64,000 nucleotides of DNA, taken from positions 3,658,001 to 3,722,000 of the forward strand of contig NGZR01000002.1 in the NCBI GenBank assembly GCA_002197995.1, in the 5' to 3' direction. The stretch is from Gaeumannomyces sp. JS-464 (Eukaryota; Ascomycota; Sordariomycetes; Magnaporthales; Magnaporthaceae). This document shows, one piece after another, positions 1 to 64,000 of this stretch. Made by a program: the position numbers and the translations under genes. How positions within the stretch are numbered: the stretch's first letter is position 1; every line of letters starts with the position of its first letter. Under the pieces are notes generated by a model. That model was not told the DNA's origin. It ran no database searches and was given only the letters and a program-made list of their open reading frames with translations.

Positions 1-39
1 TCCCCAAGTCTGCCCCAAATATCCCACCGCTCTTCTATA

Positions 40-1228
40 TTAGCTGGTATAGCTGTTGCCCTGAGGTCCCAAAATACCCAGGTAACACTCCTGGCCCAGT
101 TCACCTCCACGGTCTTGGCCGTCAGCCTCGTGATGGGGCATGGCGAACATGCCAAGCGTATTATCGTAGGTATGGAAGGTTGCCGCCCCATTGTGCGTCT
201 CGTAGTGGCCGTTGGGGGATCATAGTGCCCATTCGGCGCCTCGTAGTGTGCGCTGTCGGCTGCCTCGAAATGGCCATTTGTTGCCTCGTAATGGCCATTA
301 GGCGTAAACGAGTGTCCCATCGCCATGACAGGCTGCACATGCGGCGGCAGCGTGTACGTGGCTTGATGGGGCGCGTGGGGGACCGCCGGAAAAGACGACC
401 GATATATGTCGTGTGGAATGATTGGGACACCACCTGGCAGAGACATTGACCGAGGTGCTGCTGTGGGCATGGGGAGACCGTGGGGGTGCATGTAGTGCGG
501 GTCGAATCCAGGCTCCGTCTGGACTGTGACATAAACTTAGGGTCCGAGTCCGAGACGGGGTTGCGGAAATTTTGTTGGCTGAAGAGCGCCGCGCGAGGGA
601 TGAGGCGGCTAAACCTGGGGTGATTTGAGGGCGATATGAGCTTGTTGTTGAGTACATCTTCGACCTTGTAGTACGAGACAAGGTGGTGGGGCACGCCCTG
701 CCACTGGACGCTGATCGTCTTCTTGACCAGGCCGCCCTCCTTGAAAGGGTACGAGTCGATGAGCGACCCGATTAGCGACCGCTCCGACTCGGCCCGGCTC
801 TGCTCGCCATCCTCTAGACTTGCTGTCTGGCTGCTGGCCGCGCCCATGGCTGCCGCTGCTCTTGCGCTCTCGGCCGTCTTGGAGGGCGTGTTCTTCTTTG
901 GCTTTCGTGCTCGCTTCTTCTCTCCGGGGGGGAACGGTCCTTCGAGCTCGCGGTAGATTAGGAAGTTGCCGAGTATTCGACTGGGACTCCAATTATAGCC
1001 ATCCGTCCACCTCTTGATACCCGAAGAGTGCTCTTCGTAAACAAAGACGGCGCCGCTCCGAATCAGTGTCTCTCGCTCGCGATCGTGCGGTCGGCGTGGG
1101 ACGTGGAACAGGGCGCCTTGTAGGCAGGCCTCGAAGAGGACGAGAGCATCCATAGTGGTCCCGACGAAGCCCTCATAGGTGACCGACAATGGCGGGGTGC
1201 CCCCGCCTGCTGTTGTTGGTGAGGCCAT
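40..1228 (-). CDS. WOR1: WOPR-domain transcription factor (Wor1/Ryp1/Sge1 type), frame broken twice
   Basis: Sequence-specific nuclear regulator; family members control white-opaque switching, dimorphism, effector expression and conidiation. The start at 1228 gives a typical N-terminus. The first WOPR block is at residues 17-100 (YEGFVGTT, RRPHDRER, IKRWTDG, SRILGNFLIYREL). The second is at about 150-222 (LIGSLIDSYPFKEGGLVKK, HHLVSYY, SQQNFR). A basic stretch at 104-112 and a low-complexity linker separate them. After residue 232 the frame is lost at the A-run 533-535 (T-run on the coding strand). A second break lies at the G-run 214-218. Allowing one missing base at each gives about 396 codons ending at a TAA at 40-42. 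The tail between the breaks carries NGHYEA-like repeats. The open frame without correction ends in unrelated Arg-rich sequence. No GT..AG pair repairs either break. Family assignment is firm; the C-terminus is reconstructed by inference. Confidence 0.9.
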
Positions 1229-3810
1229 GGCGACCGGGACGGGTTAAAACCAGACCTTGCTAGTCTGGGAGAATACGCTCAAGCAAGCCCAGAACACCCT
1301 CGGCGAAGAGGGTTAAGCTTAAAGAGTCCGGACAGGGAGCGTTGGTGAAGTCAAAACTAGTTGTGTTCCTGAACGGCTGTTGCTGATGCCGCCAGAAGTC
1401 TCCTGCAAAGACAAAAAGACGAGCGAAAAAAAAGATTGCGGGTTAGACGACAGAGTTCTTACTAAAGAGAGTATGTGTTCGGAGAAAGGAGCGGTCGGGC
1501 GCATATGTTGTGCCGAGGGAGAAATAACGAGTGGTGCCATGGGAGAAAGGAGTGCAAGAAACGGACGACAAGTCCCGACTGGACAAAGGGCCGAACGAAC
1601 CTGTAGGAGAAGGCTGAACCTGCGGTTTGAGAGCCGGCGCCCTGGGCTAGCGGGCAGCGCAGCCCTACGGCGGATTTATACACCTGGCAGCTCCAGCAGA
1701 CTGGCCGAGGTGACAGGCCGGGCGACGGCTGGGCAAGTTTAGATGGTAGGTGGAAGAGGAAGGTTAAGGTTTGACGTGGTCGAGCGAAAGGTTCTTGCTT
1801 TATACGGGGTGGGCGCTGCAAGCCCCAACGAGGCACCTCCACAAACCGGCTCTGGGTCCAAGCCAAAGAGGTACAGGGCCCAGGCCGAGCTTCTGCTATG
1901 GCACAGCGAGTAGCGGCGGGAAGGAGGGGGACCCGCCTGCAGCAGCGACTTCCGGATCAGGTAAGCGGGCGCTGCAAAATGGCTGGACGGGGCGGTCTGC
2001 ACGCTGAGGCGATCGGTGCAGTGACACGCAGGGCAGAGCGGTGGCGTGGCCTCGATGGTGGTCGCAATGCAAAGCTCTTCTGCCGTCTGGTTGAGGTGGG
2101 GAAGAGGCACGTGAAGGGCAAGCCACCGGTCCAACAGCCCAACAGCCAGTTATGCAGACAAAAAGTTTGCCACAGGTGCGGCTCAATCCATTCAACCTGC
2201 GGCTCCGGTCCCTTTTTATTCTCGCGGCCGAGTCCGCACTGATGCAAGAGACCTGTGTGGGGGTGCTGGCGGCCGTCAGGGGACGGGACTGGCTGGCCAA
2301 GGGGGAGGCTGATGATGCGAGGTTATGGTGAGTATGGTGCAGGCGGCGGTAGCCAGGGCCCAGGGGAGAGGCGTCAAGACGGCGAGGGGTATCGGGTGTT
2401 GACGACGCAAGATACGCCAAGGACTGGAGTGAAGTGATAGAAGCAAAGCTGCAGGACGTGGCAGCGTGCAGATGGAAGCAGCTTCTGTGACAGATGCGCG
2501 GTGACCTGTCGTTTTTTTTTCTTTTCTTCTTCTTCCTTTTGTCTCACTCTGTCTCTCTTCCGTTCCAGCCTGTGCTGTTGGCTTGGGAAAGCGAGCTAAG
2601 AGGGCTTGCTGCTAGCTGCGGGCGTCGATGGCGTGGTTGCCGTGCTGGCGGGCGTGCTTGAGAACAGCTGATCTCTGATGTCTCTGTCGCTTCGTCCGCT
2701 AAGGCGGATGGCTATTGCTGACGCGCTAGCTCGTTGGCCGGACCGTGCTGATGTTGGGAGTGATGGGGGAGCAATTATAGAGGACAAAGACTTGGGCGAG
2801 AGTGGAGGTGGTGAGAAATACTCTGGGGTGTCGTTTGGCTTAGAGCGGGCATGAGCTGGATGGATACTTGGTGATGAAAGTGGTCCGTCCCGAAAGATCG
2901 TCGTTCTGCCGCCGTGCTGTTGTTTTTTCTTTTTCTATTGGGGACCTGACTCTTTGGTGCTTTTTTGTTTCTTTTTCGTATCCTCTCTCCCCTTTTTATT
3001 TGCTGCAGTGGGACCCGTGGCTCGGCTTGCAGAAAGAACCAAGGTCGAGGGGACTAAAGGTTGACGTCCACGGACCCAAGGGGTAGGGCAGTAACGCAGC
3101 AGAGCAGCAGAGGAGGTGGATGGAGAGCGCGCCCACGCCAGATATGTACTCGCGTCGGCGCGCCAGGAACTACCAGACGGTTCAGATATTTAATATGTCG
3201 GCCCTGTCGTGTGGTACGGATGGTGCTGCGTGCGAGTGTGGAGGGAGAGAGGGGTAGGGGGCGTCCCTGGAGGCGAGGTGTGCAGCTAGAGGAGGAGGAC
3301 AGGCATACAAGGTATTCGGCAGGGGAGGCAATGGCAATGGCTACCGGTGCTAGTCTGGAGCACAGGCAGGCTGGAGGTGGGCAGTGAGGGACTGGGACTG
3401 GAAGTCTTCGCAGCGCGGTCGAGACAGGCGTCGAGCGAAGGTCTGGTCTGCGAGGGTCGTTTCCCAAGAGAAGAAGAAGCGCAGCAGAATCTCAGCGTCG
3501 ATCCAGCCAGCCCAGCGGTGCGTCGCTGCCGTGCAGGGGGGTGGGGGCTGCAACTGTGGGACGGGGAGGGGTGGGCACGATGGAGGGCACCTACTGTTAG
3601 TCCGACCGCCTCACCCAGGCTCCCAGGGTGCTAGCCAAAAACACCCTAAACCCGGCCGAGCTGTGGTGGAAACTTGCAAGCAGCATGCCCCTCCCCATGA
3701 AGGTGTTGAATCCTTGCCTATTGCGGTAAGTCTTGCGGTCTTCCCACCAGAGCAGGGTCAAGGGCTGTTGACGGGTTGTCCGCGGCACGGTGACAAGAGC
3801 AGTGAGGCCA

Positions 3811-3852
3811 CACACACAACACACACGCACACACACACACACCACACACCTT
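3811..3852. repeat. CA-rich microsatellite
   Basis: Imperfect (CA)n tract in the gene-free region. Similar shorter CA/CG tracts occur near 4001-4018 and 4618-4670. Confidence 0.8.
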
Positions 3853-5202
3853 CGCCGAGCCAGCACGACCGCCGGAGCACCACTTCTGCTGCCCCAGCGA
3901 GCGCCCGACGGACGACCACTGTACCTGCTGTGTGCGTACAGGGTCCCTCCGTCTTGGGCACTCTGGACGTATTGGTGTGCCGCCTTCCTGCACACACACG
4001 CACGCTCACGCACACAGGATTGATGCTCTGCCATCCGTAGATGGTCCTTCCTTCCTTCCCTGCGGTCCATCTCTCCCCAGTCCTGGTCACCGTTGGATCT
4101 CTACCACGGCAGGCGCGGCGCACTCCACCGGCAGGGAAAGACCTACCTGAGGCTCGCCGCCCCGACCGGGAAGCACGAAGGACAGAGGGGATGTCCGCGC
4201 AGCAGGGAGTCCGCCTGACGTGGAGGAGACGACGATGAAAGAGCACGGGCAGAGGGCAGACACAGCACCGAGAGACGGTGACGGCGAGGTACGCACTCCT
4301 GCAGGCCTCGGCCGCTGCCTCGGCCATGTACAGTGCTCGCCTTTTCGACTGTCGCTCCCATTCATCCTCTTTCCGTCTCGCCGACCATCTCAGTCGTTTT
4401 CCTGTTCTGTTTCTCGTTTCGTCTCGTCCCAAATGCGCATGCCCCCCTCCATTTCCCATTGCAATCCATGCCCCGGTTTGCCCCAGTTTGCGGTATTTCG
4501 GTCGCATGGCAAGCATGACGCCTGCCTTTTTTTAACTGCTGTTTTTTTTTTTTTGTTTTTTTTTTATTATAATTCTTTTTTTGTCTCCTTTTTTTCCGCT
4601 GGCGTTTTGTTGGCTTTGACACACCCACACCGCACCCGCACACGCACGCACACAAACGCGCGCACGCATACGGTGCTTTCGAGTGTAAAATGTGAAGCTC
4701 ATCCATTACACACACGCACACGCTATCCAGGGGAGTTGGCTGCACACATTGCACCTCCTCGGGAAGGGGTGGGGTGCATGGGACCTGATGGGCATTTGAT
4801 AGCTGGCAGTGTGGGAGGCACGGTGGAATAATGATAGGTGCCGTTGGTGGTGTCGTGGTGGTTGCTTGCTGCAGCCCTTCACACACATAAAAAAAATCTT
4901 CCGAGGCTAAAAGGATGCGAGGCCTGGCACACAGTATAGACAAGATTGTGCTACACGATCTGTGTGTGCCAGCATGGCGCGCGTCCTGTCAGAAGAGGGC
5001 AGGGTGAGGTACCGGCGGTAGTGGAGGCGGCTGCTCCCCATTTTCCAAATTCTGCAATCCATCCGTAGCGCCTTAGGCGGGAGTGCCACGCTTAAACCCC
5101 CGGTCGAGTCATCCGCGGCAGCCCGAGGAACGCGAACCAGGTCGGGAATGGGGTGAGGGAGAAGAGCAAGAAAGAGAACCTTGACAGGAAAAGGAGACAT
5201 TA

Positions 5203-5203
<1 letters not shown>

Positions 5204-5240
<37 letters not shown>
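5204..5240. repeat. Poly(A) tract of 37
   Basis: Uninterrupted A-run, followed at 5289-5303 by a further A15. There is no polyadenylated gene copy or target-site duplication beside it, so it reads as a simple dA:dT tract. Confidence 0.85.
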
Positions 5241-5242
<2 letters not shown>

Positions 5243-6134
5243 ATTGCACGGAATAGAGAACTCTACGGAGCGATACCGAGGGGGGGAGAAAAAAAAAAAA
5301 AAAGAGGAAAGAAAAACAAGCGCCAGTCCCGGCCCTTGCGCCGTGTGAGGTGCACTAGCCCTTGCACACTTCTAGGTACTCTGGAAGTACAAAAGTGCTG
5401 ACTGGACGTCATGGCTGCCAATCGCGCCAAGGTGCAGCAATCTAGATCGTGCGGCCTTGTCCCTTCCAGGTATCACAACACTGTGCGGGAGCGAGATGCA
5501 ACGAGGCGCTGATTGCTCCACCCCCTGCCTGGCGGGCTGGCCGTGGCTTGCATGCTGGCTCTCAATATCGGGCGTCGTAAAAGAAGAAGGTAGGCAGGCG
5601 ATCGGGGGTGGAGACGCTCCAAGCCCTCTCTGGGGGAGAGTGACGGCCTCTCCAACAGAGATGATGAATTGACTATACGAACGAGACAGGCCCATCCGCG
5701 TCATGTCGAGGGATGGGAAACGAGAAAACATAGGATTGTGAATCGCTCGCTCTATCTCCTTTCCTCTCTCTCCTTTTTTTTTTTTTCTTTTTCCCTTCGG
5801 GCCATTAGCTCTTTGCGGTCATGTCCCTGCCATGCCACCGACGGCGCAGCCATGGCTTTGGCCACTCACAGAGCACGGAGGCGAGCTCCGACATGTGACG
5901 ACCCTCGCCATTGGTGCTGGCTGTGCCACCACTATGTACACAGCTCGTCAAAAAGCAGCTGGCACTGTGCTCGCTCAGGCTTGCTCCCTTGCATGGGAAA
6001 TGCTTGCTGGAAGGGATGGAGGCGCGAGATATGTGTACCTGGTAGGCAAGACAAAGCGACCAGGTGCGTGCAAGGGAGTAAATGGAAAAGGGCCCCAGTG
6101 GTTTGGAGCTAACCGTTGACGTTGCGCCGCAGCT

Positions 6135-6160
6135 GCAGTTGCAGTTGCAGTTGCAGTTGC
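6135..6160. repeat. (GCAGTT)n hexanucleotide repeat
   Basis: About four copies of GCAGTT in the gene-free region. Confidence 0.8.
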
Positions 6161-6268
6161 ATTGAAATTTTTTGAATTTTCCGCGAACACCGTTGTCGGC
6201 GTCCAAGAAAGAAATAGGAGACGATGGAGGAGCGACACTGCAGCAACACGGGTTCCGGGGCCGCCGCC

Positions 6269-6292
6269 CAGCCAGCCAGCCAGCCAGCCAGC
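6269..6292. repeat. (CAGC)n tetranucleotide repeat
   Basis: About six copies of a CCAG/CAGC unit. Confidence 0.8.
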
Positions 6293-6535
6293 ACCATGCA
6301 GCGGGAGAAACTGCCAAAAAGGAATAGCTTTGAGCCGTGAGCCGGTTCCTTGAGCTCCGCCCAACGGCCCAATGACCCGGACAGCTGGCAAGTGGCGGCT
6401 AAACAATACCACCGAACGGACCGGCCCTGTCTCGACGAGAACAAGAAAATGGCCACCACGCCCAGTGGATTGTAGCCACCGAGTCCGAGTCCGTATCCGT
6501 ATGAAAACAAAGCAAAAGTAAAATAAAACAAATAC

Positions 6536-6564
<29 letters not shown>
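6536..6564. repeat. Poly(A) tract of 29
   Basis: Uninterrupted A-run in the gene-free region; on the minus strand it creates spurious Phe-rich frames. Confidence 0.85.
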
Positions 6565-6566
<2 letters not shown>

Positions 6567-7726
6567 AGCCAGACGGGGAGGGCGGGGGCGTTCGTGGGCC
6601 CTGCAAGCCGTCAGGTCTGCATCGCGCCATCGCCATCTCTGTCCCGGCCTTCGTTCAACAGAAACGAAAAAGACACAAGCGCTCGGACAATAATGGCTGG
6701 GCCCTGACGGCATGGCGTGTCGGCTGCCAGGTACATTACAGTAGGCACATACGTATGGAGGTGTGCGATGATAAAATTTGTCATGAAGCGCGGCCCGGGT
6801 CTTGGGCAAAAAAAAAAAAAAAGGGCAAAAAAAACGATAGGGCCATGGGATGCCTTGCGCCTTGCCGTCCCTGGAAGATCCCCCAGGCTCTGACCCAGGT
6901 AGCCCACGGGGGTTGCCGGCGTTGCGTCTTCCAGGAGGTGGTGGTGGTGGTCGTGCTTCGAATGGATCTGATTGGTAATCCATGGGGACAGGCGACCAAA
7001 CCCGATGAAAGCGAGCGGGCAAGGGAGGGGGGTGGTGGGTGGGTGACAGGCAGAGAGAGCGAGGGGAGAAAGAAGGAGAAGAAAAGAACGGGGGATCCCG
7101 TCCTGCGCCAATGCAACAGAGGCCGTGGAGCCGGGGTGGAGTCGCAAAAGATGAAAATGAAGCTTGAACCGAAAGGCATTTGCCGGGCCCCTTGCTGGCT
7201 GATTGAGCAAAAGGGAAGGGCAGGGAGAGGAGCCCCTGACTCCTGTGCTCGTTTGCTCCCCCGGTCTTGTCTCTTTCGTCTCTCTCTCTCTCTCTGCCAT
7301 CCAGGGGTAGTAGTGTGGGTCCGGCCGGCCTGGTTTGAATTCCGGGCCGCCGCCGCCGACGAACCAGAGAGCGACGCCGTGGGAGCACTACGGTAGGAGG
7401 ACGGTGCCCACGCTAACACCTCGCCATGTTCGTACGTGGGCGCGTGTCGACGAGATGTTTAGGGAGGCCGCCGTCGTCACACACATAGTAGGGAGTGCTA
7501 CCTGACCGACGCACCACCCTCCTCCTTCACTCTCGCATCCATATCTCTCCCCGGGAGCTCAGGGGACTTGTACATACATAGATGGCAAGTGATGGCGCGA
7601 AAGAAACCTTGAGGGATAGCACCAAGCAATGGGGAAGATGGGACTGACTGCTGCCCCCCTCCTCCTTCCCGTTCCAGACGACTCCCTCGTCTCCCTCTCA
7701 CCTTGGCCTCCAGCTGAGTCTTGGCC

Positions 7727-7753
7727 GTATGTATGTATGTATGTATGTATGTA
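7727..7753. repeat. (GTAT)n microsatellite
   Basis: Nearly seven copies of GTAT. Confidence 0.85.
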
Positions 7754-9314
7754 GAGGTACAGAGTGGGGAGACGGCAGGTGGCTGTCTACGAAATCAGGT
7801 CTTGTCCACGTAGTACACACAGAGAATCAGGACCGTCCTCGTCCGTCCGGAGAGTCTGCGCCATCACAGCTATCACTGGGGTATTCCAAGCTTAGGCCCG
7901 GGGTTGGACAAGGGGGCCCTGCCCTCACGTGGCCCGGTTTTTGGGTTGCATTTTGCCCTTCCCAGTTCCGCACCTGTCGCTTGTTTGCAAAAAACGAACC
8001 CCGACAGGCAAAAAGAGCGTAATGACAGAGGCGCAGACGGGCACCAGACGACGGGGAACAAAAATAAAAGATGGGGACCGACTGCATACGCCCCACGATA
8101 TGTTGCGAGCGACTGCATACCGCCTTTGAGGAGAGCGGACCGGACGCAGGTCAAAAATGTGGGTGGGTGTTTCCAAACAATAGGAAACATGTGGCCCTCA
8201 CGCCAAGCCGCAGCCGAACAAAAAGACCGGGGGGTCTACATACATGGACGGCGCAGAGCAGATGGGGCGAGCGAGCATCGTTGCCACCGCTAATTGACAA
8301 CTGACGCCGTCGACGCGTCCCGCGGGGTGGTTTAGCGACGGTGCCTTGGGGCGGGCGGCAGACGTCAGCCTAACTTGGGGAGCCTATCGCCCGCCGCCGT
8401 CGCCGCACGGGGCTCGTGGCGCGCAGGCTCCCGGCCTCGGTCGATTTCCATCTGACACGCGCTTACTCAACTAGCAGACAGGTCACTGCTGCCCATCGAC
8501 CTGGCGGCTTTCCGAGTTCCATGTGCCGCTGCCAACCTGCGCCAGCAGCTTGTGTGACGCCCAGCTAGCCAGCCTGGACGTCCACTTCTCTCTATGTCCA
8601 TGAGGCAGGATATATGGCACGCACTGGATGAGCTCGCGAGCAAGGGGATGCCACGGCCACTTCCCAAGCCGGCAGGTACAGGCATCAGGCATCTTGCCTC
8701 CCAACACATGCCTGCGCTGTGATGAAAGTACGGTGTACTCGGTCGATACTTTGGGCCCAAGTCCGTACGCCCCTAGGTAAAAAGACAGCTCAAGGTCGGG
8801 CGGGAGGGTGGTGGGTTCGTTTATGCGCCCGCACGAAGCTTATTCCCATCGTCTTCCGGCGACCCCTCCCTATCTCCCACCCTGCAGCTCGTTTAAGGTG
8901 TTTGTTGTCTTGATGCTGTCTGGCTTTGGGCCTGCTTGGCATCGCGGGCCGCCACCACAGTTGATCATGGAAGCATGCATTAATTTTGCCGCTCTTTTGA
9001 CTTTCTGGGCCTTGCCTGCGCCAGCCCACTCGCGCGCGGGCAGGCGGGGAGGGTGGGAGATAGGATCAAAAAAAAAAAAAGAGCTGCTCGAGGCGAGGCC
9101 TGGGAAACTAACTCAGGCCCCTAACCCGGGATAGGAACGGGAGCTGCCACGCTAGGAACCGTTCGGCAGAAACTGCATTGACGGACGGACGGCCGTTGCC
9201 TCGTGGGCAAACGAAGTTCCTGGGGGCTCCTGCTCGGCTGGTAGCTACCGTCGCGGCAAGACAAAAGCCGACGTGCCTTCTCGCCCGCATGGGTACCGAG
9301 GTAGACACACAGGT

Positions 9315-9333
9315 GGGGGGGGGGGGGGGGGGG
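9315..9333. repeat. Poly(G) tract of 19
   Basis: Long G-run, rare in fungal DNA, able in principle to form quadruplex structure and prone to length error. A G16 run at 58877-58892 is similar. Confidence 0.85.
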
Positions 9334-12300
9334 TTTCATTCGCCTGTTGCGGCGGGCCTGCTCCTGATGCCGGCAGTGGGAAGCGCATCGGCAGTGCGGT
9401 TGGCAGAGGTCTGATGTTGGGCTGGCCGTCCAGAGAGGCCGAGTTGTTGAGGCTGGAACAGTCGACATCATGCCTTGCGTCTTGTGTTTATGGCGACGTG
9501 CTCCAGATGCTCGAGTCGGCCACCCCAAGAGGGCAGGACGCTGGGGATTGGGGATGGGCCTGGGGCCAGGTCGTCTGGCGGCTCGATCTAGAGCCAAGGA
9601 GAAGGGTCTGATGAATCGGGGCAGCTGCCACGCACCCAGGCGGGCGCCGGCCGGGATGCGATGTCTGGCACAGCATTGCAAGACCGCACTGACGCACCCT
9701 AGCACGGGCACATACTGTATACTGTATGGATGTGCATAGATGTGGGTTGGGTGCCTACAGACTTCAGAGGCTTCAGAGTGCGGTGGTGCACTTTGGCATC
9801 CAACGCCTTGCGTCGCAACCAGGCACAGCGTGGGCTGGTTATGTCAGCAGCAGCACCGCAGGCGCGCTAGCCAGACTAGGAGCTAGCGGGACAATCCAAG
9901 GCCTGGTACCCATGGCGAGCCAAGACGGTCGAAGCCAAGACGCCCCCATCGTTTGCGTCCTCCGTCGGGTCCTTGTCAGAATGGCCGAGCACGCCAAAGT
10001 CGAACAATGACTCCAGCACTTCGATTCCAGCAATCAAGCATCCCGGTCTCGGCAGCAACCCCAGGAGCGCCCAGCGACGCTAGCCAGCCCAGGTTGCAAG
10101 CTGTGGGAAGCGCATGGCCCCTGTTCGCACTGTCATGTTGGTGTGGGACACCAGCTCTGCATGATCACGTCGATCAGCAAGACGGGGAGGACGACGAGCA
10201 GCAAAACGCAAACCACAAAACACACCCCTCCGGAAATTCCCCGTTGGAACACGCAGCGAGGTCGCCGACCAAACGAGTCCTCCTCGCCCACGGCGGTGGG
10301 GCCCATGTTGTACGTGATGCGACCGGCCTGCCGCTCCTCAGTCGGTAAGTGCCTACATATGCAAGTACCGACGTACCTAAATAGGTATATACTTGCGGTA
10401 TGCAGTCTCTGCGCTCGCCTGACTATGAGGCTGTCCTGCCGTAGCATCGACCTAAGGTAGCAGCACATGGACGCATCCTGGCCGCCGCCCGGGTTGGCCT
10501 TGGCAGCCACCTCCGTCAACGCGTCAATCGCGCGTGGAAGCAAGATATCGTCGACGTTGCCGCGATAGGCAAACTACTTGTTGGGGATTTCTTGGCTCAG
10601 AGTGGCTGTGTAAAATGGGCGACCCCAAATGACAGCCCTAAACCGCACTGGGAAAATGCGGAGCAGAGGCGGCCAAACACAAACAAGTCCCTCCCCCCAG
10701 GCTAATCAAGAGCCCTTGCAGGCCTTGGTGCCTGACCTGCGGACACCCCCGGTCTTCCTTTGGGCTCCCAGCTCAGTGGCGGACGCCCATCCACCAACCA
10801 GACCGATCCGCCCCAGCACCACTTTCGATGCTCCCTCGGACGGACTTGCTTGCCCATGCCGCCCCGGCCCTGCAAGACTTCCCCAGCGGGCGTCATTGTG
10901 TGTGTGCCAGGGGGGTGGCGACCTTTCAAGGCGAATTTGAATTTCATGCCGCCGCGGCCGAACCCCTCGCCCCAGTGGGTGTCAGATGGTCTGAACTGGC
11001 AGGGGAGGGCCCATGACCCGTTTGTCGAAGGCGGCTTTATTTGCACTTCGGCTGCTTTGTGGGCTGGACCTGCATGGAGGGCGGGCTGGCAGGAGAACCT
11101 CGCTACAGAGAATGCGAAGGAGGGAGGCGGTCCGGGGCAGGTAACAATGTGTGCTGGGGCATATGTGTTGGATACTCCAAGATGGCACCAAAACAAACAC
11201 ATACTGCCCAACCTACCCGTACCCCGGGCCCGCTCGCGGTGCTTATTTTTCCCAAACTTTAGCCAGAAAAACAAGGCCTTATCAGCCGTTAGGAGCCGAA
11301 GCTAGGATCGCCTACAGATGGCTGCTGGCAGGAGTCGGCTGACTTTTTTTCTTTTGGCGCTCAGGACGAACGCGTGGCATGGATGGGCCCGGCAGCAGCC
11401 GGGAAACCCTGAAACTCTGAGATCTGTTACTGCAAGGGATGGGAAGTACACCTCGGTGGCAGACATGGACTGCATTTCCACTCACGGCATCAACGCCGCT
11501 GTCATCTCGCCCCGTCCGACCGCGCGAGGGGGGGTGGTGGAAGGCGCGGAACATGCCGACTCCGCGCCGCACCACAAAGGCCGTACATGGCCACAGTGCG
11601 CGTTACTGTAGGACGCAAGCGAGCGAGGGGACGTTGTGCCACAATGTTATTTTTTTGACAGGACGCTCGCTGGCGCCTTTTTTTCTTTTCTCGGTCGGTC
11701 GGGCGTTTCCAAAATGCCCGCCCATGCATCGCCGCCTCGTGGCTTTGTTTCCAGAGCCCCCGTACCTGGTGATGTGAGATGGGAGCTAGCGCCAAACAAA
11801 AAGGCAATAATAATACACGGCAAATGACGGCCGATGGGGAGGCTGGGGGTGTGAGATGATCCCATCCCCGCGCCGAGAATAGCTCGTGCGCATTGCATCT
11901 ATGCATATCGAGGGCGGCAAGGGCAGCATCGGCGTTTGTTTGTGCAAGGGGAGAAAAAAAATAAAAAATATGCGAACATGGTCGGCCCGCCGTCGTTTGG
12001 ATTCGGGGCCCGCGGACAGCCGCTAGCAACGTGGGGAACCGGTGGTGTTTCGACAGCCACAGGCAATTGTGTGCGCGAGGGTGCTCCATGGTCCGTTGGC
12101 CTGTTCCCCTCAATCCCAATGTCAGGTCAGGCCCCGGTTTTCCTGGCCCGACGGTGGGAACGGGAGTGGCCCCATTGAAAAAGCCGAGATGCCAAATTTG
12201 GTTCGCCCATGGCCATTGGACGCTCGGGAGCGGCATAGCACGTGCGCGGTATTGCTCGGTGCAGGTTCCAGGGAACATGTGCCGGCGGGGCGAGCAGCAG

Positions 12301-13558
12301 CGCCAAAAAGGAAGGAGCGTCCTCTATCAAATCAAACTAAGGAACACGTAAGCAAGGCTGCCGCGCCAGCCAGGACGGGCACCTTGATGGACAGGTACCC
12401 GCTCAGAGGTAAGGTGACGCGTGGTCTCGGTAGTGCCTGTGGTTGTGCTATTCCCCCTCCCCCTTTCGACTGCTTGCGCCACCATCTCTTTCCTTGTCGA
12501 CCGCGCGCCATGCCTCAGAGCCGCCTTCGTTTGGCAGTCGCACTGCATCCTTCCTTTGTGGTGTCCGCACTCCGTCTCGCTCTTCTCTCACGTGTCTCTC
12601 CCTGGGTGTGCTTGGCGCATGCCCAGCGTGTGGCGCCCGCTCCACCTCGGAATAAGATGGCGGCAAACCTGAGTCTGACAGCGGGCCAAGCACACACAAC
12701 AGAACCCACACGCCCCGCCCGGCTGAGCCTCACCAGCACAAGCGAGCTGTTGCAGGGTATCTCCTGCAGCCAGCCGTATCGACTGTCGTGTGGCATACGG
12801 TATACGACACGTCCTTGGTCTCGCTTCTGCTCCAGTCCCGAATCTATTTGCCGCTCTTTCCCCTCGTTTATTTCTGTCTGTTTCTCTTTTCTCACTCACG
12901 CGTCTTTTCTTCGGCCATCTCGTCAATGTTGCAGGGGTACGTGGAGTGTCCAGACGAGACAGGCCCAGCTCGCTCGCTAATTTGGAATTGCCCGAGGGAC
13001 ATGCGCACAGACGCGCTGCTTATCTGGCGTGGGTAGATGGGCCCTATCGCCGTGCCCTGGAATCCGCTTCGAGAACGGACGACGCTCCTGTCATAACACG
13101 ACCAAAGCGACACTCTGTGCGGGCGCCTAGCCCACGCACGAGTCGCCGCCCGAGGGCCTGGATTTCGCTCCGTCTCTTCGCCGTCCCGGATCTAGCAGCC
13201 AGCCGGCGAACCAATCGTATCTGCTTGATGTTTTGTCTGATGTGCTGATGTCTTGCCGGCCTTCCTACCCGTGCTTGTGCACGAGTCCAGCCCAGCTGTG
13301 GGTGCTGACTGGCCGACCACGTTGATATTATTGACATCCGACCTCGACGTCGACTAGCGAACTGGTGGCAGCGCTCCCGGGGCCAGGCGGCGCGGCACTA
13401 GTGCTGTGGTTGCCAAATTAGGTCCTTTCACCTAGCACCCATGTCCGCCCAGTCCCCCAAACAACAGCAGAAGCCATCGTTTGGCTCTCGCATGAGCTCC
13501 GTGCTGGCTCTCGCCTACGTCGCATCACGGCCTTGGCGGTGCCTGCGAGGAGGCGAAA

Positions 13559-13596
13559 AGAGCCAAAGGGAGGCCAAAGGGAGGCCAAAGGGAGGC
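13559..13596. repeat. 11-bp tandem repeat
   Basis: About three copies of an AGGCCAAAGGG unit in direct tandem. Confidence 0.75.
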
Positions 13597-15555
13597 ACCG
13601 GCCCTCTAGGCAGAGCCTATGGGGAGCAGCCTATAGGGAGGCGCCCGGGGTAAGCAAAGCGCACATCAGCACGCACATAGCGTCCCTGCGCGATTGGATG
13701 GCAGGAGCCCGACTGGTTTCTGACCGAGAGGGACGAGTGGGACGGGTCCTCCTATGAAGTTGGAGAGAGCCTACCGTTCGGAAAAGTTTAGGTACCTCGG
13801 TGGCCAGATACCAATCTACCGTACCCAGACCTGTGTACACGGATCTACCCACCTCATCGTCCAGCTGCGTCCTCCCCTCGACCGTGCGCAGCACCACACG
13901 TCTTCCCCCACCCCCTCACGCCGGGCGTGGTAAATGGCTGTTGGCTCCTCTCCCAAGGATACGGCCAAGGCACATACATTCGAGGCGTGTCTATTCTTTG
14001 TCCTCACTCGATCATCACCGATGATCGATATTAATTGCCGATTGACGGGATCTCCCCTACACCCGTATGGAAAGGACGGGAAGATGGCCGCCACTCCCTC
14101 CTCCTCATCCCGACGCGACCCACGCACGACCCCTGCGCCTTCTCCGGCCTGCTCCGCCCGCCGTGTTATTTGCCACTCTGGTCCAAGACGGTCGATTCTG
14201 GGGGACTTCCAGGTTTTACGACAACCTCAGGCACCCCCGAGTTTTCCCTGCAACGGACAGAACTGAACACATGGATAAAAGGTGACTGAATGTACATGCC
14301 CATGGAGAGTTAGGTGTGTGTCCAACGCACACTCCCCTGCTCGCCCCTCCGTCTTTGGATGAAAGAAAAAAAGGGGAGGGGGGAAACAACTCTTTGGGTA
14401 ACCACTTCGGCCGCGCTTCAGGGGCCATCCATGAGCATGTCAAGGCGGTTCCGGCAACATCGTTGGCCATTCCAAAAAAAAAAATTCCAACGCGGGGCTG
14501 CCCTGTACAAGGAGCCCAACTCACACCCTTTATTTCCCCCCTCCCCTCCTCCCCCTACACTCGTTTGCTGATAGCAGGATAAGGTGGATGGGGAGGAGGG
14601 TCGGGCGTTTGGCATGTGATCTGAGAGCGAGCGAGACCCTCGTCCGTCCAGATGCCAATGTCCAAAGCCCCATTATCCATGCTCCTTTTCCAACGCTGAA
14701 GCAATCCCACCGCGTACGGGTGGCTCTTGGCTCATGGGCTGCCAATATTGGAATGCAACAGCCTGCATGGTCGAAATTGAGAGGTATGATTGAGTACGTG
14801 GGTCAGTGGAACGGCCTCCTTTGTTTTTTTTTTCTTTCCTTCTTGTCCCTTTCTTCTTTTTCTTTTGAGTTTCTTCGGACGGTTCTAAATGCTAGCCAAG
14901 ACAGTCCCTGTTGTGTTGCATCCGCCGTCCCCTCCGCCATTTCCCCCCACCCTGCTCTGCTCTTTTGGCTTTTGCCTGACATTGGGGATCGGCTTGGGTT
15001 GCCCATGTTCCCCTTCCTTTTTATTTCTTCTTTTTTCTTTTTTTTCTTTTTTCCCTCCCCTCACGCATGGTGATGTCCATCTTTGTTCTCCTACGTTGAG
15101 CTGTACCTCGTCGGATCGTCTCTCTCTCTCTCCTGGTCTAGGCCATCGAGATTGCTGCTCTCGAAAGGTCCAGTCTAGAGTCTAGAGCAGGGCATGAGAC
15201 CTCTGTCATTTCATTTCGTTCTCGATATTTCCCATGTCATCTGGTTGGTTGACTGGCTCTGTTTCCCCTAGCTGACTACCCCAGGATGGGCTCTCGACCA
15301 GACCAAATCTACATACAGTCACGGTAGCACAACGCGGTGACGGGGTACGCAATTCGGTTTACGTGGAGTGATACGTGTACCACTTGATGGGCCGCGAGCA
15401 GCAGCAGCGACGGACGGCGACCCCGCCCCGGGGACCTGGCCCTGGGCGCGGGCGGCAACGGCATATCCTTCCTGTCTCTGGCCGCTGCCCCGTTCGTTTC
15501 CGCAGCGCCGGTACTTTTGGCGCCTTTGCGACTGGATGGGGCCGGGCGGGCGGGT

Positions 15556-15600
15556 GGTACTGTAGGCGGCAGGCAGGTACTGTAGGCGGTAGGCAGGTAC
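15556..15600. repeat. 20-bp tandem duplication
   Basis: Two 20-bp units that differ at one base (15556-15575 and 15576-15595) plus five bases of a third. Confidence 0.85.
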
Positions 15601-15751
15601 ACGTACGTCCCTAGGTGGTGGGTGGCGAAGCTTTCGTTCCCCATTTCCGTCGTGCTCTATGTAAGACCTCTTCTTCTTCCCTTTCCCCTTCCCACACCCT
15701 GGCCCCCGCCGTGATGGTGTGGGTGGTGGGTGGGTAGCATATTTTTCTTTC

Positions 15752-15753
15752 TT

Positions 15754-15788
<35 letters not shown>
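15752..15788. repeat. T9-A28 tract
   Basis: A T9 run abuts an A28 run, giving an imperfect inverted repeat of pure A/T. Confidence 0.85.
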
Positions 15789-15789
<1 letters not shown>

Positions 15790-17347
15790 TTCTTTTTTTC
15801 TTTTTCTTTTATGACGACGGGCCAAGCTATCGCAGTAGGCAGTCGGACCGGGCTCAGCCTTGCACGGCGGGGGGTTGAACCCGTCGGGATGGAAACAGGG
15901 ACGGAGAAAATCAAAACTCGACGTCGGGTGTGTTTTCGTTTGTTTCTAGTAGCGTAGCAGCAGTTCTCGATCCCCACCCACACCAAGCTGCAGCACACCG
16001 AAATTTTGTGGGGGGAGGGAGGGAGGGCGTGAGACGACGTTGGGTCCCGCATATTTTTTGTATTGGCATGATGCTTGTCTCGATGTCTGAGCCGTCTGTG
16101 TTCCTCCGCCTACCTTTTTGTACGTAATTGTCGGTGATCCAGTCGTCGAGCGTCTGCTCGCTGGGCCAAAGGTCAAAGTCAAGGTCAGGCTGCGATGCAT
16201 GGGCCTCGTCCTGCTGTTACGCACAGAGAAAATAGATGGCAGCACAGAGTGATACGTGCTCCTTGCTAGCGCAAGGTGAATCACTGGTGGGCGCTTGTGA
16301 TTTGCATCCATCCAGGGCTCAGACTGGGGAAAGCATGAGCATGAGTAACCCAAGAAAATGCAGTGTTCCACCATCTCCCACCGCTTTCCTCTTTCTTCTC
16401 CGTCTCTTTGCCGTGCAGGCCAGCCGGGCGGGATATGCACATGCGAAAGAAAGGAGCCCGCTTCCAGACCGGTGAATCCATGGGCCTGGAAGGCTCGGCC
16501 AGAACAGGGACGATGCTCGGGATTTGAAGGGACGGGAAGGGATCGGTTCCGCGACACCCATGGGGGAGGAGGAAGAAAAAAAAAGAAAAGAAAAAAGGTC
16601 GACAAGGAAACGCAACTCGTTTGTACCTCGACACAGATATGGCACAACCTATGTACATGGCTGTACTGCGCATACATACGCACCTGGTGGACCTTGCGAG
16701 TTGATGGGTCCGTCCCGTCGTCCGCCTTTTTGTCCAGCCCGACGACGGCGGCACGCTAAGACACGCACCGGCCTCTCGGCTGGGATCCCGGGCGATATGG
16801 TGTCGCCCAGCCATCCTTCCCTCGAGGCCGTCGAGCAGGCCGCTGGCCCGACGGCCATCAATCAATCCCAGGGACGTGATAGCTCCATACATACAGCACC
16901 ACAGTGCGTGTGGTTGCACCCATGGCGACCTGCCAGTCGCATGGCTGGCCCACTTGGTTTGAGGGGGGAGGTGGCATCATGGCGCTAAACAACAGCGCCT
17001 CGCCTGACAGATGAGACTCCCCGAAGTCCTTGCCCAAAATAACATCACCACGAGACGCCCAGACTAGCGCAGACGGAGCATGGCTCAGAAATAAGGCGAT
17101 AAGGGAGGGAAACGATGCACCACGTTTGGCGGGCAGACCAGTGCGTCTTCCAATCTTGCATGAGTCGTGAAGATGCATGGACCCCATTTAAAACAGCAAA
17201 TAAATAAAGAAATAATTAAACAAGAAAAGAAAAAGAGCAGGAAAGAAGCAGGGCGAAGAGAAAGAAGAGGAAACCGAAGATGGGGGTGGAGGTGTCTGGG
17301 GCCTTGGCCTGGAGGTGGTCTGGCCTGGCCTGGCTGGGCTGCTCTCC

Positions 17348-20223
17348 TCATTGTTGGTCAATGAACCACGGCAGCCTCGTTCCGTTCCCCGAGGCGTACT
17401 CAGTCCCGGGCAGGATCATGGGCAGTGGCACACAGCCCTTGAAGACGGCGTCCACAGTCCCGCGGGTCCCCGCGCCCTCCGTCCGGCCGTGGCCCTGGTG
17501 CTTGGGCTCGTGGCCGGAGCCTGCAGGGACGATGACCCCGCACTCCCAGTTGCGGCAGGTCATCTTTGGGCTGGAGCTCGCCCTGTCCTTCACCAGCTTG
17601 CCCCTGTCCAGGAGAAGATGCCGTTAGCTTTTAAGCTCGGCCATTTTTTTCACATATGCATAATAGCAGTATGCGGTGCGCCACTCTGTTGGACGAGTGA
17701 CTACACACTTCGGATCGCTAAGGTGGATGCAGGACGGCACGTCGGGATACCCAAACGAGCCAAGCAGAGATCCCAACGGGACGACACGTTGGGGTGGGAA
17801 GTGTGTTCGGCAAGGAGCAGGCGGGGGACGAGGAGATGGACGGGGGTCGCTGCGGTACTCGTGAGCAAGGAAGCAAACTCACCAGGCACTTTCGGAAAGA
17901 TTAGCGCTGCCCACGTAGGCCCAGTTGGCGCCGCCCCTTGGTGCTCGAACAAACACGATTTTGCTGTGCACCAGTACCTGTCTGGGGTTTGTGTAGTCGC
18001 GGAACAGCTCCCGTGGGAAGGACGGCAAGTTCCACCATCGCGAATGCATGGAGATGGTGCCCGCTGACTGAGAGCACCTCGCGTTGGGAGGACAGCCCTC
18101 GCAACAACGTCAGCCAAAGTCTCCATCTCCGCGGACCGACTCAGGCCGCAGCAGTCGCGGCTGCATGGACTCACATTTCTGCCTCCTCGGCTTGCTACCA
18201 CGCTCTCGAGGGAGGGGAAGTAGACACGGAACCTCTGGGCCACGGCAGCTTGCGTTGTCGAAGCGGCACTGACCTTACTGTTCTTGGCCTTGGCTCCTCT
18301 GGATTCGTACTCCGTGATCCCCGATTCGCCTGGACGTCGCTGGTGTCAGTATCCGCTGAGCGTCCACCGGGCTAGGCCAGCTCTGGGCCCTTCCCCGTGT
18401 CTCGTGTAGAGCACGAAGAGATGGGTCCCTGCTCACCTTGGCAGGCCTTGTACAAGGCTGAACAGAAATTGGAGGTGAGGGATCCTATCGAAGAGGCCTG
18501 GTCGATGTCAGTCGTTGAGATGCACGCTAGACCCTGATAAACTTAAACTTAACCCAACCCTCCCCTAGCGGTACCGTGGCAGCTACGTGGCAGATGTCGT
18601 GGCAGCGCGTCTGGGGCGGACGGGGCAACTGACCACAACGTCTACCTCGATGGGTTCCTCGGTTGCCAAGCCCAGATTGTCGACTGCTCTACCAAGACCG
18701 CAATATCCTACGTACAACGACTGCGAGTTAGGGGCCTGGTTCTCCTTGGCGATGTGGTTATGTTTGCACAGCCAGTGTTGCGAATCGGCAGACAGGTTGC
18801 CATCCCACTCACCGGTCCGTTTCCAGGAGTCGTCCATGTGCGAGCCCGCTCTAGAAAATTTTCGTTACTACCCCGTGAATCGCGGAAAATGCCACCTTAC
18901 TGTGACAATGGTGGGAAAGGGGCTCCGCGAGAAACTTACATCGTATGAACAAAGCCATAGCGAAATGTCTCGGTGAAGTCGTACTTCCGTAGACTCTTGA
19001 TGAGGGACTCTTCAAGTCCCTGTGCCTTGAGGAAGTAGCAGAGATCCTCTCCGAACGTGGTCAAGGTGTTATCCTCCGGCCCGGAGGGGTCTCCAGCAGG
19101 TGGGAGGTCGATTATGAAGACCACCTGGGAACAGGCAACCGTCAGCATACCGAGTTGCTAGACGTACCATATCATATCCACGGAGTTTCTTGGGCAGCAC
19201 ATACGTTTTCCATAGTTCCTGTTTCACCCCAGTCATACGAGACAAGATTTCCGGATGGAACAACGATACGGAGGAAGCCAGGGAACTTCAGGAGTTGGAG
19301 CTTCGAGTGCATACAACCCTGTCCATTCATAGGTGGGAAACACAGGCGAGCTATTCCTTGAGCGCTCTCGACGACAGCAGCTTTCTGTTGATTACGATAG
19401 CGGTCAGAACAGATCATGGCGTGGGGCATCCAAAGGCAGAGTGACAGCGAAAACGAAAGGGAGGTGAAGGATGCAGTTTGTAGACAAAGAACGATCACAC
19501 CTCTGCCTCGTTGCCCGCGAACGCGACCAGCGTAACCTTGGTCTTCATCGGGTTCACTTTCCGCCAGAGCCAGTCGGTATCCCACTGGAAGCTACTTAGT
19601 ACTGCCATCTGCAACATGTCTTTTTGTAGAACCTGGTCGATCGTGATATCGTCCGAGGTCATGGGCTGGCCGCGCAGCCATGTTCTCTTGACAACGCCCT
19701 TGGGGAAAACAGGCAGCGTCGAGTCAGCACCTAGATTTCCAGTCGGAGACGTCGCGGAAGCGACTGGCGGTCCGGCCCCGGCTATGGCCTGGCTGAGATG
19801 GGGAGGAACAATGCCCGAAGGTCGGCTGTCGAGCACCTTTGGGCGCTGTTGAGGCCGCTCGTCGGCGGATGAGTCGCCAGCCTCAGACGCCTTCCTCTTT
19901 GCCATCCTTGCCAAACGTTCCTCTTCCATCTTCTTCCGGTCCAGGCCCAGAATGGAGGATGAGGTAGCTGCGGCCGACGGGACGGCGGCGAGAGGCGGCG
20001 CTGGAGACGCTGCCTGATTGGCAGCATCATCTTCCGGCGGGCCCGGTGAAGAGGACGTCAGATCGATAGTCTCTCCAGCAACAGCCCTGTCCTCGTAGAC
20101 GGGTGGAGAATCATGTGGCGGCTCGGGAGAGACGTCCTGGCCCATGGAGAGGGCGATGGCACGGCGGAGAGCTTCATCCTCGTCGTCTCCACCGTTGAAC
20201 TCGGATGCCCAGTTGGGGTCCAT
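17348..20223 (-). CDS. TDP1: Tyrosyl-DNA phosphodiesterase 1
   Basis: Nuclear DNA-repair enzyme that hydrolyses 3'-phosphotyrosyl bonds left by topoisomerase I; phospholipase D superfamily. Nine exons: 20223-19501, 19384-19205, 19124-18940, 18850-18813, 18707-18634, 18497-18437, 18329-18175, 18067-17883, 17603-17348. All phases agree and give 618 aa. The two HKN catalytic blocks are complete: MHSKLQLLKF followed by SGNL (about 267-288), and VHSKIVFVR followed by GSANLSESAWG (about 505-535). The C-terminal CRNWECGVIVP and LPWF motifs are typical. Residues 14-30 (DEDEALRRAIALSMGQD) match a ubiquitin-interacting motif, followed by a disordered Ser/Pro-rich N-terminus. Some splice sites are weak: the donor after 19501 begins GTGTGA and that after 18634 begins GTCAGT. 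It lies head-to-head with the FAD oxidoreductase gene, 721 bp apart. Confidence 0.95.
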
Positions 20224-20944
20224 TTTGCGGCCGGCAGAGGAGCCCCTCGAGAGCCTCGTACCTTAGAATGGACGCCTCGAGATGGATCAGGCTTCCTGCG
20301 ATGGCGTTGATTTCGAGATCGGTGCTCTGGCTGATGTCGCCTGGAACGCGTTTGTTGGCGTTTGAAGTCCAAGTGGGGGCTCGCGAAAGCAGGTGACTTC
20401 CATGGCAATCAGTTTGCCAGCACGCCGCCTTGGCAAGAATCTCTTGGTGGGTCCAGCCAGCTCCCGCCCCCGCCGTAATTGGTGGGTCCATTTGCGGCCG
20501 CACCCGACCATCCCGATCTTGGGCCCTGATGTGATGTCTCCCATCGGCCACCAAAGCCTAAGGCTTTCCCTTCATATCGACGTAGTAGATAGACTAGAAC
20601 AGACCAGCAGTGCCAGCCCAGCCCCGCGATTGAATGCCAACAACCCATTCCCGCCCTGTGGTACTTTCTTCCCACCCTGTTTTGCTGGGTCTCGCATTGT
20701 ACTGCCCATTGGTGGCGAGGACCCAGCGCGATGATGGGCAAGCATTTCAATGACGACTGCGAAGCCGTGATCGAAAGCACGTGGGTGTCTCGGCCCGCCC
20801 GTGCTATATGATCCCATCAAAATCCCAGTGCCAGGACGACATTTTCTCTGTCTCTTCCACGCCACACAGTCCATACGCTTGCTGAGACTCGGCCCCTGGA
20901 GCTGTGATCATATTCGAGTGCTTATCGGGCTGCCATAAAGCAAA
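20224..20944. promoter_or_regulatory. Shared divergent promoter of TDP1 and the FAD oxidoreductase
   Basis: 721 bp between two divergent start codons. It should hold both promoters; no specific element is recognised. Confidence 0.5.
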
Positions 20945-22805
20945 ATGTCGCAAAGTCCAAGGCCGAAAAAGGTGGCCGTTATTGGCGGCGGTGCTGCAGG
21001 AATGGTTCGTGTCCACCCTCGATGATAGCAAGCTCGCGCGAGACTCTAACAGCCCAACCTTGGTCCTAGTCCTGCGCCGCGACACTTGCACAGCACCCAG
21101 AGAAGTTCAAGGTCACCATCTTTGAACGGTCGCCGGTGCCAGGTGGACAGGCAACCACTATCCCCATTGACGAGGCCAGATTCGGCGCACCATGGCTGAA
21201 CAATGGCGTCCAAGGAGGATCAACGGTGAGTTGTTTACACTGCAAAACTGGCGAGATACTTTGACCACTCGCTACCTCCGACGTCGATCTGACTTCCTCG
21301 GTCTTTCTCTCCTCCAGATCTTCAAACACACGTTCAACTTCTTCAAAAAGTACAACCACGAACCCCGCGAAGTCCAACTGCAGGTTTCGTTCGGAAAGGG
21401 GGTCGACGGCTTCTGGACCAACTGCTTCCCGAGCAAGCTGGTCGCGCAGTTCTCGGGTGACATCAAAAAGTTCGGCCTGTTCCTGTTTCTCGTCAAATGG
21501 ACCATGCCTGTGCTTGGTCTTGTCCCCATCCACCTCATGATGCGGCTCATGCTGTTCAGCAAGGGCTTCGAGGAAAAGATGGTTTACCCCCTAATCGCGC
21601 TTTTCCTTGGGACGGGGAACCAAACCCGCTACGTTCCCTCGGCTATCGTCGAGCGGTTGTTCGACGACCCAAACATGCGGTTATGGGATTACAATAAGGA
21701 TACTTTGCTCCCTAATCTGCCAACCATGGTCACGTTTGACAATCTCGGCTCCTTTTACGAAGAATGGCGACAGGACCTCGTGCGGCGCGGCGTGGCGATC
21801 CGCCTAAACAACGAAGTGGTCAAAGTCGCGGCGCGCACCAAAAAAGGCATCCTGCTGCAAACGCGTGTGGTCAACGACGCTGGCGAGCCCGTCTCCGAAA
21901 CGGGACACGAGGTCTTTGACGATATTGTTTTTTGCACCCTCGCCGACGACGCCCTGCGCATCCTCGGCGAGTCCGCCTCCCTGCGCGAGAGGTTCGTCCT
22001 GTCCGGCGCCAAGTTTTATGACGACGTCACCATAACGCACCACGATCACGAGTACTTCAACCGCCACTACGAGACGAGCGTCAAGGACGACCTCTGCGCC
22101 TCGCCCGAGAACGACGCGCAGCGGCAGCAGGTTGAGTTTTCTCGCGGCGTCGGCAGCAGCAGCAGCAGCAGCAGCGGTAAGAGCGCCAGTCCGGACAGCG
22201 ACGCCGCCGCCGACACATCTTCCCCTCCGGCCTCGTCGGGTAGCCAAGGGTTCCGCCCCATGTACTTCACCAAAAGCTACGAGCAGGACAGGTCCAAGAT
22301 CGAAATGTCGTTCGACTGCAGCAACTACCAGCACCAGCTTATCGACGCCAACCGCGAGCACGTGTACCAGAGCATTTTCCTTGACAAGCGCTGCGAGCAC
22401 CTGTGGACGCTGGGGGAGATCGACGAGGACAAGATCATCAAGCGCCAGTGGTGGCACCAGCTCGGCCACCGGTGGCAGCACTACCTCCGGGTCGTGCCGT
22501 GCATGTGGCTCCTCAACGGCAGGAACAACACATATTTCGCAGGCAGTTGGACTCTGGTTGTGAGTGATCCGGATCGTTTCTGCGCCGTGTATAACGAGGC
22601 CCGCCTGCTAACACGCCTGGATGAAATGCAGAACATGCACGAGCTCGCATGTGTTAGTGGCATAGCAGCCGCCTACCGTCTCGGTGCTTCATACCAGAAG
22701 TTCGACGACTTTGCCGAGAGCTTTTTCAGCAAATACTTGCTGCTCTCTCACGGCGTTATCTTCTCGAGGGAGGAGAAGCGGAGGGGCCAGCACAAGGCCA
22801 AATAA
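20945..22805 (+). CDS. FAD-dependent amine-oxidase-like oxidoreductase
   Basis: Flavoprotein of the amine-oxidase/NAD(P)-binding Rossmann superfamily; substrate unknown. Exons 20945-21004, 21070-21225, 21318-22559 and 22632-22805 give 543 aa. The N-terminus carries the dinucleotide-binding motif VAVIGGGAAGM, interrupted by intron 1, then an FERSPVPGG strand as expected for FAD contact. Hydrophobic residues around FLFLVKWTMPVLGLVPIHL could form a membrane-associated segment. A Ser/Asp-rich insert (about residues 330-360) looks disordered. The C-terminal FAD-site motif (AGSWTLV, then HELACVSGIAAAYRLGA) is split by a 72-nt intron at 22560-22631. That intron has no in-frame stop but has a GTGAGT donor, a GCTAAC branch site and a CAG acceptor. 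Skipping the splice adds 24 residues inside the motif. The fold is clear; the reaction cannot be named. Confidence 0.88.
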
Positions 22806-24360
22806 TCGGGACTCTGGGTTTTGTGCTCTATTTCCGGCATCCTGCTTCCGGGTCAAAGGCGTTATATCTGTTTTTGTGTTAGAGGACCATGGTTTCCGGT
22901 TCGATCGTAGCAAACGTTGACAGGCAGAGTACAAAGCAGGCAACGCTGTAATATTCTCTAAATGGGAGAGGCAGCTGTCACAGCCACTCCTCCGTAGCAT
23001 GCGACTATTTCAAGATGTGAATATGATGAATACATAGCGTCATCTCGGGACTTCAAAGATTGAGCGTATACCCTCTTATAGTGATATATTACGAGGCTAG
23101 ATAAATATTTACCAAGCAATCTCGTTGCTCGTCTTGGGAAAGATATATGCCGGGAGCTCCGTCCCAAGCTTCGAAGTCTCTTAGCAAAGGATCATGGAGA
23201 CAGGAATGGGGACATCGTACAGGCGCGAAGCAGCGATAGTTGAGCAATATTGGAGGGAAATATGTGGCTTTTGACAGTATGAAAAAAGCTATGTCCTGAG
23301 TATGTTGCCACCGTTGCCGGCTCTGAAACCACCATACAACCCCCCAAAATAAATAATGTTTTTTTTTGTTCTTGGGTTTTGTTTTTTTCTCGTTTTTTTT
23401 TTCTTTCTTGTCGTTCAATCTTCTCCCCTTCACCTTCTTCGATGGATAGGGGCCAACCAAAGGGCGGCTAAGCCGTTGATGCTGCCCGCTGTCAACCCTA
23501 GACCACACATCTCGAATCATCATCCATGATGCCGAGCTGCGTTGCCAGCCGCCAACAGCAATGCACCCTCGCCTCGACATCCCAACCACCTACAGGGACC
23601 AAACCCATGCCGTCAAACGTCGCCAACATGAAGGAGAAACAGAAACAAAATCAGGCCGGATACTGACCCTCCCTGGATGAAAGCCCCAAAACGGCGATGG
23701 GTATCATCGAAAAAAGAATATCAGTCCCGCTGCGCTGCAACAACACCCCAATCATGCCATACCAAATGTTGGTGAAATCGAGTCGACCGTCCAAGATTAC
23801 ATCGTCCGAAAACAAGGCCTTGTAAAAGAAAGAGAAAATGGGTAAAAGAAGGCGTAGCTGAAGCAAAGGAAAATAATGACTGCAGAAAAAGAAATAGGGA
23901 GGGTAGGTAGAAAGTAGAGCCATGTCCGCCTGACACGTCTGATGTCTTCAAAATCATGTGATCCATGATCCACAACAACCGTGTGGTCCTTCCGTTCCAC
24001 ACCGTCCGTTTGACTCCAAAATCCATGAACAGACACCATGTCCCGATTGCCGTGATATATAAAACCCGACCGTTCTATCCCGCCCTGGCCGATGTGAACC
24101 AGATCACCGGTAGCCCGAGGTCCGCTCGACCTCCCAAACGCCATAGGATAAACATGATATGTTGCGAACGAAGAACAAAGGGAAATACTGGAGCAGCGCT
24201 CCTGTACAGTAAGCCAATGAGCGCGTTCTGGGCCAACTGGGCCAGATTTGGGTGGATTCGAAGTTCGTCGAGCAGACTGGTTGCAAGAAGTCCGCTGTGT
24301 AGAAAACCGCCGACCGCAAACACGGCGACGTCACGGAATGGAGACCAAGAGAAGAAGCGA
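22806..24360. other. Convergent 3' intergenic region
   Basis: 1.55 kb between the 3' ends of two convergent genes. It is A/T-richer than the flanks, with T-runs near 23358-23410. No supported gene. Confidence 0.5.
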
Positions 24361-25572
24361 CTAGGAGGTGTGGGCATTGGTAAGAGCTGGCGGCTTCGTT
24401 GTAATGCCGAGCGGTGAGTCGAGCTTGAGCATCCGGCGGAGGTCGTCCTCGAATGCCCGCAGGTTGGCCGATCGACGGTCGTTGGTGTCGTGCAGATAAG
24501 ACGCGCCATACACGTGTTGGGCGTGGGACCTTGGTGGGCGAGCACCGGCGGGCAGCAACGAAGCCCCCGCAGGAGGGTTGGTCATTGTTGGCGAAGGCTG
24601 CTTCTGGCCGGCAAATAAGAAGTTCTTCAGGGCCTCACTGCGGTCAACAGCGAACTGCTGCTGCTTTGGGACAATCTCGGGCGCGCCTCGGGATTGCTTG
24701 TCAGCCGATCGCGCGGCCTTGATGCGCTCGTAGTATGGGGTCGAGAAGGCCGGCCCCATTCCGTTGGTGGACGCGCCGCTTGCTTCAACGGGAGAGCTTC
24801 CATTCGATGTGCTGTGCTGGAACTGTGGCCGTCCTTGCTGGAAAGGTCCATCCTTGGCAGCAGACGGACCAGCCCTCAACGGTGAAAGAGGTTGAGAGGG
24901 TGGAGAGAATGGTCCAAAAAGCGACACACCAGCGTTTGCCGAGCTCGCGCGGCGTGCCTTTTCTTTCTCGGCCCTGTCGGCGCGGAAGAAGATATCGAGC
25001 GGCGACTCCTCACGTGCGGGATCGACGGCACTCGATTTGGGAGCTGGAGTTGGCCTTTCAGAGTCGGTTGGTGGCGGAGATGGCTCTGGGCTAGCCGGTC
25101 GTCTGGAGCCGGCGGCGCCGGGAGAGTCGGGTATCGACTTGGCCATAAAGCTGGGGATCGGGAGCGAGGAGGGTGCGGGCGAGGCGTGGAACGTTGCGCC
25201 GGCAAAGGCAGCGATTGAAGGCGCCTTTGCCGACACGGACATGGGCGGGGGAGGAGTGTGCCTGCCCGAGTTCACGGGGATAGGCGAAGTTGTGGCATTC
25301 TTGGAGCGCTGCTTGTTGCTAATGCGAGACTTCGCGTTTGAGTTGGGGTGCAGCGTTGAGGGGCTCGACTTGCGCGGAGTCCTGGGACTGTCGGACATTT
25401 CCTTGCGGAACGCAGCATCTGCCCTGGACAGGTCGGCCGCGTCATTTTCCGAGGCATAGTTCCGCTGATGTGATGGAACCGTAGGCGAATTTGCGGTATT
25501 GCGGCTCTGACGACGCCTCCCCGGGGTCTGCCGCCGACCGGTGCTTGTGTTGTTCGTGTTTTGTTGTTGCAT
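24361..25572 (-). CDS. PNRC-motif protein, candidate mRNA decapping enhancer (Edc1/PNRC2-like)
   Basis: Single-exon frame of 403 aa, mostly disordered and rich in Ser, Pro, Arg and Asn. The diagnostic part is at about residues 118-142: FAGATFHASPAPSSLPIPSF, which fits the PNRC short motif used by PNRC2 and fungal Edc1/Edc2 to bind the decapping activator Dcp1. Other blocks that look constrained are PLDIFFRADRAEKEKARR (mid-protein, helical and charged), LKNFLFAG, and DDLRRMLKLD near the C-terminus. A role in cytoplasmic mRNA decapping follows from the motif and is not shown directly. Its start lies 1.5 kb from the divergent RBX1 gene. The start is the first ATG of the frame, and downstream Mets would also keep the motif. 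Confidence 0.75.
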   Translation of the reverse strand: MQQQNTNNTSTGRRQTPGRRRQSRNTANSPTVPSHQRNYASENDAADLSRADAAFRKEMSDSPRTPRKSSPSTLHPNSNAKSRISNKQRSKNATTSPIPVNSGRHTPPPPMSVSAKAPSIAAFAGATFHASPAPSSLPIPSFMAKSIPDSPGAAGSRRPASPEPSPPPTDSERPTPAPKSSAVDPAREESPLDIFFRADRAEKEKARRASSANAGVSLFGPFSPPSQPLSPLRAGPSAAKDGPFQQGRPQFQHSTSNGSSPVEASGASTNGMGPAFSTPYYERIKAARSADKQSRGAPEIVPKQQQFAVDRSEALKNFLFAGQKQPSPTMTNPPAGASLLPAGARPPRSHAQHVYGASYLHDTNDRRSANLRAFEDDLRRMLKLDSPLGITTKPPALTNAHTS

Positions 25573-27713
<2,141 letters not shown>

Positions 27714-28060
27714 AAGACTGAACATGAACGAACGACGCTTTCTATCACGGAGAGTCTCTTTGCCGATTGCGAAGGACACCTCCTGAGACGAATGGCTCGC
27801 CCAGGCCTTTTCGAGGGGGCGCTGGGCTGCCAGGTAACGGATTCATATTTCCTTGCGGATCCCGGAAGGCTCGGGTGGGAGTGAGGAACGGGCAGTAACC
27901 CAAAACAGAGGATTATGCTTTCCCCGCGTATGCTTCATGATAGATAGATTCACTTGTTATGCTCTCTCGAGAAGCAATACCTGAGATACCAAGACAGCCT
28001 GTTCCAGTTGCCGTCGTTTGAGAAACCACCTCCCAAGCCATGCCCAACACCATCAACGCC
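27714..28060. other. Convergent spacer RBX1/SPC1
   Basis: 347 bp between two stop codons, presumably both 3' UTRs. Nothing else seen. Confidence 0.5.
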
Positions 28061-28544
28061 TCATCTCAGCAGTGCCTTCTCATCTATGACGATGTTCTGT
28101 GGTGTTGTCATTGCTGTCGATCCCCCGCCAATAGTGAGCCACTTGACAGGGTGACGGTTGAAGAAGGGCCACGGCGGCACGACAACGGCGAAGGTCAAGG
28201 CGGTTCCTCCGAGGCCGATGTAGACGGCGAGTTTGATGTCCTGCAGGAAGTACCCGATCAAGAGAGAAAGGGTCTGGCGTTATCCATCCATTGCGCATTA
28301 GTTTCGACCATGCCAAGAGATAGGCGAACGGCGGGTCGAACAGTGGGAGCCACGTACTCCGACCAAACTCAGCATAGCCGTCGCGAGGGTGTCGGCCAGC
28401 TTCTGTCCCTCGAAGTCCTGTTTATTGCGAAAGCATCATCAGCATGCGCTTCGGATTCTTCTGCTGCCAGAGTGCGTCTAGCGGGATGCATACAATCTGG
28501 CCCTCGGCGAGATCGCGGACCTGATCCAAAAGCTGTTCTGCCAT
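28061..28544 (-). CDS. SPC1: Signal peptidase complex subunit 1
   Basis: Small ER membrane subunit of the signal peptidase complex (SPCS1/Spc12 family). Exons 28544-28494, 28417-28358 and 28273-28061 give 107 aa. The N-terminus MAEQLLDQVRDLAEGQ is followed by DFEGQKLADTLATAML, a first membrane segment (SLVGTLSLLIGYFLQ), the short loop DIKLAVYIGL and a second segment (TALTFAVVVPPWPFF) ending in HPVKWL. This is the classic two-helix hairpin with both ends cytosolic. The first two introns are short and canonical (GTATGC and GTACGT donors). The last 20 or so residues are poorly conserved, so a further small intron near the stop cannot be excluded. Confidence 0.92.
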
Positions 28545-30979
28545 TGTGTTGAGTCGAAGAGAGGGGGTATTTGTGGCAATTTGTCGAGGATTGATCGTTC
28601 GTTAGGATCTAGGCAGTTGGCGATGCCTCCCGAATCCAAGCCCGACTGTTGATTCTGATGCTTTGGCGTCAGTGCCCTCCGCTCCGACGTGGCTTCTCTG
28701 GGAGTCAAATTCCGGTGTGGGGCTGCCCCATGGGGCGACAAATTCGCGGCGGGTAGAGCTGAAGTATTTTGATGGCTAAACTTGCGGGCCAAGCTACCCC
28801 TATGGTACGGCCAATTCCAAAAGACCCGCAAACCCACACGGACGGTAAGAGCCGGGAAGCTTTTCAGGAAGGGGACGCAATAGGTATGCAATATGGCGAG
28901 ATAGCGCGCCCAGAGAGGATGGGCAGGGAATGCGCATGCGGAACGATGAAAGAAACCCAACATAAGGACAAGAATCACGCCGTGCACGCTTCACTATAGA
29001 AGCAAGGAACGCGTTCTTAAATTGGGGTATCCTCGCTTAGAGAGCGGGGAATAGCTATGAGCAAGACAGATGGGCAAAAAGGAAAATGCACAGGTGATGA
29101 TAAATGCATCACATCTCCTTAGCTAAGGTTAGGTAAGTGCATGCTGTCCCAGACACCTTACCCAGCACCCTACCCAGTCACATCGTTCGGCCTCGTATTG
29201 GGACGGGCACCCGTTCTTCTCTCCCCTGGAGCCTCGTGGGGTGTCTCTCGACCGCCTCCTGGGGCGGCCATCGGATGTGGCGATGTTGGACGAGCCCTGG
29301 GCACTTTAAGGCGACCTCTCGGCGGCGCCATCGACACAGCAGATGCGGCCCTGATTAGGGAAGAGCAGACAGATAACATCTTGTAAGACCCATAGTTCGC
29401 ATTCCTCGGCAGTCATGAGTAGCACCGTTTACCCAAGAATTACTTGCTTGGGAGCGCAAACATCTGTCTCGGGGGAATCCTTGGAGTCGATGCTTTGTAA
29501 CTCTCACCAGCCCGGCGATCGCTAGCTACCGCTCAGGAGCGTTTAGGAGCGCCTCAGCAGGCCGAGGCACAAGGGCGGGACGGGACGGTCAGGTCAAACT
29601 TTGCGAGGGCCGCGCAATCCCCTAGGATCTAACGGCTGCAGAAATCTAGAGCGTTGTTCAAGTGCATGCTAGTAGTGGAACAAGCTTCGAGAGAATTCGC
29701 TCACCGCACGAAGGCCATGTGTCGGATGTCGCGCGTCGAATCACGAGCGGCGGCGGCTGCACCATTGGTTGGTGCAGACCTGTGTCTGTGGGTAAACATC
29801 GGCGTGGGCCCACATGATGGGCAGGCAAATGCGTGCAAACATTTTTTTTTTTTTTGCGGGCTGGCCTGGGCTTCTCTTGGCCCGTTGGGTCGTTTTATTG
29901 CCGCACCTCATGTTGCTCTGTATAAAGGAGTGATTCGTCCCACCTCAGCCAAACCCTTCCACCCACGCCCCTGATGCAATCAACAAAATCCCACACCTGA
30001 ACACGGCACTTTTCTCCCCCTTCTCCCTCTGGCTGCACTTTCTGACCTTGCACAGCATTTCAGACGCAAGTCTCTGTCGCCAAGCGGTTTTGTGCTTTGC
30101 CCGCGGGTTTCCCAGCGTCCTGCATCTGCATACAGAGAGGATAGGCGAGTGGAGATAAACCCTGTCGCAATTGCGCAAAGCCCCTTCTCGTGGATTTTCC
30201 CTCGTGTTTTGTTTTCTTGTCCAGTCTCTTCAGCCTCCGCCAAGCCAGCCGCCTAGGAACCTACTTCCCCTTGCCTTCCGTCCCAACCTACGCCAACAGG
30301 CCAATTCCGTGAGCAGATCCAATCTGCTGACCAGCGCTCCCGCCGCCGCCGTTGAATCTTATCGCCTTCCCGCACCCTCGATACCAGCAATCACATCGAA
30401 CCCAAGGCGCAGACCATTGGCTCGGTGCAACGTGTGCCACCTCGACCGGGTCCCCAGCACGATCCAAGCTCGTCTCGATATAGTCGTCAAGTTGGCGGTC
30501 ACTACTGCGCCTCGGCCTTCTCTCTCCACTTCACTCCTTAGCCCCAAGTTCTGGGCCTACAGTGGAGTGAACCGGAAGCCTCCCTAACGGAAGCACGCCT
30601 GACGATCCCGCGCCACTCACCTCAACCTCGATCACTTGGCAGCCGCGCTCTTGCCCGAGTCGTTGCGCCTCATCAACATCCCGGACGTCTGAAGTACCAT
30701 CACGCTGGCTTCACGCCTCGCTACCCTCCGCTGCGGACGGCAACTCGCCGCCCGCTGCCGTCCGCTCATGGTCCCCTAAGCAGACACAGCGTCCAGTATG
30801 CGAAGCGCAGCGTAGGACCGGTTGCAAGACCAGCTTCCCCCTTCGACAGCTTCCAATCCGGCCCCAAGGCCAAGACTTCCGGCTCTACGGTCCCGCGAGA
30901 GGATCCGAGTTCGTCCTATATACCCGGCCGACGATTAGCCCAGTCAGTCACAAGGAAGCGCACCTGCGACAGAGCCAAG
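28545..30979. promoter_or_regulatory. Divergent intergenic region SPC1 / Mg transporter
   Basis: 2.4 kb with no supported gene. About 30170-30980 is C-rich and A/G-poor on the plus strand, like a long fungal leader of the transporter. Confidence 0.45.
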
Positions 30980-32909
30980 ATGTCCGACCACGAAGACACT
31001 ACGCTCAACTCGGGCTATTCCACCCCGGTGCCAGAGCTCGACGACCATCGCCACCAGAGCGTCACGACTCAGCGCTCTGACGCCCGCGCAGAGGTACTTT
31101 GACTCGCTGTACGGAGGGCACCGCCTCGAGGTCGACACCAGCCAAGCCGCCGCGACAACTTCTCCTGTCATCCGAGTTCGTGACTTCGAGGAAGCTGTTG
31201 TGGATGAAGATGGGGCCGATGTTTCGCCCACGGCTCACCGAACGCGGCGCCCGACCGTGACGTCGGAGAGGTCTGTGTCCCCTCCCAACTCCGTCAAGGC
31301 ATTTGCCGAGGCTCGCAGGCGGGAGAGGGGCATGTCCATTTCCGAGTCTCGCCAAGCAGAGAGGAGGGACGAGAACGAACTCCTCCGCACCGTTTCTTCC
31401 GCCAGCCGTCAAAGCCTCCGAAGCCGCCCCCACACGGCTGCCGAGGCTGATGAGACTGCGAGCTTGAAGACCACTAAGTCCGTTGAAGAGGATGTTTGCT
31501 TTCCTGTGCAGGACGATCACACCGGAGACCGACTGCATATCGACTTTGATTTCCTCGAGAGCTACATCGCCGCTGAGGAGGAAGCCCAAGCCCAAGCCGC
31601 GGCCGAGCTTCGTCCTTCTCTCAAAGTTTTCACTGACCTGCGTCCCTCGTCTGTTATCGCCCCGTCGCCAATGGTGACTTCGGGCGGGGATTTTGTCGGC
31701 ATTCCGACTTCGGCCGACGAGAAGGACGAGGTAGCCGAAGATGTCAAGGAACCCGTCAAGCCCGCGGCGCCCGCCAACCGCTTCAACTTTTTCTCTTCGG
31801 CATGGGAGTCGACGATCCACGCCCCGTACTTTGGGGACCTTGTGCTTCCTGGCGAGGACATCCGCGGCCTGTTCACATTCCCCAAGGGCGAGACGGACGG
31901 TGTTTGGTGGCTCAACGTCAGCAACCCCACGGACGAGGAGGTGCGCGGAATTTGCAGGGCCTTCGGCATCCACCCCCTGACGGTCGAAGATATCACGACG
32001 CAAGAAACCCGAGAGAAGATCGAGCTGTTTCCCTCTTACTACTTTGCTTGCTTCCGCTCCTTCAATGTGGTGCAGGACGAGCATGGCGACAACGAGTTCG
32101 AGCCCTTCTACATCTACGTCATCGTCTTCCGTGAGGGCACCCTGAGCTTCAGCTCCCAGACCAACTCTCATGCCTCCCGCGTGAGCAGGCGCATTGCTGC
32201 GCTCAAGGACTACGTTGCTCTGAGCAGCGACTGGATCTGCTATGCCTTGATGTGATTAGCCCGCTGCAGACGACGAGCCCCAAACTCTATTTGCGACGCT
32301 CTGCTAACCATGCGTACTCTGCACAGCGACGACATTGTTGACTGCTTCGCTCCCATCATCCAGAGGCTGGAGCATGACACCGAGATGATCGAGGACGAGG
32401 TCTTCATCGCCCGAACCGATGACATGCAGATCTTCCTCCGGAAGATAGGCATCATTCGGAAGAACACAATGGCTTTGATGAGGCTGCTGGGAGGCAAGGC
32501 TGATGTCCTGAAGGGCTTCACCAAGCGATGCAACGAGAACTACAAGGTGACGCCACGCATGGACATTGGTCTCTACCTGGGTGACATCCAGGATCACGTC
32601 GTGACCATGATGACGAACCTCGGTCATTTCGAAAAAATGCTTTCGCGATCTCACAGCAATTATCTGGCCCAGCTCTCCATCGACAGCATCACACAGGGCA
32701 CAAAGACCAACAACACCCTCACAAAGATCACATTCCTGGCGTCCATCATCGTTCCACTCAACGTGATTACCGGGCTTTTTGGCATGAACGTCCATGTCCC
32801 TTTCCAAGAACTGTCCGACTCTCTGACCCCCTTCTTCTGCATTCTTGGCGGTCTACTTTTCTTCAGTGCTACCTGCCTGTTCACAGCGCGCCGTCTTCGA
32901 TACATTTAA
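30980..32909 (+). CDS. CorA/ALR/MNR2-type magnesium transporter, frame broken near the N-terminus
   Basis: Divalent cation (Mg) channel of the plasma or vacuolar membrane. Exons 30980-32251 and 32327-32909; the 75-nt intron has a GCTAAC branch site. The C-terminus has the family hallmark: TM1 (ITFLASIIVPLNVITGLF), the signature GMN at about 576-578, a short loop, then TM2 (FFCILGGLLFFSATCLF). Before it lie the soluble CorA domain (YFGDLVLPGEDIRGLF, IHPLTVEDITTQETREKIE, YYFACFRSF) and long helices. The first 300 residues are disordered and Ser/Arg-rich. The ATG at 30980 opens a plausible N-terminus (SGYSTPVPELDDHR) that hits a stop after 40 codons. The rest, from RYFDSLYGG on, is in another frame. 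One surplus base in CCC at 31083-31085 would join them and make the downstream splice phase correct (617 aa). ALR1 and MNR2 orthology cannot be told apart here. Confidence 0.9.
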
Positions 32910-33706
32910 GAGCGGGAGAGCGGTGGAACTCGTCATTTTGCAAGCATTTATAGATGTGTTTTTCTTTCCTTTTGCATATTCCCCTTCTCGTTCACATCCC
33001 CTTCATCTGCTTTATATCTCCCCTTTTTCTCTCGCCTAGTTTCACGCAGTCTCTTTCTTGTGGTTTCCTTGCATCTGCCGCTGCCACTTGCTTTCCGCTG
33101 TATATCTTCCCCTTGGCCTGGCACAATACTCTGAACGTGCCTTATGTACTTACGCTACTTGAGCTGCATGTCTGCTTTCGCCTATAGTAATTCAATTCTC
33201 TTTACGCGAGCGCAACTAGGCGGAACGAAGCCATGACCTTCTCTTTGACTGATACACCAGATGAATCGATCATCGATGAGTAAATCGTCTGTTGTGCGAG
33301 TGTGAGTGAGAGTAAGAGTGAGAGTGCGTCCGGGCTTGATCATGCCCGATGACGATGAAGCACTTGGAGCCGATCTCATGATTGGCCATGCCAGGTTAAA
33401 GACCTCTCAAAGTGGGGCTCCACTGCGGCCCATCCCATACGGCGCAAGCCAGAGCACCAACCAGGCCCGGGATATGAAGTAAATTTTCGAGCTCGAGAAG
33501 CACGCTTTCCAAAAAGCTCGAAACGTTGATACCTCTGTCCTCCGCCCACCGCCCGGCAGCCTCACCACGTAGCACTAGATTGCTTGAAATAGGCACACCG
33601 TCTCCCCGGCGTCGATCCTGCTTCCGTGCCCCGAACCGTTCGAGGCCCGCGCGACCGCATCGCCACTACCCCTCACCGACGACTGCCCGCAGAGGACGCA
33701 GCGGCC
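32910..33706. other. Spacer between the Mg transporter and TIM8
   Basis: 797 bp: T/C-rich 3' UTR-like sequence at its left, a short (GTGAGA)n-like stretch at 33296-33328, then the TIM8 promoter. No gene seen. Confidence 0.5.
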
Positions 33707-34140
33707 ATGGACGCATCCGAGGTCGACAAGCTCAACCCCAAGGACAAGGCCGAGCTGCTGCAGTTCGTCAACCACGAGAGCCAGCGGTCCAAGGTTCAGA
33801 TGCGTACGTCATGTCCCCCGTGCACCTAAAGCCGCCCTCCCTCCAGATCCGAGTCTCGAGTCTTGAGTGTGCGGTATCTCTATTTATTCCCCCCCCCTCT
33901 CTTCCCATTGAACCCGGTTGGCAAAGGAGAATGTCGATGTACTGATTTAAACCACCATTGCTTTGTTTCCCCGCCTTAGAAACCCACCAGTTGACCGAGA
34001 CGTGCTGGAACAAGTGCGTCAAGTCGGTAAACGGGAGCAGCCTCGACCCGACGGAGGCGGGCTGCTTGGCCAACTGCGTCGACCGGTTTATGGACGTCAA
34101 CAACCTGACGATGAAGCATCTCAACAGCCTGCGGAGGTAA
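33707..34140 (+). CDS. TIM8: Mitochondrial intermembrane-space chaperone Tim8
   Basis: Small TIM chaperone that pairs with Tim13 and escorts hydrophobic precursors to the inner membrane. Exons 33707-33803 and 33980-34140 give 85 aa, the usual size. The twin CX3C motifs CWNKC and CLANC are intact, flanked by THQLTET and CVDRFMDVNNLTMKHL. Exon 1 (LNPKDKAELLQFVNHESQR) is the normal N-terminal helix. The 176-nt intron starts GTACGT and ends CCTTAG. No cleavable presequence, as expected for a Mia40 substrate. Confidence 0.95.
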
Positions 34141-34627
34141 TAGCCGAGACCCGAGCACAGATTCCGGGAATGGGCCACGTCTCCGTGTAGGCGCCGTGAT
34201 GTGAACCTGAAGAGGACATCATGATACACGTGCCACATATGCCATCTATGTATTATAATCCAACAAGCGCAACATCCTCAGCATGGAGGCTTGAACGCTT
34301 CCGAGCTCAGGGGGAACGCTCCTGGCTGAGCTATGGCACGTGGAATACATGAGACGATAGGAGAAATCACGATTATATCACGATATAGGCCCAGGGCGCC
34401 GAGCGGCGTGTGGCTGTTGGGTATTAATCAAACCCGTCATACAGCTTCTGGAGAGCGTAATCATAGGTGGTGAGGGTGGAAGTTTCAATGCCTTTTTTCG
34501 TAAGAGTGTCCCGAGCCATGAGCCTATGTGACGCCGTTGTAAAATGCATGGTATCCCCCACTCGAATATTTTCCTTCCCTCTGATTTTCCACCCGAACCA
34601 AAAAGCAAGCAGACAACAAGACGCGAT
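34141..34627. other. Convergent spacer TIM8/RPL25
   Basis: 487 bp between two stop codons; 3' UTR sequence, nothing else recognised. Confidence 0.5.
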
Positions 34628-35548
34628 TTAGACAAGGGCCAGCTTGGTGGCAGCAATGTCCAGAGCATCGACGTCGGGAGTCAGGCGGACGTAGGCCTTC
34701 TTCTTGCCATCGGGGCTATAGGGGGATCGGGTTAACACAACCTGAACGCCAGAGCCTTCTGTACACAGCATCTAGAGGTGTCTCGATGCGACGGTTGGGA
34801 TAGAGCAGCAGGTTCTTACCGGATCAGGGTGTTGATCTTGAGCACGTCCAGGTCGTACAGCTTCTTCAGGGCGCCCTTGATCTGGGCCTTGTTGGCCTTG
34901 ATGTCGACAATGAAGACAAGGGTGTTGTTCTCCTCGATCTTCTTCATCGCGCTCTCGGTGTTGAGAGGGTGGACGATGATCTTGTGCTCGTCCAGGCGTG
35001 GCAGATGGGGACCGACTTGCGGGGGTACTTGGGTGCCCTCGATAGCTGTAGGGTCTTGGGGCGGTGGAAGCTGGTGGTGTAGCGGGCCTTGACCTTCTTG
35101 TGGGAGTGCACCTATACGCAAGCAGAAAAGGGGTTTGTGAGCATGAAAGCCCCGGTATCAGGCGCCGCATGTTTGCACCAAGCGGTGATAAGAAATAGCG
35201 AATACAGCGAAGGCCAGGATGAAGAGACTTACACCCTTGAGGGCGGCCTTGGAGGCAGCCTGGGCCTGCTTGGAGCCCTTGGGCGTCTTAGAGGCGCCGC
35301 CTGTACATGGGAGAAACAAGACGCATCAGCAATCGCCCTTTGTGCAAAGAACTCGCAAAATCTGCTGCTGCCTTCTTGATGCATCATGGTCGCCGTCGCC
35401 GCCTGGTCTGGGGATTTGGCGGCATTGTCAGGCGACTCGCGAGCCGGCGCGGCTTTGGCGGAGGGGAGGAAGAAAGCGACAGACAGGCGCTGCCTGCCCG
35501 TGTTTGCAAGAGCTGCTAAGTACCTTTCTTCGAGTCCTTGGGTGCCAT
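34628..35548 (-). CDS. RPL25: 60S ribosomal protein L25 (uL23), one-base frame break
   Basis: Large-subunit protein at the polypeptide exit tunnel and docking site for SRP. Exons 35548-35524, 35300-35233, 35111-34820 and 34715-34628. The protein starts [10 protein letters not shown], has the Ala/Lys-rich eukaryotic extension, then [20 protein letters not shown] and [10 protein letters not shown]. The conserved core [32 protein letters not shown] and [14 protein letters not shown] lies in a different frame, followed by [14 protein letters not shown]. The two frames meet at the G-run 35007-35010 (C-run on the coding strand). One missing base there restores both the protein and the phase of the next intron, giving 157 aa. 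The gene is essential and normally single-copy, so an assembly error is far likelier than a pseudogene. Early introns near the start are typical of fungal ribosomal genes. Confidence 0.95.
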
Positions 35549-36036
35549 CTTGACGAGATTGCCGCTGTGTCGACTTGGGTTGTTAGTATGAGGCGTGAAG
35601 ACGAAGTTGAGGTTTCTTGCGCAACAAAAAAAAAAAAAAAAAAAAAAAGGAAAAAGGTATCTTGGGAGGGTAATTCCTTCCCAATTCCCAAATGTGTGTG
35701 TGCACGGGCCACTTGGAGCGGCGGCGGGGCAGACGAAAGGGTTTCTGTGCCGCCAAGTCAGTGAGGGCTCCGTTTCTGATTGGCTGCAAATTCAACCATC
35801 TTTCTGGCCTTTTTGAGAGAGATACGAGACTTTGTCCAGCAATTTCGTCAACGCCAAGGATCCCGGACGCCAGCGACCACCTACCCCTCACGAGGGGGTT
35901 CACTCCGCCTGGTTTGGATCATGAATGCCTCTTCACTGGCAGAAGACCACCTCTTCTGGATGAGGCTGAGCGGGAGCACTTGTTCTCGCATCACATTCCG
36001 AGATCCCAGCACAGCCCTCAGGCCCGAGCACTCAGC
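35549..36036. promoter_or_regulatory. Divergent promoter RPL25 / BMT2
   Basis: 488 bp between divergent start codons. An A23 tract (35626-35648) lies 78 bp upstream of the RPL25 start. Poly(dA:dT) tracts that exclude nucleosomes are a known feature of fungal ribosomal protein promoters. Confidence 0.6.
35626..35648. repeat. Poly(A) tract of 23 in the RPL25 promoter
   Basis: Uninterrupted run; on the RPL25 coding strand it reads as T23. Confidence 0.8.
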
Positions 36037-36948
36037 ATGGGCGTGAAGAACAAGAAGACAGCAAAGAAGAGCCTCTCTGCCGGTCGACCACCGTCATTCC
36101 ACCAGAAGCCGAAGTCGATCACTCGCAAGGTCACCAAGGCCCTCATTAACACTCATCATGTCCTGGAGAAAAGGTTGCTCCAAGCCACCCGCAGCGGCGA
36201 CCAGGCGGCCAAGGCCTCGATCGAGGCTGAGATAGCTGCCTTGGGTGGCCTCAAAAGGTACCAGCAGGCGAGCCTCCAGGGCCAGCGGAAGGACCGGGGT
36301 GGCGACAGCTCGCATGTCTTGATGGACTGGGTTCGAGAGAGCGCGCTGGACGCTTCCAGTGGCGATAATGGGCGCCTCCGGATGCTGGAGGTCGGGGCTC
36401 TGAGCACCGATAATGAATGCTCCAGAAGCGGGCGGTTCGACATCGCGAGGATCGACTTGAACAGCCAGGGCGAAGGGATTCTCCAGCAGGATTTCATGGA
36501 ACGGCCGCTGCCCCGCGATGATTCGGAGCGATTCGACCTCATCAGCCTCTCTCTGGTCCTCAACTTTGTTCCCGACCCCAAAGGGCGAGGCGAAATGCTC
36601 CTCCGAACCCTGGAGTTTCTCCAGACACCTTCGGGTAACGCGACCCAGACTTCGATCGATCCTGGACTCTTCCTCGTTCTGCCCGCGCCATGTGTGTCCA
36701 ACTCTCGCTACATGGACGAGGAAAGGTTGGAGAGGATCATGACCTCCCTGGGCTTCGTCCTGGCTCACTCGAAAACCACACAGAGGCTCGTTTACTATCT
36801 CTGGAAGCGGGTTAGGGACCGGCCGTCCAGGCATGAGGGCTTTCCGAAGAAGGAGCTGCGGTCTGGGTCCACACGGAACAACTTCGCCATCATCCTCGAG
36901 GGCCGAGGTGGAGGAGTGCCGTGCGGCCCTACAGCTTTCCATGCATAA
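36037..36948 (+). CDS. BMT2: 25S rRNA adenine-N1 methyltransferase
   Basis: Nucleolar SAM-dependent enzyme making an m1A in large-subunit rRNA (A2142 in yeast). The chosen start is the ATG at 36037, because the protein from there begins with the family N-terminus (MGVKNKKTAKKSL, then GRPPSFHQKPKSITRKVTK). The upstream extension of the same frame has no conservation. 303 aa, one exon. The Rossmann core shows LRMLEVGALS at about 114-123 (motif I), RFDIARIDLNS (motif II), QQDFMERPLP, and FDLISLSLVLNFVPDPKGRG at 166-185 (motif IV and the following loop). Divergent from RPL25, so two ribosome-related genes share a promoter region. Confidence 0.94.
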   Translation: MGVKNKKTAKKSLSAGRPPSFHQKPKSITRKVTKALINTHHVLEKRLLQATRSGDQAAKASIEAEIAALGGLKRYQQASLQGQRKDRGGDSSHVLMDWVRESALDASSGDNGRLRMLEVGALSTDNECSRSGRFDIARIDLNSQGEGILQQDFMERPLPRDDSERFDLISLSLVLNFVPDPKGRGEMLLRTLEFLQTPSGNATQTSIDPGLFLVLPAPCVSNSRYMDEERLERIMTSLGFVLAHSKTTQRLVYYLWKRVRDRPSRHEGFPKKELRSGSTRNNFAIILEGRGGGVPCGPTAFHA

Positions 36949-38427
36949 ACCCATGGCGACCTCTCTGTAAGCAGAAGCCAATGGTTGATGATTCTGGCTC
37001 GCTATCTATTCTGAGGGCGAAGTCACCTACGTATCGTATCAAAGCCGCGAGCCACACCCAGTTCGAGGCGCCGGATATGCTGAGCTCCCAAACCAACACA
37101 GGATCCCGCAATCTTCGCGATTCATGGCCTCAGCAAGTGCATTATAGGAAGCATACTTGAGCGACCCCCGCGTCACAGTGCAAACAAGCGAGACCCAGCC
37201 TCTGATGGCAGCCAGACTCAGCTGTGCCAGGGATGGGTGGGAGGCGTGGAGGGTATCACAAAGGGGCTAGCCAACAATGTGTTGAGGCTTGGGTCATACG
37301 ACCGGAATTCGCCGCAAACAGGGAGAGCTGCAGCTCAGGGTCGTGGATCCCCCATGGATCAGAGGGTCATGAGGTGGATCAAATGGAGCAATGCCGACAG
37401 ACCATCGGAGCACTCACCCGACGGCATCCCAGGAAGCCGCCTCGGCCACACGGCCAGAGGCCAGACAACACAGATTCTAGATGCCGGCGTCCGCACTTGC
37501 AAACTGCCGTCGTGGCACATCTTTTGGAGGGGCTCACGTTTTACGTCCGACAGTAAGAGCGCTGCCGTGTTTCGTTACAACTACCGAGCGTGCCATCATC
37601 TACGCACACCACCTCGTTCCACGACGTGCGAACAGATCGGCGCGACCGCCAGCCATTCCAGAGTGCGCCGATTGTCTTGAGCAATGGAATGCATGCAGCT
37701 AGTCATGGCCATATCGCCCCCGCTCACCACGACAACGGCGTCCGCACGGCTCCGCCTTTGTTGGCTCCAACCCAACCATGGGACATGCTTTTGACCTGTC
37801 GAGTCGTGCTGCACATTGGCATCTCCACCGTCGAGAAGTGCAGCCGGTTGCCGGCTCCCCTGCCCCGGCGCCCCAGACTTGAACGGCGCATCGGGCGAGG
37901 AGCCAGCGAGCGCAGGAGGGTCAAAGCAACCAGCAATTGGTGTGGTCTGCACCAGTGACGAAATGAGAATTGGCCTACCCCTCTTTGGTCAGATGATGCA
38001 AAATTGGACAACAAGGTCCGGATGGCGGCAATGCAGGACGGGTCAAGGGTCCTTGGCTCGAGGCTGCGCACTAAAATGGATCGGCCGTTGGATTCCTTGC
38101 CAGTCTTCCGCAGAGGTCATCCGCACTGTCTTGCCTTTGTCCGGGCGACACGCTATCGAATGCGCCGCCGCGGGTCGATGAGCCCAACGCAGCTTTGAGG
38201 AGGGCCGGAGCTATGAGGGCGTGTTTGAGACTGGGGAAATTGAGGAACCCGGGGTAGATTGGGGTCATGAGGTCACAATCAGGTGTGAACGTCTCCTGAA
38301 TTGACTGTAGTCCGAGAGTCCGTGTGCACAGCCGGCTCCCGGCACTGCGTGGTATGTACCTGATACCCGCGGACCGGCGCAGGCAAGCAGAATTCAGAGC
38401 ACCGACCAACAGCACAACGTCGAGAGC
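36949..38427. other. Convergent intergenic region BMT2/UTR4
   Basis: 1.5 kb with no frame resembling a protein and no recognised repeat. Confidence 0.5.
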
Positions 38428-39829
38428 TCAAAGCTCGTCCAGGCTGTGGATGATCCTGTGTCGCTCCTCCACCCCGTCAGCCAGCTCAGGGTTCCCCGGC
38501 CTCTGCACGACGAAGCTCTGCATCCCCGCACCAATGGCCGCCTCCACCTCTTTGACATTGTCGCTGAGAAACAGCCACTCCGAGGGAGGGTGCTGCGGGT
38601 GTTTAGCGGCAATCTTCTCGTAGCTAGCGGCCTCCGTCTTGGGTCCCGCATTGACAGTGTCAAAAAAGTCACGAATGTCGGGGATGAGGTCAGCAGGCTG
38701 CGAGTTGGTGTGCCCAAAGAGCAGCTTCTGGGCGGGGACCGATCCCGACGAGTAGATCATGATATCGACGCCGGCTCCCCTCCACGTCTTGAACCTCGAG
38801 GCGACGTCCGGGAAGAGCGGTGCGCGGAGTTCGCCGCTCCTGTAGCCATTCTCCCATAGGTAGCCCTGCAGGCTCTTCAGGTAGGGCGCTTTAACATCAC
38901 GGGCCACGAGGTCACGGACGTGAGCCTCCAGAGCCGGCTTGGATGAGGCGAACTCCGCCGGGAACGCGTTCCTGTACTGTGCGAACGCAGGGTCATCCCA
39001 TTGCGAGTCCAGCGTGCCCGGAAGTACCTTGAGAGCATAGGGAAACTGAGGTGCTGGGCGTCAGCAACCAAAGTCCCGTTTCCATCTTCGGAGGGCCGAT
39101 GCGGAGGGTGGAGGGCGACAGGAAATCAAGCAGTCCCCTCTCATCGAAACAGGGCATCTGCTTCAGACAGATTGGGCAATCTTGGGGATGGCCAAGAGGA
39201 AAACAGCACCACTATAGTGCCTTGGACTGGCAGCAAGCTGCAGCTATGCCCGAAAGGGGGTGTGGGTACGGGACGGCCCAACGACGAGAGATGACGGTCA
39301 AAGCAAGGAGAAGGAGGGGAGAACGCGGAGGGATCTGCCTTACGAGAACATCCTTGACGAATGAGATGGGACAGACTGTGCCCTCTGACAGCCAGCACAT
39401 ACACACACATATTAGCCCAGGCTGTTTATGTATGGGCCCATGCAGAGGCTAGTGCACTCTGTATGCGGACTTGCAACACGACGCGACGCAACGCAACGAA
39501 ACAGCACACCACTCCTGACCGCCGGGCGGCGCTGGCTTTTCCGCGATAGAGGTGGGATTGGATGGCTGGTGATCATTGTGCAGAAGAGGGGACAGGCCAC
39601 CCCCGGTGCGACAAGGGGAAGACGAATGATGGGGAGGAGGATGGGAGTGCTTGCATTATCCGATCCGCGCCGTCCAAGGAAGAAGACGGAACGAAGACCA
39701 GGGACGATGTTGCACCCGCTCCGGGCTGGAAGAGGGGCGGAATAGCAAAGAAGCAAGTTCCTTACCGATATCCAGCAGAACCACCTTAATGGCAGTACCG
39801 GGAACGCGATCGGACGGAGCAGTAGCCAT
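38428..39829 (-). CDS. UTR4: Enolase-phosphatase E1 (acireductone synthase)
   Basis: Bifunctional HAD-family enzyme of the methionine salvage pathway that enolises and dephosphorylates 2,3-diketo-5-methylthiopentyl-1-phosphate to the acireductone. Exons 39829-39766, 39384-39344 and 39045-38428 give 240 aa, about the yeast length. The HAD motif I, DIEGT with nucleophile Asp20, straddles intron 1. It is followed by VCPISFVKDVLFPYAL. Motif II is IYSSGSVPAQKLLFGHT. Motif III/IV is SEWLFLSDNVKEVEAA. Intron 1 is long for this window (381 nt) and intron 2 is 298 nt. Its start faces an 8-kb spacer shared with the Ran1-like kinase. Confidence 0.95.
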
Positions 39830-42800
39830 GTTGATCTGCGATGCGCACAGAGCCATGATCCACGCAGGGGAAAGGCCTTGCTCGGATTGCTTGGAAGCGA
39901 TGGTATGGTATCCGAGACGTGAGACAGCTTCCGGTTGTATGTCGGGGCGGGGAGGCGGTGAGGGACGGGCCAGGGGTGGTGGTGGTGACGAGAGACGCCC
40001 GGAGGCAGACTCTTCTTTGGTCTGTCTGGTTGGGACGGACGCGGAGGGCCGACGCCGGGGAAGACGCCGAAGCGGGAAAGCAGGGGTTAGGGAGGTAGGT
40101 ACGAGAAATCTTACTTCGCGTCGCGTGATGGGAACGGTGAAGAGAGAAAAGAAAAAAATTGTCCGACGCCAGGAAAGCTCGGTACGACGCGACTAACACT
40201 CTGGGCAGGCCAGTCAGGCACAGGCACAGGCAGAATTTGCAACAGAAGAGTGGTGTGTGTGTGGGCTTTCTGCTGCCCTGAAGAGGCGGTCAACCGCAAA
40301 CGGCATCCGAAGACTGGATGGAGCGGGGCCGAGCGGGGCCGGCTTGTGTGGAGACTGGAGTCGTCGCGGGTGGCCAGTGGGTGCGATCCACAGAAGCAAT
40401 CGGGAGGCAGGGCGGTGGTCGGGACTCGTCGCCAGCCCCGGGCCCAATTTCCGGCCCCCGCCGCGGGCGAGACTGACGGCGGTGAATGGGGCAGAGCGAC
40501 GGTAAACCACGATACAGCACAGAACAGGAAGGCAGATAGAAGCTGATTTTTTCTCTTTCTTTTTCTCTGCCGAGTCGCGGGGCCCATCGCCATTGAGATT
40601 ACTAGCAATGCAAATGTGCAAAATGCTACCCACCGAGCACGTTGGGGACATCGAATGATCGAAGCCAAGAAATCCACACTCTCCATGTCCTCCTACTCCA
40701 TCGTGGCCGGGCAGCCCAGCAGAGACAAGAAAAATCTTCCGTTTTTGCTTGGTTTCCCAGCTGCACTCCGTCTGCTGCAGTTCATGCAGCAGACCAACCT
40801 CGGCGAAGCAGCTAATCATGCAGCCCCGGACGCGCCTAAACGACGGTGGCGGGCCAGCCAGCAGCGGCCTGGGGAGGAGGCCAAAGAACTTGCAGGAGAG
40901 AGGAGCCAGCCGGTTGGCGGAAATGCACAACGGGCAAGAAAAGAAAAGAAAGAAAAGAAAACTTGCTTGGTTGGCCACCCAACCGACAAGGCAAGCAAAT
41001 CCAGCCACGACAGCGGACACAACCTCCTAGATGGGTAACGGCGGCTTTGGTGTCGTTGTGTAATGGAGCGCAACATCAGCAATTGGCCTCTCAAATCATC
41101 CATTGGACGTGGCACGCCGTAGGGCTCCGATCTGCCTCGTCAGACCGTCCGTCGCCCGACAAAAACGGCACGGAGTGATGGAAGGATGAGCAAGCAGAGA
41201 CCAGACCCGGACAATTGGACTGGCTGGGCGACGGGAGGAGGGTTGCACGCGAGTTTTTTTCTTTTTCTTTTTTTTGTTTTGCTTTTCTCCCTCTTCCCAG
41301 ACCCGTCAAGGGATGCCAGGGGGCAATGCACTGTCTGGCGCAAGCGCATCATGGGCAGCAAGACCAGCCTCTCAGCATCAGAGTTCTGACACCCTCAGGC
41401 GGCTAGGCCGTGATGCAGGAGCAGGCAACGTGCATGCAGCTTGCAGCAGCCACTCTGCGCCCCCCAGCCAAGGGAGAAGGGAGGGGGAACCAACCCATTT
41501 ATCCTATCAACCCAGCCCTCCCGTCCGTCGCCTTGTCCTATCCGTGGTGTTTTGGAAAAGACAAGGAAGAGACGGCCGCCACACATGCATCCCACCCTCC
41601 CGCCCGGCCAGTGAGAGCGCGTGGGACGGCGAAGGGAGGAGGGGGCCGTCGCCAACAAGGCATTGACGGCAAAAAGAACACACATGCTGCCTGACCGCCA
41701 TGTCGAATATCAGCCCAGTGTTATCGATCAGTCGTTTGAACCTGCCCTGCCGTCCCAACGGAACCTACGCGGGCTGTGTGCTTGAAACCTCGAAGATCTG
41801 CACCGCGTACTTGATCGCTTGCTCGCTTTGCTTTGCTCGATTGACACTCGTTGATGGAATGTTGCACAACTTGATACTGTGCATACACAACACAAGATCC
41901 CTGTGTGCATGTGTATGTGCAGGTACTGTGCGCAGCCCAGAACAACAACCGGACAAGGTCAGTTTTGCCGGGCTGTCGCAGGGGCTGGGAACGGTGGACC
42001 AACAAAGGTCGATCGATCTATTCGGGGATTTTTGGGGACACAAATAAAACAGATGGGCGCTTGCCCACCCTGCCCACCAGCTCATTTGCTGTGCATCTGC
42101 GGCACAGATCGTCTCCCTACCTAGCGTACTGTATGTTCATGATATGGGTGATATCTTGATCGGCCGTGTGATGTGACGAAAGTCGCATTCTGTTGCTCTG
42201 GCACTCTGGACTGCATGTTTTGCATGTTGTTGTCTCTGTTCTTTTTCTTTTTCTTTTTATTATTATTATTGCATCCTGTCCAATTTCGACCTTACTGTAT
42301 TTGCTTCCTAGCTTCCTGCAGGCTGTTGTAGGAGCAGCCACAACGGTCCCGCCTAAACCTTCCTGCCAGAGTGGATAGATTATCTCGACCGAGGAGTGCC
42401 GACGACGGACGTGGTTCTATTCTGCTTGCACGCCCGGCAGAGGCCGGCCTTCCTTACTGTAATGCACCGCCCGCCTCCTGGCTAGGTAGGGCCCTAGTAC
42501 CGAGGTCGTCAACAAATGCGGGCTGTCCGGTGCAAGGCGTGCGGGTGTGGAGCGATGATGATGCGTGTAGTTGGGGAGAATCTTCGGGTCTTGACTCGCG
42601 TACGCCGCCATGGAACTAACTGCCCAGAGGACTGGGCTGCGATGCGCTGTTCTTCAATTGCGTGTGCACGCGACGACTTTTTGCATCGCTGGCCGTTCGG
42701 TCACCAGGCCTTTTCGCCTGCTCCGTCTTGCCTACTCCTTTGCTCTGGATTCCCGCACCAGCCGGGGTAGAGCCCGTCCCATCGCTACAGGCGGCGTCAC

Positions 42801-45800
42801 AGACCAGACGAAAATCCAGAGTAGCTTCGGTCTGGTGTGATTCTTCAGGGATTTAGGAGCCATTTTCGGTTTGTCGGACTGTTGGGGTCGCCCGTCCGTG
42901 GCCGGCTTGTCTGGGTCGGCCGGATGAGACGGCCGGTCTTGTCCGCCACTAAATCTGGTGTTCCCGCCCACCCTTCGAGCCTCGATCATCCCCGGCCGAC
43001 CAAAACTTTGTCGTGTTATGGACGGTGATCATGGCTTGATTACGGATTTACGACGAACTCCCTCCGTGAACCTATGCCCTGTATCGAGTACATGCGGGTG
43101 TCGATGTCGAAGGCCGGTGTCTGGGTTGTTATCTCCTATCATACACCCCAGTCCACCTGTCCAACCCCAAGGCGCCCAATAAAAGTCTCCGTCCGAGAAT
43201 CGAGTTGAACGCGACTCAGTCTCGGAGGACCGGGGGATATCGTGTATCCCATCTTCCTTCATGCCGCGTTTTCCCCCTTTTTCCCAGTCCACCCTTTCAG
43301 TCACCCTGCCGCGTCCTCAAATATAAGCGGGCATACGCAGTCACACACGTTCACTCTTCTTCACCCGATGACATGGACGGGCCCAATTCCAATACGTAAA
43401 TTCGTTGATGGCAGTCACAGTCATAGTAGCCACCAGTCCGGTCCACCGCAGACAGCAGGGAGGAACCGTCTGATGTCTTCGGGCTGGGACCTGGGAACTG
43501 TGGAGTGAGTTACCAATACATTGAGAGCCGAGAGCCATAGTAATCAACCACACAGCCCACTCCCTCCGCGCGCTAGCGCCCTTGGTTTCATTTCATTTGC
43601 GGTTGCATCATTCAACGGATTCCTGTCGAGAGCCACACGACAGGACCCTGGGGATTGTGCCCCGTTGTGTCAATGTGTCTCTGTCCCACGGCGGGCAGTC
43701 GCCACATGCAGCACACACAGCACACAGCACGCTCTCTCCGTGTCTCTCGTCCACCCACACACCCGCCCACACCCACACTCCAGAGACCAGGCGTCCCGAG
43801 ACCACTTGGCAGGCCACCCGCCGTTCCTCGGTTGAGCCTCGCTTCGTCCAGCACTGGTATGCATTTTTCGATTGAGGAGCGGCAACGGGGATGGCCACGA
43901 GTTGATGCAGCAGGAAAGGAGTGCATGCGGGCAGCCAATCGCCGCCCTCGGGGCCGTCCAAGTGAAACAGACGGCTTCTGGATTGGCCCCCTAAACGCAA
44001 CCCTCTTTGCCTGTTCGCTGTAGCAGGAGCTGCCCGGTTGCGGCGAGGCGCCATGCCAAATTGCGCCAGTCCTACCCATTCCAGCCCCAGGTGTGAGTGG
44101 GGATCCGCGAGGTGGACGGAGGGCTTTGGTGCTCAGTGTGACATGGCCTAAACATCTGTCTCCTCGCCTCGAGATTTGGCTTTTACGGCAAAGACGAGAG
44201 AGACGTCGTGTTGCAACATCTATCCACGGGAAGTGGGCAGTCTCGCTGGCTTCTGCTTGTTTCGGGCCATGTAATCCCCGCAAGCGAGTGATGCTCTCTT
44301 GGTATGCGGCAGTATGCATGTTTCTCAATTGGTAGGTAAACAAATAAAGCAGAAGCGAGGCGACCTGCGCAGGCACAACCCAGGCCGAGGTAGGGACAAG
44401 TAGTCAGCCGGCCTTTTCCTGCTGGGCACGTACACATTAGTGACTTGTTATTTACGACGTGGCTTTTGTCCACTGGGCTTTTGCTGGGTGGGGAGACTTG
44501 TCCGTTACGTTGCTGTTTTTGTTCTGCCTGCCAGTCATACCGGGAGGTACCTGGGCCAGAACAAGACAGCGAGTCCACTTTAAGGCACGGCTTGTTGAGT
44601 CCACTGTCTTGCAATATCAGCATTCAGGCAGGAAAAACTGCCACGAGTCTTCCCATTTCAGGTTCTCGATGTCCTGAGCTGTTCCAACTTCCATGGCAAT
44701 GGCGGTGTGAAGGCGCACGGAGCAGCAAAGGGTGTGTGGGGCACCAGCAAAGAGGAGCTCGTTTGATTGCATTGCGCCCACTCCAGCCCTTCAGTGTGCA
44801 TAGTTGATGGACACCGTGTTGAGAGGCCATTTGGCACGCGTGGCCGGGTCAAAGGCATGGGACGGCATGGGAAGGCGGCCGGCCCCTTGATTGAATGGAT
44901 GAGAAGCGACCTATTGCCTTTGGCTTGGAGCTAATGGAGCCAATGACGCCTTTTTCGTGGTGCGCGGCGCCAGAATTTCCAGGCCAAAAGCTCCAACGAC
45001 AGGCCGAAAAAGACGGGCGGCTGGCTAGCAAAGGCAAGATGCCCATCCCTGTTGGACACGTATCGGCCCCGTTGCTACGATAGTCAGGGGGCCGCTTGCT
45101 TACTGTTTGGTGGGTGGCTTGCGTGCGCGAAGCCAGTGTATCTTTAGCAACCTTGTAGCATGCGCAGCCGGCAGCGTGGCTGTTCGCGCTTGAGAGAGCC
45201 GGCCCAGGAACAATAGTGGCGAATCGAGACAAGGGCGTCCCCAACATGCATGGACTGGACTGGGCCCGACGCTAGCTTGGCGCTGCTGGCAACATGCTGT
45301 CTTCTTTGTTTACGTGTGTGGATCATGTCGAAATGCACTGCACATCCCCCAGGTCTCCACATCCTGCGCCTGTACTCAGGAGTACGCACGACTCACCCCA
45401 GGATTCCTCCTGGGGGATGCAATGTGCAATGGTGATGGAAATGTCCTGAGGCAGGATCCATAATGTGTGCACCTGTTGATTCTGTTTTGGGCATCGGGAC
45501 CGACTATCTGAAAACACGATGGCCCATTTCCCATGCCATCTGAGGCAGTGCGACGGGCGCCCATCAGCCTGAGCTGCTGCACGCGGAGCCCGTGCGCGTG
45601 CGCCAGGCCTGGCACTGTGGGAACTGCCTGAGTGTGTGCAGAAGCGAACAGTCGAGCCGTTTACTGCAGGACTGGCTGGTGATGTCGCCAGAGTCAGTGC
45701 ACCTCCCAGCCCCGTGCACTGTCCCGGCCGCAGGCTGCACGTATTTGCTGTAGCTCCAGTAGTGTTTGCGGGCAGCCAGTGCCTGCCATGGGAGGCGCGC

Positions 45801-47816
45801 CCACCCGTCGGGGTCATTCGACCAGTGCGTGTTTCCGACAGGGGCCTGGGTGGTCCCGACCGCACGCATGTACCGTGTACCTGTGGGTTCCGCGGCCTGG
45901 CGCAATGGGGCCATTGTCATTCATGTCACCCGCGGTTCCCGTGCCTTCGCGGAATTGGCTGGCTTACTACAACTGGCGTGCTGGTGGTGACTGGGCTGGT
46001 CCAGCACCGTCCAGCAGCTTCTGCTCATTTCCCCCATTTTAGACAAGCAACACCTGCCCTTGCCAACCTTGGCTCCTGGAAACAGGGCCCAGGCCCCACC
46101 AATCCCCATAGTTTCGTGAGCCATCGCGCACGCTCTGGTGGCCTGCCACCCACACGCCCTCGCACCCCCTGGCCAGGACAGGCAGGGCCTGCCTGCACTG
46201 CATTGCATCCTCCACTCCCACTTGGACCTCTCCACCGCTCTTCTCCTTCCTTCCTCTTTCTTCCCCCATCCACCTTCTTCCTCCGCTTCACCGTTCATAA
46301 TCCATCCGTTGCAGCCTGTTCGATATATCTTAGCGTGGGCCGCCTCGGTCAAAGGACGGCACGCCTCCTTTTGCTCCGTTGCTGCGTCTCGCGAAGTCCG
46401 CCTCCCTCTTCCCTTCTCTGCCCTACCTCCTCCTCCCGCCTCGGCTTAGCCGTGTGTGTACAGAGTCTCGACCGCCGCCCTTTGTCCGCCCGCACCGCTC
46501 GTGACTCCATCGGCCTATTGATCCTCGCCGCCTTCCGCCCGCCGCCTCCGACGACGACGCACTCCGATTCCTCGGTCCGGTGCAACAATCTGACAAGAGC
46601 TGACGGCGAGCAAGCACACGACGCGCCAAGCCAAGCCAATTACACGACGAACTCAATACCTAGAGCAATCAAGCACGCAGCATAGCAACCGCACCTACAC
46701 GCTCTGATCACGCAATCGACCGCCAAGAGGGCAAATTGCCAACCTGCTCGCATCGCCGACGGCGACGACTTCTCCACTGCCAGCCATCCCCTGGCACCGA
46801 ACGCTCACGCTAGCCTACCTGGACGGCTCCATCTCGTTGAACAAGGGGGTTGAAGGGTCATCTCTTCAGCATCCTGTTCTACTGATACCAAAACCTTCAC
46901 GGATGTTCACAACCCAGATAAACCAGGTGTCGCAATAGCTGCCATCGATCGACACACGTCGGGACGGGAGTTTCTTGCCCACCTGGTATTCTTCATTCGG
47001 TGATTCCTCACCATCCTCGGCGCCCTCAGCAAGCAATCGATCCACCACTCTCATCCGGTTGCTTCTCGGCCGCCGACCCATTTCCTATCTCTCAGTCTCT
47101 ACACCTCGCTCCCGTCGAGTCATCGGTCGATCTCGGACACCCCTGCCTGTGCTCAACATACGAGTACTAGCACACATCAGGGTCGTCCCGGCTTACTCTT
47201 TGATCTGACGTATCTCCCTTTTGCCATCTCAACTCTAGCGACAACCATCAACACCACAAAAACATCAACGTCACTCTTTTGACCTCTTCGATGCTCTCGT
47301 AGCGTCGCCTATCCCCCCTTTTCGGACACTCGGTCCCTTCCTTCGACTGCCCGACCTGCTCGATTTATTTCCTTTGTTTGAAGCCTACAACCACACATCA
47401 CATATGAGCCTCTGACTGGAACGACTTGGAGTTTTCTTTTCTCTCTATTTTTCCGCTTGTTTTTGCGCTTTGGCGAATCTTCGACGATTGTAAATCTCAT
47501 CATCCTCATTCTCTCTTCTCGACTCCTTAAGTTCGCACACGCCCTTCGAGACCACGCCAACCCCGCGCCGATCTGCCACGCAAAGCCTCCAGACCGACGT
47601 CGACTTGTTCATCTACTTTGACACTTGTACCACTCGACACAGTGCCTCGGACCGCATCTGCCCGTGGCGGCATCTTAGACTGGGCGAACGGACCTTTGGA
47701 CAAAAGCTCTGCTGCAACTGTACCATCAGCAACATCATCGATAATCCTCTCCTCTCTTTTCCGCTCTAATCTTACGATACCCATTTTCTGTCTGTTTTCA
47801 TCATCAATTAATCGCC
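39830..47816. other. 8-kb gene-free divergent region, UTR4 / Ran1-like kinase
   Basis: No frame resembles a known protein; the longest (about 45636-46685) is a Pro/Arg/Ser-rich translation of C/T-rich DNA. The last 1.6 kb before the kinase (about 46200-47816) is strongly pyrimidine-rich on the plus strand, like a long leader, and contains several short upstream ATGs. The rest has no recognised element. Confidence 0.55.
46200..47816 (+). promoter_or_regulatory. Pyrimidine-rich leader/promoter of the Ran1-like kinase
   Basis: C/T-rich tracts of the kind found at fungal transcription starts extend to a few bases before the ATG (AATCGCC ATG). Leader versus promoter cannot be separated without RNA data. 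Confidence 0.45.
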
Positions 47817-49889
47817 ATGGAATGCCTGCGAGACAGGTTCGACATGGGCGTCGTCCTTGACGGACGCTACGAGACCATCTCGCCCCTCAACCATGGCTCT
47901 TTCGGCATGGTCTTCATGGCCAGGGACATCCGCACGGACGAGAAGGTTGCCATCAAGTGCCTGACCAAGAAGGCGGCTGCCGACGAGTACGGCTTCGACT
48001 TCGCCGTTGATGACAAGTCCGAGGAGCTCGTGCTGCACAAGCGCCTCGGCAGCCACCCCAACATCGTCAACCTGGTCGATGCTTTCGAGACGGACGCTCA
48101 CGTGTACCTAGTCCTCGAGTTCTGTGAGCGTGGCGATCTCTACGAGGCCATCCGCCATGGTTACGGACCTCTGGAGACGGAGCACGTCCGCAAGCTCATG
48201 CTTGAGCTTGTTGATGCCGTCGAGTACATGCACTCCAAGGGCGTCTACCACCGAGACATCAAGCCTGAGAACATCTTCCTCACCGATGGCGGCTCCCTGA
48301 AGCTCGGTGACTTCGGCCTGGCGACGACGGAGAGGTGGACGTACGAGGCCACTGTTGGCAGTGACCGCTACATGTCGCCGGAACAGTATGACTCAGCCGG
48401 TGCTGGCTACTCGCCCGCCCAGGCCGACATCTGGGCCATTGGCATTTGCCTGCTCAACGTCCTCTTCTCGCGCAACCCCTTCACCACCCCGACCGAGGCG
48501 GACCTACTGTTCCTGGACTTCTCGCGCGACAAGCAGTCCCTCTTCGATGTCTTTCCGTACATGTCCCAGGACACGTACGAGGTCATCGTTGAGTGCATGA
48601 ATCTTGACCCCAACAAGCGCTCTCTGGTTGGTGCTCGCCGTGCCCTCCGTCGTGTTGTTAGCTTCACCACCACGGACGAGGCCCTCGACGACTTCTGCTC
48701 CACGGATCGCACCGCCATGGCCTCTGCCAACCGCGAGCCTCTGCGCACTCCCTCGATCCAGAGCCCTGCCGTCGACACCGGTGCTTTCCCTTGGGCCAAG
48801 GCTCTGCAGACCACTGCCGCCAAGCCTATCCGCCAGCTCAGCATGATCCCCGACAACGAGAGCTACACCGAGGACCTCTTCTCCAAGTCGGAGGCCACCA
48901 CCTCTGACTGGTTCTCCAACGCTGGTCAGACCCCTTCGATGGACTTCGGTGCTCAACTCGAGCCTGGGTGCCTCCATCAGCTCCCTAGCCATGACTCATG
49001 CTCAGCAACACCGCAAGGTGTCGCCAATGGCTGGCTCGCTTCCCATCACCATGTCGCGGTCCCGCGCCCAGCCCGCCATGTCCACTGTCTTTGGTGGCCA
49101 CAGCGAGGGATTCTCCAAGAGCTGGAGCGACATGTGGGAGGAGGATGAGGAGGAGGAGGAGGCCAATGAGCGTGCTCGCCAGATGGCGAACCTGAAGGAG
49201 CTGAACTCGCGAACCTGGAGCCATGAGAGCAAGGTCATGGACGAGGACGAGGACGATACTCCTCGTCGTGGTCTGTCGCCGGAGACCAAGGCATCTACGT
49301 TGTTCATCTCCGACCATGTCCCGTCGATTGAGAACACCATCTCGAAGAACATCGACGACGACCTGGTCGCGGATGGCTTCTCTTTCAGGACGACGAGCCT
49401 GAGCCGGAGCGCAAGCAAGGACGTGGTCAGCCGCCACCGCCCGTCTTTCCGCGACCGGCTTCGCGCTACTCGCCACCACCAAAACGCAATGGAGGCGACA
49501 AGTGGGAGGCCCTTGGGCAACGACGACGTGCCTACTCGTCGACGAAATCGGCCAAGTCGGCCGTGAAATCACCGGAAGTGCTGTTCAAGAACAGCCGACC
49601 GAATCAACAGACTACTTTTGGATTTTCTACTTTGGGACACGGCGTTTGGGATTATAATATGGGACATCATCACTCCATCAACATGGCTGCTTCTAAACAC
49701 GCCAACGACAACATCAATACTGCTTTCAACAACCACGGCCCTCTGGGCAGCTATCAGCACCACGGGGCTAAATGGACCAGCCCCAAGGATCGCGCCAAAG
49801 ATGGCTGCCCTTGGAAGAAGGGCATTGACTCGAACTGGCGCCGTGACCGGCGCGCAGACCTCGAAGTCGAGTGGGTTGGTGGCTGGTAG
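47817..49889 (+). CDS. Ran1/Pat1-like Ser/Thr protein kinase, frame broken twice
   Basis: Kinase of the Ran1/Pat1-Ksp1-Sks1-Vhs1 group; fission yeast Ran1 represses conjugation and meiosis, and budding yeast members act in nutrient signalling. The kinase domain spans about residues 18-283: NHGSFGMVFMARD (P-loop), VAIK with Lys47, YHRDIKPEN with Asp147, GDFGLAT with Asp165, and MSPEQYD in place of APE. A long Ser/Asp/Glu-rich tail follows. The first frame is lost near 48949-48960, and the next stretch (SSLGASISSLAMTHAQQ, DMWEEDEEEEE) is one frame over. The original frame returns at the C-run 49440-49442 and runs to the stop at 49889 (SPPPKRNGGDKWEALG, CPWKKGIDSNWRRDRR). One surplus and one missing base leave total length divisible by three (690 aa). 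The kinase domain itself is intact. Confidence 0.9.
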
Positions 49890-51139
49890 AGGCTCTTGTC
49901 TCTCCTACCGCCAATGGTAGCTGAGCTATCACATCTCCGTCCCGGTTTCTTTTGTGTGGTTTACAATCCATGTTGGAAATTGGGGCTGCTGACTTGAAGG
50001 GATCTTTCTTTGAACCATACACCGATCTTTACACGCCGTTGCATCCGGCTCTCTATCTCCTTTTTATTTTCTGTTTCGACCAGCCTGTCTTTGGAAGCAG
50101 GGAAAAAACAGCTGCCTCATTCTTGGCACACATACTACTGTGCTCACCAGCACACTTTTCTTGCTTCTTGGATGGATTGGGAGGAAAATCCCATTTGGGT
50201 TTGTTTTTTTTTTTGTTTTTTTTTACTGGAATCGCCTTCTCACCCTTCCCTTGAAAGTCAGCAGCACGCATGTACTCGCGAACGGGATCTGATCTAGCCC
50301 AGCTCGCTTCTTGTGTATTAGTTACCACCCTCACCTGTCAGTGACACAATACCAGAAGTTACCCACTCAAACGAAGTCACTCTAATCTATGCATGTCTTG
50401 AATGTATCGGACATGGCGACACACACGCAACATTTACAACGCAACTCCCGTCGTACCCGCCTCCAATATCGAGGTGGGATGGGGCGCTTGTAGTGCCTAC
50501 CGCCCCGTTCGGATGGCCCGTCACTGAGACCGCTCAAGTCTCGCTCTAATGCTTCTATTTGTTCATAATGATTGGTTGAGACCGGAAGTGACACCAGGCC
50601 TTTTCAATCCCGTGGCAATATATCAAGCTTTGTGGCAGCACACCTTGCTCGTCCCTCCCTCCAACACGTCAAATGCCGAAGCCCGACAAGGCCTGCCGCC
50701 CACCCCGTAGGATTTCCCATGTTCTCCAAAGTAGCACCACTAGTGGCCGTAGTGTATCCAATGTAGCCGATATAAATGCGAGCTGTCCTCCCATGTTTCC
50801 ATTGTCCAACAGAACGAGAAGAAAGAAGGAAGGCCCCCCGCCCGGCCTAGTAACCCAATCAACGCAACACGCATGCCCAGCAAACTCCATTTGAGTGCGA
50901 GGTTGCCGGACACCGAGAGAGCCACGGGCCAGTCCGTCCGGCGCGCTTCCGTGCCACACCATACATGTCCTCGATGGGACGTGCCAGGCGGAAACGTCGC
51001 TCCCGCTGTCGTCTGACCGACGACGAGGCCCAAACTGCCTGGAGTCGGTCTGCTCAGGACTGACTCGGTTGCGCGTTGCTTTCTGTCTTTCTCTTCTCTT
51101 TTCCGTCATTGCCCCGTCTTGTTTCGTCACCGCTCTTGT
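49890..51139. other. Convergent spacer, Ran1-like kinase / AVT1
   Basis: 1.25 kb between two stops. T-rich at 50198-50225, otherwise unremarkable; no gene seen. Confidence 0.5.
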
Positions 51140-53909
51140 TCACTGAGCCACAATGAGGCTCTTGGGCAGGAAGGCCCACACGGTGCCCACAAACGAGAGC
51201 AGCGCCGAAGTGAGCATGATGGACCACGCAACCGTCTTCTCCTTGGCGCTAATATCTTTACCGAAAAGCTTCAGGTAGAAGGCGATGGGTAGACTGCAAC
51301 GGGGGAATAAACCGAGAGAGAATACGGTTAGCGGGGCTGCCCGACTCAAGACATGACGCAGGCCGAGCTGTATAAATGAGATAAAACTCACGTTACGCAG
51401 ATGCTAAAGCACAGCGCGCTTCCTGTTGTTCCGGCAGATTGAGTGGTCAGCTGCTGTGGTTTATACTCTATTTTGGGGACATGAACCCAAGGAGATAGTC
51501 GAGCAAGACCGTCGCCTCAAATTCCGTAAAGCGTGAGGGAGGCAAGGAGGAATAGGGGACGAAGAGAAAAAAAAAGCGTCACAAACCCATAAAGGCCATA
51601 ATCCTGTCAAATGCCGGGAACACAATGGAGATGACGAGAAAGCTGAAAATGGTAAAGACGCGGATGGCGCCCCTCTTGAAGGCGAGAGTCGACGCCGACG
51701 GCTGCTGCTGGATCTCGGGCGGGCAGTCCAGACCGGGGTCCTCTGCGGTGGCTACAGGCTGCGGCTGCTGGTGATAGACGCCAAAAAGGACCTCGAGCGT
51801 CGTGATGATTGGACGAGCGTTGAGAGGGATCTTGGTCAACGGGATGATGGCGATGAAAGCGCACATCAGGAAGGTCAGGGCGCGAGGATATCCCGGGGTC
51901 GTCAGGATGTTTGACGTGATGGCATCCTTGACATCGTCGCCGAACATCAGGATGCCGGCAACGGCCGTGGCCGCGTCAAGGAAGTACTACGTGGTTCGAG
52001 AAAAGGACCGAGTGAGCCAGGGCAAGTGGATTTGATTATACAGGGATAAGGCCGGTTGGCTAGACAGACGACCATATAAGGGGTGTAACTTACAGTGAAG
52101 GTGAAGGTAACCTTGACTGCCTGCCCATACTTGTAAGGATGGCGCATGTCCCTGTAGATCTGCGGGTCGTAAAGGTTAAAAGCGTTAGCGAATCGGCGCC
52201 AAGCCGCAAGAGCGAGCAATCACAGGCAAAAAAAAAAAAAAAAAAGGCTTACGTTGGGGAAGACGCTGTGGCCTCCCCACGGAGACATCAAGAGGCCAAA
52301 CGATAGAGGGAGCGTCAGCCAGTTAGCGGGAAATAGATACGTGGCCGCGGGCTGGATGAGAGAGCCGGGGCTGTCAGGCTTTATCAGCCCGTTGATGATA
52401 ACGATGAGAACAACTGCGGCGAGTGAGGTTAGCAACGGCCTTGGAGGAGCACGCGAAGACGGCACGGATTTTTACTGACTGCAAAAGCATGAAAATATGC
52501 CGACGATGCTGCTGTAGGAGAGCAGACTCAGAGGCAGAAAGTGCAGCGGCAGCAGTATCAGCGCGCACGCCACCTTCCACTGGGTTACAGACAATATGTC
52601 GGGGAAGAGGAGATCTAGTGAGTCGGCGAAGAGGACGATGAGGGCGACGCACGCGGCGAGTAGCTCGAGCGTGAAGAGGATGCTGGTGGCGATACGGGCC
52701 CTCCCGCCAAAGGAGATGAAGGCCAGGTCGCTGAAGGTGATGAGACTCGGGTCCAGGTCCATGCAGCGCGGTGAGCAGCGAGGCCGTGTAGGCCGTCACG
52801 GCGGCGGCGGCGAAGAGGAAGCCCATACCGCACAGCCAACCGGCGTACCGGATGCCCATGGGCAGCGAGAGGAGTCCGACCCCGATCAGCACGTTGATCG
52901 AGTTGAAGATGGTCTGGGGCAGCGTTGACTGGCCCTCGACTGTGAGCACGACCTTGCCGTCCTGCTCCACCTCCTTGACCAGAATCGGCTGCACCTCGCT
53001 GTCCGGACCTTCTTCGGCCGGCGGGCCCCAGATGGGCCCCCGCCCGCCGGGAACTGGGGCAGCCGACGCGATGCCACCGCGGGGTGACTCATCGCGAGAA
53101 CGGATGGTTCCATAGCTCACGCTACGGTGGGAGCGGTACGACCCATACGAGCCGCCGTAGATGCCGCTGTACGGGTCGGCGCCGCTGCTGACGGACGGCG
53201 TGGCCAGGTGTGGCGGGATTGCAAATATGGAGGGAGATCGGCCCATGGTAGCGCCCGTTGCGATGCTGCCTGTGCGGAAGGCTTGAGGGAGGTCGCTGTT
53301 GTCCACCAGTGCCTTGCGCTCGCGCTCCCTAAAGTCGTCGTCGGACTGCTGCTGATGTTGGTCCCTAGCGGCAGTGCCAGCCGCACCCTGCTCGTCGGCG
53401 GGCGCTGCCATCTCGGGTCCGGGAGGCGAGGCGGCAGCGGCGTCTAGGTGCTGGCGCAGCAGCGAGGGGCCGGGCTTGCCAGTGGGCGGGCGCAAAAGGC
53501 CGGCTTCGGACTGGTTGCGGCCGTACTCGATATCGTCGGCCGGGCCCAGGGTCGGGGCCTGGTCCGGGGCGAAAACGAAAGAGGGACGCTGTGGGATGAC
53601 TTCGGCGAAGCCGGCGGCGCGCTGCCAGCTCCTCGTGAAGGATCTCATGCTGTTGACGCCGCCAATGTCGGCGAGCGAGGCCAGGCGCATGGTTACGGAG
53701 CTCCGTCTGCGGCGCAGCCGGCCCTGCCTATCAGTGCCATCACCATCGTCGCCGGGGGCGTCCGAGTCGTCCAGCAGGGCTTCCTCCTCCTGGAACTGGA
53801 CGCTCCGGCCGCTCCGTGCGCCGACCGAGGAGACGCTCCCCTGGCGGTTGGGGGACCCCCCGCGCTCATACTCGTCCCAGGTCGTCGGGTTTCTTGACGA
53901 GGGCGGCAT
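51140..53909 (-). CDS. AVT1: Vacuolar amino acid transporter (AVT1-like), one frame break in exon 1
   Basis: Polytopic AAAP-family permease; yeast Avt1 imports neutral amino acids into the vacuole. Exons 53909-52480, 52413-52253, 52159-52094, 51986-51587, 51422-51392 and 51293-51140. About 315 N-terminal residues are cytosolic, Ser/Gly/Arg-rich and disordered. The first helix is TLPQTIFNSINVLIGVGLLS. Other family blocks: MDLDPSLITFSDLAFISFGG, LLMSPWGGHSVFPN (interrupted by intron 2), MRHPYKYGQAVK, GYPRALTFLMCAFIAIIPLT, and the closing GTVWAFLPKSLI. The frame shifts after TAYTASLL at about 52755-52775, inside a GC-repeat. One surplus base there (or two missing) restores the frame and the phase of intron 1 (746 aa). 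Intron 2 has a T18 run right after its donor. Confidence 0.93.
52228..52245. repeat. A18 tract inside AVT1 intron 2
   Basis: Reads as U18 on the transcript, starting seven bases after the GT of the donor at 52252. Confidence 0.8.
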
Positions 53910-55275
53910 GGTCTCGAATCCGCCTCTGAACTGGCCCGTCTATATTGTGTGGCTACTCCAGGCTTGGGGAGGGGTCACGCCTCGGGTTCCAGGTCGTGCT
54001 CGTCGCGCGCGGTTCGCGATGCGAAGTGGCCCGCACTGCGCGCCTTGCTAGGTTGGCGGCAGGGATAGCAGACGACCAGATCGCACCAAGCCGGGTTTTG
54101 CTGGGAATAAACGTCGGAGGGATAAATAGGAGTTCAGATATTGGGCGACCGAGATTTGCTCTCGCGCGCCGACAGCGAGGGAAGAAAATAATGGCAGAAA
54201 AAAATATTATTTAACCTAGGCGGGGGAAGAGTAGGACAAGGAGGAGAAAAGCCCTTGAGCGGATGCCAGGCTAGAAACCCAGTCGCAATATTGGGACCCT
54301 GGATCCTGGCAGTGGATGGATGGAGTTGTGGGAGAACAGAGCGACTGCAACTGTGCCGACTCGGCTCCTAGGCAGGAATGTGTGGCCGCCAAAGGAGGCT
54401 GGCACAGACAACGCGAGGTTGGGCAAGCAAGCCGAGAGGACAATTCACGATCAGAGAGCAGACCAGACAGCAGCAAGGGCTCATGGAGCAACGTCGGCAA
54501 GGGCCCTGTTTGCGGGACGGGAGGCGGCGAACTGGGCCTTTTCATCTTTGATGGCGGAGGAAGCAGGGACACTGCTCCACCAGGGGGAGCCGGGCACCGC
54601 TAGTGCACGAACCAAACCGCTGACGAGGGGTCTGCTCGAGGTGGCCACCGAGGCAACCCTGGGAGCCTGGGTCCTACCTGCAGCACGCCTTTGCCGGCCT
54701 CAAAATGTGCGCGGGCGGCCGGCGACAAAGCCGCAAAGACAAGAAAAAAGACGTCACCACCCGCAGACAGAGTCGGCTGATGTATGTGCAAGGCGATTCG
54801 CGATACCTCGATGCAATGCACGTCCAGGCTTCCTGCATAATACGCACATACAAGCACAGGGGCCGTTTTGCGGGGCGCACACAGGGCGCCGAGGAAGCAG
54901 CGACCCACACATGCACAACCACCGCCCGCGTGACCTGCCAGCTGGAAAGCCGCCCGGAGGTTTAAAAGAAGGGATGGAATCCTATCGCAAGAAAACGAAC
55001 AGAAAAATTCCAGCCGCCATGTGGAGAGGAAGAGATTTTGGGGGTGCCGGCCTTATCTCTGGACTCGATCCAACTGGCGCTTTGATTGGCCAATGGCTGA
55101 ATCGCCTGCGATGCCAAGCTCACGGGGCAAAGGCCATCATCTGGTGGGGTTACCAGCCAGCCTGTTCTGCCAGGTTTGTCGAGAGGCAATGACGATAAAT
55201 GTTCGTCTGGGGGTGGTTGGTGCTGTGATGTTCAGCTACACGTATCAAGGCTGTCGCACACTACGCGAGAAGCAC

Positions 55276-55313
<38 letters not shown>

Positions 55314-55690
55314 ACCAGGAAATTAGAATTATCCCAGGTCCGCGGGTCGTGGTGGCGGGTGTTGTGTTTGCCAGGCCTAGTTAGGTGGCTCCGTGCGGCA
55401 ACGGCTGCCAGCCTAACAAATTTGAGGGCAAACGGGGCGTCAAAAATTAAAAAAGTCCCACACACTGCCGGCCGAAGACGCGCCTCCGGAATACAACCCC
55501 CCTACCCGTGCCACCACGCTTGACACCCCCCGCCCCGATCGGTTACTCCGCGCGTCCCCGCCCGGCTCTCTCGGTGCATCCCTTCCAGTGCTGGGTCGCC
55601 TGCCGACTGTGGCACGTTTGCTGCATCCCACACACGGCGGTGGTGGCCAATCACCTGACTCCACCAATACCTATTGACCAACATGCGGCC
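53910..55690. promoter_or_regulatory. Divergent intergenic region AVT1 / RMP1
   Basis: 1.8 kb between divergent starts. It holds an A36 tract at 55277-55312; no gene supported. Confidence 0.5.
55277..55312. repeat. Poly(A) tract of 36
   Basis: Uninterrupted A-run about 380 bp upstream of RMP1. Confidence 0.85.
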
Positions 55691-56686
55691 ATGACGGACA
55701 ACGACAAACCCGACTACCCGTCGCCGCTGGCCAGGCTCGAGCAGGCCCAGCAGCTGCTCGCTCCTGCGCGCGAGATTCTGGGTCGGTTCAACTACAAGCA
55801 CAAGAACCAGCACCGCCTGTCCAAGTGGTGGGCCGCCTTCGACACCTTGCGCAGGCACCTCGCGAAGCTGGAGCGGGACGAGATCATACCTGCTGTCGAG
55901 GCCCTCCAGCTTGCCGCCCGCCGGTCGGCAGCCCGCGGGTCCAGATCCAAGCGTCCCCGAGACCCTGCCGTGTGTGCGGCCGTGATGCCAGCTGGTGTCG
56001 AGGCAAAATCCAAATGGATGTGCGACTGCCTGATACCCAGGACTTACCTGTAAGAGCAGCTTCCGTCCACTACCAAATCCGCTGTCGAGCAACACGCCAC
56101 CCAAAGACTGACAACCCCCCGCCTGCCACCCAGCTCCTTCACCCAGTTGGCTGCGGACAATCAGTTTGCCCATCTGGGGCTTCTCCTACTCGGCGTGCTG
56201 GCTCAAGTTCACGATCTTGTGTCTCTGATCCTACCCCCGCCGACAAAAGAAGATGCCGCCGAGGATAGAGAGCGCGCGGCCGGGTGTAAGTTTGCTGTGG
56301 CAGCGCCATCGTTGTCAGCAGTAGGAACTGCCACCCTCATGCCCACAGTTGTCTCAGCCCATCAAGATGATGTAGGCGTTGCTGTGTCTCGGGACGATAT
56401 CGCGCTTGCAAGAGATGACGTGCGCAGCAGAAGCGACAACAAAACCATGTCAGCAAGCAGCACGAAATGTGGAAAGCAGGCCAGCACCAAATCCGGGCCA
56501 TCAGAGGAGGCATTACGAGGCCAAGACAGGGTCGCAAAGCCAGTCGACGACGAGTCGCTGGATCCGTTTGTGTCCAAACCCAAGGTCAAGAAAGAAGCAC
56601 GCAAGGACGACATCAAAGAGGAGAGGAAAAAGAAGAAGAGGAAGAAGGGCGATGAGTTTGACGACCTGTTTAGCTCTCTGATGTAG
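55691..56686 (+). CDS. RMP1: RNase MRP protein subunit Rmp1
   Basis: RNA-binding subunit found in RNase MRP but not RNase P; the complex cuts pre-rRNA and some mRNAs in the nucleolus. Exons 55691-56049 and 56134-56686 give 303 aa. The Rmp1 RNA-binding domain is clear: YKHKNQHRLSKWWAAFDTLR at about residues 35-54. The second conserved block, FTQLAADNQFAHLGLLLLGV, starts exon 2. The tail is Lys/Asp/Glu-rich and ends in a nuclear-signal-like KKKKRKKGDEFDDLF. The intron (GTAAGA..CACCCAG) was placed so that the AADNQFA block stays in phase. An upstream ATG at 55683 is out of frame. Confidence 0.85.
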
Positions 56687-57472
56687 AGGGTCTGGCTTAC
56701 CTCGGGACCGAGAGGTACCCAGACGGCCCCAACTCCACGCTCGATCCCCTCACCTCAGGGGCGATTTGACACGCCAAGATAACAACGACGCTGAGGCGTG
56801 CATTTGCTTGTCTACTTGGTCCTTGGATTTGTCAACGCGAACTCCGTCGCCGATCCTCGCTTCCACTTCCACTTCCACTCAATTGATGCAAATCGCCTCT
56901 CCGCCAGTCACTTCGACGGTGCACGGGCCGTCACCTACTACGACTTGTTTCAACTTCGACCCAAAGTCGACACAGCAAAATTTGCAACGCCTGCCCTTTT
57001 CGGGCGTTCCACCGAATGCATAAGTCCCGCCGTTGATGCATCGGACGCATCAGCAACCGGGACCACAATCCAACATTCCCCCTTTTTTTTGTTATATCGC
57101 GAATCGAGAACGGGCGAGCAAGCCCATCAGCTCCACCAACTCGGGTTGAAGGGGGTGGCTAGGCACTCGCCAGGCGCAAAGTCCTGTCAGCTGGACATCA
57201 CGATTCAGGGTACCCTATCAGAGCTTTCCAACAGATCAAGCGATCACGACGAACGGCTACCTCCGGAATGGTCAGAACAGGACAGGCGTTGGCCCCCCGG
57301 CCAGATCATCTAAGCTGGCAGTCACTGTCAATGGCAAGCACACTTGTCGGTTCCCGGCGTTCTTTCTTACAAACATTATATGACCAGTATTGACAATTCT
57401 AGTGGTATCGTGGAATCACAGATCCCTGCAGCTGAACATATTCCTTCAAAACACACCCGCTCAGCGCTCGAG
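56687..57472. other. Convergent spacer RMP1 / repeat precursor
   Basis: 786 bp; a 171-codon frame at 56798-57313 resembles nothing known. Treated as non-coding. Confidence 0.45.
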
Positions 57473-58487
57473 CTAGTTCCTCTTCCCCGCGTTAGCCTTC
57501 GCGGCCTTGCCCTTGGCCTTGGCACCCTTGCCCTTGGCGCGCTTTCCCTGATGGTGAGGTGTACGGGTTTCGAGCTCAGCAGCTTCGTCCTCCTCGTGGT
57601 CATGGTTCTCCGTCACATCACGCTTGGCCCTCTTGCCCTTGGCGTTGGCCTTGGCCGCCTTGCCCTTGGCACCCTTGCCCTTGGCGCGCTTTCCTTGATG
57701 GTGGGGTGCACGGGTTTCAAGCTCAGCAGCTTCGTCCTCCTCGTGGTCGTGATCCTCCGTCAGGTCGCGTTTGGCCGCCTTGCCTTTGGCGTTTGGCTTG
57801 GCTTTGCCCGCCTTGCCCTTAGCCTTGGCCGCCTTGCCCTTGGTGCGTTTTCCCTGGTGGTGGGGAGAGCGCGCCTCGAGCCCGGAAACCTCCTCGTCCT
57901 CCTCGTGGTCGTGGTCCTCCGTCACGTCACGCTTGGCCCTCTTGCCCTTGGCGTTGGCCTTGGCCGCCTTGCCCTTGCCCTTGGCGCGCTTTCCTTGATG
58001 GTGGGGTGCACGGGTTTCAAGCTCAGCAACCTCGTCCTCCTCGTGGCCGTGATCCTCCGTCAGGTCGCGTTTGGCCCTATTGCCCTTGGCGTTGGCCTTG
58101 GCCGCCTTGCCTTTGCCCTTGGCACCCTTGCCCTTGGCGCGCTTTCCCTGATGGTGAGGTTCCCTGGCAACCAGCTGTGCAGGTGGAAAAGTCTTTGGTC
58201 AGTGACTGTGGCACAGTATCATAAAATACGGGGTTAGTTGATGCTTACCTCGACACTGGTGTCAACAACGGGGAATGCTAGTGCCGGAGCGGCAAGTGCC
58301 ACGAGGGCGCCCTATGTGATGAAGTTTGTCAGTCCAATCCTCTTTTGATATTCACAACCTGTGCAGTGATTCAACATACAACATGTCTGCGGGCAAGCCC
58401 GGAGGGACCACCAAGATCAAAGCTGGAAACGGCCGAGGCGGCGACCAGGCCAGTGACCACGATCTTGATAAACGAAGGGGTGTACAT
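57473..58487 (-). CDS. Secreted Kex2-processed repeat protein, candidate RiPP precursor
   Basis: Exons 58487-58380, 58311-58249 and 58174-57473 give 290 aa. The N-terminus is hydrophobic (FIKIVVTGLVAASAVSS), with a second hydrophobic run from exon 2 (GALVALAAPALAFP). Splicing at a weaker donor nearer the ATG would merge these into one conventional signal peptide, so the exact secretion signal is uncertain. The mature part is five imperfect repeats of 46-54 residues. Each carries an invariant PHHQGKR. Units 2-5 are preceded by an acidic segment (DLTEDHDHEEDE type), and each is followed by a Lys/Ala/Gly spacer such as AKGKGAKGKAAKANAKGKR; most spacers end in AKR. The Lys-Arg pairs are typical Kex2 sites. 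There is no Tyr, Phe, Trp or Cys in the repeat region. Divergent from the UstYa-like gene; a modified-peptide precursor is an inference from that pairing. Confidence 0.8.
57476..58174 (-). repeat. Five imperfect in-frame tandem repeats, period about 138-162 bp
   Basis: The acidic-segment starts lie near 58066, 57928, 57766 and 57616. Units differ in spacer length and by scattered substitutions, while PHHQGKR is unchanged in all five. Confidence 0.88.
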
Positions 58488-61400
58488 TTTGAATGGAAGG
58501 CTGGCCGGCAGCTAGCGTATAAGCTTAAAAATAAGAAAGAAGGAATGGGAAGAAATGAAACCACCAGGGAAGGATAAGGAGAGAGAGAGGCTGATGATGG
58601 TCGGTCCACCATGGCCTGACTTTGGTGAGCAAGTTCGCGCCCTTTATATTCGTCTTGGCCCTCGGCTGATGGCTGGAGACGTAAACTGGGGGGCCCCCTT
58701 GGTCGAGGCGGACGCAAGGTGCCTGCCACGAGAGGAAGGCCCGCTTGGGACAACAGTCTCATCTTTGATGTGGCTCCCCAGATGGGCCCGTTTGCATCAA
58801 GTTCTTGCATCGGCCGGGCATGGGAAGGAGGAACAAAGGATGTCCGGCACGCAGAGCTGGCGGATATCCTCATCACGGGGGGGGGGGGGGGGTGCCTGCT
58901 GGTCACCCTAAACCAAACAGGGCAAGGCTAGTGGACAGGGGTGGCACACTCGAGGGAAGTCGACGCGGCTGGAGTCTCCCTGAGGCCCAGGTCCATCCTT
59001 GGCAAGGATGTCCGCGAGAGTGAAGCGCCAACGACGGCGCCCCGCAGCCGTCGGTCTCAGGCAAGGGTCCTAGCCTCGACGACTCCCGCCGACTATCCGG
59101 ATCCAGCGACCCGTTCGCGTAGTCCCAAAAAAAGACGAATAAGAGAAATAACGTGTGGATGCTGATGCCTGAAACTCCGTACGCCAGCCGGAAACTACCA
59201 GTAGGTCTGATTCTTGACAGAAGGCGTTGCATTGGGCCTTGGAGTTGTGGCCTGGGATCCCTAACCATATCTCTTGACAGAGAGTTTGACAGACGGCTGA
59301 CTGACGTAGGCGCCGGGCCAAAATAAGATGCCTGCCGGATATGCGGCCAGGGGTGGGGAGGGCTTCCACGCAGATTGGCTTTTCTCGGATGGCGATTTGG
59401 ACATCCTCTCGGCTAAGCTTAAAACAGCTGCACACACGCACATACGCACACACCACAGGGGCCACAGCCCCCAAAAGCGGCTCAAAGGCCGAGCGGTGTG
59501 CTCCAGGGAGCCCCGCCACCAATGGATCAGTGGGAGACGGCAGATCCGGCACGGGATGGTCTGTGGCTTGGGACATTAGCCAGCGAGCAGCACTGCGGTG
59601 CCGCTGGGTTACGTGGTCACGAACCTGGATGCGCATAGTGATACCGCCCCTTGGGACGAGAGCGAGGAGGATCGACATCTACTACGTGGTTGGTCACTGT
59701 TTCTTTTTCGGCTCCTGCAGTGCAGATCTGCATCCAGGGCTCGATCACCTCGGGTATACCTACGGACAATACGTACGATATTTCTCTGTTGGCCCCAAGA
59801 CGACGCGGAAGGCAAGGGGAAAAAGAGAGAGGCATAAAGACGCAAGGGCCGAAGATGGGCAGCGGCGGCGAGAGCGGAGGGGGGCTCCCATTGGCTGCCG
59901 GTTGTTGTCGTCTCGGCGGCTGAAACAGCACACTTCTCCAGCGCTGTTACGGGTCCGCCGCACTAACGTGACTCAGGGCGGCAGAGCCTCTGACTGGGCC
60001 GGCCCTGGATCGTTGTGTGGGGCTGCCGCGTGCGCCAAGACTTGAAACCTCTGGATTCGACCGCCCGCCTGGGAGGAAGCACCTCGTTTCTTTGTCGGGG
60101 CGGGAAATTTCCCTGCGACAGATCGCGACATGGAAATCCTTCCCTCTCTGTGCTTTCCCCCCCAATGTCTGTGGTGGTGGCGGTCGTGGTTGAGAGGCCA
60201 AAAGTAAACAATGGTGGACGCCTTGGCGATCGCTGATCAGCATTGGCAGGCCGCTTGTCAACGCCAATCCCGCACGTTAAGCTTTCGGCGGACCCTTTTG
60301 GCAGCAGAATGCCGGCCAAACAAACATCGCGATTGGCTTTTGGTTTGCATTAGCACATTAGAAAATACAATACCCCCAGAGCAACCAACAATAGCGCCCA
60401 GCAGCCACTGACTGGCCCAGCCGAACCGCCAGCCAAGGTGCGACAGCCGCTGTGGCTTTTCCTCAACCCGCAGCATCGACAACCAACGGAAAGGCACCGA
60501 AACAAGGCCAGTCGCCGGCCTGTCTCAGCTTGCCATAAAAGACGGCCAGGGGGGAGGATGGGAAAAAAAGGGAGAGTACGAATACCCGATGCTCGACGAC
60601 ACGGGAGGCAATTAATCATGGGTTATCCGGTCCCACCCTTCGTCCCTTCTCTCCCCCTCCTCTCGCCCCTGCGCTAAGCCCCTTGTGCCTTGCAGTCGCG
60701 AGACTCCATTTGATGTTGGGCGGCAGCCTGTGTGTGTGCGTGGCATGCGAATGGACCCCCCGGCAAAAAATCCCCATTCTTTTGGTTCGGCCGAGTGTTG
60801 ACCCCTGAACCTCCCATCCAGATTCGAGATTCCAAATGCCAAGCATTTCGTTCCCGCTTCGAGGACCCACCCACATGCAACCAGCCGCCCCGCAAAGGTT
60901 GCTTGAATCTAAGGTGACAGGGTCAGGGGCGCCTTCAAGGGGGACGTCGATGTCCGTCCCACTTGCAAAGAGTCTCAGAATCCAAAGGCCGAGGGCGAAA
61001 AGAACCGGAAGAGACGTCGACGGGGCAAGGAAGGGCATGGGCAGCTCTTGACACCGCCTCGTCTTTCCCTGGCTGTTGGTTGCTTGGTTGGCCTCGCCTC
61101 GCCCCTTTTTCTTACCCATAGTTACGCAACCCCATGATCGTCCTCATACCTGGACAGTACGCCTCCTCCTCCTCCTCCGGGTGACTCGCGCTCATCTTTG
61201 CTGATCCCGTCTTGTCATATCGCTTAAGGTTACGAGATAACTGTTGCATTGCGGGGTGGAGACGTTGTTTCCCAACAATAGCCAGTGCTTCTGTTTGAGA
61301 TCCGTCTGGTCTCTATCCTTCTTTCCGTTTGCGCGGTCCGGCTGGCCCTCTTCGTTTTTTCTCGACTCTCTCCTGTTGCTCCTGAGCCTCTGTCCTCCCG

Positions 61401-61603
61401 TTGTCTTCCCTTCCTTTGGGCTGCGCCTTGGTTGACGGAAAAGACCAGCTGGCTTTCCTTCCGTCCTCCGCCATCCCGCCAAGACATCTCTTCTACTATC
61501 TATACCTTTCTTTACTTCTTCTCCGCGCCAGGTGCGCTATCGACTAATATTCTACTAATTTTGCACCATTGGTTCAGCCTCTCTCTTTCTCTTCCTCCCA
61601 AAC
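58488..61603. promoter_or_regulatory. 3.1-kb divergent region between repeat precursor and UstYa-like gene
   Basis: No frame resembles a biosynthetic enzyme. It contains a G16 run at 58877-58892. A C/T-rich tract lies at about 61300-61600, just upstream of the UstYa-like start. It is suitably placed for joint control of the two genes, but no operator is recognised. Confidence 0.45.
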
Positions 61604-62718
61604 ATGCATAGCTACCCTCCCAACATGTCGGGCGTCTACCACTCAGTCCCCCATGATGAGGAAGGCAGCCTAAACGGGGAGAAGGAGGGTATCAGGACAA
61701 TGAGGGTGCGAGGGGCTTTGTCCGAAGTGATAGAACGCGGGCGTACACACTGGACCTGGATCGCCCATGCCGTTCTGCTCTCGGCGTCCCTGACAATGTT
61801 CACGCTGTCCCTGTGCTCGAGGGGCGGCAAGGTCGACGACCTAACATTTACGAAGAAGTATTCCTCTTGGTGTAAGTGCGCGCGAGACCTCAGCGCCAGC
61901 ACCTTTCGCCCTGGCCCTCTGTCAAGTGGTGCTGTCTTTCGTTGTGCTGGAGTTTTTGTATGTGTTGCTGACACCAACTCTTGCAGCACCCGCCGCGCCC
62001 GCGGTCAGGTACGAGACGGTCAAGTTCAACCTCACACCAGTGGTCGATAGCCCATATGTAGGCTACGGCGTGGAAGTCGACAAGGCATGGGACTACATTG
62101 CCAACGATGGTGAGAAGAACCGTCGGCCCCTGGCCTGGGCTCCCCTCGGTCGCTGGCTCTGACTGACGTTTTGCTCTGTTCGGATCTGTAACAGTGGGCG
62201 ACCAGATGATCTCGGAAGAGGAGGCGCTTCGCATGGGGTCGCCGCTCAACTCGCTAAAGGTCAAGGACCCCAAGACGGGCAAGGAAGGCTATAGGGTCGG
62301 CATGGAGGTCTTCCACCAGCTTCACTGCCTCAACCTGCTGAGGCAGGGCATCTATAAGGACTATTACAAGGATCTCCACGGCGACGTTGGCGACGCTTCC
62401 GGAAAGGCCCTTCACAGCCACCTCGGTGAGTCTCCATGCGCCACCTGCCGCCTGCATTTTGCGGCCGTTTTGACACCTGTCTGCATGCTGACCCCGAGGA
62501 AAATTGTAACCACGATAGACCACTGCATCGAGGCGCTGCGCCTGAACCTGATGTGCCAGAGTGACATCGGCATCTTCACGTTCCGGCTGTTCCCCGAGTA
62601 CGGCCTCGCCGACGACGACTGGTGGCCCGACTTCAGCACCAAGCATACGTGCAGGAACTTTGAGGACATCAGGAAGTGGGGCAGGGACAACACGGTGTCG
62701 TGGGACCATAACGCATAG
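61604..62718 (+). CDS. UstYa-family (DUF3328) protein, candidate peptide-modifying oxidase
   Basis: Exons 61604-61871, 61987-62109, 62195-62425 and 62519-62718 give 273 aa, a normal family length. A cytosolic N-terminus of about 48 residues is followed by one membrane anchor (WTWIAHAVLLSASLTMFTLS) and a lumenal domain. The family landmarks are present: SPYVGYGVEVDKAW at about 111-124, FHQLHCLNLLRQ at 170-181 and HLDHCIEALRLNLMC at 206-220. These hold the two HxxHC motifs needed in UstYa and relatives. In dikaritin clusters such proteins oxidatively cyclise core peptides; other members hydroxylate or halogenate. All four exon junctions are in phase with canonical sites. Two start codons are possible (61604 or 61625). 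Substrate unknown; the nearby repeat precursor is the natural candidate. Confidence 0.93.
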
Positions 62719-64000
62719 AACCTGTATATATAGATGTGCCAGCTTTGGGCAGCGGGAGACCAGGCCCGGCTCCAAACAGGCTCCGTGTCAATATTAATAC
62801 TTTATTCGATCATGATTGCACGGCTTGTGAAAGCGTTGGCTGAAGTGCTCAAAACCTGATGAAGGAGGCGAGGCGTGAAGTTTGGCTCTAGCTTCCTGGC
62901 TTGGGCACGACGTCTGGGGCCACCTTCTTCTTGGTCTTAATAGCAAACACTCACCGGCATCCACATTGCGCAAAGGAGAAGAACCAGCCCTCCCGGCTAT
63001 TATATCTTCATGACTCGGACACGCGGTTATCTACAGGCGACAAGCGCAAGCACAGCAGACGGCAGGCGGCAGTCCATCCAAGAGAAACTGCACTTTCCGG
63101 GCTAATGTGTAATTTTACAGGACTGGCCGGATGAACCAAGACTGCAAAATGCAACAGGAAACACACATATCCACGGGATTGGCGGTTAGAATATCAGTTA
63201 TTCCTTTTATTCTTTTATCTCACCTCATTTCCCTCTTCTTTTTGCACTACTTCCATTTTAAGCAAGCCGGGAAGCTGAGATCACGATGCCAACCCTCCAA
63301 GGCTGGACCAAAAGCTTTAGGTTTCCGCCATGTACGACTGGCGTCCTGTTGTTCGCGTGTCATGAACAGGCAGCTACAGCTGCCGTTATGCGTTCTCGAC
63401 CAATGGCTGTTGCAACGCTGGGCTGTTGGTGATGCCATTCTTTCTCACTCTGCTGCTTTTCGTGCAGGCTGCCTGTCTCCACACATCCTCCTCAGGCTCC
63501 GCTACGTCGAAGGGACCTTTTTTTGCGGCTAACACGGTAGCCACGCGGGCTTCACCGGCCGGTTCGGAATACCAAGAGCGGCGGTAGACCACACGCTAGC
63601 CATGCCGGCCTCGCCGGCCGGTTCGGAATCCCGAAGGCGGCGGCGGACAGGACAGAAAGATGGCGCACTCTCTTCCCGTCCGATTCGCCTGGCACATGGC
63701 CCCCGCATAAAACACCACAGTATCAAAATGCAGGTTGGTGCCGATATCTCTCCGCAGACAGGGCGGCCAAGGGAACGCAGAGAATAATAGATGGCGGTGG
63801 CTGCCCTCGCGTGACGCAAACACGGACACTCAATTTGTCGCGAGGCAATGACGCGCCGTCGCGGCACAGTCCCGGCGGCGTGGTGTCACTGTCCGTTTGA
63901 CACTGGGTGGCCCTGCCAACAGCATGGCAAGGTGGAAAAGCAGACCACTCGCTTCGACGGCTTCCGAGACGCTACTGCGAGTTAGCCAGGAGGAAAAAAG
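62719..64000. other. Right edge, no gene recognised
   Basis: 1.3 kb after the UstYa-like stop. It contains a T-rich stretch at 63200-63260 and a 52-bp imperfect duplication. Further cluster genes, if any, lie beyond the window. Confidence 0.5.
63533..63643. repeat. 52-bp imperfect direct repeat
   Basis: Copies at 63533-63584 and 63592-63643, about 43 of 52 bases identical, both containing CCGGCCGGTTCGGAAT. The differences are mostly transitions. Confidence 0.8.

What the first reader, a model, noticed from the sequence alone, without database searches (positions are those of the whole stretch)
57473..62718. Possible new fungal RiPP locus: Kex2 repeat precursor beside a UstYa-like oxidase
Seen: a secreted protein with five repeats, each ending in an invariant PHHQG before Lys-Arg, and a divergent UstYa/DUF3328 gene with two HxxHC motifs 3.1 kb away. 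Known: ustiloxin-type (dikaritin) precursors have acidic repeats with the core placed directly before Kex2 KR sites, and UstYa proteins modify those cores. Inference: the two genes form a RiPP pathway. The core lacks Tyr/Phe/Trp, unlike ustiloxin, phomopsin or asperipin cores, so the chemistry would be unusual, possibly on His. A tailoring P450, methyltransferase or transporter is not visible, which weakens the case or means the cluster runs past 64000.
Basis: partly seen in the sequence, partly recalled or inferred. Interest (0 to 1): 0.92.

Follow-up and report, generated by a model that had tools for sequence, protein, structure and literature searches.

The report
Pheromone-style di-histidine peptide precursor with oxidase
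A fungus closely resembling the cereal-root genus Gaeumannomyces carries a five-repeat protein, likely secreted and likely cut and trimmed like a mating-pheromone precursor into peptides that would begin with two histidines, beside a gene for a predicted copper oxidase that would modify them, so a peptide pathway is likely here, but the peptide probably starts, not ends, at the histidine pair.

Summary
A minus-strand three-exon gene (58487-57473) encodes a 290-aa protein with five PHHQG-KR units. A head-to-head four-exon gene (61604-62718) encodes a UstYa/DUF3328 protein with both HxxHC motifs. The pair is kept in Gaeumannomyces tritici (consecutive tags GGTG_01713/GGTG_01712).

Relatives change the reading. 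In the window protein and 14 relatives, all 58 HH pairs sit 0, 2 or 4 residues after an Arg, and the gap is always X-Pro/X-Ala dipeptides: the Ste13 (pheromone-type) trimming signature. Mature peptides therefore likely BEGIN with His-His. "HHQG then KR" occurs only in the two Gaeumannomyces sequences (9 of 58).

The UstYa protein is not divergent, and the flanking ORFs scanned look like housekeeping genes. Umemura 2020 already catalogued di-histidine KEP types G-3 and G-8 with DUF3328 genes nearby (57 of 64; 45 of 49). The kind is known; product and chemistry are not.

I read it as a likely His-centred peptide pathway joining pheromone-style maturation with a copper-family enzyme, which surveys mostly keep apart (exceptions exist). 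Against it: a Magnaporthiopsis homolog lacks HH, only 4 of 58 cuts are dibasic, and no product is known.

The parts
57473..58174 (-). Precursor exon 3: five (x)PHHQG-KR units, Lys/Ala/Gly-rich stretches and acidic spacers; the stop codon ends at 57473
58249..58311 (-). Precursor exon 2: GALVALAAPALAFPVVDTSVE
   Evidence: GTAAGC...CAG intron behind it; GGTG_01713 aligns across the junction
58380..58487 (-). Precursor exon 1: start codon and hydrophobic (signal-peptide-like) N-terminus
   Evidence: GTATGT...CTGAC...TAG intron behind it; signal peptide judged by eye
58140..58159 (-). Unit 1 (first in the protein): P-HHQG-KR, preceded by R-E
57987..58006 (-). Unit 2: P-HHQG-KR, preceded by R-A
57846..57865 (-). 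Unit 3: P-HHQG-KR, preceded by R-S
57687..57706 (-). Unit 4: P-HHQG-KR, preceded by R-A
57540..57559 (-). Unit 5: P-HHQG-KR, preceded by R-T
58488..61603 (.). Shared intergenic region between the two divergent genes; 8 of the 13 ORFs of at least 80 aa lying wholly in it were scanned and match no Pfam family
61604..61871 (+). UstYa exon 1 (most aligned orthologs start at the second ATG, 61625); holds the predicted transmembrane helix
61987..62109 (+). UstYa exon 2
62195..62425 (+). UstYa exon 3, with the first HxxHC (HQLHC, 62314-62328) and the start of the second (62419-62425)
62519..62718 (+). UstYa exon 4, rest of the second HxxHC (HLDHC, 62519-62526) to the stop codon

Best explanation
The locus encodes a five-repeat precursor, predicted to be secreted, whose repeats are likely cut after arginine by a kexin-type protease and likely trimmed by a Ste13-type dipeptidyl peptidase to peptides that would begin His-His, and the head-to-head neighbour gene encodes a UstYa/DUF3328 protein that is predicted to oxidise those peptides in the Golgi with two copper ions. 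Shown: the two genes and motifs, adjacency in G. tritici, the R-(X-P/X-A)n-HH rule in relatives, one kexin-type and two DPPIV-type genes in the genome, and an intact HxxHC pair in a widely conserved UstYa protein. Inferred: the cuts themselves, the mature product (in Gaeumannomyces HHQG if the KR behind it is also used, otherwise HHQG with a Lys-rich tail; in many relatives of the HHKGKGKK type), the partnership of the two proteins, and the reaction. The acidic spacers (DxTEDHDHEEDE...) would balance the charge of the cationic units during secretion.
For: R-(X[P/A])0-2-HH holds for 58 of 58 HH pairs in the window protein plus 14 relatives (gap 0: 8, gap 2: 43, gap 4: 7); for 40 of 40 in the 11 relatives outside the query alignment; against 176 of 2120 other positions in the same proteins. 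Of the 17 homologs found (read up to E = 10) P0130, P0132 and P0134 were dropped because they have no HH; 5 of the 14 kept have E above 0.001, and without these it is 42 of 42 (recounted). Gap spellings that do not occur before HH in the query (DP, DPSP, EPAP, NAEP, DPEP, EPEP, DPEA, EA, VP) keep the rule. P4 before the cut is L/I/V/M in 52 of 58, against 30 of 105 other Arg. Le Marquer 2019 (PMC6339444, passages) gives repeated XA/XP dipeptides as the Ste13 motif. PMC9769878 (passages) reports Ste13-type trimming and apparent cleavage after single Arg in expressed basidiomycete KEPs. Kexin 1 place, DPPIV_N 2 places in this genome. Adjacent tags in G. tritici. Di-His KEP types with DUF3328 within 15 genes: 57 of 64 and 45 of 49, against 22% of all KEPs (PMC7329392). 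DUF3328 is reported as a binuclear copper enzyme family with a lumenal HxxHC pair (PMC12435403, abstract and part 1 of 3); the same six residues are invariant or nearly so in 45 homologs and lie on two helices in a model with one long N-terminal helix. Own UstYa loci: 10 matching stretches at 7 places in 53 Mb, so a neighbour within about 4 kb by chance is about 0.1% (my arithmetic, after the fact).
Against: Only 4 of 58 HH units have a dibasic KR/RR at the cut; published Kex2 sites in KEPs are KR, RR and to a lesser extent KK. A Magnaporthiopsis poae homolog (P0132, E 0.056, very similar N-terminus) has KKNKNKKKK where HH would be. The UstYa search gave 401 homologs, also in genera absent from the G-3/G-8 lists such as Fusarium and Xylaria, so the enzyme may have another substrate. 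Overall HH content of KEPs is hardly higher near DUF3328 genes (5.7% against 3.9%). Gaeumannomyces is not in the G-3 or G-8 genus lists. Adjacency was checked here in one other genome only, by tags. The alpha-pheromone-like gene of this same genome has plain KR sites without X-P/X-A. The homolog search words included REPHH-like strings and only about 8,000 candidates were scored in each search, so the sample leans towards the rule. No expression or mass data.
Confidence: 0.5

Rival explanations
1. The peptides are released as linear, unmodified N-terminal His-His, Lys-rich peptides (hormone-like, antimicrobial or metal-binding), and the UstYa neighbour acts on something else.
For: A Ste13 signature is typical of linear pheromone-type KEPs and is reported absent from ustiloxin, phomopsin and epichloecyclin precursors (PMC6339444 passages). 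UstYa homologs are far more numerous than precursor homologs found here (401 at E <= 0.001 against 17 at E <= 10), though short repetitive precursors are harder to find.
Against: Adjacency in G. tritici and 102 of 113 published di-His KEPs of types G-3 and G-8 with a DUF3328 gene within 15 genes. 17 of 76 homologs of Ste13-type basidiomycete KEPs also have DUF3328 neighbours (PMC7329392 section 8), so the two signatures do not exclude each other.
Confidence: 0.25
2. The Lys/Ala/Gly-rich segments are the functional part (polycationic secreted peptides) and the His units are only spacers.
For: Lys-rich tails follow HH in most units of the relatives; the M. poae homolog keeps the REP and Lys-rich parts but has no HH.
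Against: Tails differ in length and sequence among the five window repeats while HHQG is fixed at five of five with synonymous codon changes; one weak homolog (P0135, E 1.5) has HHTEAQIAAK after the same R-(xP) context.
Confidence: 0.13
3. A classical dikaritin: the core is the residues just before KR (ending PHHQG), cross-linked as in ustiloxin.
For: Signal-peptide-like N-terminus, tandem repeats, KR sites, UstYa neighbour.
Against: No Tyr, Phe or Trp in the window repeats; KR directly behind HHxG in only 9 of 58 units, both Gaeumannomyces sequences; Ste13 signature reported absent from dikaritin precursors; no tailoring genes among the flanking ORFs scanned.
Confidence: 0.07

Closest known systems
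KEP types G-3 and G-8 (di-histidine KEPs), Umemura 2020, PMC7329392
   Same: Tandem repeats with a di-histidine motif accompanied by Pro and a DUF3328 gene within 15 genes in 57 of 64 and 45 of 49 cases
   Different: Gaeumannomyces is not in their genus lists; the repeat logos are in a figure and the member table in a supplement that I could not see, so type membership is not tested; sections 6, 7 and 8 of that paper do not mention a Ste13 signature for these types
Ascomycete alpha-pheromone precursors (Kex2/Kex1/Ste13)
   Same: Repeats, cut after Arg, X-A/X-P dipeptides before the mature peptide
   Different: Core is His-His plus Lys-rich, mostly single Arg with aliphatic P4, UstYa neighbour; 98.6% of 216 putative fungal pheromone genes and all 227 yeast alpha-factor-type genes lack a DUF3328 neighbour
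Dikaritins (ustiloxin, phomopsin, asperipin-2a)
   Same: Repeat precursor next to UstYa/DUF3328
   Different: No Tyr core; no tyrosinase, P450, FMO or small-molecule methyltransferase among the ORFs scanned; core position differs
DUF3328 copper enzyme CctR (cyclochlorotine), PMC12435403
   Same: Membrane helix and HxxHC pair on two helices
   Different: CctR acts on a non-ribosomal cyclic peptide

Membership tests
KEP (Kex2-processed repeat protein) | N-terminal signal peptide | tested here: inconclusive
   Hydrophobic N-terminus read by eye; no predictor was available
KEP (Kex2-processed repeat protein) | Near-identical repeats separated by Kex2 sites (KR/RR) | tested here: met
   Five units each with KR behind HHQG, and KR before the four acidic spacers
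Ste13-type (pheromone-like) KEP | X-A/X-P dipeptides between the cut and the core | tested here: met
   5 of 5 window units have one X-P; 50 of 58 units in all have one or two dipeptides and 8 have none, with no unit breaking the pattern
Ste13-type (pheromone-like) KEP | Dibasic Kex2 site directly before the dipeptides | tested here: not met
   Dibasic in 0 of 5 window units and 4 of 58 in all; otherwise one Arg with mostly aliphatic P4. So it works like, but is not filed as, a pheromone-type KEP
Dikaritin RiPP | UstYa/DUF3328 gene beside the precursor | tested here: met
   adjacency in G. tritici by tags
Dikaritin RiPP | Tyr-containing core for ether cross-link | tested here: not met
   0 Tyr, Phe or Trp behind residue 60 of the window protein
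Dikaritin RiPP | Cross-linked product | not testable with these tools
   needs mass spectrometry
UstYa/DUF3328 | PF11807 match and two HxxHC motifs | tested here: met
   E 7.6e-31 for the window DNA; 171 bits for the G. tritici ortholog; motifs
UstYa/DUF3328 | Binuclear copper and oxidase activity | not testable with these tools
   Shown for CctR in PMC12435403, inferred here
KEP type G-3 or G-8 | BLAST clustering with the published type members | not tested
   Type tables are in supplements that could not be read; resemblance only

The most novel reading that the evidence does not exclude
A filamentous-fungus-wide class of His-His peptides, matured like a mating pheromone and paired with a dedicated copper DUF3328 enzyme: the free N-terminal His-His either is oxidised by the enzyme into a His-centred RiPP without Tyr, Phe or Trp, or carries copper itself, making the pair a secreted copper-peptide system (a fungal counterpart of copper-binding peptide natural products) kept as a two-gene core unit and not as a toxin cluster.
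Probability: 0.2. Interest if true: 0.85.

Novelty: new variant of a known kind. Interest (0 to 1): 0.6.

Why it matters
Published surveys mostly separate linear, Ste13-trimmed hormone-like KEPs from cyclised, UstYa-modified toxins; the exceptions they list are 3 of 216 putative fungal pheromones and 17 of 76 basidiomycete homologs with DUF3328 neighbours. Here both signatures meet in one gene pair whose kind is widespread. If the pair works as proposed, there is a RiPP-like chemistry on histidine, with a sharp prediction for the mature N-terminus that mass spectrometry can test directly. It would also give a natural ribosomal substrate for a DUF3328 copper enzyme. For genome mining, a single-Arg boundary would explain why dibasic-only rules place the core at the other end of the repeat.

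Tried and rejected
Chance adjacency was considered and judged unlikely (7 UstYa places in 53 Mb; published enrichment). A larger cluster beyond 64000: 16 ORFs of the 42 of at least 170 aa listed in L012-L014 were scanned. (10 ORFs): FA_hydroxylase (sterol-desaturase-like by eye), DUF2015, lactate/malate dehydrogenase, TRAPP, PIGO/PIGG (2 ORFs), RRM, HEAT, two without a family. (6 ORFs): Cnd3, E3_binding with biotin/lipoyl, RRM (just under the cut-off), three without. In the window, 12 ORFs of the 56 of at least 190 aa listed: (8 ORFs) gave CorA (2), Bmt2 (an rRNA methyltransferase), a HAD hydrolase (just under the cut-off), kinase, amino-acid transporter and RMP1 (2, one under the cut-off); (4 ORFs) gave Gti1/Pac2, tyrosyl-DNA phosphodiesterase, a PNRC motif and one without. 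Unscanned ORFs remain, so absence of tailoring genes is not proven. A pheromone control in the same genome found an alpha-pheromone-like repeat gene with plain KR sites; it does not show the dipeptide signature. Solved structures: no sequence relative of UstYa (best E 0.15) and no fold match at E <= 0.001. Literature for PHHQG-like strings gave three unrelated papers. I found no paper that joins a Ste13 signature with DUF3328 for di-His KEPs in searches. One search was a wrong family guess (KRE1) and tells nothing. Papers: PMC7329392 sections 6, 7 and 8 and passages; PMC12435403 abstract and part 1 of 3; PMC6339444, PMC9769878, PMC2515848 (one reference entry only), PMC12048977, PMC7099791 and PMC11905480 passages; all others search listing only.
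Full report
What is there. The window lies in a 53-Mb, 34-contig genome whose two genes of interest are closest to Gaeumannomyces tritici: UstYa 94% identical to GGTG_01712, precursor 58% over 78% of its length to GGTG_01713. The precursor gene runs on the minus strand from 58487 to 57473 in three exons with ordinary fungal introns (GTATGT..CTGAC..TAG and GTAAGC..CAG); the G. tritici protein aligns across both junctions. It gives 290 aa: a hydrophobic N-terminus, then five units, most of the form [acidic spacer]-LETR-xP-HHQG-KR-[Lys/Ala/Gly-rich]-KR. The PHHQG-KR pattern occurs five times, never in 100 shuffles, and HHQG is kept with three codon spellings. No other copy of the precursor was found in the genome: the three matches all lie in this gene. 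The UstYa gene runs the other way from 61604 (or 61625) to 62718 in four exons (273 aa). Between the two starts are 3.1 kb; 8 of the 13 ORFs of at least 80 aa lying wholly there were scanned and match no Pfam family.

The pair is real and not local. Consecutive locus tags in G. tritici show the same neighbourhood; this is the only other genome in which I could check it. The UstYa protein has 401 homologs at E <= 0.001 (best 120 listed), among them Pyricularia, Colletotrichum, Fusarium, Botrytis, Exophiala and Thelotrema. 11 of 11 of these that I tested match this locus better than the other own UstYa loci held (L002-L008, which stand for 5 gene places; one further place was not held), so they look like orthologs. 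His and Cys of both HxxHC motifs are invariant (H171, H174, C175, H206) or nearly so (H209, C210) in 45 sequences (P0110 lacks the second motif, apparently through its gene model).

The relatives of the precursor tell where the peptide is. Two searches found 17 homologs (read up to E = 10); each search scored only about 8,000 candidates, so others may be missed. Fourteen contain HH and were used; P0130, P0132 and P0134 have none and were dropped. Across the window protein and these 14, every one of 58 HH pairs is preceded by Arg at a distance of 0, 2 or 4 residues, and the gap always consists of X-Pro or X-Ala dipeptides (EP 21, DP 8, none 8, AP 6, SP 4, DPSP 2, and one each of TP, QP, VP, EA, EPAP, NAEP, DPEP, EPEP, DPEA). 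For the 40 pairs from proteins outside the query it is 40 of 40; at other positions of the same proteins the same context occurs in 176 of 2120. With only homologs at E <= 0.001 it is 42 of 42. The search words came from rows with REPHH-like strings, so some bias is built in, but the four-residue gaps and the DP, EA and VP forms do not stand before HH in the query. A gap of 0, 2 or 4 built of X-P/X-A is what a Ste13-type dipeptidyl peptidase removes after Kex2 (PMC6339444 passages). The residue four before the cut is aliphatic in 52 of 58, against 30 of 105 at other Arg; an aliphatic preference of Kex2 at that position is recalled, not from a call. Only 4 of 58 cuts are dibasic. Apparent cleavage after single Arg was reported in expressed KEPs (PMC9769878 passages). 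The genome has one kexin-type and two DPPIV-type genes. So the mature peptide most likely begins His-His. What follows differs: HHKG in 34, HHQG in 12, HHTE in 6, others in 6 of 58.

What the enzyme would do. A 2025 paper reports DUF3328 proteins as membrane-bound copper enzymes whose HxxHC pair forms a two-copper centre in the organelle lumen (PMC12435403, abstract and part 1 of 3). The model of the G. tritici ortholog (mean pLDDT 76, pTM 0.62) has one long N-terminal helix (39-74) and both motifs on helices 168-183 and 200-221, in line with that. Precursor and enzyme would meet in the same compartment. The reaction on these peptides is not known. Since the window repeats hold no Tyr, Phe or Trp, His or Lys/Gln would be the targets, or the His-His peptide may itself carry copper.

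What is already known. Umemura 2020 noted di-histidine motifs in KEP types G-3 and G-8, accompanied by P, with DUF3328 genes within 15 genes in 57 of 64 and 45 of 49 (PMC7329392), against 22% for all KEPs. That is the closest known kind and weighs for the partnership; membership of the window gene in these types could not be tested, and Gaeumannomyces is not in their genus lists. The overall HH rate near DUF3328 is only slightly raised (5.7% against 3.9%), which weighs against a general rule. The split between pheromone-type KEPs and DUF3328 neighbours is strong but not absolute in that paper: 3 of 216 putative fungal pheromones, and 17 of 76 homologs of Ste13-type basidiomycete KEPs, have such neighbours. 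So the combination seen here is unusual, not without precedent. A Gaeumannomyces genome paper reports fungal RiPP clusters as one of the main classes; the passages seen do not name this locus (PMC11905480).

Against the reading. A Magnaporthiopsis poae homolog with a very similar N-terminus has Lys-rich stretches where HH would be (P0132). UstYa homologs occur in genera that are not in the published di-His lists. The same genome's alpha-pheromone-like gene has plain KR without dipeptides, so it gives no positive control for Ste13 trimming in this fungus. Flanking ORFs scanned on both sides give housekeeping-type families or none (28 ORFs scanned of 98 listed), so there is no further tailoring gene in what I scanned. 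No expression, peptide or deletion data exist here.

Verdict. Observation confirmed; interpretation partly supported. It is most likely a two-gene peptide pathway of the di-histidine KEP kind. The new points are the pheromone-type trimming signature and the predicted His-His N-terminus next to a copper-family oxidase.

Noticed in passing
L018 (G000:C30 about 1255530-1255878, minus strand): Alpha-pheromone-like repeat precursor with QNGCRYRGQSCW-type units flanked by plain KR sites, without X-P/X-A dipeptides (name by recall)
   Followed up: partly
P0125 (Mytilinidion resinicola homolog): Two alternating unit types; one is bracketed by Cys (CVRDPHHKGKAC), so its His-His peptide could end in Cys
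   Followed up: no
P0132 (MAPG_08358, Magnaporthiopsis poae): Homolog with a very similar N-terminus in which both units have KKNKNKKKK where His-His would be, while REP and KR remain
   Followed up: partly
P0130 (Coprinopsis marcescibilis, a basidiomycete): Weak homolog (E 1.6e-4) with repeated ETREPRRGG-type units: the same R-xP context but Arg-Arg in place of His-His
   Followed up: no
L012:1128-1934: FA_hydroxylase gene (sterol C5-desaturase-like by eye) is the nearest family hit downstream of the UstYa gene among the ORFs scanned; probably housekeeping
   Followed up: partly
window 47745-49563 (+): Protein kinase ORF ends at 49145 while another frame stays open over 48847-49563; an intron or frame change, not resolved
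   Followed up: no
window 55277-55312 and 58877-58892: Runs of 36 A and 16 G; simple repeats that may be assembly-sensitive
   Followed up: no
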